A DNA stretch of 39,627 nucleotides from a virus. The stretch is from IMG/VR virus record IMGVR_UViG_3300030104_004005, positions 1-39,627 of that record, one strand, 5' to 3'. Shown piece after piece: positions 1 through 39,627 of this stretch (within the stretch, counting starts at the first letter, position 1; every line of letters starts with the position of its first letter). Made by a program: the position numbers and the translations under genes. Below the pieces are notes generated by a model. That model was not told the origin of the DNA. It saw only the letters and a program-made list of their open reading frames with translations, and made no database searches.

Positions 1-124
1 TCCATTTCATCTAAGTTGAACTGCAACCTATCAAGTGAGTCTTCGTAGCTTTGCAACACAATATCTAAGTTTTCTGCTAGCACATTCGGATCGTCAAACT
101 GGTCAAGGTTTGCCAGAACAGCTT
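1..124. repeat. Terminal overlap, left copy (circular closure)
   Basis: These 124 bases are repeated at 39504-39627 with a single difference, g at 80 against a at 39583. The difference changes a Leu codon from CTA to TTA, so it is silent. The reading frame of the ejection-protein gene continues exactly across the join and gives 488 codons including the stop. The repeat is therefore best read as assembly overlap of a circular or circularly permuted genome of 39,503 bp, not as a functional terminal repeat. Confidence 0.93.
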
Positions 125-1316
125 GTAAGAAAGCTAATTCTTTTTCAGTAACCTGACCTAAAGCGCCGCCGCTTTTGGATTCTTGTCGCATTTCTGTGAT
201 CTGACCAAAACCGATGTTTGCTTTTAGCGTTTCTAATTTATTGCGCAGTGTTCTTGAATCTGTACCTGGGATAAATTGGAGAACGCCTCCTACCTCAGTT
301 GTGAACTCACTTAAAAGCTGTTTTGCTTCGATGACGTTTGCTTCAACTCGGTCACGCTTGCTGCCAAAGCTGCGAATAGCTCGCGCCATACTAGGCCTAT
401 CTGCGTGGTACACACCTTGCGCTTTTGTGAAGCTTTGCGATGTTGCAATCTGCTCTTGTTGTATAAGCTCATCGTTGAAATCAAACTTGTAACCAACAAA
501 CTTTCCGGTCTCTTTGTTATACAAAGCCACTCGACCATTCAAATCTGTTACTTCTCTATATTTATCTCTAGTCACTAGCGCAGCGCGTTGCTCTGACAGA
601 GGGGCACCTTGCTCGGCAAGTCGCTGTGCCGCAGCTTGTGACTCAACAGTGTAAAAATCAGGATTGTTGCTCTTGAATATGTTGCTTTGAGCTTTTGCAT
701 TTAAACGGTTGGTAGCAGCTACATATCTTTGATTACGAGCAGCCTCTAAAGCGACAAACCGACCATCCTTCGCTGCGTCATACAACTCCGCATTTTTTCC
801 ATTGAGCTTATCAAGTTCTTCTAGACGAGCTTCATGGCGTGACTGCGCTTCGCGGCTTGGATCGTTACTGAAAGCTTCCCCGCCAGACAAGACGTTAAAG
901 GGCAAACCGATGGTGTTTCTCGCCACATCGGTTACGGTGTCTCTGAAGCGAAACATTGGATCACTTAACTGCTCCTGCGCCCTTGCGGTTTCTCTGGCAC
1001 GCTCTTGATCAACCAATCTTTCATAGTATTGGCGTGTCGAAGCCGCAGGGTCTCTGTATGTTTGCGCGTTAGGCAAAGGTGGCCCCATCTGATCAGGGGC
1101 TAGTTCTTGCGGCGTGCGAGGCAAAGCACTCATGGTTTGTTGTGCAAACTCTTGCGCTACTAAATTTCGAGGCGGCGGCGTATATGCTTGCGTAATTGGC
1201 TTGGTCTCGTTTAAAAACACAGCGTTAGCAAGGCTCTCTTCATCTTTGGAGGACACAAGATCCAACGCGCCACGGTTGGTAAAGCTGTCGGCTATGTAAC
1301 TAAAAATGTTTCCCAT
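1..1316 (-). CDS. Ejection (internal virion) protein, N-terminal part; continues across the circular join
   Basis: The start is ATG at 1316 (protein begins MGNIFSYIADSF). The frame stays open to base 1 and resumes at 39503, with its stop at 39356, giving 487 residues in all. The sequence is Ala/Gln/Arg-rich, with long helical, probably coiled-coil segments. Residues 376-388 read MRQESKSGGALGQ, a motif that recurs in the C-terminal regions of many podovirus DNA-ejection or internal virion proteins. No lysozyme or transglycosylase motif is visible. The gene lies just downstream of another Gly/Gln-rich ejection-type gene (1329-2726) and upstream of a third (37738-39339), the usual clustering of capsid-internal proteins released with the DNA. 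The role comes from motif and context; the exact function is unknown. Confidence 0.8.
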   Translation of the reverse strand, partial: MGNIFSYIADSFTNRGALDLVSSKDEESLANAVFLNETKPITQAYTPPPRNLVAQEFAQQTMSALPRTPQELAPDQMGPPLPNAQTYRDPAASTRQYYERLVDQERARETARAQEQLSDPMFRFRDTVTDVARNTIGLPFNVLSGGEAFSNDPSREAQSRHEARLEELDKLNGKNAELYDAAKDGRFVALEAARNQRYVAATNRLNAKAQSNIFKSNNPDFYTVESQAAAQRLAEQGAPLSEQRAALVTRDKYREVTDLNGRVALYNKETGKFVGYKFDFNDELIQQEQIATSQSFTKAQGVYHADRPSMARAIRSFGSKRDRVEANVIEAKQLLSEFTTEVGGVLQFIPGTDSRTLRNKLETLKANIGFGQITEMRQESKSGGALGQVTEKELAFLQAVLANLDQFDDPNVLAENLDIVLQSYEDSLDRLQFNLDEM

Positions 1317-1328
1317 CTTTTTTCCTCT

Positions 1329-2726
1329 TTAAAACCCAAATCCGAGGTTCATGCTCTTGGAACTTCCCTTGCTACTTGAAGTCGCACTAGACAAGTTGTT
1401 GGGCGCTCCGACGATCTGGTTGTAGAAGTTCAGAGCGTTAAACGGTGCCATGCCTTGACGGAATTGTTGGTTGTATAACTGTTGCTCAAAGTCCCTGCCG
1501 TACTGCCCACTTGCAAGTTGTTGACCCACGCCAGTGTTGAACATATTGGCACCTGCTCGCATATCGCTTGTGCCTTGCGCCCCCAACCGTGCAGCCAAGC
1601 TGGCACCAAACTGTTGGTTTTGTTGGTTTGTGTTGAATGCGTTTTGACCGACGCCGGTTCCAAACTGACGCCCTGTGTTGTATTGACCGGCGTTAAACTG
1701 GTTGCCTTGCTGTTCTCGCTGCAAGTTACCTTGTAACTGGCTGGCCCCAATGCCAAAACCTTGCCCAAGAAGTCTGTTCTGCGCTCCAGCGTTAAACTGG
1801 TTAGCTTGTTGATTGAAACCAGCGTTGGCCTGATTTGCTGCTTGCTGAAATGCGGCGTTTTGATTTGCTCGACCCGCCTCTATGCCTACCCCTTGCATAT
1901 ACGCTGGTGCCCTGATGGCGGTAGATATATCGGATATTCTGTCCTTAGCGCGTCCTGTCGCTATGGCGTCCATAATCGCGCCACGGCTATTTCCGCTGCC
2001 GCCTGAACCTGCCCTCGTAGAACGATTTGCAAGAAGCTCGTTCTCGTTTAAGTTGCGAACAACGTCCCGCGAAGCTGCATCAATCTGCCCTTGCAACACA
2101 TCGTTATTAATGTAGTTGCTCAAATTGTTCTGGTTGAAACCCTGATTCACGGCTGCGTTCATATTTGCTGCGTCTGCCGTGCTGGCGCTATTCGCCATAT
2201 TTCCTGCCATGCCAAAATCAACGCCGCTGCCTTGCGCTACACCACCTTGAGCGACACCACCGGCGTATGCATTACCCGCGCCGAAAGCTGTGTTAATGGC
2301 TCCTCCTCCTCTTGGCGAGTACCCTCCGGTGTTCATCAGGCTCTCTGGGCCTTGAGTTTGAAACTTGTTCATCAGGCTTTCTGGGCCTTGGGTTTGCATC
2401 TGCGGCATACCAACCTGACCGCCCATTGCCTGATTTGCAAAATTCAAAGCAGACATGGAACCGCCAGCCAGAGCAGAGCCAGAACCCATTAGGCCAGTAC
2501 CGGCACTTGCTTGCATGTTGCCGCCCATATACTGGTTTTGTAACGCACCAGCGAGGTTAGGGTTAATGCCAGCAACGCCCTCAACCGGCATACCTTGCCT
2601 GTTTAAATTCTGCGCTTGGTTGCGTAAATCGTTTAAGTATCGTTGCTGCGAAGGATCAACGTATGTGTTGCTCGCGCTGTTAGAACTGCTTTTTGATTTA
2701 CTGCGTCCGAATGAAAATAAACCCAT
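1329..2726 (-). CDS. Gly/Gln/Asn-rich ejection-type internal virion protein
   Basis: This 465-residue protein has almost no charged core. Long Gly, Gln, Asn, Ala and Met-rich stretches fill residues 60-440, after a Ser/Lys-rich start. It ends in a Ser/Gly tail closing with NLGFGF. The composition is typical of podovirus ejection proteins made next to the tail nozzle gene. A 12-residue unit (QTQGPESLMNKF and a variant) occurs twice in tandem, encoded at about 2331-2400. A GGAAAAG ribosome site precedes the ATG. Only 12 bases separate it from the next ejection gene. The function is inferred from composition and position; no enzyme motif is seen. Confidence 0.72.
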   Translation of the reverse strand: MGLFSFGRSKSKSSSNSASNTYVDPSQQRYLNDLRNQAQNLNRQGMPVEGVAGINPNLAGALQNQYMGGNMQASAGTGLMGSGSALAGGSMSALNFANQAMGGQVGMPQMQTQGPESLMNKFQTQGPESLMNTGGYSPRGGGAINTAFGAGNAYAGGVAQGGVAQGSGVDFGMAGNMANSASTADAANMNAAVNQGFNQNNLSNYINNDVLQGQIDAASRDVVRNLNENELLANRSTRAGSGGSGNSRGAIMDAIATGRAKDRISDISTAIRAPAYMQGVGIEAGRANQNAAFQQAANQANAGFNQQANQFNAGAQNRLLGQGFGIGASQLQGNLQREQQGNQFNAGQYNTGRQFGTGVGQNAFNTNQQNQQFGASLAARLGAQGTSDMRAGANMFNTGVGQQLASGQYGRDFEQQLYNQQFRQGMAPFNALNFYNQIVGAPNNLSSATSSSKGSSKSMNLGFGF

Positions 2727-2735
2727 ATTCTTTTC

Positions 2736-2987
2736 CTATGCGATATGCGTCCAAGCATTTGTGTCGTAAAAATAAAGACCTCTACCAGACCCAGGGTTCC
2801 AACCCGTACCGTCAGCAAAAACAATCTGACCAGTAACGGGTTTGGATGGCTCTGCGGTTAGAACCGGCAGCGTTGTCGTTTGCGATGCCACGGTGAAACC
2901 GTTGGCGATCCTGTTAAGCTCTTGAAGCAACCAGCTACGCAACCCCGTAGCTGTGTCAGCGGCTGTGCTAGAAGGTATGTAGCTCAT
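2736..2987 (-). CDS. Small virion-associated protein of unknown function
   Basis: This 83-residue protein ends in a Gly/Trp/Tyr-rich motif (ADGTGWNPGSGRGLYFYD). Short phage proteins encoded beside tail nozzles often carry similar motifs, where they look like small beta domains. Its start overlaps the stop of the nozzle gene by four bases, which suggests coupled translation. It could be a small tail or needle component, but nothing in the sequence fixes a function. Confidence 0.6.
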   Translation of the reverse strand: MSYIPSSTAADTATGLRSWLLQELNRIANGFTVASQTTTLPVLTAEPSKPVTGQIVFADGTGWNPGSGRGLYFYDTNAWTHIA

Positions 2988-4540
2988 CTGCCAGCTACCT
3001 CTTGAATGTCGATATCAAGGCCGGTTAGCCGCCAGTAGTCTGATGCTGAATCTGACGAGATTCGCAGCGCGAAATATCTGCCGCTGGTTCTAAAATCTAC
3101 TTTATGGTCAGACTCCACGTTGAAGGTTTTATCAACTTGCCAACGTATGCCGTCTTGAGGGGCATCAGAAATGCCGACCTCAATGCGGACAGAGCCTGTG
3201 CCCTCCATTTGCGGCATGATGCCTTTAAGTTGTTTTATATTCCGAGTGGACTGACCAATGACCTGATCTAGGTCAATCTTTGTGGCCTCCAAAAAGGCGC
3301 TCATAGAGCTTCCGCTTAAACCGTTTGTGTCTTTCAGAATTCTAATTTTGCTGTCGGTGTAGCACGCACCAAACACACGGATATTGTTAGCCTGCGTACC
3401 GAGGCTGACGTTCGACCAGTAGTCGCTAGATTGGTTCCAAGTTGCAGTCGAGTTAGCGTAATTCCCACTTGTATCCATGCGGTCAGCGACGGTTAAGGCT
3501 CTGACGCTGGGTAGGTCTATAAACGTGAATGCGTCCTGCGCCCAATTGTAGACCAGTGCTCGATTAGCCGACTCTGCGTCGGTGGCATCTTGATCGCTGT
3601 AGCAGATGTAAACCTCAGTAGAGTCTGGGATGGTTTGGCAAAACACAGAACGTATGTCGGCTAAATCGTTGAAAAAAGTTCGCCTAACTTTGTTGTCCAC
3701 CAGCGACTTCTTATTCGACCCATCGTGCAGATAGATGTCGTTCTGTCCTACCACAACGTGACCGTTAGGAATCGAAGCCACAGCGCCTCGGTTAATGATT
3801 CCATCGTCGCTAAAGACCTCGCGGAAGCTAAACACCAACGGGAACCCAATAAAGTCCATGGCGTACACACCGCGCTCGGCGTAAATGATATTTGAGTTGT
3901 TCAGAGTCAGTTGATCGACCAATTCGCCGTTGGAGCCGCCCAGTGTTGTCTCGCCGGAGAGGTTAGTGGTGCTAGCTATGTCGTAGTCGCTTGGGATGCT
4001 GGAGGGGTCATACTCATCACTCCATCTCACCGTGTACGGCCTTTTACTGCTTCCGATCTCGTAACCCGCCATGACCAAAAAGCTGTTAAAAGGTTTCAAG
4101 CAGCCAGTGATTAACCCGCTGGGCCACGAAGGAAGGTCAGCAAAGCGCGTGCCGTTGGGCAGCATGTATTGCGGAGCCTGGGCGCCATTGTTCATTAGCA
4201 TCGCCGTGCCAAGCTGAGCGCCTTGCCAGCGGGGTGAGTTGCTGTAGTTTGTGGCGTCGGAGGTTTTGGTCACGTTGGTGACCGTCGTACCGTCGAAGCG
4301 GTACAGCTTGTTAAGCGCCCCGATCACCAACGTGTTATTTCCGCTGTAGAGCCAACCTTGAACATGAGTTGGCTGAAACGATAAAGATTGTCTAACGCTG
4401 TGACCCAGCGCCTTGCCGATACGTCCAGAGTGAAACGTCACATTGTTGCCGCTTGGGAATTGCGTTAGCTCTAGATCGTAAGGGTCTTGATCAGTGACTA
4501 TGCCGCCTGCGCCGATTTTTCTTAAAGGTATGTATGGCAT
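2984..4540 (-). CDS. Tail nozzle / tail-stabilisation protein
   Basis: This 518-residue, beta-rich protein begins MPYIPLRKIGAGGIVTDQDP and has many Trp/Tyr/Gly turns, such as VQGWLYSGNN, VRWSDEYDPSS and HVVVGQNDIYLHDG. That is the pattern of podovirus nozzle proteins (P22 gp10, T7 gp12 or SU10 nozzle-like), which fold as beta-propellers closing the DNA channel. The length fits that group. It is the largest non-fibre tail protein in the late operon. It overlaps the following 83-residue gene by four bases and the preceding gene by one base. Assignment rests on style, size and gene order, not on a catalytic motif. Confidence 0.72.
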   Translation of the reverse strand: MPYIPLRKIGAGGIVTDQDPYDLELTQFPSGNNVTFHSGRIGKALGHSVRQSLSFQPTHVQGWLYSGNNTLVIGALNKLYRFDGTTVTNVTKTSDATNYSNSPRWQGAQLGTAMLMNNGAQAPQYMLPNGTRFADLPSWPSGLITGCLKPFNSFLVMAGYEIGSSKRPYTVRWSDEYDPSSIPSDYDIASTTNLSGETTLGGSNGELVDQLTLNNSNIIYAERGVYAMDFIGFPLVFSFREVFSDDGIINRGAVASIPNGHVVVGQNDIYLHDGSNKKSLVDNKVRRTFFNDLADIRSVFCQTIPDSTEVYICYSDQDATDAESANRALVYNWAQDAFTFIDLPSVRALTVADRMDTSGNYANSTATWNQSSDYWSNVSLGTQANNIRVFGACYTDSKIRILKDTNGLSGSSMSAFLEATKIDLDQVIGQSTRNIKQLKGIMPQMEGTGSVRIEVGISDAPQDGIRWQVDKTFNVESDHKVDFRTSGRYFALRISSDSASDYWRLTGLDIDIQEVAGR

Positions 4541-4974
4541 CAGAGGAAATCCTGTATCGCGCGAAGAGTGACGGTGATACTTGCAACTTGCGAGCCGCCT
4601 ATCGAGGCGAAAACGCTGTAAGAAGCGGTTGACGTGCCTGCGCCTTGATTAGCGTTACGAATTAAAGTCACAGCGGTGGTGTCGCCAGATGTTGCTCCTG
4701 TGGTCGCCGTTGTGCCGGAATTTTTTTGGAACGACCAAGTCACGCTGGTGGTGGGGTTTGTAGTAATTAAAACGCTCGCGATTGCTGGCCCGAAAGGGTT
4801 AGTGTTTAGATCGTTCAGCGCAACAACTTCACTGCCCGAAAGTGTCCCAGAACTTGCACTGCGGCTAAGGCTCATCCTTGACCAAACAAGTTGGCTTCCG
4901 ACGTAGACGGAGTTAATCGCCGTGCTACCGATACGGATGTCTGTGATGTTTGTCCCGCCAACTGCAATAGGCAT
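4540..4974 (-). CDS. Small structural protein with a G-T-x-I / VYVGS motif
   Basis: This 144-residue protein begins MPIAVGGTNITDIRIGST, followed by VYVGSQLVWS. This N-terminal signature is common in phage virion-associated proteins and is often followed by an Ig-like or fibre domain. Residues 35-144 are Ser/Thr/Val/Ala-rich and look like one Ig-like beta sandwich. The gene lies between a fibre-like gene and the nozzle gene with near-zero spacing. A decoration or tail accessory role is likely but unproven. Confidence 0.6.
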   Translation of the reverse strand: MPIAVGGTNITDIRIGSTAINSVYVGSQLVWSRMSLSRSASSGTLSGSEVVALNDLNTNPFGPAIASVLITTNPTTSVTWSFQKNSGTTATTGATSGDTTAVTLIRNANQGAGTSTASYSVFASIGGSQVASITVTLRAIQDFL

Positions 4975-4976
4975 CG

Positions 4977-5753
4977 TTACGTCCTGAAGTAGATCGTGTT
5001 TGCGTTACTGCCGGACTGGGAGGTGCTGATGCTGAAACCGTCAACGCTCCCTGCGTTGCACCCCGCTGCCAGACCGACAATTTCAGACGCTGTTTGGTCT
5101 GCGGTAGCATTAGCTTCAATACCGTCCAGTTTGGTTTTTAAAGTGGTCGTGAAGTTTTTTTGCGTCAGACCGCCATCGCCGATTGAGTAGGTAGTGTTTG
5201 TGTCGGTAAAAAGTGCGTTTTCAGGCACATTGGTTAGCACCTGAGAATCGTCAACCTTTCCGTCTAAGGCGGTCTGTAAGCCGTCTATGTTATCGATAAC
5301 GTGATTATGCGAATCATCTGCAACCGTTGCAGTTAGCGTAACGTTAGCGTCTCCACGGATAGAAACGTTGCCGCTCAGATCCCCGCCCAGAGTGATCGTT
5401 CTTGCAGTAGTCCAGCGGCCAGCGGTTCCGGCGCTGCCCGTCACGTTACCCGTCACGCTACCTGTCACGTTGCCGATAAGAGCGGCTGTCACCGTTCCGG
5501 CTGTGAAATTACCGGAGCCGTCACGCTTGACGATAGTGCTGGCAGTGTTGGCGTTAGTCGCCGCGTTGGCTGCCGTGACCGCACTGTTAATGTCTGTGTG
5601 CGTGCCGCTGACTGCGCCAGTTACGTTAGGAAACGTCGCCTTCACCGTGCTCTTCAGCAATCGAATGTGGTTGTCGCCGTCGCTAATGTTGTCAGAGCTT
5701 GTGGGGTTTGACGCCACCAAGCCGTTGATGAATGTGCTGGATTCTAAAGCCAT
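4977..5753 (-). CDS. Tail fibre-like protein
   Basis: This 258-residue protein starts MALESSTFINGLVASNPTSS and includes a segment GDNHIRLLKSTVKATFPNVTG. That segment is widely found near the N terminus of phage tail fibre and receptor-binding proteins. It is followed by repeated GNVTG units (about residues 90-110) and a stretch like DGIEANATADQTASEIVGL. The low-complexity, Thr/Asn/Gly-rich body suggests a trimeric beta-helical fibre. It begins immediately after the holin stop codon, so the lysis genes sit inside the fibre cluster. No lyase or endosialidase motif is visible. Confidence 0.7.
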   Translation of the reverse strand: MALESSTFINGLVASNPTSSDNISDGDNHIRLLKSTVKATFPNVTGAVSGTHTDINSAVTAANAATNANTASTIVKRDGSGNFTAGTVTAALIGNVTGSVTGNVTGSAGTAGRWTTARTITLGGDLSGNVSIRGDANVTLTATVADDSHNHVIDNIDGLQTALDGKVDDSQVLTNVPENALFTDTNTTYSIGDGGLTQKNFTTTLKTKLDGIEANATADQTASEIVGLAAGCNAGSVDGFSISTSQSGSNANTIYFRT

Positions 5754-6127
5754 TATTTTTTCACCTTGTTCATAATGCCAATCGCACCTCTAACCCCAAA
5801 CGAAGCTGCGATAACGATAGACAATCCCGTTTGATACCACTGCGGCATGGTCTCCAAAACAACAAAACCTTCACGGACATAAGGCACGGCGCTAGGAATA
5901 AAAGCCAATATCAAAGGTATGCTGAATAAAATTGTTAGCCACTCATCTTTCCAGCTTTGATTACTAGCCCGTGCCATTGCGGTTTCCCAATCAGCCGCGC
6001 TTTTGGCTTGGGTCTTCATCACAGAAGCTTCCGCTTCCGCTTTCGCTTTAGTCTTTGCGGTCTTACCCTCTAACCAAGTTTTGCCTAACTCAGCTACTGG
6101 CCCTATGACTGCTGTGAGTAAACTCAT
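5753..6127 (-). CDS. Putative holin (two C-terminal membrane segments)
   Basis: ATG at 6127 overlaps the upstream TGA (ATGA), so I place the start there, giving 124 residues. An amphipathic, Lys/Ala-rich helix (about residues 20-45) is followed by EWLTILFSIPLILAFIPSA (63-81) and a second hydrophobic segment (about 99-118), ending in Lys. This resembles the holin family associated with gene-transfer-agent and marine phage release. The gene directly follows a coiled-coil/TM protein and an M15 endolysin, completing a lysis cassette. The role would be inner-membrane permeabilisation. Topology is read by eye only. Confidence 0.68.
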   Translation of the reverse strand: MSLLTAVIGPVAELGKTWLEGKTAKTKAKAEAEASVMKTQAKSAADWETAMARASNQSWKDEWLTILFSIPLILAFIPSAVPYVREGFVVLETMPQWYQTGLSIVIAASFGVRGAIGIMNKVKK

Positions 6128-6408
6128 ACCGCTACCCCGCTGGCTAAAAGACCGGCAAACACCGTCATACCGATCCAAAAAAGGCGCTCGCCTTTTGAAA
6201 GCGTGAAACCCTGTACGGCGCTCTGCTGTTCAAGCTCACCAACGCGCTCATCCAGATCGTTGACTTCTGTATGCATCCGCTCATTGTTTTTTAAAATTGT
6301 CGTCACCCGCTCTTCGATACGCGCCAAGCTAATAAGCGCATCGTTTATCGAGTCGAGCTTCGACTCGAACTTATCTAGTCTGGTTTCGACATCCATCAGT
6401 ACGTCCAT
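6124..6408 (-). CDS. Coiled-coil protein with a C-terminal membrane helix (lysis accessory)
   Basis: This 94-residue protein is a charged coiled coil (residues 5-65: heptad-rich DVETRLDKFESKLDS, RIEERVTTILKNN) ending in a single hydrophobic segment, RLFWIGMTVFAGLLASGVAV. It starts 13 bases inside the M15 peptidase gene and overlaps the holin start by four bases. The architecture resembles XhlA-type hemolysin/holin-associated proteins found beside endolysins. It could be an anti-holin, holin partner or spanin-like factor. No lipobox is present. Confidence 0.6.
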   Translation of the reverse strand: MDVLMDVETRLDKFESKLDSINDALISLARIEERVTTILKNNERMHTEVNDLDERVGELEQQSAVQGFTLSKGERLFWIGMTVFAGLLASGVAV

Positions 6409-6743
6409 ATGACTGCGTCGTTTTCGCGGGTGTCGACGTGCACAAACGTGTTCGCTATGCCAATGCCTTTAAAACCCAACGCGATTGCGTTTTTAACAAT
6501 CGTAAATCGCTCGACTCCATTGCGTACTTTGATGTCTGCAGCGTTTCCAAATGTGTGCCGCCCAGGCTTTTCTTTTGCTGCCTCGATACTGTGAAGCGGT
6601 GAGCGGTAGCCAGAAGTAACGATAAATGGAAACCCACAAACACCCCTTAAATCGTCGAGCGCAGACACGAAGTCATACCGGATCTCATTCTCGCCGGTCT
6701 GCTGACACACGAAGTCCTCGATGTCGAAATATCGAAAATCCAT
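6396..6743 (-). CDS. Endolysin, peptidase M15 family (M15_3-like)
   Basis: This 115-residue single-domain zinc peptidase would cleave the peptide cross-bridge of host peptidoglycan. The motifs are SGYRSP (44-49), then H63 and D70 in RHTFGNAADI, and H102 in FVHVDTR. H63, D70 and H102 are the expected zinc ligands. The length is normal for the stand-alone form. There is no signal peptide, so release probably depends on the holin encoded just downstream. It is the first gene of a three-gene overlapping lysis cassette. The family call is firm; the bond cut (D-Ala-D-Ala-type or L-Ala-D-Glu-type) cannot be decided. Confidence 0.88.
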   Translation of the reverse strand: MDFRYFDIEDFVCQQTGENEIRYDFVSALDDLRGVCGFPFIVTSGYRSPLHSIEAAKEKPGRHTFGNAADIKVRNGVERFTIVKNAIALGFKGIGIANTFVHVDTRENDAVIWTY

Positions 6744-6837
6744 AAGGCTCCAAAGGTTTTTGAATGCTGTCGCCGGACGGCGGTGTAGCAGGCTAGATGT
6801 TGTCGATTCTACTGAAAGTTGTTTCTAAATCAAAGGC

Positions 6838-7164
6838 TTATGACCAAGGTGTGCCTGTACCCGTTGTCGGATTTGCTTGTGCTGTGATACTCGCCTGTAA
6901 GCTGGCCTCTAGCGCGTCTTTGTCCACGCCGTTCGCGTGACACCAATCGATGACGTTGGCCTCAGTTACTGAAGCGTATTCAATCCACCCAGCTTTCGAC
7001 GAATCGGGTGTAAATCCGCAAGTGCCGTAGCTGGTTGCGGCGTAATCGGTATCGCCAATCTTCTCAGTAGCGTTCACGCGCCAGTGCGCCACGGTAATTC
7101 CGTCCGTGGGATCTGCGAGCGTTCGTTCGCACTCGCTGACTGTCCATGTAATTGTTGCCGCCAT
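6838..7164 (-). CDS. Small virion-type protein, DUF7936-like
   Basis: This 108-residue protein begins with a tryptophan-rich beta segment (TITWTVSECERTL). Residues 21-60 contain AHWRVNATEKIGDTDYAATSYGT, and the end has a helix EANVIDWCH plus the tail GTPWS. The pattern matches a family of small marine phage proteins encoded beside tail fibres (I recall it as DUF7936). No enzymatic motif is visible. It follows the 88-residue gene by two bases and is probably co-translated with it. Function unknown. Confidence 0.6.
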   Translation of the reverse strand: MAATITWTVSECERTLADPTDGITVAHWRVNATEKIGDTDYAATSYGTCGFTPDSSKAGWIEYASVTEANVIDWCHANGVDKDALEASLQASITAQANPTTGTGTPWS

Positions 7165-7166
7165 TT

Positions 7167-7433
7167 TTATTCTCCTAAAGCGTTAGCAGCTTCAGCCGCT
7201 GTTTGTGCCGCTTTCGCAGCGTCAGTGAAATAAATATCTGCTAAAGCCTTCACTTCATCCGTCTCGCCGGACACGTCTGAATTAGGGCTGACGACGTGAC
7301 GATGAAATGATCTGCTGATCTCAACATCATCTTTTGCAATGATCGTCGCAGTACGCACTTGCAGCACCTTGTAGGTGCCCGCGTCTACGATTTCGATCTT
7401 GTCTTGTACAACCGATTCGCTTAGCTCTGCCAT
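7167..7433 (-). CDS. Small tail-fibre-cluster protein of unknown function
   Basis: The 88-residue protein contains KIEIVDAGTYKVLQVRTATII followed by SRSFHRHVVSP and an Ala-rich C-terminal helix. Short proteins with this KIEIV...FHRHV pattern are common next to fibre genes in cyanophages and other marine phages. Their role is not established; fibre assembly or a minor virion component are possibilities. The gene lies between a MALTKV fibre gene and the 108-residue gene. Confidence 0.6.
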   Translation of the reverse strand: MAELSESVVQDKIEIVDAGTYKVLQVRTATIIAKDDVEISRSFHRHVVSPNSDVSGETDEVKALADIYFTDAAKAAQTAAEAANALGE

Positions 7434-7487
7434 TGTTTATCTCCGTATTGGCGTTGGACTGTCCGACCCTAGAATCCACTAGCGTTA

Positions 7488-8363
7488 TTATGATGTTCGA
7501 TAGTTAATGCTTAGATACATGTCTTGAGCATTATTAGAGTTGATATGCGAAGAGTTGAGTTGTACATAAGTACCTTGTGCTGCCCAAAACGGTTGAAATC
7601 TAGCGGAGCCGTTTCCAAGGAAACAAATCAAGGTATGTGCGCCGCTGGGCGCAGTTAAATTTCTATACAATATAGACCCAGAGGCAGAGCCAACGGCAGC
7701 AAAAGGTAGTCCTGTCAACTCAAGCGTTCCTGTTGCGTTTGGCAGTGTAGTCGCGGTATATCCGTTAATGCTAACCAGATTGCCGACTTTTACATATTTG
7801 AACTCTGTATTTGTTGAATTAGCGGTTCCACCTGATCCACTCCAAGTCAAAGTGCAGACTCCCTCTTCATAGTCCGACAAGGTTTCAGATGACATACCAG
7901 AAGCATTAGCATTTGCGCTAAAGTTGACACCGCCTGACAGGTAGAGGTCTTTGAAGCGTGAAGTAGAAGATCCTAAGTCAATAGCGTTATCAGCCGCCGA
8001 ACCGTTATCTCTAGGTTCGATGTACGAACCAAAGAAGGTTAACCCTGATTTGCCGGTGGCAGGATTGCCTTGAATGTACATGCTGCCACTTGTAGAACCC
8101 AACGAGCCTATGACTGCATTTCCTTTGTGTAAGGTAATTAGGTGACCGTCATCGGTAAGGCGGTTTACGTTAATAGGCGTTCCACCATCTCTTATGAAAT
8201 CAGCAACAGTCCCGCGCAAAGCAATACCGGCGGTGCCGAATGCATCGCTACTCTTCCCCACCAGCACATGTTCATCACTCGTTATGGTGATCGCTGTGGC
8301 ATTCCCGCCATCGACAATGCTAGGCGTGCTGGAAAGTTCGTTTGGGACTTTGGTTAGTGCCAT
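7488..8363 (-). CDS. Tail fibre, MALTKV-type, without S74 domain
   Basis: The 291-residue protein starts MALTKVPNELSSTPSIVDGGNATAIT. This N-terminal module is shared with the fibre gene immediately upstream (8375-9571), which indicates duplication. The body is Ser/Thr/Gly/Asn-rich (ITSDEHVLVGKSSDAFG, IDLGSSTSRFKDLYLSGG), typical of a trimeric fibre shaft. The last 130 residues lack the SDRNEK chaperone motif of its paralogue and look like a separate beta-rich tip domain. It may be an alternative or additional receptor-binding fibre. Confidence 0.75.
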   Translation of the reverse strand: MALTKVPNELSSTPSIVDGGNATAITITSDEHVLVGKSSDAFGTAGIALRGTVADFIRDGGTPINVNRLTDDGHLITLHKGNAVIGSLGSTSGSMYIQGNPATGKSGLTFFGSYIEPRDNGSAADNAIDLGSSTSRFKDLYLSGGVNFSANANASGMSSETLSDYEEGVCTLTWSGSGGTANSTNTEFKYVKVGNLVSINGYTATTLPNATGTLELTGLPFAAVGSASGSILYRNLTAPSGAHTLICFLGNGSARFQPFWAAQGTYVQLNSSHINSNNAQDMYLSINYRTS

Positions 8364-8374
8364 AAGTTATTCTC

Positions 8375-9571
8375 CTAAATTGCTGCAATGATGAAGGCGA
8401 GAAGTTCGCTGTAGCGCACACCTAAGCGCGTCTGCTCACTACCATCGTCGTTAGTCCATGTATCGCTGCAAAACATTGCGTAGCGCCCAGCGTCTAAGCC
8501 TTCGGCTTCAAATGATGCTTTCAGATCTTGGGCTACGATCCCTACGTGGATACGAGCATCGTCGCCTTTTTCCTCTACAGCAGACTTCCAACGGTACTTG
8601 CGTAGTAAACCTTTAGCCGCAACTGCCACACGCTTCTCAGCGTCTGACAGTTCTTCAATGTCCTGCTTTTCATTTCGGTCAGAAGTGTTGATCGTGCCGT
8701 TGCTGGCGAAAATATTATCGAACCTTTCGGAAGACGCGCCTAAGTCGGTTACGTCATCTGTAGTTGCGCCTTGACGAGTTGGCAAAATTGCATCTGTGGC
8801 AAAGGTTAATCCAGCATGGTTGCTAGCCTCGCCTGAGATATAGACGTTGTTGGTGCCAGATACGCCAATACTACCTATGTCTGCACCGTCTTTTCTAAGT
8901 ATTACAATATCGCCATCGTTCGTTTTTCTATTTAGATATAGAGTAGCGCCCCCGTCTCTTGAACACTGTAATTCACCAAAATTACGAATAGAGATACCTT
9001 GTACGTTGTTGCTGACAGGCGCAAAGTTCGTGGTGCCAAAAATCGTGTTACCACCAGTTAGGCGCATGACTTCGCCCGTTGAGTCGCCTAAACGCAAATC
9101 TGCGGAAGAGGTCGTTACGTCGTTACCGATGAATGCCCAATTGTTTTGCGGCTGGTTATAAAACCGCAGTCCGTAATTTGCGTCGTAAGCTATAGCGACT
9201 TCGCCGGCAACATCTAGCCCAACGCGGGGTATACGCCCGATGCCAACTTTAGTGCCAACGACATTCATCGCAACAGTCCCAGAGCCGGTGCCTGTTCTGA
9301 AGTTTATCTTCTCGTCTGCACCATGCGCCCAGAAGTCGAGATCACCGTCAGATGTGAGAGCAACAATGCCAAGCTCACTGCCGTTGTTGAGGCGAATGTG
9401 CTGATTCGTGGTGGTGATGTTGAGCGCGTCTGATGAGTGAGCGGCGACACCAATGCCCACTCTGTTAGCAAACGTAGCCGACTCGTCATCGTTAAGCGTG
9501 ATCGCCGTAGCGTTGCTGTTGTCAACTATGCCGGTGCTAAGGAGACCACGGCTGACTTTGGTTAGTGCCAT
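8375..9571 (-). CDS. Tail fibre with C-terminal peptidase S74 intramolecular chaperone
   Basis: This 398-residue protein starts MALTKVSRGLLSTGIVDNSN, the attachment-type module of marine phage fibres. A repetitive beta-helical shaft leads to an S74 domain beginning at S297 (SDRNEKQDIEEL), followed by KGLLRKYRWKS and HVGIVAQDL. S74 domains promote trimerisation and then cut themselves off at the Ser of the SD...K motif, so the mature fibre would end near residue 296. Only one base overlaps the preceding 91-residue gene. The family call is strong; the receptor is unknown. Confidence 0.88.
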   Translation of the reverse strand: MALTKVSRGLLSTGIVDNSNATAITLNDDESATFANRVGIGVAAHSSDALNITTTNQHIRLNNGSELGIVALTSDGDLDFWAHGADEKINFRTGTGSGTVAMNVVGTKVGIGRIPRVGLDVAGEVAIAYDANYGLRFYNQPQNNWAFIGNDVTTSSADLRLGDSTGEVMRLTGGNTIFGTTNFAPVSNNVQGISIRNFGELQCSRDGGATLYLNRKTNDGDIVILRKDGADIGSIGVSGTNNVYISGEASNHAGLTFATDAILPTRQGATTDDVTDLGASSERFDNIFASNGTINTSDRNEKQDIEELSDAEKRVAVAAKGLLRKYRWKSAVEEKGDDARIHVGIVAQDLKASFEAEGLDAGRYAMFCSDTWTNDDGSEQTRLGVRYSELLAFIIAAI

Positions 9572-9846
9572 CAGATCGTCTCCGCTGCATCCCGCTCAGT
9601 GCGAGTTTTGTAGTCGCTTCTGGCAGTAACAAGCGCCACAAAGTCTGCTTGGTTACTCGGTATGGGATCGGTGAAGCTATCGTCGTTCATCAACTTCGCA
9701 GTCCACTCTTGTTGCATACGCTTCCAACAATTAGCTTTCTTGCCGACCATTGCTGATTGCAGCCAAGCGTCGATATCAAGCAAATCGTTTAGAAGAATTG
9801 CTTGCTCTGTGTCTGTTACTTCGACGGTAAGTGTGATCGTCGCCAT
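9571..9846 (-). CDS. Small protein between fibre genes
   Basis: The 91-residue protein begins MATITLTVEVTDTEQAILLNDLLDID and contains a helical WLQSAMVGKKANCWKRMQQEW segment. Short proteins of this style sit between fibre genes in marine phages, but I know of no assigned function. A fibre assembly chaperone is one possibility. Its stop codon overlaps the start of the S74 fibre gene by one base, consistent with coupled expression. Confidence 0.55.
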   Translation of the reverse strand: MATITLTVEVTDTEQAILLNDLLDIDAWLQSAMVGKKANCWKRMQQEWTAKLMNDDSFTDPIPSNQADFVALVTARSDYKTRTERDAAETI

Positions 9847-9880
9847 TCTATGCCTCTGTGTTTAGGTAAATTGTTAAAAG

Positions 9881-12331
9881 CTAACCGAGCAAGTAACCCG
9901 AAAATTGCGTGTAACTCACATCCCCCGAAACGTCAGCTTGAGCGGAGCCGCCGCCTTGGTTGACCGTCACGGATGCGTCATCACCCGCATCCATGTCGGC
10001 AGTGATGCTAATTGGGAAAGCCCAATAAACGGGGTCAGCGGAGAGCCTGTTCAAGCTATAGACTGCGCGATACAGTCGATTTGAGGTAAAGATTGAAACG
10101 ATGTAGTAGTTTGCCGACGAATCAATGTTGTCAATTCTGATGTTCGCGGATAGCTGGTACTTTCCAGACACTGGCGCGTAAAAATAATTCGAAGAAAAAT
10201 TACTGCCTACGTCAAAAACTTCGGTCGTCCAAGTCACGACAGTATCCAAGTTAATGGGGATATTGTTTTGGTTAGCAGCTTTAGTAACCAAGAACGCAGG
10301 CTGATGCGGTTTTGTGACTGCGCCTGCGGATGAAATTCGCATGCGTTCTGTGCTGTTAGTCCAAAACTGCATTGAGTCATCAGTGTGCGCATAACTAATC
10401 AAGCCAGCGTACTCACCTACCGTAGCCGAATTGTCGCCCATGTAAATTCTGCTCAACCCAGTAGTGGTTGATTGCAGTGAAAGTGCGGCTATTGCTTGAG
10501 TGTTATTACCAACGGTTAGCATTCGGTTGGGAGAGCTGTTTGCGATGCCGACGTTAGAAGAAGACCCTTCTACAAACAGCGCATGAGTGTTTGCGTCCGA
10601 CTCAACGCGGAAGTCTAGGTCTTTTGACTCATTGTTTATGATTAATTCGCTTTCGCGTATGTCAATTCGACTTTGAAGCTCGCCGCCTACCATTGTGTTA
10701 ATAAACACTCTGCCATCTTCAGAACCGTCAGACGCATCAACAATCATTGATCCGATGACACCGTAATCTACGTCCTGAGAATTATCGTTACGACCCATGA
10801 GGGTTATTTTCCCCAGTTGGTCGTTATCTGCTGGAGACGCAGAGTTTCGGTACATCTTCAAATTAGGTGCAACGGCAGCATCAGCATCCGTTGAAGTTAG
10901 CGTCAGATTGTCGGAGTTGTCGGCAGTAGTAAAAGTTGCAGAAGTGCCTGTTAGTGCCCCAGTAACAGCCAAAGCCCCAGGCGTCGTTAAATCACCTGAC
11001 AGTTTTGCGCTGGTGATCGTGTTATCCACCGGCACGTTGATGTCGGTCTGCGTAAGAGTCATAACCTCAACCGCGCTACCGCTTGGCGGGGCAGTTGAGA
11101 ACGTCAGCGTAGACCCAGAGATCGAGTAGGTGTCTTTGTTTTGGTACACGCCGTCCACGAATACCTGAGTGTTGTTCTCATTAATAGGCGCAATCGACAA
11201 CGTTAGTGTGGTGTCAGATCCGTCGCCGGTCATACTATCGATGTTTAGATTTGACCCACTGACCGCTGCGGCAATCGAGTAAATCAGTATGGCGTTACCG
11301 TTAGCGGGGGCGGCGCTAAACGTAAGCGTTGTAGTGCCGCCAGACGTGGCGATGCTGTAGGCGTCCTGCTGCTGGAATATACCCTCGATAAACACCAACA
11401 AATTGTTTTCGCTGGATATGGTTTGACTGAGCGCGTAGGCCGTAGTCGATCCGTTGCCGGTAAAACTGTCAGTCGTGAAGGTGTTAGTGCCTCCACCGCC
11501 ACCGATTGCGCCCCATGCATCTGTGTAGCCTTCAAACTGTGCAAGGCTAGAGTTGTAGCGGAATCGTCCCGCTGCGCCAGTTGGACGCTGCGCGGTGGTG
11601 CCAACGGGCACATGAAGCGCGTCGGTGTTTGCACCGGCATCCAAAGACACAGAAGGGGTGGTGTCGTTGACGCCGATGCGGTTGTTGGTGCCGTCAACAG
11701 TCAGGACATTGGTGTCAAATGTCGTTCCGGCTGCGCCGTCCGAGCCGTCTGCACCAGCCGCGCCAGTAGCGCCTTGAGGGCCGGTTGCGCCTTGAGGGCC
11801 AGTGGCACCTGTAGCGCCGGTTGCGCCCTGTGGGCCAGTTGCACCCTGTGGGCCAGTTGCTCCTGTTGCACCGTCAGATCCGTCGTTGCCTGCTGGGCCT
11901 TGTGCGCCCGTTGCTCCTTGGGGGCCAGTAGCGCCCGTAGCACCCGTAGCGCCGTCTGACCCATCGGCTCCATCGGCTCCATCGTTGCCCGCTGGGCCTT
12001 GGGCACCCGTTGCTCCTTGAGCGCCAGTTGCGCCAGTGTCGCCACGCGGCACAGTGATCGTGTTGGTTGAACCGTCGAACGATACGTTTGTTCCCGCTGC
12101 GCCGGTTGAGGTGTTTAGGTTCTGAATCGAAGTCGCAGAAGCTGCTGCGGCGGTTGCAGAAGTTGCAGCGTTAGTCGCGGAAGTTGCTGCGTTAGTCGCA
12201 GAAGATTCAGCACTGGACTTCGCTGTTTCGGCTGCTGCTTGTGCTGCTTCTGCTGCTGCTTGCGCGGCTAGCGCGTCGGCATCAGCAACGTCTTGTACGT
12301 CAGTTCCAATGTGTTCAAAAAAAGAGGCCAT
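9881..12331 (-). CDS. Large collagen-like tail fibre
   Basis: This 816-residue protein has four parts. Residues 1-70 form an Ala-rich coiled coil with repeated SATNAAT-type units. Residues 97-203 are about 35 uninterrupted Gly-X-Y triplets such as [13 protein letters not shown], predicted to form a collagen-like triple helix. Residues 204-430 hold repeated beta modules, including two related [14 protein letters not shown] / [14 protein letters not shown] units. The C-terminal 380 residues include a shaft and a final domain resembling C1q/TNF-like receptor-binding heads ([22 protein letters not shown]). It is the first fibre gene after the head-tail adaptor and is probably the main side fibre. 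The C1q-like assignment is by style only. Confidence 0.85.
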
Positions 12332-12334
12332 GTC

Positions 12335-12937
12335 TTAATATCCTAATTGAACCTGTGACGAAGCCCCTGCGTACTCACTGCTTTTCGCGTGCTGTAAGGC
12401 TCTGCCCATCGCGCTTTGATATGCGCCTTCCCAACGGGAACTATCACTACCTAAATAATTAGCGGCCTCCACCAGCGTGCCGTATAGATAAAGCTCTGGG
12501 GCAGTTTGAAAAATTGAGTTGGTAGTGCTGCTTGCTGAAAGGTTTGGAGGAGTGAAGTAGTAAATCATCCGCAACGTGTCGCCGGTTACTTGCGTCGGTA
12601 TTGGAAACAATCGAAATTTAGATTGCTCTCTAGCAAAGTATTCTGGTGCAACACCAGTTCGCTCTGCGTAACTGTGAAGCTGTGTGAGAGAGACGCGAGA
12701 TAACGGAGTGTAATTCCAGAACAGATCCTTGACCTCAAGATAGTCGCTGGGGATCGTTGCGTAGCCGTCAGACCCAAGAGTCAGATCGGCTGTCTTTTCG
12801 TTAATCGGCGCTCTAAGCTCATGGAAGATTCGGTTCTCCGCAAGCTCAATAAAACTAGGTATGACAGACGTTAGATCTTCTCTGTTTAGCCAATCGGCTA
12901 CAGAAACTTTTAACCCGTCGTATGTGGAAAGACTCAT
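12335..12937 (-). CDS. Head-tail adaptor (SU10 adaptor / P22 gp4-like)
   Basis: This 200-residue, mainly helical protein begins MSLSTYDGLKVSVADWLNREDL. It contains FIELAENRIFHELR, IPSDYLEVKDLFWN, KFRLFPIPTQVTGDTLRMIYYF and AANYLGSDSSRWEGAYQSAM. This order (helical N terminus, central strands, C-terminal helices) is characteristic of adaptor proteins that extend the portal to the nozzle in short-tailed phages. The position between capsid and fibres supports this. It shares an ATGA overlap with the preceding 99-residue gene. Confidence 0.75.
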   Translation of the reverse strand: MSLSTYDGLKVSVADWLNREDLTSVIPSFIELAENRIFHELRAPINEKTADLTLGSDGYATIPSDYLEVKDLFWNYTPLSRVSLTQLHSYAERTGVAPEYFAREQSKFRLFPIPTQVTGDTLRMIYYFTPPNLSASSTTNSIFQTAPELYLYGTLVEAANYLGSDSSRWEGAYQSAMGRALQHAKSSEYAGASSQVQLGY

Positions 12938-13233
12938 AACCTACCGCCCCTCGTTCTCAAATACGCATACTCAGGCGAGTTCAGCTTTTTCTTTATCTTT
13001 TGCTGATCTTCGTAAGTCGGAGCCATCATGTTGATGCCTTCCTTCATCCACTCCATCACAACCACAGCGGGTATAGACGCAACTCTTGCGGTATCGCCCC
13101 ATTTGGCGTGCTTATCAACCTCGTTAGCGTCTCGAATGTTTTGGGAAATTATGGGCGAGATGTCCTGCGTGTGCGCCACATGCAGTTTGTCTTCCATCTC
13201 ATCGTGGACTATGTGGGATTTTAAATCAGACAT
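12934..13233 (-). CDS. Small head-region protein of unknown function
   Basis: The 99-residue protein is charged and helical, with DEMEDKLHVAHTQDISPIISQNIRDANEVDKHAKWGD near the start and a basic C terminus (KIKKKLNSPEY...RTRGGRL). It lies between the capsid-distal terminator and the adaptor gene. Comparable small proteins sit here in other DUF5309-capsid phages without an agreed role. The ribosome site upstream of its ATG is weak. Confidence 0.55.
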   Translation of the reverse strand: MSDLKSHIVHDEMEDKLHVAHTQDISPIISQNIRDANEVDKHAKWGDTARVASIPAVVVMEWMKEGINMMAPTYEDQQKIKKKLNSPEYAYLRTRGGRL

Positions 13234-13289
13234 ATATAACTCTGTGTAGGTGTAACCCTTTCTTGTTGTATTCGTAGGCGTAGAAAAGG

Positions 13290-13311
13290 GTGCCTCCCCC
13301 CGAAGGGGGAG
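13290..13311 (-). terminator. UUCG-tetraloop hairpin downstream of the capsid gene
   Basis: On the minus strand, CTCCCCC, loop TTCG and GGGGGAG form a seven-pair GC stem with the extra-stable C(UUCG)G closing arrangement (13294-13311). It is followed by GCACCCTTTTC, so the T-run is short. It sits 27 bases after the capsid stop codon. It probably acts as a partial terminator or 3' stabiliser that keeps capsid mRNA above the tail genes. Confidence 0.7.
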
Positions 13312-13337
13312 ACTTGCTCAGGGGATATGAGCAAACC

Positions 13338-14237
13338 TTACGCAGTTAGCGCGTCGATCTTGCCGCTCGCCTTGTCGTTTTCACAAACCAAGGTTAGCTC
13401 GGTTAGCATCTGACGCTTGTCGCTGTCGCCGGTTTTAGCCAGTACAACAGTTTGCATCGGACGCAACACAGCGCGTGACCAATACTCGGTATCCAGCACT
13501 AACACAGTGTTAGCGTCGAGGAAGCGATTAGGAACAACAGACACCTGACCGAAAGGTGAGATGATGATGTCCACTGCGTTTACCAGCGTTGTGCCAGTGG
13601 CGAAATCACGCTGACGACCTGATGCCGTTGCGAAACCTGCAACCGTTACAGAATGCGAAGGAGTTACTTGAACCTGGTTAGGTTCACCACCTTCTTCAAA
13701 ACACTTTTGCAAAACGTCTAACAACAAGGCCTCCGTGAACGCACGGTTTGAGCCTGCTGTGTTAGTCGTTGCTGAAGCAATTTGGTTCGCGGCAGAAGTT
13801 AACTGACGAGCAGTTGACCCGTTACCAGCAGTTCCGGCTTGACCAGCGCCGACGAACGAATGCTCAATGTCGCGCTTGATTTCCTTGCCGGCTTTAGCAA
13901 TAGCGTAAGCCAGATCGCTAGTTCGGCCATAGGTTCCTACAGCTTCAGCGGTTCCAGAAACTTGGACTACCTTGTCAAAGATTTGCGTGTTAGCAGTTTT
14001 TACGGTCTGAGTGATCGTAGAAGCTGTACCCGCATCTGCGCCTTCGACGTTGGCATTTGTTGCGACAGCCGCCAATTCATCTTGAAGCCATTGATGCAGC
14101 GTAGCTGCGGCGGTTGAAGTTCCAATGCTAGAAAGCATGGGGGTGTTAGTCGGAGAGATATCATAAATGATGTCTTCTACGTCTTCGCGCTTACCTACCT
14201 GTGTGTAGGTCTGAAGTGTGCCTGATACAGTTGGCAT
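13338..14237 (-). CDS. Major capsid protein, DUF5309 / SU10 family
   Basis: This 299-residue HK97-fold protein would form the icosahedral shell. The N terminus has the family signature KREDVEDIIYDISPTNTPML, followed by LHQWLQDELAA, NANVEGADAG and the strand KVVQVSGTAEAV. The helix KAGKEIKRDIEHSF and the C-terminal EYWSRAVLRPMQTVVLAKTGDSDKR also fit. The length matches the family. An AGGA ribosome site lies just before the ATG. The scaffold gene immediately precedes it and a strong hairpin follows it, the usual arrangement for a highly expressed capsid gene. Confidence 0.9.
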   Translation of the reverse strand: MPTVSGTLQTYTQVGKREDVEDIIYDISPTNTPMLSSIGTSTAAATLHQWLQDELAAVATNANVEGADAGTASTITQTVKTANTQIFDKVVQVSGTAEAVGTYGRTSDLAYAIAKAGKEIKRDIEHSFVGAGQAGTAGNGSTARQLTSAANQIASATTNTAGSNRAFTEALLLDVLQKCFEEGGEPNQVQVTPSHSVTVAGFATASGRQRDFATGTTLVNAVDIIISPFGQVSVVPNRFLDANTVLVLDTEYWSRAVLRPMQTVVLAKTGDSDKRQMLTELTLVCENDKASGKIDALTA

Positions 14238-14238
14238 T

Positions 14239-15201
14239 TTAAGTCATCCTATTCAAGAGGGCGGCTGCTGCGTCATCTACCGTGCCAGTCTTTCTTAGTC
14301 GCTCCCGTGTTTTACGGGCGCTTTCGGATTGAACCGCTTTGCTAGAATCCGCTTTGCCACCAGACAAAGTTTTAGTAGGTGACGGCTTAACTTTCTTTTT
14401 CGCCGTAACCTGTTTTGCCTGATCGAACAACATGGCCTTATATAAAGCTGTAACAACTCGATGGTCAGCGACTTGGTTAAACTCCTCCGCGCTTACACCT
14501 AATTCCTTTTGAGCATAATCCCCGATCTTGTAATACAAGTCGTTTGTCCAGTTGGGGATATTGGTTTTCAAAACAGTCAGACTTTCAGCCGCAGCTTCTT
14601 TGTGGGCTTGCTCGTTCTGTTGCTGTTGTTGTTCCTGAAACTGTTCCGCCTGCGCCTGTATATAGTTGTAGGTGGACTGAGTTTGCTCAAAAGCAGCTTT
14701 AGCCTGCTTGTACTGATCAGGATTCTCTATCGCTACTGCTTCCCAGTTCACACCCTGAAAGCGTGAAAGGTCTGCATTTGCGGCAGATAGAAGTGCATTC
14801 ATGGTTGCCTGAGTCTGTTCGGTTTGGGCTTCAAAAGCCTTCCGCTGCTCTGCGACCGCTTGCGTCTTCTTGGTGTAGTCACTTTGTCTGAGATAGCCAA
14901 GTTTCAGTTCTTCGGCAGTTAGGTTTTCGCCATCTACCTCAAACGTCATCTCCTCAGATTGTTCCTCCTCAGAATCATCGGTTGGGTCTTCTTCGACCTC
15001 CTCATCTTTGGCGGCTTCTTCTGATGCCTCTTCAGACTCTACGTCTACAGTTTCGGCTTCGTCAGCCTCTTGATCTGACTCTTCCTCACTTTCGGGCTGT
15101 TCCAATTCGGATTCCAAAAGCGCGGTTAATCTATCGATCTCGCTTGAACCAGTGGAGTCCTCTGAGGTTTGTTCCGCTGATTCGTTTTCTACTTCAGACA
15201 T
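14239..15201 (-). CDS. Scaffold protein
   Basis: I place the start at the ATG at 15201 (MSEVENESAEQTS), which has GGTGAG upstream; an in-frame ATG at 15213 is the alternative. The protein has about 320 residues. Its first 90 are extremely acidic (runs of Glu/Asp/Ser), the middle is Gln-rich coiled coil (residues 100-190, with QEQQQQQNEQ), and a basic Ala/Lys/Ser tail (KKKVKPSPTK) ends it. An acidic N terminus, helical core and basic capsid-binding tail directly before the capsid gene are typical of scaffolds. There is no protease domain. Confidence 0.82.
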   Translation of the reverse strand: MSEVENESAEQTSEDSTGSSEIDRLTALLESELEQPESEEESDQEADEAETVDVESEEASEEAAKDEEVEEDPTDDSEEEQSEEMTFEVDGENLTAEELKLGYLRQSDYTKKTQAVAEQRKAFEAQTEQTQATMNALLSAANADLSRFQGVNWEAVAIENPDQYKQAKAAFEQTQSTYNYIQAQAEQFQEQQQQQNEQAHKEAAAESLTVLKTNIPNWTNDLYYKIGDYAQKELGVSAEEFNQVADHRVVTALYKAMLFDQAKQVTAKKKVKPSPTKTLSGGKADSSKAVQSESARKTRERLRKTGTVDDAAAALLNRMT

Positions 15202-15202
15202 T

Positions 15203-15466
15203 CTACTCACCATCTTGTTGCTTGCGCAACTCTAAGTTGTTGATTAATTGAGCAAATTGCTGCACAAACATCTGGCCTGATTTATACATAAGATAGAGCC
15301 TTTCACGCTCTTGCTCCGCTTCAGCCGGTGTTTGCAATATCTGATCCACGATCCCCTGATTCATCATTTGAAACGCTTCGTTGAACACTGCTGAGTTCAG
15401 CATCGCGCTCGCTGCGTCCGCTTTGCCTTGTATCTCGTTCATCTCCATCGATTCCAATTCGCTCAT
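15203..15466 (-). CDS. Small helical protein between portal and scaffold
   Basis: The 87-residue, all-helical protein has an Ala/Met-rich centre (DAASAMLNSAVFNEAFQMM) and a C-terminal helix QMFVQQFAQLINNLELRKQQ. Proteins of this size with a lnsAvFneAf-type motif occur between portal and scaffold in several podoviruses, without a known function. AGGA lies ten bases before its ATG. It overlaps the scaffold start slightly and is itself overlapped for 146 bases by the longer reading frame of the preceding gene. Confidence 0.68.
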   Translation of the reverse strand: MSELESMEMNEIQGKADAASAMLNSAVFNEAFQMMNQGIVDQILQTPAEAEQERERLYLMYKSGQMFVQQFAQLINNLELRKQQDGE

Positions 15467-15659
15467 TTTTCAAGTCCTCTTTAGGTTGCTTTACTTTGGT
15501 TCGCCTTTTTCTAGGCTTCTTTTCAGAAACAGAAGCAGCGGATTGCTGCTCCCTATATTCCGAAAACTCTTTGAAGGCTTGCTTCACGTTTTTATGAGCA
15601 ACCTTTTTCTGCGCTATGGCTTTTTTTAAAAAACCGTTGAATCGGGAGATATCACTCAT
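15321..15659 (-). CDS. Small basic protein following the portal; C terminus uncertain
   Basis: The start overlaps the portal stop (TAATG). Residues 1-63 look like real coding sequence: a helical, strongly basic protein (RFNGFLKKAIAQKKVAHKNVKQAFKEF, then KKPRKRRTKVKQ). From about residue 64 the frame runs 146 bases into the next gene. There it becomes a charged Arg/Asp/Ser string with no apparent structure. The true protein could be shorter if an indel exists near 15470. Function unknown; a DNA- or scaffold-binding role is conceivable from the charge. Confidence 0.55.
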   Translation of the reverse strand: MSDISRFNGFLKKAIAQKKVAHKNVKQAFKEFSEYREQQSAASVSEKKPRKRRTKVKQPKEDLKNERIGIDGDERDTRQSGRSERDAELSSVQRSVSNDESGDRGSDIANTG

Positions 15660-17749
15660 TAGCCGATACTCACGTTGCGGTTTTGCGTTTTCTCAAGACT
15701 TAACTCCGCTTCGTCCATCTTCATCTGGTGCTTCAGCTTCTCAGCGTCCATCAACAAACGAGAGTCCTCTGTTTCTTCTTGATGCTCTTGCTTATCGCGC
15801 TCCACTACGCTGCGGTTTTGCTCCTTCATAATGTCAAGCTCAAGTTGGCCTTCCTGCACGCTTACTTGCCGTTGCAACATTTCAGCTTGAAACTCAATCT
15901 GCTCGATCTGCATTTGCTCTTGGCGTTGAGCTTCTTCTTGCTGCTGTTGCTGCTGCTGCTGTTGCATCTGCTGGAACTCTGGCGAGTTCGGATCTGCCAG
16001 ATAAGCAGCCGCATCTTTTATGTTCAAAAGATCAAAGGCTCTACTGATCATGGCGTGCCGCTGCTGCTGACCGTACAAACCGCCCAGCGTTGGGTCTTGC
16101 GGGTTAGACGTGAACTGCGTGTCTAGGCTCAACAACATCTGAGCCTCTTTTGCCTGCTCGTCAGGCGTCAGCGCAACCGCAACCGTCATTTCAGTACGGT
16201 CACCAAGGAAGGCGGGGTTCACTGGGACAAACTGACCGTCTAGCTGTAGCAGCTTCTCCTCACTCTCGTACTCAACAGCGAGCCGATACAGATCGTGCAT
16301 TAACGGTTTTAGGAAGTTCTCAGCCAAGTTACGCGCCATGATCATCACGCGACGATTACTTGCGTTCATAAACGTGGTTATTAGATCGCTAGAGTTCTGT
16401 TTGCTAATCGCCGTTGAGTCCATACCTCGACTCATACGACTTGATCCAGAACGCGCTTCCTTCTCTTGTTCAAAATTTTCAATCGCGGTGTAGACGTTGC
16501 CGTTCAACTGCGGGGTGGGTAGAGGACGAACTACCGCCTCTGGGTTTGGTGAGTTCACATCGATAACCGCACCAACGCGGTTGTCCAACAAATCTCTTGG
16601 ATTTTTTACCAATGAAAGGTTGGCAACCCAACGACTTGTTGTTGTTAAGAACAAATGATCGACTACGCCACGCTTTAACGATGATTGCGTTTTCTGCAAG
16701 TCGCAAAGAACGTCAGCTAGGCTCATCCCGTAAAAGCGATGCGGTAACGGAAAAGGGCAGAAACTACGGAACGGCATTTCGCTGACCATCTCAACGTCCA
16801 GCATTACTTGACGGCTGTGAATTACCTTGTAATAGACGCACTCGTTCATTTCTGCGTCATGCTTCTTTATATAAGACTCGTACAACGTAACGTACTCCCT
16901 GTCCCTGGAGTCGTTTATGCCGGTAGAGTCTTTGCGGAAGCTGTCTACAGAGTCCCGCCCCAGCGAACCGTCTTCTCTTAAAATCTCATCTTCATCAAGA
17001 CGATCTACAATCGACTGGTCAAACCCTTCCGAGAGCAGTTCTCCGCGAGTCCTAGCCATGCGGTGAGAGCAGAAATCACTGGTCTCTATGTCTTTAGCGC
17101 GTGGGCTAATCAAGAAGTCTTCTGGCTCTACCGTTTCAACACACACTTTACTGGTGTTGATTCTTTTATGAGCTACGCCAGATATCGACATCTCGGAGTA
17201 TTCAACGCCAGATGCTTCATCAACAATCGCAACCATCTCTTCTGCCACCTCAACAGGCGTCATAGACGGGTCGGACATCATCACGTTGAATTCAGCTTCG
17301 CTGATCCCTTCAAACTCCATCGTTTCGTAGCGATAATCGTTTTTCCAATACCGTTTCACGATGCCGGTCTTAGCAACCAGTGCGTCATGGATGACAGAAG
17401 CTAAAATGTTTTGCCCGTCGTTCTGGCGGTAAAAGTTATAATTGACCCACGCTGTAGCCATGCGTGCGCCCATCACGTCTTCGGGGCTTTGCGCGTCAAA
17501 ACGGCAGATGTTCTTGTCCGCACTGAAGGTTTCAAGCAGTAAAGCCTTAACACCCTCTACCGCATCGAAGACATCCATCGAAACGTGCTGGCTGCGACCA
17601 CGGATCTCGTTGCCCATTGGCTCGCCGTAGTAATACCTATGACCTTTATCCCGTTGCTCACCTACTTCGCTGTTTGCATAGGTGTCAGCGCTGTCAATAT
17701 TCTGCTCAAGCGTACTAAGCAGTTCTTTTTCATCAATAGTCGTAATCAT
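15659..17749 (-). CDS. Portal protein
   Basis: I use the ATG at 17749 (MITTIDEKELL), 696 residues. A TTG at 17809 would add 20 residues but has no ribosome site. The size is that of P22-type portals. Typical portal segments are GHRYYYGEP, SMDVFDAVEGVKALLLETFS, a WVNYNFYRQNDGQNILASVIHDAL helix, KTGIVKRYW and the PFPLPHRFYGMSLADVL stretch. The C-terminal 150 residues are a Gln/Glu-rich coiled coil (nine Gln in a row at 15933-15966), the likely barrel region. It forms the dodecameric DNA channel and terminase docking site. The start overlaps the terminase end by 17 bases. Confidence 0.86.
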   Translation of the reverse strand: MITTIDEKELLSTLEQNIDSADTYANSEVGEQRDKGHRYYYGEPMGNEIRGRSQHVSMDVFDAVEGVKALLLETFSADKNICRFDAQSPEDVMGARMATAWVNYNFYRQNDGQNILASVIHDALVAKTGIVKRYWKNDYRYETMEFEGISEAEFNVMMSDPSMTPVEVAEEMVAIVDEASGVEYSEMSISGVAHKRINTSKVCVETVEPEDFLISPRAKDIETSDFCSHRMARTRGELLSEGFDQSIVDRLDEDEILREDGSLGRDSVDSFRKDSTGINDSRDREYVTLYESYIKKHDAEMNECVYYKVIHSRQVMLDVEMVSEMPFRSFCPFPLPHRFYGMSLADVLCDLQKTQSSLKRGVVDHLFLTTTSRWVANLSLVKNPRDLLDNRVGAVIDVNSPNPEAVVRPLPTPQLNGNVYTAIENFEQEKEARSGSSRMSRGMDSTAISKQNSSDLITTFMNASNRRVMIMARNLAENFLKPLMHDLYRLAVEYESEEKLLQLDGQFVPVNPAFLGDRTEMTVAVALTPDEQAKEAQMLLSLDTQFTSNPQDPTLGGLYGQQQRHAMISRAFDLLNIKDAAAYLADPNSPEFQQMQQQQQQQQQEEAQRQEQMQIEQIEFQAEMLQRQVSVQEGQLELDIMKEQNRSVVERDKQEHQEETEDSRLLMDAEKLKHQMKMDEAELSLEKTQNRNVSIG

Positions 17750-19208
17750 GGCTTGTGTAAGCTCCTGTTCGTGTGCCGACGTTGTCCCGCTCTGCTTGAT
17801 TCTGACCAAAACGAGTCACACTAATTGCGGAATAGCGTGTCGCGTCCATCAGGTCATCAAATTCTTTGTGAATTTTGCCTTTTTTGCGGTGATACCTTCT
17901 AAATTCCTCGAACCAAGGTAGTAAGTTTTTGAAAACCTTCAATCTGCCCGTGCGAAACCTCTCTAACATCTCCATTAAGGCCGGTTCGACATAGTTTGTG
18001 CCGTCTGGATTGGTGAATTTGCCAATCATCAGCACACCAGCCTCTAAATACATTTCAGCCAAGGTCTTGCCACTGCCTTTTTCTGTGGAATCGCCGTCAT
18101 GGGGGTAGATGCAAGGGATATCCTTACCCCTGCTCTTTATGGCAGCGGCGTGTATCGCCGGAACTTCGTCCGCTTTCTTGTATACGTCATAGACGTATAT
18201 CGTGTCTGAGTCTGCGTTGTAGGCTGTCCACACCACCGTGGTTGGGTGAGTGATGCCGAAGTCAATCGCGCATAGTTTTTTGTAGTGCGCCGGTATTTCA
18301 AACGGATCACACTTCACAGCTTCTTCCGCGATTGGGAAAACCATACCCTCACCCAAAACAGGTATGCCTTTTGACCGCATATCTCGTTGATACTCAGGAA
18401 TAGCAGCCAGTAGCTGCTCTTTCGTATCCTCATCTAAATGCTTTGCATCATCCCAAGTTGCATTTGCCAGGTGCTGACCTTTGGCGCGATTGTCCATGAA
18501 CTGACTGACAAGCTCAGTGACACCATTTTCGGGAGTGAATGTCATCACTACATACCCACCCTTGCCATCGTTACCAGTGGCTGTGCGGGTGAGGCATTGT
18601 GGGTAGATCGTTGGGTCTACCGGCTCTTCGTCGATCCAGATGAAGTCTTGGCTCGAACCCATCAAGACGTGCTGGCCTTGAGTGTAGCTTTTGAAGCTGA
18701 CCGTGCTGGTGTTTCCGTTAGCGTGTCTCACGGCAACATCTCTTGGAAGTCGGGGAGTACCCATAGCAGGCGTTACTTGATACACCAATCTTTGTGGGAT
18801 CAAACCAGAGCCGTCAAACCTTCCGTCGCCAAGGTAGGCACCGAATAACTCTTTCACAACCACGTCTCGTAGCTGTTCGCCGGAGACACCCAAACACCAC
18901 AAGCTAACAGGTCGAGTGAATTTGACCCCTGCCCACCAATCTGGGTACTCGCCTGTGAGGTGGAACGCTACCTCTAAAGCCATGCTGGCAGTTTTGCCGA
19001 CACGGTTTGCAGCCATTAACAACCTTTGCTTGTTGTCCTTACCAGATTTGTAGAACTCGGATTGCCACGGGTACGGTTTGAAATACTTCATGCGGTTTTC
19101 GCGCTTGTGCCGTTTTACCAGTTCAATCGCTTTTGCCAATTCTTCCGCTTTTTCTTTTTGACCTTCGGTCAGTTCGGGAGTCTCTTTTTGCGAAGTCACT
19201 TCTGCCAT
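17733..19208 (-). CDS. terL: Terminase large subunit (ATPase-nuclease)
   Basis: The start is the ATG at 19208 (MAEVTSQKETPEL), 491 residues. The open frame extends to 19397, but those codons lack coding character. Walker A is AANRVGKT (66-73) and Walker B is FIWIDEEP (near residue 180), followed by VVMTFTPENG (coupling motif). The RNase H-like nuclease half has CAIDFGITHPT, YPHDGDST and a late acidic EFDDLMDATRYS. The enzyme packages DNA into the procapsid through the portal encoded immediately downstream. The order TerS-TerL-portal is standard. Whether packaging is by headful or cos cannot be read from the protein. Confidence 0.93.
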   Translation of the reverse strand: MAEVTSQKETPELTEGQKEKAEELAKAIELVKRHKRENRMKYFKPYPWQSEFYKSGKDNKQRLLMAANRVGKTASMALEVAFHLTGEYPDWWAGVKFTRPVSLWCLGVSGEQLRDVVVKELFGAYLGDGRFDGSGLIPQRLVYQVTPAMGTPRLPRDVAVRHANGNTSTVSFKSYTQGQHVLMGSSQDFIWIDEEPVDPTIYPQCLTRTATGNDGKGGYVVMTFTPENGVTELVSQFMDNRAKGQHLANATWDDAKHLDEDTKEQLLAAIPEYQRDMRSKGIPVLGEGMVFPIAEEAVKCDPFEIPAHYKKLCAIDFGITHPTTVVWTAYNADSDTIYVYDVYKKADEVPAIHAAAIKSRGKDIPCIYPHDGDSTEKGSGKTLAEMYLEAGVLMIGKFTNPDGTNYVEPALMEMLERFRTGRLKVFKNLLPWFEEFRRYHRKKGKIHKEFDDLMDATRYSAISVTRFGQNQAERDNVGTRTGAYTSHDYDY

Positions 19209-19445
19209 AAAAAAGCCCCAAGTATGTATCTCAATATATGGGCCCGTACCCGCCCCTGCCGGAGTCCCGATTTTGCGAAGCCTAACAACTCCGCTAAGGC
19301 GCATAGGGGTTGAGGGGGGCCGGAGGGTATAGGGGGCCAGCCGGTAAGCCCGTCCGGCGGCATGAGTGCGCCGATAGCTGCACCAAACACACCGCAAACC
19401 CTTACGGCGCAGGGCGTTAGGGCGGATGCCGCATCCGGCGCACCG
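19209..19445. other. GC-rich spacer between the small and large terminase genes
   Basis: This stretch of 237 bases has no convincing gene. On the plus strand it has several G-runs (ggggttgaggggggcc, agggggcc) and short inverted segments, and it is visibly richer in G+C than its neighbours. A minus-strand frame crosses it (19196-19477), but it is out of frame with both terminase genes and has no recognisable protein. Spacers at this place often contain the packaging recognition site (pac or cos); that role is inferred from position only. Confidence 0.5.
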
Positions 19446-19841
19446 TTAAAGGGAGGCAGGATCGACACCCGCATCAATCAGCGTTTGCATTGCACGCTGT
19501 ACGTTATGGTCGTGATCGTGGCTGATGTGGCCTGATACGTCATGTTCTTGTCTATCGCTCCAGTTGGCCCTGTCGCGGTTCTTCAAGTAGAACTGGGCCG
19601 CCTGCACGTTTGGGCGGTCAGGGTCTGTAGCGGCCTGATATAGGCTGCTGGTCACCGCTTTGATACCTTCGGCGCGTCCTTCTCTAAGGGCGCACCCAAA
19701 ACCATCACTATCTTCTCGCTTGCGTCGATCAATGGTTGACGGGCTAACGCCCAGAGCTTGTGCGATTTGTATCTCACTCATTCCCTGCGCCGCTAATCGT
19801 TTGACCTGATTCAAATCGAAATCTATGGGTAGCCGTGCCAT
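19446..19841 (-). CDS. terS: Terminase small subunit
   Basis: The 131-residue protein begins with a helix-turn-helix (LNQVKRLAAQGMSEIQIAQALGVSPSTIDRRK, residues 10-41). A helical middle (EGIKAVTSSLYQAATDP, NVQAAQFYLKNRDRANW) and a His-rich C-terminal stretch (HISHDHDHNVQ) follow. HTH plus a helical oligomerisation region, directly upstream of TerL, is the usual small terminase layout; the AQFYLKNR segment is common in this family. An AAGGG ribosome site precedes the ATG. It should recognise the packaging site. Confidence 0.82.
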   Translation of the reverse strand: MARLPIDFDLNQVKRLAAQGMSEIQIAQALGVSPSTIDRRKREDSDGFGCALREGRAEGIKAVTSSLYQAATDPDRPNVQAAQFYLKNRDRANWSDRQEHDVSGHISHDHDHNVQRAMQTLIDAGVDPASL

Positions 19842-19927
19842 CTATGCCCTTTCGCGTGTAAATGTGAACCGATTATGCCACCCAACGCCCCGCCTAACCT
19901 ACTGAAAAACAACACAAATAAAAGAAA

Positions 19928-19980
19928 TATCAACCTTTTTGATTTTGAGAGTTGATTTGTCAACTACTGGTTGATAATCT
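19928..19980 (+). promoter_or_regulatory. Early promoter with repressor-type operator dyad
   Basis: TCAAC-TACTG-GTTGA (19960-19974) is a perfect dyad overlapping a -10-like GATAAT (19973-19978). TTGATT at 19952 could serve as -35, with a short 15-base spacer. A second overlapping arm, GTTGATTTGTCAAC, covers 19951-19964, and AT-rich sequence lies upstream. The same TCAAC-N5-GTTGA form occurs before the repressor gene (33405) and near 34280. I infer that this is the repressed lytic promoter for the operon starting at 20017. Strength and start point are not known. Confidence 0.62.
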
Positions 19981-20016
19981 CTTAGGCGTTCAATAAGTAA
20001 CCAAAGGAAAAAACCA

Positions 20017-20217
20017 ATGAGCAGAGCAATAGTGATCACAGTAAAAACGGTTTACGGGGTTGAGACCGTGTACCCAGTTTGCGAGGACGCCAAGCTTTTT
20101 GCGGCTATCGCAGGCACCAAAACCCTCACCCTCGACACTCTCGAAAAAGCCAAAGCCCTTGGCTATGAGCTGATCATCGAGAACCACTCGAAGCTCGCAC
20201 AAGCACTGGGGGCATAA
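20017..20217 (+). CDS. Small early phage protein of unknown function
   Basis: This 66-residue protein, first in the early operon, has an AAGGA ribosome site. It contains VITVKTVYGVETVYPVCEDAKLFAAIAGTKTLTLDTL and KALGYEL, a pattern recurring in small early proteins of many tailed phages of Gram-negative hosts. No catalytic or DNA-binding motif is visible. It would be among the first proteins made after induction or infection, so host takeover or regulation is possible, but this is unproven. Confidence 0.7.
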   Translation: MSRAIVITVKTVYGVETVYPVCEDAKLFAAIAGTKTLTLDTLEKAKALGYELIIENHSKLAQALGA

Positions 20218-20219
20218 AC

Positions 20220-20399
20220 ATGCGTTACATAATACTTGCCAGCACTTGGTACGCGATAACGGCGCTGCTTTTAATTGTCGCTATCGCCAGCGGTGCCACT
20301 CCTTACGCTTTCGCTTTTGCTGTAACGATATCGGGGTTGGCCTTGGCGGCTACCGTTGTCGCCGGTCTCTGTATCCGATTCCTAGGGGGTGAGGAATGA
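20220..20399 (+). CDS. Small two-helix membrane protein
   Basis: This 59-residue protein begins two bases after the previous stop. It is almost entirely hydrophobic: TM1 about residues 3-24 (YIILASTWYAITALLLIVAIA) and TM2 about 29-52 (YAFAFAVTISGLALAATVVAG). It ends CIRFLGGEE. Its TGA overlaps the next ATG (ATGA), indicating coupling. The open frame, compact spacing and membrane topology support a real gene. It may be an inner-membrane early protein such as a superinfection-exclusion factor, but no family is recognised. Confidence 0.7.
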   Translation: MRYIILASTWYAITALLLIVAIASGATPYAFAFAVTISGLALAATVVAGLCIRFLGGEE

Positions 20400-20704
20400 T
20401 CGTCGACACCATCACCAGCGCGGGTCATTTCCGCGACAAATTCCACGAAATGGGCCGCAGCAATAACTTTAGTTATGAGGGTCTGGGTGCTTTGTTCGAG
20501 TGGCTCGATGATCTGAGCGACTCAACCGGCGAGCCTATCGAATTGGACGTTATCGGGATCTGCTGTGAGTTCTCCGAATACGCCAGCGTGGAGGAATGCT
20601 GCGAGCAGTACGACAGCGAGCAGTTCCGCACGTTAGACGATCTTGCCGACTACACCTTAGTCATTCCGCTGCCCTGCGGCGGCGTGATCGTGCAGGACTT
20701 TTAA
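20396..20704 (+). CDS. Acidic early phage protein of unknown function
   Basis: The 102-residue, acidic protein begins MIVDTITSAGHFRDKFHEMGR. It contains FSYEGLGALFEWLDDLSDSTGEPIELDVIGICCEFSEY and a C-terminal IPLPCGGVIVQDF. Proteins with this FSYEGL...ELDVIAICC pattern are found in early regions of several proteobacterial phages and have no assigned activity. The acidic character could suit DNA mimicry or protein binding, but that is only a possibility. Coupled to the preceding membrane-protein gene by ATGA. Confidence 0.72.
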   Translation: MIVDTITSAGHFRDKFHEMGRSNNFSYEGLGALFEWLDDLSDSTGEPIELDVIGICCEFSEYASVEECCEQYDSEQFRTLDDLADYTLVIPLPCGGVIVQDF

Positions 20705-20706
20705 GC

Positions 20707-20859
20707 GTGAATAGCACGCAACGGCGACTCAAACGCCGCGCACAACAAAAACGGCGACGCGCACTGCGCCGCTTCTTCGATACTTCTCTTTTAATAGTTC
20801 CAGCGATGGCCCTTTGGGCGGGAATCGTTGTGGCTTTCGTTCTTCAACTCTCAGCGTAA
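20707..20859 (+). CDS. Tiny basic protein with one membrane helix (GTG start)
   Basis: The GTG at 20707 lies two bases after the preceding stop and begins a 50-residue product. The first 23 residues are extremely basic (RRLKRRAQQKRRRALRR). They are followed by a single hydrophobic segment (TSLLIVPAMALWAGIVVAFVL) and a short tail. The positive-inside rule predicts a cytoplasmic N terminus. An upstream extension of the frame (from 20596) overlaps the previous gene and is not coding-like. No family recognised. Confidence 0.6.
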   Translation: MNSTQRRLKRRAQQKRRRALRRFFDTSLLIVPAMALWAGIVVAFVLQLSA

Positions 20860-20872
20860 TAAGGAAAAAACA

Positions 20873-21547
20873 ATGAGCGACAACCGACAAAAATATATCG
20901 ACAAAGTCCGCAAGCTTTTGAGCATGGCACAACACAACGCCAGCAATGAAAACGAAGCAGCGACAGCACTACGGCAAGCCGAGAAGCTCATGCGTGAGCA
21001 TGACATCGCACATTCAGAGCTTGAAGCGAGCAAGTTGCGAGCCGACGACATGATGCGCGGCGATACCGACGAAAGCCGGAATAGTAAATGGGTGTGGGGT
21101 TTAGCGTGGGCTGCGGCAAACGTAACCGACACCAAGCCGACGAAACAAAAGGGGCATATCCAATTCGCGGGAGTGACCGAGGACGTGCAAGTCGCGCTGA
21201 TGTTTTTCGATTACCTCACCAACGTGGTGGAACGATTAGCCAAACAATATGAAGGCACCCGATCTCAGCGTAACGCCTTCAAGATGGGCGCGGTAATGGC
21301 GATAGGCGAATCCGCTAGAAAGATTCAGCGCGAAAGGCGCGAAGCATTCGCACAAGCGAACACAACCGGCACCGATCTGGTTGAGGTCAAAGGCGCGTTA
21401 ATAGAAAAAACTTTTGGCTTGCGTTACGCCAAAGCGCGGTCTTTCAACGTGTCGAGCATGACCAGCTACAACGCTGGATTAGCCGCAGGCGCGAGGGTCT
21501 CGCTAGCCGGACAAGTTGGCAACACCAAACGCGCCTCGATTCGATAG
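20873..21547 (+). CDS. DUF2786 domain protein
   Basis: The start is the ATG at 20873 with AAGGA upstream (MSDNRQKYIDK), 224 residues. A longer frame from 20828 overlaps the preceding gene. Residues 6-47 match DUF2786: YIDKVRKLLSMAQ, NENEAATALRQAEKLMREHDI. The middle, WVWGLAWAAANVTD through FDYLTNVVERL, resembles the usual second domain of DUF2786 phage proteins. The C-terminal part is basic and Ala/Gly-rich. DUF2786 proteins are frequent in phages and plasmids; biochemical function is not established. Confidence 0.85.
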   Translation: MSDNRQKYIDKVRKLLSMAQHNASNENEAATALRQAEKLMREHDIAHSELEASKLRADDMMRGDTDESRNSKWVWGLAWAAANVTDTKPTKQKGHIQFAGVTEDVQVALMFFDYLTNVVERLAKQYEGTRSQRNAFKMGAVMAIGESARKIQRERREAFAQANTTGTDLVEVKGALIEKTFGLRYAKARSFNVSSMTSYNAGLAAGARVSLAGQVGNTKRASIR

Positions 21548-21576
21548 CTAAAGCGTCAACGTACCAAGGAAAAACT

Positions 21577-22098
21577 ATGTACAAAGACTCAGATTTTGAA
21601 TTTGTAAAAGCGGACAAAACCCAAAAGTTTTCAGATGTGTTGCAAATGATAAAAGCGACACACCCTGAGCTAACCCGTGAAGAAAAAAAGGATCGTGCGA
21701 ACAAGCTGCACCACGAAGAAAGCAAAGCAGAATACTTTGTCAGCCCGATGTTCCAAGTAGCCAAGAGAATCTTGGGTGAAGATGACCACGGGTTCGGCAG
21801 CGAATGCACATACCTAAGCATCAAGCGCCATGATCGCGAGCCAATAGCAGATTGGCGGGCAATGCAAAAAATTAAAAACGCTATTTGCGGGCCGGATTGG
21901 GAGGGTATCGAAATATCCCCCGCCGAGTTTCGGTTGGTGGATACCGCCAATCAATACCATATGTTTTGTTTCGACTCAGTGATTCCGATCTACGTTTTCA
22001 CAAGGCGGCATGTGTTCACTGCTGAACAAACGGAAGCGCGAAACGAAAAAGTAAGCCGTTTAAAAAACGGCAAAGACTTTACAACGAAGCAACGATAG
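21577..22098 (+). CDS. DUF7694-like protein
   Basis: The 173-residue protein has a charged N-terminal half and a C-terminal domain: YLSIKRHDREPIADWRAMQKIKNAI, then EFRLVDTANQYHMFCF and a basic end. That pattern, with its invariant-looking REPI.DW..MQ.IKN and DTANQYH, matches a widespread domain of unknown function in phages and bacterial islands (I recall DUF7694). It is preceded by an AAGGA ribosome site and forms part of the early operon. The 84 bases after it contain a hairpin (CGCACC 22118-22123, GGTGCG 22132-22137) without a T-run. Confidence 0.72.
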   Translation: MYKDSDFEFVKADKTQKFSDVLQMIKATHPELTREEKKDRANKLHHEESKAEYFVSPMFQVAKRILGEDDHGFGSECTYLSIKRHDREPIADWRAMQKIKNAICGPDWEGIEISPAEFRLVDTANQYHMFCFDSVIPIYVFTRRHVFTAEQTEARNEKVSRLKNGKDFTTKQR

Positions 22099-22182
22099 CT
22101 GAAGCGGTAGCGTCGAGCGCACCGCCGAGGTGGTGCGTTCCGCGATGCCGTTTCGGTGTCACCAATAAATAAGGAGATTGGA

Positions 22183-22479
22183 ATGGTCGAAATTAAATCA
22201 GAACGCGAGCTTGCCGCTTTTTTGTTAGGCGTCACCGTAGGGCATGATTTTGATTGTAGTGTCGAATCGTTGACAGAGGACTCAATGATTTTTAGTGATT
22301 ATGAGTCGCTGTCTGTTTTTGTGTCTAAAGGCGAACCCATCCACGGTGAAGGCGATTGTATGAAAGGACATTTCGCGGTGACAGGGGCCGCTGTGGAGGC
22401 CCAAAAAGACGCAAAGCTTCAATGGGAAAAATGGGCAAAGCATGAAGCCGAGAAACCCACTAAAAAGGTGAAAAAATGA
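22183..22479 (+). CDS. Hypothetical early protein
   Basis: I choose the ATG at 22183, seven bases after AAGGAG, over an upstream in-frame codon at 22156. The 98-residue product begins MVEIKSERELAAFLLGVTVG and is acidic in the middle. It ends with a Trp/Lys-rich helix (WEKWAKHEAEKPTKKVKK). No family or motif recognised. The end overlaps the next start by four bases (ATGA), so the two are probably translated together. Confidence 0.68.
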   Translation: MVEIKSERELAAFLLGVTVGHDFDCSVESLTEDSMIFSDYESLSVFVSKGEPIHGEGDCMKGHFAVTGAAVEAQKDAKLQWEKWAKHEAEKPTKKVKK

Positions 22480-22886
22480 AAAAAGTAGTACCTCCAGTCT
22501 TCAAGACTTTAACGAAAACAATGATCGAAAAAGGCAACCCCGATTGCTGGGGCGAGCTTGCCACGTTTGCGCGTTTGTTCGGTGTCGATTTCGACACACT
22601 CGAAAACGGGCAGCGCGTCGAGGTGCCGCTGGCGTTTATCGATGGCAGCGAGAGCGTCATCCGCTTTTACCGAGTGACGGGCAAAGGTGGACGCAAAGAC
22701 AAGCGCTACAGCATCCCCGCCGCAGACCTACGCGCACAAGCAAGCGTCGGCGATACCATCGCTTTCACGTTTAAAATTGACAACCAAGGCAAAGCAATAA
22801 TCTGTGCTAACGTCACGCGACAACCTGAGTTTGTCAATTTGACAACCGACAATCTCGATGTATCGGCTTTGGAGGCGCACCTGTGA
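22476..22886 (+). CDS. Hypothetical early protein, beta-rich
   Basis: The 136-residue protein has an N-terminal helical third. After it comes a beta-rich part: RVEVPLAFIDGSESVIRFYRVTGKGGRKDKRYSIP, then VGDTIAFTFKIDNQGKAIICANV. The RYSIP..DL...VGDTI.F arrangement is faintly reminiscent of small DNA-binding beta barrels of the EcoRII-N/B3 type, but this is only a resemblance. Overlaps its neighbours on both sides by four bases. Function not recognised. Confidence 0.65.
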   Translation: MKKVVPPVFKTLTKTMIEKGNPDCWGELATFARLFGVDFDTLENGQRVEVPLAFIDGSESVIRFYRVTGKGGRKDKRYSIPAADLRAQASVGDTIAFTFKIDNQGKAIICANVTRQPEFVNLTTDNLDVSALEAHL

Positions 22887-23215
22887 AAATATCTCTACAC
22901 CTTGATAGCGACGAAATAAAGCAGCTAACACATACCTACCAAAAAAGCTTTTTGCACTGCCAGCCTGACCGATTTGAAATGATCAGGACGGTTATCGATG
23001 GCGTCAATAAATCAACGCCGCATAGTATTAGCGAGGTAGACCCCAACGGCGATGGGTGGCTTGCGTGGATAGAAGGCGAAAGCTACATCTTTGCAAAAAT
23101 TTATGCCGAGTGGTGCGCTACGCACCAAACAGGGCATAAGATATTCATATTGTGGGACACATCCGAAGACCATAGCGGCTGGGTTGTATGGTCTCCCCAA
23201 GAATCTGAGGCGTAA
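22883..23215 (+). CDS. Last gene of the early operon, hypothetical (GTG start)
   Basis: GTG at 22883 overlaps the previous TGA (GTGA). The 110-residue product begins MKISLHLDSDEIKQL and is rich in aromatic residues (DGWLAWIEGESYIFAKIYAEWC, GWVVWSPQ). No signal peptide, membrane segment or known motif is visible. A terminator hairpin starts about 30 bases after the stop, so this closes the transcription unit that began at 20017. Confidence 0.65.
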   Translation: MKISLHLDSDEIKQLTHTYQKSFLHCQPDRFEMIRTVIDGVNKSTPHSISEVDPNGDGWLAWIEGESYIFAKIYAEWCATHQTGHKIFILWDTSEDHSGWVVWSPQESEA

Positions 23216-23242
23216 AAGGCGCTAGGCACAGGGGCACAGGCT

Positions 23243-23280
23243 AGGCACAGGTTGACATTCTCAGCCTGTGCCTTTTTTTT
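23243..23280 (+). terminator. Rho-independent terminator of the early operon
   Basis: AGGCACAGG (23243-23251) pairs with CCTGTGCCT (23265-23273) around a 13-base loop and is followed by eight or more T residues. The alternative left arm at 23233-23242 pairs even further. The stem arms are also members of the repeat family that fills the following non-coding region, so terminator and repeat array share sequence. Confidence 0.83.
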
Positions 23281-23508
23281 CGAGCAAAAACAATGACTTA
23301 GACCATTAGGCACGGGTGGCACGGGTGGCACGGGCTATTTTCCAATTCGCTGGGGGGAGTGTGTAAGGGGCCAGTAGGCACGGCGGCACGCCTAAACGTA
23401 CTACTCTTATATATTTCCCCTAATAAAAAAGAAAATAACCCGTGCCTGCCGTTCCTTACACGCTAGACCCCGTCACATAAGGGTTTTTTAGGCACAGGCT
23501 CCGTTTTT

Positions 23509-23560
23509 GAACCCGTGCCTAACCCGTGCCTTTTGGCCTAACCCGTGCCTAACGTCAACC
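23509..23560. repeat. 52-base direct repeat, copy A
   Basis: The sequence matches 23609-23660 at 49 of 52 positions, exactly 100 bases away. Each copy contains three inverted iteron motifs spaced 11 and 19 bases, then aacgtca. A forward motif also precedes each copy at about the same distance (23491 and 23589). Confidence 0.9.
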
Positions 23561-23608
23561 TTTGGTTAATTATGCCTCGCACAAGGTAGGCACAGGCTCG
23601 CATCGTCC

Positions 23609-23660
23609 GAACCCGTGCCTAACCCGTGCCTTTTGGCCTAGCCTGTGCCTAACGTCACCC
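23609..23660. repeat. 52-base direct repeat, copy B
   Basis: Second copy of the 52-base unit, with three substitutions relative to 23509-23560. Two of them change the third motif from the CCCGTGCC to the CCTGTGCC form. It lies directly before the AT-rich tract. Confidence 0.9.
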
Positions 23661-23757
23661 GCTGGCCCCAGATCGCCAAGAAAATGCAAAATTTGAATTT
23701 TTTTATAAAATTGAAAACTCAAAAATCTTGAAAACTTTTTGCAGAAATTTTTGATTT

Positions 23758-23795
23758 TAAAAAGCCCCGCCTTTGGCCCCACGGACGGGAACGTG
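23758..23795 (-). repeat. 38-base direct repeat, copy 1 (possible tandem terminator)
   Basis: Begins TAAAAAGCCCCGCC and ends ACGGACGGGAACGTG. It recurs at 23850-23887 with differences confined to the middle nine bases. Read on the minus strand, each unit has a GC-rich segment (with a small GCC/GGC hairpin) followed by TTTTT. These may be successive weak terminators for the minus-strand genes ending at 23913, or protein-binding sites bounding the origin. Confidence 0.6.
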
Positions 23796-23849
23796 GTCGC
23801 GAGCCTAAATCTCCTATTCCCAATGTCGAGGAAGACTTCGGCACTGGCC

Positions 23850-23887
23850 TAAAAAGCCCCGCCTTCTGGCACACGGACGGGAACGTG
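23850..23887 (-). repeat. 38-base direct repeat, copy 2
   Basis: Second copy, 92 bases from the first and 25 bases downstream (minus strand) of the stop at 23913. The conserved outer parts and variable middle suggest that both ends are under selection. Confidence 0.6.
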
Positions 23888-23912
23888 CGTTTCAGGGTTG
23901 GAGCACCCTTGC

Positions 23913-24101
23913 CTACTTCTTTTGCATCTGCAATAAATACTCTCGCCTGGACATATCGGCCTTACTCAGCCGCCCACGCTCCCGCTGGTACTGACCGCTA
24001 TCGATCTGTTTGATCGTGCCGCCATTGTCTAAATACTTTTGCAGCGCATCGGCTGTGCGCTCACGTTCTTTTTCTTTGGTGTTGTTATTAGAGGATCGCA
24101 T
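23913..24101 (-). CDS. Small charged hypothetical protein
   Basis: The 62-residue, very hydrophilic protein (KEKERERTADALQKYLDNGG, then QYQRERGRLSKADMSRREYL) probably forms two helices. The start overlaps the upstream stop (TAATG), so it is coupled to the zinc-ribbon gene. The DALQKYLDNGGTIKQI segment resembles short phage proteins with a small HTH-like fold, but the match is weak. It is the last gene of the minus-strand block before the repeat region. Confidence 0.6.
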   Translation of the reverse strand: MRSSNNNTKEKERERTADALQKYLDNGGTIKQIDSGQYQRERGRLSKADMSRREYLLQMQKK

Positions 24102-24283
24102 TAATGGATCACCTCAGAGCATTTAAGCTCCTCCACCTCAACGCCGCAGCACGTTGAAATAGGCCACGACAAAGTTCTCATGTTGACCATTTGGTCGCCG
24201 TAAGGCACTCGGTCAACGGACTCTTCTTGGTACACGTCACACATCTGCTTGCATCGAGGGCAGATCCAATCATCCATGTCCAT
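24101..24283 (-). CDS. Small zinc-ribbon-like protein
   Basis: I take the ATG at 24283 with GGAG upstream (MDMDDWICPRCKQMC), 60 residues. The longer frame to 24391 overlaps another gene. The Cys pattern CPRCKQMC near the N terminus, then CCG and a last Cys near the end (ELKC), fits a metal-binding ribbon. Such mini-proteins are common in phage accessory regions and have no fixed role. It overlaps the upstream gene by 14 bases. Confidence 0.65.
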   Translation of the reverse strand: MDMDDWICPRCKQMCDVYQEESVDRVPYGDQMVNMRTLSWPISTCCGVEVEELKCSEVIH

Positions 24284-24443
24284 CGCAAACACTCCTGATC
24301 TGTAGATAATCGTTGTGTGCGCCGTCTGCCAAACGCTCGCAGTAAGCCTTCTCGGAGGCTTTTGCGGCTTCATAGTCTGACTCGCTAACAAAAGCCCACA
24401 TGGCTACCGCAAGTAACGCCAAGCTGATATTCGTAAAACGCAT
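24270..24443 (-). CDS. Small protein with N-terminal signal or membrane segment
   Basis: The 57-residue product starts at 24443 after GGAGCTAGGAA (MRFTNISLALLAVAMWAFVS). A hydrophobic stretch (residues 6-19) is followed by a hydrophilic segment with two Cys (YCERLADG...SVCDGHG) that could form a disulfide. The features fit a secreted or inner-membrane-anchored periplasmic mini-protein. It overlaps the zinc-ribbon gene by 14 bases in another frame. No family recognised. Confidence 0.62.
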   Translation of the reverse strand: MRFTNISLALLAVAMWAFVSESDYEAAKASEKAYCERLADGAHNDYLQIRSVCDGHG

Positions 24444-24679
24444 TTCCTAGCTCCTTCATTGCTTATCGGTGCCTCTAGAATGGTGTCATTACATCTTTTT
24501 GTTGTAAATGTTTGCAGTGGTTGACCATATTGGTGAGTGGTGGTTCGTAAGGGGGAAAGAACCCACGCTTCATATGGCCTGTTTCTCGGCTGGGGAAAAA
24601 GTCGAGGCTCTCAAAAACTCGACAAATAAAACCAGCACAAACTGACGCCACTGCTCGCCTGTTTAGGAGGTCTCTCCCC
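24444..24679 (-). other. Intergenic stretch with possible 32-codon ORF
   Basis: Besides the terminator at 24596-24623, the only other coding hint is a minus-strand frame at 24475-24573 (32 codons, beginning MKRGFFPPYEPP, weak AGG site). It is too short to call a gene with confidence. The rest probably holds the promoter for the three small genes that follow, but no clear -35/-10 pair stands out. Confidence 0.35.
24596..24623 (-). terminator. Rho-independent terminator after the coiled-coil gene
   Basis: On the minus strand, GTCGAG (24623-24618) pairs with CTCGAC (24606-24601), and five T residues follow (24600-24596). It lies about 60 bases past the stop of the gene at 24680 and separates it from the small-gene group ending at 23913. 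Confidence 0.72.
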
Positions 24680-25225
24680 CTACTTTCGCATTGTGAAAGT
24701 GACTTTCACTTCTTTAGTGTTTTCTTCTATCGCACCGCTATCAAAAGTATGAAGAAGGTTATTTGGCATGTATTCGAGCCATTTCCTAAAAGTGGAGCCT
24801 TCTAGGAAGCTCATGCTGGACGGGGCCGGTAGGACGGTCTGAAAAACTTCCAGATGTCCTCTTTCCACAAACGAAAATGCTTCGTTTTGATCGGTGGTCA
24901 ACGGAAAAGGTGAGGCGTAATCCATTACAGATATTCGGTCTTGGAACACACCGATTAGGTAATCCATATCGTTGAGAGTTAGGTCAGCAGACAAGTCAGA
25001 CACATCCGCACAGGTGAACTTCATCGCCTTATACCTTTCTAACTGTTCGTTCTGCCGCTTATAGGTGTTTTCTCTGTCGAAGGCAGCAATCGTCAATTGT
25101 TGTACTTCGTTTTTACTGCGTATGTCTTTCTCGTACTTATCTTCCAAAGCCGCAAGTTCCTTAGCGAGCGATTTGTTGATTTCAGTTAACTTTTCAATCT
25201 TTTTATTTTTAGTTTCGTATGTCAA
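24680..25225 (-). CDS. Coiled-coil protein of unknown function (TTG start)
   Basis: TTG at 25225 follows AGGAG with a normal spacing. The 181-residue product has a long N-terminal coiled coil (residues 5-65: KIEKLTEINKSLAKELAALEDKYEKDIRS). An acidic globular domain follows (DVSDLSADLTLNDMDYLIGVFQDR, then FVERGHLEVFQTVLP). No family recognised. It follows the primase gene after 108 bases holding two imperfect repressor-type half dyads, and it has its own terminator, so it may form a separate transcript. Confidence 0.62.
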   Translation of the reverse strand: MTYETKNKKIEKLTEINKSLAKELAALEDKYEKDIRSKNEVQQLTIAAFDRENTYKRQNEQLERYKAMKFTCADVSDLSADLTLNDMDYLIGVFQDRISVMDYASPFPLTTDQNEAFSFVERGHLEVFQTVLPAPSSMSFLEGSTFRKWLEYMPNNLLHTFDSGAIEENTKEVKVTFTMRK

Positions 25226-25333
25226 AACAGTCTCCTAGTAACACTTACTACACTACGAGGCAATACAGCCGTGAGCTAAAATTATCAACATGAAGTTACA
25301 AAATCAACTGTTAAATGACAAAGTTTAAATTGT
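25226..25333 (-). promoter_or_regulatory. Putative regulatory gap upstream of the coiled-coil gene
   Basis: This AT-rich stretch contains TCAAC-ATGAA-GTTAC (25285-25299) and TCAAC-TGTTA-AATGA (25304-25318). Each keeps one full arm and a degraded second arm of the TCAAC-N5-GTTGA dyad. A promoter controlled weakly by the phage repressor is possible. There is no open frame. Confidence 0.35.
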
Positions 25334-27604
25334 TTAAAAAGGCACATCTTCATCGCTCACCCAGTTAGCTGGGTCTAGCGGGTCAGGCCGATCATCCTCA
25401 GTCCAGCGGACATCGATGCCGAGGTATTCTTGGAAACGACTGCGTGCCTCCTTCAAGGTTTTGAGCCTCACCGCCCTAAATCGCGTACCGGCAGATCGCT
25501 TATGAACCTCTTCCTCATACGCGCCAGCAGACCGCAGAGCCTTCCAAAAACTGTTTTCTTTGATCACGCTCTCATAGCGTCCTCGCACACTGGAAGCGTA
25601 GATCGCGTAAAGCTGTGTCTTGCTCACCTCCTCCCCAAACTGGAGAGACTCGCCAGCAATTTTATGTTCGCGGAACTCTGCATTTTGCAGACTAGCGAGC
25701 AGCCATGAGTCCACACCGTTGAGGTTCTCAAGCTTCTGTTCATCCAGAGCGTCGGTCTGCGGAGCCTTGCGGACGTTGACCGTGGTCAAGTCAAAATGCT
25801 TCAGGTAGTACAGCAGAGCGCCACCGCCGCCGTTGTGAAACCAAGAATCTAAAGACTCAAAATACCTACTGTCCTCTTTGCGGCTGGCACTGATGTCGAA
25901 CACAGCGAACCGCCGCTCGTCCAGCGTAGCTGGCACAACGAAGTCATCATTACTGGTGAACACAATCCGCGTGTAGTTGGGTGCCATGTAACCGTCCACG
26001 CCTTTCTTTTCGACAAATATCTGGCTGGCAGTCAGTAGGTCTTTTAATGCCGACTCTGCGGCCTTGGCACCGGCCCAGTACGCCTCTTCTCCGCAAAGCA
26101 GTAACGTCTCTTGCAGGTGTTTGTTGAAGTTGCCAGTTATGTGCTCGGCCTTGCTCGCACTGGTGAAGTGGCTTTTGACAAGCCAGCCCAGCAGTTCGGC
26201 AAATTTGGTCTTACCCGTACCCTTCAACCCTCTAAGCACTAAACCAATACCGATCTTAATTTGCGGTTGCTGAACCATCTGAGCGCACCACGCGATAATC
26301 CAGTTGGCGTTTGCAACGTTACCGTCCGCGATTACGTCCGTAATGAAGTCAATCCACGGCTGCACATCTCCCTGCACTGGCTCAACTGACCAACCGCGCC
26401 ACAGGTTATACTGATTGATTGATTCACCGTCTGGGCTGAACGCTAAACCGGCTGGGTATGTCTTTCGTTCTTCATGCTCTAGCCACATATCGACCAGATT
26501 CACCAACCTGGGCGTCTTGCCCTCATAACTCATAACCCGTTGATTTTGAAACTCTTTTCTAACGTCTTCTAAGCCGTACAGGACGGTTCGGTCTTGGAAT
26601 ATGTCATCGCGCACCACCCTCGCGTGGCCTTCAACTAGCACCAACGACCAGTTCTGTAGCATATGCGGTAAAACTCCCTCGACCTTTTCCCGCATGACCT
26701 CTTCGGCTTCTTCTTGCTTGGCTAAGGACGCCACATAGGCCAGCGTCACCGGCACCTTGCCTTGACTGTCGAAGCTCTCCCAACGCTTTTCGCATTCACC
26801 GTCTTTAAACTTCTCGCCTTCGGCAGACCACTCTGCCCAAAGCTGCAAACCTTCGTCACCACCGTCGAACTGGTGGTGCAGCGCCATGCCTATGCGGAAC
26901 CAGTGATCGTGGTCTATGTCGGGATCTACTTTTGCAAGCATCTCGGTCACGTCCCCGCTTTCTGCCTCAAACTTAGGACGTAGCGCGAGTAGCTCGTCAT
27001 ATTCGTTTAAATTGCCGTCTAACCCCTTTCGGCTTTCCTGCCATCCCGCCTCGCGTGCTTTACGCTCAAAGAAATCTATGAACTTACGGGCCATGTCTTC
27101 GGTCAGTTCTGGTAAATCTTGGTGATCGACACTGTCTAGCGATGCGTAGGATTTCAACCATCGGTAGGGTTTGTTCGTGTCTGGATGGATTCCAAAAGCA
27201 ACGAATTGCTGACCGTCAGCTAGCACCTCTACTGCGTGTTTGTTGCCTTCTTGACACTCAAACTCAGCCGACTTGATCTTTTTACGCGGGTTTCCACGAT
27301 ACGCGAACAGCATCTTGGGTTGGTTACCAATCCGGGCAGCGGCGATACCGACGTTCTCTTCCAGCCACGCAGCCAGCTTCTTTACCATGCTGACGTTTCG
27401 GCAATCGACATCCACGGCAATCGTGTTTTTGCACAGCACACCGATTCCGCTCTCAGGGTATTTTTTCGCCCAACAGGCTAAGTCATCGTGCGTAGCCTCA
27501 GCGTTTTGCCAATCATCGATGCACGGGAACTTCTTTCCGCGATGAATAGGTATGACTTTATATCCACGGTCAATCAACCGCGCTCCAATTTCTGTGAGCA
27601 TCAC
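25334..27604 (-). CDS. Primase-helicase (Prim-Pol + PriCT + SF3/DUF5906 ATPase)
   Basis: This 756-residue replication initiator-type enzyme has three parts. The N-terminal archaeo-eukaryotic primase domain (about 1-200) has the metal motif DVD (65-67) and a later catalytic His in FGIHPD (H140). A PriCT-like domain follows (222-285: AKVDPDIDHDHWFRIGMALHHQF). The superfamily 3 helicase has Walker A GLKGTGKT (459-466), Walker B LLLCGEEA (501-508), sensor TSND (550-553) and Arg finger candidates at 564-565. It should synthesise primers and unwind DNA at the phage origin. It starts at GTG 27604 or ATG 27601, with AGGGG upstream. The ribosome site lies next to a CCTGTGCC iteron-like octamer (27609-27616). 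Confidence 0.92.
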   Translation of the reverse strand: MMLTEIGARLIDRGYKVIPIHRGKKFPCIDDWQNAEATHDDLACWAKKYPESGIGVLCKNTIAVDVDCRNVSMVKKLAAWLEENVGIAAARIGNQPKMLFAYRGNPRKKIKSAEFECQEGNKHAVEVLADGQQFVAFGIHPDTNKPYRWLKSYASLDSVDHQDLPELTEDMARKFIDFFERKAREAGWQESRKGLDGNLNEYDELLALRPKFEAESGDVTEMLAKVDPDIDHDHWFRIGMALHHQFDGGDEGLQLWAEWSAEGEKFKDGECEKRWESFDSQGKVPVTLAYVASLAKQEEAEEVMREKVEGVLPHMLQNWSLVLVEGHARVVRDDIFQDRTVLYGLEDVRKEFQNQRVMSYEGKTPRLVNLVDMWLEHEERKTYPAGLAFSPDGESINQYNLWRGWSVEPVQGDVQPWIDFITDVIADGNVANANWIIAWCAQMVQQPQIKIGIGLVLRGLKGTGKTKFAELLGWLVKSHFTSASKAEHITGNFNKHLQETLLLCGEEAYWAGAKAAESALKDLLTASQIFVEKKGVDGYMAPNYTRIVFTSNDDFVVPATLDERRFAVFDISASRKEDSRYFESLDSWFHNGGGGALLYYLKHFDLTTVNVRKAPQTDALDEQKLENLNGVDSWLLASLQNAEFREHKIAGESLQFGEEVSKTQLYAIYASSVRGRYESVIKENSFWKALRSAGAYEEEVHKRSAGTRFRAVRLKTLKEARSRFQEYLGIDVRWTEDDRPDPLDPANWVSDEDVPF

Positions 27605-27615
27605 ATCCCCTGTGC

Positions 27616-27768
27616 CTAGCTATCTAAGTTTTTTATTTTTTGGTTGCAGTAATCGACTAAGTCTCGGCAAGCGTCTGCCAGCATCTCCGAGAAAGACGCA
27701 ATGAAAAGCAAGATCGCCTCTGAAATTTTTGCAAGTATCGCCACGAAGGCGTAAACGTGGGCAAGCAT
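27616..27768 (-). CDS. Small hydrophobic/amphipathic protein
   Basis: The ATG at 27768 overlaps the TAA of the Cro-like gene (TAATG), and AAGG lies upstream. The 50-residue product is hydrophobic for its first 32 residues (MLAHVYAFVAILAKISEAILLFIASF) and charged after that (RDLVDYCNQKIKNLDS). It could be a single-span membrane protein or an amphipathic helix. The gene sits between a regulator and the primase in the same transcript. No family recognised. Confidence 0.58.
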   Translation of the reverse strand: MLAHVYAFVAILAKISEAILLFIASFSEMLADACRDLVDYCNQKIKNLDS

Positions 27769-28040
27769 TAAACCTTTTGCCATTCATGCGAAAGACTCTC
27801 TGTGTCCTTCACCAAATCAGGGCACAAGGACTGCCATTTAATCTCGCCGTTCGTCAGCAGTTCTATCTGACACGCTCGCGCCGCTGGCACAGCGCCACTC
27901 GTCCTCCACTTACTGATCGCCTGCTTCGTCACATCTAAGCGACCCGCGAGCCTGTTAAAAGAATCGTTAGCCAAAAGGTGGCAGGCGCGGTCAAGCTGTT
28001 CGACTGCTTTTCTCCTCGCGGGGTCTGTTTGATACCGCAT
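27768..28040 (-). CDS. Cro/YdaS-like DNA-binding regulator
   Basis: In this 90-residue protein, residues 28-47 form a helix-turn-helix (FNRLAGRLDVTKQAISKWRT), followed by GAVPAARACQIELLTNGEIKW and LCPDL. The order (HTH, then G.VPA..C..IE..T.G......LCPDL) is the signature of the YdaS/Cro antitoxin-type family used as Cro-like repressors. AAGGAG lies ten bases before the ATG. It is divergent from the nuclease-polymerase operon, so it can control both directions from the 113-base gap. It heads the primase transcript. Confidence 0.83.
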   Translation of the reverse strand: MRYQTDPARRKAVEQLDRACHLLANDSFNRLAGRLDVTKQAISKWRTSGAVPAARACQIELLTNGEIKWQSLCPDLVKDTESLSHEWQKV

Positions 28041-28153
28041 TTCGCAAAATCTCCTTCAGGTTGCGATTGACGGTTGACAAGATATCTGACGGTCAATAGT
28101 CTTGGCAACCATATTTACCAATTTCAACATCTTGTTTTAATTATGGAGGGTGG
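28041..28153. promoter_or_regulatory. Divergent promoter region between the Cro-like gene and the replication operon
   Basis: On the plus strand, TTGACA (28074-28079) and TAGTCT (28097-28102) with a 17-base spacer form a plausible promoter. On the minus strand, TTGGTA and TATTGA with a 17-base gap could fire leftward. The inverted pair ATTGAC (28066-28071) and GTCAAT (28092-28097), and two TGACGGT direct copies, cover both. They are likely operators for the Cro-like protein. TCAAC-ATCTT-GTTTT near 28124 is a degenerate dyad of the repressor type. Confidence 0.55.
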
Positions 28154-28726
28154 GTGCATCAGTTTGATTTAGATCTAGAACCCGCTCACGCAGAGCTTAG
28201 TGCTAGTTCCGCTCACCGCTGGATCGCTTGCCCCGCTTCCATACAAGCGAGTCGCGGGATGCCAGACACTTCTGGTCAAGCCGCAGAAGAAGGAACAGCC
28301 GCACACGCTTTGGCAGAACGGTGTTTAGTAGAGGATGTCGAGCCTCACGAATATCTGGGCCATGAATTCAACGGTTACACTGTAGGGTTAGAGATGGCGA
28401 ACCTCGTCAAAATCTACACCGACCACTGCCGAAGCCTCCCCCAAGGTTTTACTTTTGTAGAGCGTAAAGTCGATTTTAGCATGTGGGTGCCGGACGGTTG
28501 GGGAACGGCAGACTTCATAAGCATCGCCCGAAACGGTGGCGAGGCATGGGTGGTAGACCTTAAATTTGGACGCATACCCGTCAAGGCTGACAACGATCAG
28601 TTGAAATGTTACGCGCTGGGTGTGCATTTTGAGTTTGGATTCGATTCTCAAATCGACACTATTCACATGACGATAGTGCAGCCGCGACTCGGTGTCATCG
28701 ACACGCACACGATGCGATGCAAATGA
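28154..28726 (+). CDS. DUF2800 nuclease, N-terminal part (split gene)
   Basis: GTG at 28154 follows GGAGGG. This 190-residue part holds C26 in WIACPAS, the EEGTAAHALAE helix, GTADFI (D120) and VVDLKFGR (D135, K137), which is the PD-(D/E)XK nuclease core of the DUF2800/Cas4-AddB-like family. The normal family protein continues into the Cys-rich part found at 28717-29310. Here the frame ends at a TGA (28724-28726) where the next frame starts with ATG (ATGA). A one-base loss, a -1 frameshift or genuine two-subunit coding are the options. Probable role: processing DNA ends or recombination during replication. Confidence 0.8.
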   Translation: MHQFDLDLEPAHAELSASSAHRWIACPASIQASRGMPDTSGQAAEEGTAAHALAERCLVEDVEPHEYLGHEFNGYTVGLEMANLVKIYTDHCRSLPQGFTFVERKVDFSMWVPDGWGTADFISIARNGGEAWVVDLKFGRIPVKADNDQLKCYALGVHFEFGFDSQIDTIHMTIVQPRLGVIDTHTMRCK

Positions 28727-29310
28727 GTCAGATGGGCTTACTGGAGTGGGGCCGCACCGTCCTACGTCCTGCGGCAGAAGCTGCCCTTGGAGACAACCCA
28801 GAATACAACGCTGGTGAGTCTCAATGCCGATACTGCAAAGCTGCGCCAACGTGTAAACCACTGGCAAATCGGGCTTTAGACGCCCTTGACTCTGCGATTG
28901 ACGAATCTTTCACACCGCCAGAGATCAATGACCTTTCGGTAGAGCAGATCGCAAAGCTGCTACCGCAAATCCCCTTAATAAAATCGTGGTGCGAAAAAGT
29001 CGCACAGCACGCATCAATCTTGGCGCAGCAAGGCACAAAGATCGACGGCTACAAGATTGTCGAATCGAAAACAAACAGGCGCTGGAGGGACGAAGCGGAG
29101 GCTATTCGCGTCATGCAGCTATTAACAAACGAGCCGGTTTATTCGGCAAAAGTAATTTCGCCAACCCAAGCAATCACCATGCTGGGAACGAAATGCGATG
29201 ACGTAAATGCGCTCATCGTCAAACCGGCAGGGAAGCCGACACTGGTGCCAGAGTCCGACAAGCGGACGGCAATCGGTAAACCGGCAGATCTGCTAGATAA
29301 ATTGGACTAA
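28717..29310 (+). CDS. DUF2800 nuclease, C-terminal Fe-S part (split gene)
   Basis: The frame is open from ATG 28717 or 28723 to 29310. It starts MSQMGLLEWGRTVLRP, the point where intact relatives continue without a break. C37, C40 and C46 (CRYCKAAPTCKPL) would complete, with C26 of the first part, the four-Cys iron-sulphur cluster of Cas4/AddB-type nucleases. A helical C-terminal region follows (VEQIAKLLPQIPLIKSWCEKV...), then a Lys/Pro tail (KPAGKPTLVPESDKR). Since both parts supply cluster ligands, they must be joined or associate for normal activity. Confidence 0.78.
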   Translation: MQMSQMGLLEWGRTVLRPAAEAALGDNPEYNAGESQCRYCKAAPTCKPLANRALDALDSAIDESFTPPEINDLSVEQIAKLLPQIPLIKSWCEKVAQHASILAQQGTKIDGYKIVESKTNRRWRDEAEAIRVMQLLTNEPVYSAKVISPTQAITMLGTKCDDVNALIVKPAGKPTLVPESDKRTAIGKPADLLDKLD

Positions 29311-29323
29311 ATAGGTAATAGGT

Positions 29324-29884
29324 ATGGATAAGACCATCGTCTTAAAGAATGTGCGTTTGTCGTTTGCTGACATTTGGGCAGCAAAAGCTTTTAACCCAGG
29401 TTCACAACCCAAATACAGTTGCAACTTTTTGCTCGATAAAGAAACGCACGCTGATCAAATCAAGGCTATGCAGAAAAAGATTTCTGACTTGGAGACGGAT
29501 TTCTTCAACGGCAAGCCCCCAAAAGGCATCAAAAAATGTCTTGGTGACGGCGAAGAAAAAGCTTACGAAGGCTATGAAGGCCAGATGTTTGTAAGCGCCA
29601 GTAGCGTCAGACGGCCTGAGATAATTGATCGCGACAAAAGCGAATTGGTTGAGTTAGACGAAAAGCCCTACTCAGGTTGCTACGTCAACGCCGTTATCGG
29701 TCTTTGGGTGCAGGACAACCAGTACGGCAAGCGTGTAAATGCAAATTTAGATCTGATCCAGTTCGTAAAAGACGGTGAGCGGTTTGGAGGTGGCGGCGGC
29801 AGCAAAGCCGACCTGTTGGATGACATCGAAGACGAAACCGCTGCGGACGTTGAGGCAGAAACCGAGGATGAGTTCTTTAAGTGA
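29324..29884 (+). CDS. DUF2815 single-stranded DNA-binding protein
   Basis: The 186-residue protein starts MDKTIVLKNVRLSFADIWAAK, the family signature. A beta-rich, OB-like body follows, with PKYSCNFLLDK, GYEGQMFVSASS and SGCYVNAVIGLW. The last 30 residues are Gly-rich, then strongly acidic (DDIEDETAADVEAETEDEFF). An acidic tail ending in Phe residues is how SSB proteins recruit partners. It lies between the DUF2800 nuclease and PolA genes, the usual neighbours of this family in phage replication modules. The stop overlaps the polymerase GTG start. Confidence 0.88.
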   Translation: MDKTIVLKNVRLSFADIWAAKAFNPGSQPKYSCNFLLDKETHADQIKAMQKKISDLETDFFNGKPPKGIKKCLGDGEEKAYEGYEGQMFVSASSVRRPEIIDRDKSELVELDEKPYSGCYVNAVIGLWVQDNQYGKRVNANLDLIQFVKDGERFGGGGGSKADLLDDIEDETAADVEAETEDEFFK

Positions 29885-30321
29885 TCATCTCTCTCGACTT
29901 CGAGACCTACAGCGAAATCGACCTCCGCTCGGCGGGAGCCTACGCTTACGCAGATCACCCCAGTACGGAAGTGATTTGCTTGGCGTGGGCGCTCAACGAG
30001 GAGCCTCCAGAGCTTTGGCGTTGGGGAGACTTACCTCCCGTAGAGCTATTTCACCACATTGAGCAAGGCGCACAAATCTGGGCGTGGAACAGCTTTTTTG
30101 AGATGTGCGTTTGGAATCTTGTTTTAGATTGGCCTCGCATCCCGTTTGAGCAATGGAACGACACCGCAGCCCTCGCCTCTGTACAAGCTTACCCCCGTGC
30201 GCTGGCGAACTGCGGCACGTTTCTGGGTCTGGAAGGAGACCAAGCGAAAGACAAGCGAGGCAAGTTGTTGATCCAACGCCTGTGCAAGCCGCAAAAGGTA
30301 AGGACGAAGCGTGCGAAATAG
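29881..30321 (+). CDS. DNA polymerase A, N-terminal exonuclease part (split gene)
   Basis: The GTG at 29881 overlaps the upstream TGA (GTGA). The 146-residue part contains Exo I (SLDFETYSEIDL) and Exo II (WAWNSFFEMCVWNLVL), then DTAALASVQAYPRALANC, and closes with GKLLIQRLCKPQKVRTKRAK and TAG. Exo III lies in the next frame. The 3'-5' exonuclease domain is thus cut between motifs II and III. The last sense codon is AAA followed by TAG. A +1 frameshift at this point would join the two frames; an insertion error or a natural break are alternatives. Confidence 0.8.
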   Translation: MIISLDFETYSEIDLRSAGAYAYADHPSTEVICLAWALNEEPPELWRWGDLPPVELFHHIEQGAQIWAWNSFFEMCVWNLVLDWPRIPFEQWNDTAALASVQAYPRALANCGTFLGLEGDQAKDKRGKLLIQRLCKPQKVRTKRAK

Positions 30322-31780
30322 AGATCCTGACATGCTGCAAGAACTTTACAGCTACTGTGAGCAGGACGTTGTTGCGGAGAGCGAGATACGAAAAAGACTA
30401 CGAGATCTGCGCGGAACTGAACGCCAAATATGGGAACTCGACCAGAGAATAAACTGGCGAGGTGTGCGCTTAGACAAAGAAAACATCGAGCATGCGTTAG
30501 CAATTATCGCTGACGTGGAACAAGAGCTTAACGCTGAAGTGTTTGAGCTTACCGATGGCGAGATGTCATCGACCAGCAGCCGCGCTAAGGCGCTTGATTG
30601 GATTAACCGTCAAGGCGTGACGATGGAGACCTACGACAAAGCCGCTGTTGTTTGTGCTTTGGAAGGTGCTTGCCCTCCGAAGGTTGAGCGTTTCCTGCAA
30701 ATCCGACAGGCGCTGTCGCGCAGCAGCACTAAAAAATACCAAGCCATGTTGTCTTGCTTGGGCCGCGACGGCAGAGCGCATGGCAGCATGATTTATTCTG
30801 GCGCTGCTACTGGCAGGTGGACAGGCCGTCACTTCCAACCACAAAACTTACCTCGCCCAACAGTCGATGATGTTGATGCGGTTATTGGTTTGTTTAAACA
30901 CAGAGACCCCTCACTCTTTCCATGCGAACCGATGGAGGCACTGTCCAGTTGTTTGCGTGGAATGCTGATTGCCAGCGAGGGTAATCGGCTGATTGTCAGC
31001 GACTACAGCGCCATAGAAGCGCGTGTCATTGCGTGGCTTGCAGGGCATGACATTGTGTTGCAGTCGTTTCGCGACGGTCTTGATCTTTACAAGGTCACAG
31101 CGTCAGCCATGTTCGGTATTGAGTACCGCGATGTCGATAAGGATCAACGATTTTTAGGCAAAGTAGCTAGCCTCGCACTTGCGTATCAAGGCGGTGTTCG
31201 TGCTTTCCAAAAAATGGCACAGACTTATGGCACCGACGTTGATGAACCTACTGCGATACGGATCAGAGACGATTGGCGTGCAGCTAACGAACCTATCAAG
31301 AAGTTGTGGAACGAAGTAGAACGCGCAGCAATGAACGCAGTCCGATACGGTACAGAGCAAGACACCCGATGCGGATCTTTCAAATTCGTCAAACGCGACC
31401 TTCTCTTCAAGTTGCCATCAAAACGAATACTTTCTTTCCCCAGAGCCTTGCTGGCTGATGGACAGTACGGCGAGAAGCTGGTCTATGAAGGCATCAACAA
31501 TCACACACACCGCTGGGGCCAGATAGACAGCTACGGCGGTTCGCTCGTGCAGAGCATCACTCAAGCGGTTGCCAGAGACCTTCTTGCTTTGTCCGTATGG
31601 AATGTTGAGCAAGCTGGCTACCCCGTGGTGCTGACTGTGCATGACGAGATTGTTGCAGACGTGCCAAAGGGATTTGGATCGTTAGACGAATTCAATGAAC
31701 TCATGTGCAAGCTTCCTTCATGGGCCAAGGGTCTGCCCGTGGACGTTGAAGGCTACGAGTCCGAAAGATATCGAAAGTGA
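30311..31780 (+). CDS. DNA polymerase A, Exo III and polymerase part (split gene)
   Basis: GTG at 30311 opens a 489-residue frame that starts RNRDPDMLQELYSYCEQDVVAE, containing Exo III (Y..YC.QD). Polymerase motif A is SDYSAIEARVIAW (D231, R238). Motif B is FLGKVASLALAYQGG (K284, Y292). Motif C is VLTVHDEIVAD (HDE 444-446). All catalytic residues of the polymerase half are intact, so this part alone could polymerise but would lack proofreading. The GTG has no clear ribosome site. The stop overlaps the start of the VRR-NUC gene. Confidence 0.88.
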   Translation: MRNRDPDMLQELYSYCEQDVVAESEIRKRLRDLRGTERQIWELDQRINWRGVRLDKENIEHALAIIADVEQELNAEVFELTDGEMSSTSSRAKALDWINRQGVTMETYDKAAVVCALEGACPPKVERFLQIRQALSRSSTKKYQAMLSCLGRDGRAHGSMIYSGAATGRWTGRHFQPQNLPRPTVDDVDAVIGLFKHRDPSLFPCEPMEALSSCLRGMLIASEGNRLIVSDYSAIEARVIAWLAGHDIVLQSFRDGLDLYKVTASAMFGIEYRDVDKDQRFLGKVASLALAYQGGVRAFQKMAQTYGTDVDEPTAIRIRDDWRAANEPIKKLWNEVERAAMNAVRYGTEQDTRCGSFKFVKRDLLFKLPSKRILSFPRALLADGQYGEKLVYEGINNHTHRWGQIDSYGGSLVQSITQAVARDLLALSVWNVEQAGYPVVLTVHDEIVADVPKGFGSLDEFNELMCKLPSWAKGLPVDVEGYESERYRK

Positions 31781-32037
31781 GAGAGTCCCACGTCGAAAGG
31801 ACAGTCAACGCTTACGCGAGAGAGCGAGGATGGCTGGCCTTCAAATGGGTTTCCCCCTCACAACGTGGCGTGCCGGACATGATTTATTTCCGCAACTCCG
31901 AATGCGTAATGATTGAGTTCAAGGCTCCAGGCCAGAAGCCATCAGACTATCAAAACGTCATTCATAAAAGGCTTAAAGAACACGGTTTTCACGTTTTCGT
32001 CGTAGATAACGTGGAGCAAGGGAAACTACTATTTTGA
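31777..32037 (+). CDS. VRR-NUC domain nuclease
   Basis: The 86-residue protein starts at GTG 31777, overlapping the polymerase stop (GTGA). The family motifs are ERTVNAYARERGW, QRGVPDMIYF (catalytic Asp) and MIEFKAPGQKPSDYQ (E.K). A short VRR-NUC protein between polymerase and SNF2 helicase is a recurring phage arrangement; the family cuts branched or flap DNA structures. The stop overlaps the TTG of the helicase gene. Confidence 0.9.
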   Translation: MRESHVERTVNAYARERGWLAFKWVSPSQRGVPDMIYFRNSECVMIEFKAPGQKPSDYQNVIHKRLKEHGFHVFVVDNVEQGKLLF

Positions 32038-33419
32038 ACCACAGCGACTTACATCAATACCAGCTTAGGGCAGCACAGTTTATTAAAGACAATCCCAAGT
32101 GCGCTCTTTGGGTGGACATGGGGCTAGGAAAAACCGTTAGCACGCTGACTGCATTAGTCGATTTGATCGTCACCAAAGCGGTAAAGAAAGTATTGATTGT
32201 TGCGCCTTTGCGGGTAGCGCAACACACATGGCCTGCCGAGATAGAAAATTGGAGCCACTTAAAGTCCCTGCGTTACTCCGTCATCGCTGGACACGGCGCA
32301 TCTAAACGCGAGGAAGCCGCACATTCCTCCGCGCAAATCCACATCATTAATCGGGAAAATGTACCGTGGTTAGTCGAAAACTTAGGCCCAGAATGGCATT
32401 ACGACTGCGTCATCGTTGACGAGTCCAGCAGCTTTAAAAACCACAGCAGCAAGCGATGGAAAGCTCTGCGCCAAGTCGTAAAGAGCGGCAAGATTAAGAG
32501 AATGGTTCAGTTGACGGGGACGCCAACACCAAACACGTTGACAGAGCTTTGGCCCCAGATATTCCTGCTTGATGAGGGAGAAAGATTAGGCCACACCCGC
32601 GCTAGATTTCTGGGCGCGTTTTGCCAACAGGTGGGTCACCCTCAGTGGAGTCAATATGAAGTCCGACCAGATATGAAGGAGCCGCTGCAAAGGCGCGTCT
32701 CTGATTTAGTGTTGCGGTTAGCAAGCAAAGACTATCTGGAGCTACCTGATAGGGTGGACAGTGATGTTGTGGTCAAGCTGCCATCGAAAGCAAAGAAAGC
32801 TTACGAGCAGATGGAAAAAGACTTTTTGATTCAGTTTGATGAAGGGGAGATTTTAGCCGCCAACGCCGCCGTGAAGATAAACAAAATGCTGCAAATCTGC
32901 TCTGGATCGGTCTACAACGAAACCAGCTACGAGGTGCTGCATGACGCAAAAATAGAAGCGTTAAAAGAGATTGTAGAGTTAGCGAATGAACCTGTGCTAA
33001 TCGCTTACCACTACAAAGCAGACGCAGAGAGAATATGCAAAGCAATCAAACACGCAAAAGTGCTAGGGAAGAACACAGATCTTATTGACCAATGGAACCG
33101 TAAAGAGATTCCCGTGATGCTGGCTCATCCTGCCAGCGCCGGACACGGGCTGAACTTACAGAAAGGCGGGTCATTGATTGTCTGGTTTGGACTCACTTGG
33201 TCTCTGGAGTTGTATCAACAATTCAACGCTCGACTGCACAGACAGGGCCAAGACAAACCAGTACGGGTTGTTCACCTTTTAGCGGATGCGGGAGCGGATC
33301 ACCTTGTGAAGCGAGTTTTGAGCGACAAAGATAACCAGCAAAACTCACTACTAAATTTTGTAAAACTTTTAAAAAGTAGACAATTTTTAGTTGACCCTGT
33401 AATATCAACTTTAAGTTGA
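32034..33419 (+). CDS. SNF2-family DEAD/DEAH-box helicase (TTG start)
   Basis: TTG at 32034 overlaps the upstream TGA (TTGA). The 461-residue protein has motif I WVDMGLGKT (GKT 32-34), motif II VIVDESSSFKN, motif III QLTGTPTPN and motif VI QQFNARLHRQGQ. This is a compact SNF2-like ATPase of the kind common in phage replication modules next to VRR-NUC proteins. It is likely a DNA translocase acting at forks or recombination intermediates. The last codons coincide with a repressor-type dyad (33404-33420). Confidence 0.9.
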   Translation: MNHSDLHQYQLRAAQFIKDNPKCALWVDMGLGKTVSTLTALVDLIVTKAVKKVLIVAPLRVAQHTWPAEIENWSHLKSLRYSVIAGHGASKREEAAHSSAQIHIINRENVPWLVENLGPEWHYDCVIVDESSSFKNHSSKRWKALRQVVKSGKIKRMVQLTGTPTPNTLTELWPQIFLLDEGERLGHTRARFLGAFCQQVGHPQWSQYEVRPDMKEPLQRRVSDLVLRLASKDYLELPDRVDSDVVVKLPSKAKKAYEQMEKDFLIQFDEGEILAANAAVKINKMLQICSGSVYNETSYEVLHDAKIEALKEIVELANEPVLIAYHYKADAERICKAIKHAKVLGKNTDLIDQWNRKEIPVMLAHPASAGHGLNLQKGGSLIVWFGLTWSLELYQQFNARLHRQGQDKPVRVVHLLADAGADHLVKRVLSDKDNQQNSLLNFVKLLKSRQFLVDPVISTLS

Positions 33420-33420
33420 T
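33404..33420. promoter_or_regulatory. Operator dyad upstream of the repressor gene
   Basis: ATCAACT-TTA-AGTTGAT is a perfect 17-base dyad. It contains the TCAAC-N5-GTTGA core also seen at 19960 and 34280. It ends 26 bases before the repressor ATG and overlaps the helicase stop codon. A TTGACC (33391) lies upstream as a weak -35. Autoregulation by the repressor is the natural reading. Confidence 0.65.
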
Positions 33421-33446
33421 TTTGGGGGGCGCGGGGCAAGAGAAAA

Positions 33447-34085
33447 ATGCAAGAGTTTAAAGATAGATTACGGAAGGTATGTCAGGACAACTCGAACATA
33501 CCGCCTTTTAACAAAGGCCAACAAACTTTTATTGCTCAAAAAGTTGGTGTTAGCCAAGAAGCGGTTAGAAAATGGTTTCATGGAGAGAGTAAACCCAAAA
33601 CAGCGGCAGCGCGTAAGCTGGCTTCGCTTTTGCAGACAGATTATCTGTGGTTGACGATGGGAAGCGAGCACGGTGAGATAGAAGTGAAAAAAATTGCTGC
33701 TCGGCGTCAAGATTCAGCCGTTTATGCTTTCATGTCTTATCTGATCGATCACGGTCACAGCGCAGCTTTTGATCTTGACGATAATGATGTGGACATCGTT
33801 TCTATCGTAAAAGGCACACAACAACGGTTTTCAGTGATGGCAGCAGAAGTCGTCGAGGATGGGCTTATAGCTCGTTTTGTGTCCACGGGGTTGACTTCTT
33901 CTGACTCGATTGTCGCTGTGCGAACTGGGAACAGCAGTTTGGCTTTCGATTTTTTAATCATTTCGTCTGAAATCTGGAAAGCAAAAGCAATCAAAAAAGG
34001 CAATATGTCTACTCTGAGCATTACTAACCCGTCAAAAAGAAGCTATCTTGCTGGCAAAACAAAAATACCTTTCTATTTGGAATAA
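33447..34085 (+). CDS. CI-like repressor with HTH and unusual C-terminal domain
   Basis: In this 212-residue protein, residues 22-50 form a helix-turn-helix (FIAQKVGVSQEAVRKWFHGESKPK), followed by ARKLASLLQTDYLWLTMG, a hallmark of phage CI/Cro repressors. Residues 95-212 contain AFDLDDNDVDIVSIVKGTQQRFSVMAAEV and AFDFLIISSEIW and end in IPFYLE. I see no S24 (LexA/CI) self-cleavage core: no Ala-Gly site followed by the Ser and Lys dyad. The switch may therefore respond to something other than RecA-stimulated cleavage. The gene lies next to the excisionase-like gene and integrase. Confidence 0.8.
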   Translation: MQEFKDRLRKVCQDNSNIPPFNKGQQTFIAQKVGVSQEAVRKWFHGESKPKTAAARKLASLLQTDYLWLTMGSEHGEIEVKKIAARRQDSAVYAFMSYLIDHGHSAAFDLDDNDVDIVSIVKGTQQRFSVMAAEVVEDGLIARFVSTGLTSSDSIVAVRTGNSSLAFDFLIISSEIWKAKAIKKGNMSTLSITNPSKRSYLAGKTKIPFYLE

Positions 34086-34087
34086 CT

Positions 34088-34288
34088 ATGGATCGACCTT
34101 ACCTAACCGCAAATGAGATAGCCGAGCTTTTTGGCATCAGTAAAGGTGCTTTGATGAACTCTATCTCTCGCGAAAAGTTCCCACTGCCTACCTACCGACT
34201 GGGCAGACATCGTGTCGCTGACAAGCAAGTTGTGGAGGCGTTTTTTAAAGCTCGACGGCTCGAAGGTTTGCAAACTATTTCAACTTGA
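34088..34288 (+). CDS. Excisionase-like HTH protein (AlpA / MerR-type)
   Basis: The 66-residue protein is a winged HTH of the HTH_17/AlpA kind: YLTANEIAELFGISKGALMNSISREKFPLPTYRLGRHRVADKQVVEAFF. It follows the repressor by two bases and is convergent with the integrase. Small proteins of this fold beside integrases commonly act as excisionases or directionality factors. Its C-terminal codons overlap an operator-like dyad (34280-34294). Confidence 0.78.
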   Translation: MDRPYLTANEIAELFGISKGALMNSISREKFPLPTYRLGRHRVADKQVVEAFFKARRLEGLQTIST

Positions 34289-34294
34289 TGTTGA
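34280..34294. promoter_or_regulatory. Third repressor-type dyad, between xis-like and int genes
   Basis: TCAAC-TTGAT-GTTGA matches the core of the dyads at 19960 and 33405 in arm sequence and five-base spacing. Its location at the 3' ends of two converging genes is unusual for a promoter operator. It may be an auxiliary site for looping, or control an antisense transcript. Confidence 0.5.
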
Positions 34295-34320
34295 TAAAAC
34301 AACATTAGCTTAGATCATTT

Positions 34321-35322
34321 TTAGTTATCGAGGACAAGTGATTCAGCGTCCATCGCGGCTACCACCTTGTCAGCGTTTAAATGCGTGTATCTTTTGAGCA
34401 TATTCAAATCTCTGTGACCAGAAAAAAGCTGCACGCGCATAATGTCGTAACCAAGCTCAAACAAACGACTTACACCTTCATGGCGAAGATCGTGAAAACG
34501 AGCTTCTAGAGGAACTTTTTTAGCCGCCGCTCTCCAGCGACTACTTACTGTTTCACCCTCATAGGGAAAAATCTTGTCACTCGTTCTTTCTTGCCGCTGC
34601 ACTATCTCTGCCGCCTCTTCTTGCAACGGTACTCGCACATATCTTTTACCTTTGCGTGGGCATTTTCTCCACAAGCCGATTGTTCGACCATCTTCGCCTA
34701 ATTCATCCCAGGTCATTTCTAGTATTTCGCCACGGCGCATAGCTGACAAAACAGCAAACCTAACAATGTCTCTAAACGGCAACCTAGTGCTCGCGTTGCT
34801 AATGACTTGGTCAATTTCTGCATCAGTTATCCTGATTTCACGCTCATCAGACTCTGACACGATCCGCATTGATCTTAAAAAGTGTGAGGCTTTCCTAAAC
34901 TCATCTAATTTAGGTTTGCAGTCGTAGGCCGCTTCAGCGGCTTTCAAGACTCCTCCCAGATAAACCATGTCTTTTTGCACTGTGCTTGGGTGAACCTTTT
35001 CCCCACGCTTTTTTGCAAACCTTATTATGGCTGGAGAAGTCAATTCGTTTAGGCTCAGATGACCCAACTCTTTTTTTACAGTTTCAAGGTGCCCAACCTT
35101 GTCTCTCGGAAACGGGCCATAGTCTTTTAAATAGTTGGTAATCAACACGCCAAGGTTTGATGTGTCCTCAAACCAAGTGCCTTTTTTTAGAGCAGTTTCA
35201 ATCTCTTTCATTCTGTCTTCAGCTTCAGACTTTTTGGCAAAACCGCTTTCAGAAATCGTATCGATTCCAGCTTTGCGAATTAGAACTCTGTAGCCTTTAC
35301 CGTGCTTACTAATGCTGCCCAT
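34321..35322 (-). CDS. int: Tyrosine recombinase integrase
   Basis: The 333-residue protein integrates and excises the phage. The N-terminal arm-binding region (KHGKGYRVLIRKAG...SEAEDRMKEIE) and SAM-like core-binding domain (about 55-145) precede the catalytic domain. That domain has R196 in SAMRRGEIL, K226 near RYVRVPL, H277-R280 in FHDLRHEG, H303 in SGHRDLNM and the nucleophile Y312 in KRYTHLN. All catalytic residues are present. Its start lies at the edge of a repeat-rich non-coding stretch likely to be attP. Integration site not identifiable here. Confidence 0.93.
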   Translation of the reverse strand: MGSISKHGKGYRVLIRKAGIDTISESGFAKKSEAEDRMKEIETALKKGTWFEDTSNLGVLITNYLKDYGPFPRDKVGHLETVKKELGHLSLNELTSPAIIRFAKKRGEKVHPSTVQKDMVYLGGVLKAAEAAYDCKPKLDEFRKASHFLRSMRIVSESDEREIRITDAEIDQVISNASTRLPFRDIVRFAVLSAMRRGEILEMTWDELGEDGRTIGLWRKCPRKGKRYVRVPLQEEAAEIVQRQERTSDKIFPYEGETVSSRWRAAAKKVPLEARFHDLRHEGVSRLFELGYDIMRVQLFSGHRDLNMLKRYTHLNADKVVAAMDAESLVLDN

Positions 35323-35526
35323 TTTGGTACACCTTTTGGTACATAATGGACATTAGTCTAAAGTGTCAATCGTTAATTGACAAGGCAAATTGACCCAATG
35401 GTACACCGCCGCCGTTATGTTAAGTTATTGATTATTATCAATTATTAACTATTGTGGGGGATCGCTCATTAAATGGTTAGCCATACAAATCAACGACTTA
35501 CAGGAGATTGGTACATTTTTGGTTCA
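35322..35526. other. Probable attP region with paired GGTACA repeats
   Basis: About 200 non-coding bases follow the int start. TTTTGGTACA occurs twice in tandem at the left end (35322-35331 and 35334-35343). GGTACA recurs at 35400, and the right end has TTGGTACA (35508-35515) followed by TTTTTGGTTCA (35516-35526). Between them are the dyad TGTCAAT-CGTTA-ATTGACA (35364-35382) and the AT-rich near-dyad TTATTGAT-TATT-ATCAATTA (35425-35444). Paired short repeats on both sides of dyads, next to int, suit integrase arm and core sites. The crossover core itself is not defined. Confidence 0.6.
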
Positions 35527-35691
35527 TTTTTTTGATTTTTTCTTCTTTGCCGTCTTAGCAGCGGCCTTGAAGTCAGAATCTGAAGGCGCTCCTTTGCTGC
35601 CTTTTTTCCGCATCTTTTCTTTAGATCCGGCAGCGATCCTTTTTTTCTTCGCTGCGATGTTAGCATAGAGTCCTTTTTTCTTTGCAGGCAC
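35524..35691 (-). CDS. Lys-rich small protein (marine phage type)
   Basis: GTG at 35691 overlaps the stop of the upstream mini-gene (TAGTG). The 55-residue product is extremely basic: PAKKKGLYANIAAKKKRIAAGSKEKMRKKG, then KGAPSDSDFKAAAKTAKKKK. The GLYANI..K..RI..GS.EKMR..GSKGAP pattern is common in marine phages and always seems to lie among small late genes. It may bind DNA in the capsid, but no function is established. It is the last late gene before the attachment region. Confidence 0.78.
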   Translation of the reverse strand: MPAKKKGLYANIAAKKKRIAAGSKEKMRKKGSKGAPSDSDFKAAAKTAKKKKSKK

Positions 35692-35768
35692 TACTTCTTC
35701 CCTTTTTTGGTTTTCTTTTTGCTGCTCTTCTTGACAGCCTTTTTTGTCTTTCCGTAGTTGTAATTCAT
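35691..35768 (-). CDS. 25-residue Lys-rich mini-protein
   Basis: The frame runs from ATG 35768 to TAG 35691-35693 and encodes MNYNYGKTKKAVKKSSKKKT and a Lys/Gly tail. It is very short, but it is placed tightly between two similar basic genes and its stop overlaps the next start. This supports translation, at least as a coupling leader. Function unknown. Confidence 0.5.
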   Translation of the reverse strand: MNYNYGKTKKAVKKSSKKKTKKGKK

Positions 35769-35774
35769 AGCTTG

Positions 35775-35963
35775 TTACCTTTGCTTTGCTCTCGATTTTC
35801 GCGCAGCGGTTTGCGCTGATTTTGACAATTCACCGAAGTGAAATAGCTTTTTGCTGTTGGCGGTGTGCTTTGCACCAGTGTGCGTGTCACCGTTTGGCAT
35901 TTTGTGGGTGCCGCCGCGATGGAGCTTGCCCTGCTTTGTGTAGTGGTTCACGCTTTTCGCCAT
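35775..35963 (-). CDS. Small basic His-rich protein (marine phage type)
   Basis: I choose the ATG at 35963 with GGAG upstream (MAKSVNHYTKQGKLHRG), 62 residues. A longer frame extends into the preceding gene. The HYTKQGKLHRGGTHKMPNGDTHTGAKHT...LFHFGELSKSAQ pattern recurs in small proteins of marine phages. The residues are highly basic and His-rich; a DNA- or metal-binding role is possible but untested. Confidence 0.75.
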   Translation of the reverse strand: MAKSVNHYTKQGKLHRGGTHKMPNGDTHTGAKHTANSKKLFHFGELSKSAQTAARKSRAKQR

Positions 35964-35964
35964 C

Positions 35965-36222
35965 TTACTTTCTCCGTGATTTTGCGCCTGAACATTTCCA
36001 GCGCGCGCGTGACAGGTTGTTGGGTGTATTCGGATCGTTTTGTTTTTTCTTAGGCAAACGCTTCTTAATTCCAAGGCTACGGGCGCAGTAGGAGTCGCCT
36101 TTACTGCTCCCAGGCTTTACACGGGGGCCACCTCCCTTAGCTTTCCCCGCTTGCCCGTAACTGACTTTTTTGCCACTAGCTGTGACTTTTACTTTCGCTT
36201 TCCCTTTTCGTGGAGTTGCCAT
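35965..36222 (-). CDS. Small basic protein, DUF6321-like
   Basis: The 85-residue protein has a Lys/Gly-rich start (TPRKGKAKVKVTASGKKVSYGQAGKAKGG). A conserved core follows, KGDSYCARSLGIKKRLPKKKQNDPNTPNNLSRARWKC. This core is typical of a family found in marine phages and some bacteria (I recall DUF6321). Two conserved Cys may bind metal. It lies two bases before the EF-hand gene in the same transcript. Function unknown. Confidence 0.75.
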   Translation of the reverse strand: MATPRKGKAKVKVTASGKKVSYGQAGKAKGGGPRVKPGSSKGDSYCARSLGIKKRLPKKKQNDPNTPNNLSRARWKCSGAKSRRK

Positions 36223-36224
36223 TG

Positions 36225-36551
36225 CTACTTCCTATTTGACCAAGCTTGTGCGCCAAAGAACGCTGATATCACGGCTGCAACGGATACAAAGTAGACTGCC
36301 GCCATGTCGCCCAAGATTGAGGCCGCTTGGTTCATCCCGAAGAACTCAGAAGCAACTACCAAAGAGGGGTACAACAACATTCCCCAGAGCGCGAACCAAC
36401 TCATATTACGCTGGGCGTCAGCGCGTTCATGCTGCAAGCGCAGTTCTTGAAGCTCTTTGCTAGTTTCAAGTTCAGCGTCACTGACAATGCCGTCGCCGTC
36501 TGCGTCGTATTCGGCGTACTCACTACCATCTTCAAGTCTTTTTGCTGCCAT
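36225..36551 (-). CDS. EF-hand and two-TM protein (holin-like)
   Basis: The 108-residue protein has a calcium-binding EF-hand loop in DADGDGIVSDAE (residues 16-27: D, D, D, then E at the last position), a charged helix (30-48), and two hydrophobic segments (about 51-68 and 80-102). Similar EF-hand/TM proteins occur in many marine phages near small late genes and have been suspected to be holins or membrane-associated factors. It has a one-base overlap with the preceding 71-residue gene. Calcium responsiveness is inference. Confidence 0.72.
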   Translation of the reverse strand: MAAKRLEDGSEYAEYDADGDGIVSDAELETSKELQELRLQHERADAQRNMSWFALWGMLLYPSLVVASEFFGMNQAASILGDMAAVYFVSVAAVISAFFGAQAWSNRK

Positions 36552-36766
36552 TAGTCGTATGTCTTTGTTTGTTGGGGTATGCGTTTAGGCACACAGTAGG
36601 CGCTAATGTTAGTTTGCCGTTGCACTCTGCGGTCTTTTACAAGATCCACCTTGCCGGTCTCTACCCATTGTGCGAACTGGTTACATCTCTGGACATTTCG
36701 GAAATAGAACTGATCGGCAATCGGTTCACCTTCAACAAGGACTACCAGTAAAAAAGCCATAATCAT
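36551..36766 (-). CDS. Small protein with N-terminal signal-like segment
   Basis: The 71-residue protein begins MIMAFLLVVLVEGEPIAD and continues with QFYFRNVQRCNQFAQWV. This hydrophobic start plus a GEPI...F.....C motif is seen in short phage proteins of marine origin with no known role. Two Cys (residues about 28 and 58) could pair if it is exported. It overlaps the preceding gene by four bases. Confidence 0.62.
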   Translation of the reverse strand: MIMAFLLVVLVEGEPIADQFYFRNVQRCNQFAQWVETGKVDLVKDRRVQRQTNISAYCVPKRIPQQTKTYD

Positions 36767-37227
36767 CCGTACACCTTCACCATAATTGCAAAACCTCCGG
36801 CGATTATCGTTCCGCCAACAATTAGCGTGGTGCCTCCCACGAGCATTTGGTTTACTAGATGTTGTCGCTCCTTCTTCTTGCGAGCAATCATCCTCAAGTG
36901 CTCTTGTCTATCGCGATCCTGCTGAGCTTTTGCGGCTTTGAAATCATCGAGGAGCTTCGGATCTGCCACCAGTAGGAGGTCATGCACTGACTGCCAGTGG
37001 CGCTCATATTGGCGTTTAATCATCTGCAACTTGAGGATCTCGTTCTGAGTGAGTGGCTTGAAGGTGCTCTGACGACGTTGAGCCTCGAAGTCAGTAATGC
37101 CTTCTCCGAAGTCTGAAATCATCCCCATAACTTGGTGGACGCCTTGCCCAGTTTCGTTGCATTGAGCTATCAGCCCATTCAGGGCCGAGAGAGTAGCTGT
37201 GGCTGCCGCGATTGACTCAATTACCAT
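36763..37227 (-). CDS. Helical protein with C-terminal membrane helix
   Basis: The 154-residue protein begins VIESIAAATATLSALNGLIAQCNETGQ. The middle is a long charged helix (EILKLQMIKRQYERHWQSVHDLLL, then RDRQEHLRMIARKKKERQHLVNQ), and the end is a membrane segment (MLVGGTTLIVGGTIIAGGFAIMV). Proteins with this layout are frequent in cyanophages and other marine phages, without assigned function. The membrane tail and cluster suggest a late envelope-associated role. Confidence 0.68.
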   Translation of the reverse strand: MVIESIAAATATLSALNGLIAQCNETGQGVHQVMGMISDFGEGITDFEAQRRQSTFKPLTQNEILKLQMIKRQYERHWQSVHDLLLVADPKLLDDFKAAKAQQDRDRQEHLRMIARKKKERQHLVNQMLVGGTTLIVGGTIIAGGFAIMVKVYG

Positions 37228-37255
37228 GGTTTACATTAATCGTTAGTTTTTGTGA

Positions 37256-37738
37256 CTAACGAATAACTCTAGAGTCAAGCATTCCACTGCGAATAGCGTT
37301 CATTTGCTTTTCGTAATCGCTCATCCCTGCGCTAACTGGCTCTACCAAACCAGAGTAAGAATCCAACATTTGCTGACCTAACTCGCTGTAAGCCGGTTGA
37401 GGCTCTTCTTCTAACGAGCCTTTATTCATTGCTTTTCGAGGATCTACATCTGCTAACGAGGGCATCTGCGGAGTAGCCAGTGAAGGCAGTCCTGTGCCGG
37501 ACAACATTCCAGATGCGTCCTGCACACCCGCCTGTTGATTGATCTGCTTTAACATTGTCGCGCTATCAACCATGCCAGTAGGCTTAACTACTGCGGGGTT
37601 ATTAATAAAACCTAAAACGCTGGTTCCGTACTTGCTGTCCAAGTCACTGAGCATGTTTGCTGTGTTGCCTGCTTGACCGCCACCCAAACCGCCGAAGGCG
37701 TTAGACACTCGGCCCATCACACTACTTAATAATCCCAT
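37256..37738 (-). CDS. Ejection-cluster protein sharing a C-terminal peptide with its neighbour
   Basis: The 160-residue, Gly/Ser/Met-rich protein starts MGLLSSVMGRVSNAFGGLGGG and ends MNAIRSGMLDSRVIR. The adjacent 533-residue protein ends MDAIMSGMLDTRTVR. ATG overlaps the stop of that gene (TAATG). The composition suits a small virion-internal protein. The shared tail suggests that both are handled by the same partner, perhaps for packaging into the capsid. Confidence 0.65.
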   Translation of the reverse strand: MGLLSSVMGRVSNAFGGLGGGQAGNTANMLSDLDSKYGTSVLGFINNPAVVKPTGMVDSATMLKQINQQAGVQDASGMLSGTGLPSLATPQMPSLADVDPRKAMNKGSLEEEPQPAYSELGQQMLDSYSGLVEPVSAGMSDYEKQMNAIRSGMLDSRVIR

Positions 37739-39339
37739 TATCTAACCGTCCTTGTGTCTAGCATTCCGCTCATTATGGCGTCCATGTCTTTGTCAAACTG
37801 ACTCAACGCCTCTTCTTCAAGCCTTCCACCTTGACCGGCTGCAAGCTCTAACTTTTGGAATGTTGAATCTCTTAAAACATTCCCTATTCGGTTAGCGCCT
37901 ATTGCCAAATTAGATTTAATTGTTGGTGCGTCTATAATTCCTTGAAGAGCGCCAAGTACAGCCCCTGGGCCTCCTCCAGTTGCTGCACCAGCGGCTGCTT
38001 TGATCGGAGCGCCGATACCAATTAAGTCTCTGTTGCCAACTCTGGCTGCTGCTGGGTTTTGTATTTTTCTTTGCACTTCCGAAACATTGCCATACGCAGC
38101 ATTAAGTTGAGCCAGTTCGGGATCGAGCATCTCTAACTGCTCTCTAGCTGCCTTTGCTATGGCTTTTAAGGTAGCTTCTTGAACATCGTCTATCTTTCTG
38201 TTGTCACCCAACTTTTTGTCGTAGCTCACGGTCTTGTAAATATTTCGCTTTATTTTTGCTACGTCTTGAGGTGTCAGCCGACCACCGGCAAAGAAAATGC
38301 CGTCCATCATGTCTTCAACAACTTTGTCAATTTTGTTCATGTTGTTTTTAGCGTTAGGGCTAAGTGGAACGAAATCTCTTTCAACCTCATCGACGTAGGT
38401 AAATAACTTACTCGCGGGTATTTCAACGTCTTTCTGAGTTAATGCGCCTTCTGCCTCGCCAATAGCAGCGCCTAGTTTTTCTTTCTTACGCTGTACTTTG
38501 TCCACACTTCTTTTTGTTGGCGTGGCACCAACTTCTATACCCGCGTCGAGCAATCTGGCCCTTTCTGCTTCGGGCAAAGTAGTGCTTGGCTTCATAGCGC
38601 TTTGGTATAGCTTACGAGATATGGGTTGACCCATAACTTGTTCCAAAGCTCCAACTGGCGCTCGTACTGATCCGCTCAACGGTGCTAATCCAGAGCCAGC
38701 GTTCATTACGGAGTCTGCTATTTGTGTGTCTTTTCCACGGTTTTTCAATCCGGCTCGGACTCCCGCTCCCGCTCCTGTCGCCAAACTTGCCACGTCAAGC
38801 ATCACACCGGCAGGGTCTTCCATTAGTGATCTTTTAGCGTTGTCTAAAGATCCGTATCTTTCATCTAAGGCACCAGCAAACGCTTCACCTTCGCCTTGCC
38901 CTTCAATCTGATAACCCTGCAACTCTTCCAACGTCTCTGGCCTGCGATCCAAACCAATAGCGTTGCCGAATCTGTTCATCGCCAACGTAGCCTCTGGCCC
39001 TACAAACTCATTTAGCTCTTGGGCTGCGTTGTGAATACCGCTTTTAGCTAAATTACCTATAGCGTAAGCGGTGTCGATAGGATTCATTACAGCTTGCGCT
39101 GTGTCTGCCGCTACGTTGTAGAGGCTTGATGGTATGTTGCTAACCATCGTGCCTATGTCAAAGTCCACCGGCCCCTGCGGTTGCTGCTGCTGCGGTTGCG
39201 GTTGCTGCTGCGGTTGCTGCTGCGGGTACGCCGCTTGAAATTGCTCAAGCACTTTCTGCGCTTTGTCGGGCTGACCCAACTTTAAGTATCTGGCGTATCC
39301 TTCTTTATATTGCTGTCTTGTCAGCGCTGGTTGAGCCAT
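37738..39339 (-). CDS. Putative ejection protein (533 residues)
   Basis: The N-terminal region is a small helical domain (LTRQQYKEGYARYLKLGQPDKAQKVLEQF), then a Gln/Pro-rich linker (about 40-56). The body is Ala/Gly-rich with predicted helices and hydrophobic patches, e.g. DPAGVMLDVASLATGAGAG and GAPIKAAAGAATGG. The DPAGVMLDVASL..G.G motif recurs in phage internal virion and ejection proteins. The C terminus ends MDAIMSGMLDTRTVR. It lies directly after the 487-residue ejection gene on the circular map. No lytic-enzyme motif is visible. Confidence 0.7.
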   Translation of the reverse strand: MAQPALTRQQYKEGYARYLKLGQPDKAQKVLEQFQAAYPQQQPQQQPQPQQQQPQGPVDFDIGTMVSNIPSSLYNVAADTAQAVMNPIDTAYAIGNLAKSGIHNAAQELNEFVGPEATLAMNRFGNAIGLDRRPETLEELQGYQIEGQGEGEAFAGALDERYGSLDNAKRSLMEDPAGVMLDVASLATGAGAGVRAGLKNRGKDTQIADSVMNAGSGLAPLSGSVRAPVGALEQVMGQPISRKLYQSAMKPSTTLPEAERARLLDAGIEVGATPTKRSVDKVQRKKEKLGAAIGEAEGALTQKDVEIPASKLFTYVDEVERDFVPLSPNAKNNMNKIDKVVEDMMDGIFFAGGRLTPQDVAKIKRNIYKTVSYDKKLGDNRKIDDVQEATLKAIAKAAREQLEMLDPELAQLNAAYGNVSEVQRKIQNPAAARVGNRDLIGIGAPIKAAAGAATGGGPGAVLGALQGIIDAPTIKSNLAIGANRIGNVLRDSTFQKLELAAGQGGRLEEEALSQFDKDMDAIMSGMLDTRTVR

Positions 39340-39355
39340 TATTAATCCTGCCTAA

Positions 39356-39627
39356 TTAAATACCAAACAATTCGTCTAGGTCTTTTTCAGACGGTAAGGG
39401 CTGCTCAATCTCTTCAATTAATCCATCAAAGTACGCACTGCCTTTGTAAGCTCTTTGCGGATTAAACAGGACGCGACTGTTTACACTAGAGCCGTAAATT
39501 CCGTCCATTTCATCTAAGTTGAACTGCAACCTATCAAGTGAGTCTTCGTAGCTTTGCAACACAATATCTAAGTTTTCTGCTAACACATTCGGATCGTCAA
39601 ACTGGTCAAGGTTTGCCAGAACAGCTT
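39356..39627 (-). CDS. Ejection protein, C-terminal part (continues at position 1316-1)
   Basis: These codons complete the 487-residue protein whose start is at 1316. Bases 39504-39627 duplicate 1-124, so the unique portion is 39356-39503. The C terminus is acidic and helical (LIEEIEQPLPSEKDLDELFGI). The join falls within a Met-Asp-Gly stretch (DEMDGIYGSS) without disturbing the frame. Confidence 0.85.
   Translation of the reverse strand, partial: AVLANLDQFDDPNVLAENLDIVLQSYEDSLDRLQFNLDEMDGIYGSSVNSRVLFNPQRAYKGSAYFDGLIEEIEQPLPSEKDLDELFGI
39504..39627. repeat. Terminal overlap, right copy
   Basis: Identical to bases 1-124 except for a at 39583 (g at 80). The difference is silent in the ejection gene (Leu TTA against CTA). 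Confidence 0.93.

Follow-up and report, generated by a model that had tools for sequence, protein, structure and literature searches.

The DNA analysed here (the window) is a stretch of 39,627 nucleotides from a virus of the IMG/VR collection. It contains a gene-free gap between a plus-strand operon, whose last gene ends at position 23215, and a minus-strand block, whose last gene ends at position 23913. The gap lies at the 3′ ends of both convergent operons and is filled by an array of short repeats, which consists of 16 exact copies of the octamer GGCACRGG within 425 bp, eight of them forward and eight inverted. The virus encodes podovirus-type portal and head genes, an integrase and a repressor. 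A partition site was considered as a role for the array and set aside; no partition gene was seen among the proteins scanned. Its replication genes code for a DUF2800 exonuclease, an SSB, a PolA polymerase and an SF2 helicase, and on the strand opposite to these lie a Cro-like protein and a primase-helicase with PrimPol, PriCT-2 and DUF5906 domains. The features of the locus and of the primase gene are as follows.

23225–23649, both strands: iteron array, 16 exact GGCACRGG, eight per strand (octamer counts; conserved in relatives)
23225, 23233, 23244, 23309, 23318, 23327, 23491 and 23589, plus strand: forward copies of GGCACRGG (exact match)
23265, 23439, 23512, 23523, 23542, 23612, 23623 and 23642, minus strand: inverted copies of GGCACRGG (exact match)
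23242–23280, plus strand: terminator-like hairpin formed by two inverted iterons and followed by eight T (−22.7 kcal/mol, z −7.6)
23309–23335, plus strand: tandem block of three 9-bp iterons GGCACGGGT, head to tail (no variation in 7/7 genomes for the 23318 and 23327 copies)
23340–23362, unstranded: conserved block containing six consecutive G, not iteron-like (80% mean pairwise identity)
23377–23392, plus strand: degenerate iteron pair GGCACGGC (23377) and GGCACGCC (23385), kept in relatives as GGCACGGYGGAACGG
23395–23438, unstranded: internal AT-rich tract, candidate unwinding element (73–82% AT in 7/7 genomes)
23439–23446, minus strand: iteron bordering the internal AT tract on the right; a degenerate copy follows at about 23447–23455
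23509–23565, unstranded: direct repeat, copy 1, 57 bp, with three inverted iterons (present in 7/7 genomes)
23609–23665, unstranded: direct repeat, copy 2, 100 bp downstream of copy 1 (in the alignment, found besides the window only in contigs L009 and L018)
23681–23763, unstranded: second AT-rich tract (84% AT here, 56–72% in relatives)
25334–27604, minus strand: PrimPol/PriCT-2/DUF5906 primase-helicase, proposed initiator (Pfam; PHROG DNA primase)
25415–25642, minus strand: C-terminal winged-helix domain, proposed to bind the iterons (about residues 655–730, AlphaFold model)

Much of this had been described in an earlier note made from the sequence: the number of exact octamers in each orientation, the gene-free stretch, the tandem block of three 9-base units, the two degenerate copies and the phage's own primase-helicase are all borne out by our analysis. 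The genome-wide count that the note proposed as a check finds 20 octamers in the whole window, where 2.03 would be expected (sd 1.42; maximum of 7 in 100 shuffles), which is far above chance. For the 16 copies within 425 bp, a Poisson estimate is about 1e-40. The note had listed two isolated copies in genes, at 3195 and 37491; there are in fact four outside the array, the others being at 5968 and 27609. At 27602–27622, a lone iteron within a 14-nt match to the array's left end (GCTAGGCACAGGGG) overlaps the primase ribosome-binding site. Relatives lack this copy, which could be either a chance occurrence or a self-regulatory site.

The array has an ordered internal structure. Forward iterons (23309–23334 and the pair 23377/23385) and inverted ones (23439 and its degenerate neighbour, which is an exact octamer in contigs L014 and L016) converge on the internal AT tract at 23395–23438. 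The earlier note had instead pointed to the AT-rich sequence at 23681–23763; this tract is indeed AT-rich in the window, but it is not conserved as such. Judged from the alignment, the AT tract that matters is the internal one, which would provide a conserved unwinding element within the iterons. The outer parts of the array form inverted arms (23223–23273 versus 23490–23540, 75% complementary). The two direct repeats measure 57 nt, are 91% identical and, as noted earlier, are spaced 100 bp apart. The G-run block that lies between the iteron groups is a possible priming or protein site. At the left end, the predicted hairpin at 23242–23280 is positioned directly past the early operon; both iterons of its stem are kept in 7/7 genomes, the R position being paired as A-T, G-C or G-U. 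On the other side of the gap, where the primase-side operon has its 3′ end, the stretch 23758–23887 holds two copies (89% identical) of a 38-nt sequence with a minus-strand T run. These repeats may be tandem terminators; their predicted folds are weak.

It had been suggested that the two forms of the octamer, with A or G at position 6, separate two binding specificities or affinities. Within the window, C tends to follow the A form and T the G form (Fisher p 0.03). In relatives, however, the A form precedes T, G or C, the two forms are interchangeable at most sites, and the R position shows 71% identity across a seven-genome alignment. As this position varies freely, it does not encode two specificities, and we rejected two motif classes as a code.

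We examined the conservation of the array in 11 viral contigs with a primase 87–89% identical to that of the window. The six of these that extend to the site all have the array in the same position, with 10–15 exact copies each, 2.34–2.36 kb downstream of the primase (1.69 kb in the window). Two further array contigs were found by DNA pattern, one spanning the array (L039) and one ending inside it (L044), so that the array is kept in 8/8 related contigs reaching the site. Loss of the repeats in close relatives with the same primase, which the earlier note had named as evidence against an origin, is thus not observed. Setting R aside, the iterons show 99% pairwise identity across the seven aligned genomes and 75 of their 77 columns do not vary, whereas the spacers drift (76% identity). 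The flanking small genes are 25–57% identical or replaced, and the gene to the left of the array varies among genomes; the array therefore outlasts its neighbours. Two interrupted replication genes were also compared. PolA is encoded by two overlapping ORFs at 29881–31780 (exonuclease, 29881–30321; polymerase, 30311–31780), and its junction GCGTGCGAAATAGAGA is nearly unchanged in six relatives, so that the split looks stable. The DUF2800 exonuclease (28154–29310) likewise consists of two overlapping ORFs in the window; the sequence at its break differs in relatives, in which the gene may be continuous. No relatives of the primase were found in one-genome-per-species assemblies. A portal search yielded one MAG contig, L083 (PBSY01000002.1). 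Binning had placed this phage contig in a Verrucomicrobiales MAG, but its host assignment is uncertain; it is the same contig as L084 of IMG/VR.

We then surveyed 22 phages, not independent of one another, with a primase of the PrimPol-DUF5906 type, scanning regions centred on the primase for exact octamers in 500-bp windows with at least two copies per strand. Mixed-orientation arrays of at least five copies occur in 9/22 phages (the window, BcepNazgul, AH2, RHph_X2_30, SEP13, S9a, RDJL6, Tedan and PCA1), and all nine start 13–3578 bp downstream of the primase. When all 13 top arrays are considered, 9/13 fall in this downstream zone (binomial P 6e-5, the phages not being independent samples). 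Four phages yielded at best four-copy matches, located elsewhere, a level that shuffled sequence occasionally reaches; the remaining phages yielded no match. Since 13/22 phages lack an array of at least five copies, among them Pamexvirus, Yuavirus, the Vibrio VP2-like phages and Providencia Kokobel1, the rule is not universal. The iteron words vary by lineage (AGGTCCGA, AGGTCCAAG, GGTTACAA, ATTACAAG, CTGGTCCG, AGGCCTTAC), with one word common to BcepNazgul and AH2. In Mallos, V45iii, DLP4 and BUCT555 the repeats are confined to one strand and were set aside, since they are probably coding repeats. When P4 is scanned in a similar way, the ori type 1 repeats annotated in its record, GGTGAACA, are recovered.

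Several features used to recognize origins were also considered. GC skew, proposed earlier as a check, lends no support to any placement: it tracks gene strand (detrended minimum at 27945, maximum at 34349) and is for that reason uninformative, as is AT skew. The window contains no terminal direct repeat of at least 15 bases. The array is intergenic and hence differs from lambda-type origins, in which the iterons lie within the initiator gene. DnaA-box-like sites are rarer than chance, with a single TTWTNCACA in the window (27427) against 3.9 expected; none lies in the array, which sets it apart from DnaA-dependent iteron plasmid origins. Direct similarity searches of the array DNA against annotated phages and plasmids gave no match, and in the open-access literature we found no description of such arrays in this phage type.

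The layout resembles that of known origins. P4 alpha, a primase-helicase, binds its iterons directly. The P4 ori and crr (record NC_001609) also consist of octamer iterons in both orientations, in steps of about 9–18 bp and carried on direct repeats (the crr being 120 bp long), and the crr octamers lie immediately downstream of the alpha gene with a terminator beside them; the window array, too, is downstream of its primase-helicase gene and has a terminator-like hairpin. The comparison with P4 is one of DNA layout. The two systems differ in the word (GGTGAACA in P4, GGCACRGG in the window) and in that P4 ori and crr are about 5 kb apart, whereas the window has one cluster. It has been shown that the C-terminal domain of SaPI Rep and of SCCmec Cch2 binds repeats located just downstream of their own genes (PMC7581432), and SaPIs share with the window short intergenic iterons downstream of an initiator helicase gene (PMC7581432). 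In the window, however, the helicase is fused to PrimPol and the array lies 1.7 kb downstream, past small genes, not immediately adjacent to the gene as in P4 and SaPI. Members of the Casjensviridae (BcepNazgul, AH2, Chi-like phages), RDJL6 and Tedan (Roseobacter/Ruegeria) combine a related primase with a downstream mixed-orientation octamer array, and the Casjensviridae have the exonuclease-SSB-PolA-helicase/Cro-primase gene block in common with the window; all of these phages use another iteron word, and their arrays are unannotated in the records examined.

If the primase-helicase is the initiator, it would be expected to join a helicase domain to a C-terminal DNA-binding domain. DUF5906 provides the former, and its helicase part matches PDB entries 6k9c and 6k9e (molecule named Primase), which we take to be the primase-polymerase of the deep-sea phage NrS-1; this is a weak sequence match only. 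For the latter, an AlphaFold model of the C-terminal region (mean pLDDT 70) suggests a winged helix at residues 655–730, with pLDDT mostly of 70–88 and the order strand-helix-helix-helix-strand-strand. A model of the whole primase together with 12 close relatives reached a pLDDT of 32. In Foldseek, the C-terminal model best matches viral replication proteins or proteins related to them, including a helicase of Iridovirus LCIVAC01 (E 2e-5) and Gp33 of phage PhiJL001 (E 8e-5). Against the PDB no match falls below E 0.05, the weak matches including several winged-helix proteins.

Taking these results together, we consider it likely that the region is the replication origin of the phage, the PrimPol-helicase binding the iterons through its C-terminal winged helix. 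With similar confidence, we regard it as a further iteron origin of the P4/SaPI style, a known type in which the word changes by lineage. The conservation in relatives, the recurrence downstream of the same primase type and the P4 and SaPI precedents make the iteron origin first proposed in the earlier note the best-supported reading.

Which protein the iteron word follows can be judged from a sister clade, with a primase about 48% identical and the gene order kept. Its word is ACCCAACTC in L103, and ACCCGGCAC or CCCGGCACA in L084, L086, L107, L092 and L108. Most of these arrays have 4–6 clear copies, and some escaped the exact-octamer search, L103 alone having about ten copies; the iterons still flank an AT/GA-rich tract. 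In L092 (14800–15000), L103 (7190–7350) and L107 (15150–15350), a GA-rich tract and paired TCCAYATGGA-like elements are found near the centre. L084 and L107 agree in their iterons and have nearly the same primase, but their TerS recognition helices differ, while L084 and L103 have the TerS helix AASLGVSTPTFERRKK in common and differ in their iterons. The Cro recognition helix, EKQNVAAWR, is identical in all three. On these three contigs, the comparison points to an iteron word that follows the primase, and not TerS or Cro.

These data bear on the view that the array is a packaging site (pac or cosB), where the small terminase subunit binds repeats to start packaging. In the sister clade the array is roughly 100–150 bp upstream of terS, the BcepNazgul array is less than 600 bp from the annotated cos end, and the arrays of AH2 and RHph_X2_30 are near the record end. 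The word, however, does not track the TerS recognition helix, either in the three sister-clade contigs or in the window clade, where one iteron word occurs with two types of TerS helix. The window array is 3.4 kb from terS, and in Halomonas phage H4907 the repeat cluster adjoins the primase and is separated from terS by lysis genes. An AT-rich tract surrounded by many inverted octamers is, moreover, atypical of pac or cosB. We regard a packaging site as unlikely.

The array could also be an origin bound by a host protein or another phage protein, with the primase-helicase recruited secondarily. The early gene product encoded at 22476–22886 is also conserved (77–82%) and might be such a binder. 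The scarcity of DnaA-box-like sites, the sister-clade word that follows the primase and the direct binding by SaPI Rep and Cch2 (PMC7581432), like that by P4 alpha, all argue in the other direction and make this arrangement improbable.

We give still less weight to an operator cluster for a Cro-like or other HTH regulator of the two convergent operons, which appears very unlikely. A P22-Cro/YdaS-like gene lies within the primase operon, and iteron-like sites could serve as its operators, but the array is at the operon 3′ ends, away from promoters. The Cro-like protein, named earlier as a possible binder, is an unlikely one because its recognition helix does not change between relatives whose iterons differ. 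A small HTH protein gene found near the array in relatives is missing from the window, where the array is intact.

Least probable of all is a structured non-coding RNA or terminator set that lies between the convergent operons and plays no part in replication: the hairpin at 23242–23280 is strong and inverted copies can pair, but the region has no Rfam family match up to E = 1, most iterons lie outside T-tailed hairpins (the fold at 23488–23536 has a z of −1.7), RNA folding leaves the tandem 9-bp copies unexplained, and other phages keep a mixed-orientation array with different words. As 23242–23280 forms a predicted hairpin resembling an intrinsic terminator, a transcribed element would coexist with the origin.

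Returning to the origin, the array resembles those of SaPI and P4 and probably works in the same way. In the replicon of this temperate marine podovirus, which has its own PrimPol-DUF5906 primase-helicase, the C-terminal winged helix of that protein would bind the GGCACRGG iterons, and helicase rings would assemble on the two converging iteron groups. The AT tract at 23395–23438 between these groups would then melt and the primase-helicase would prime synthesis, with SSB and PolA encoded beyond the primase gene. The outer iterons (the left arm and the 57-bp repeats) would probably be P4-crr-like, extra sites that load or regulate the initiator, and the iteron pair at 23242–23280 would end early-operon transcription before the origin.

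To our knowledge, few origins are known for phages with their own primase-helicase outside P4 and the SaPI satellites. The array is a concrete, testable candidate origin for an uncultured marine phage group. We lean slightly towards the broader view that PrimPol-DUF5906 phages share a modular P4-like replicon, in which a lineage-specific word of 8–10 bp co-evolves with the primase winged helix. If this is true, cognate origins could be found from sequence alone in many families, and pairs of initiator and iteron could show how recognition works. The comparison suggests matched pairs of this kind in the Casjensviridae and other families, which would allow a direct test of the recognition code of this type of helicase.
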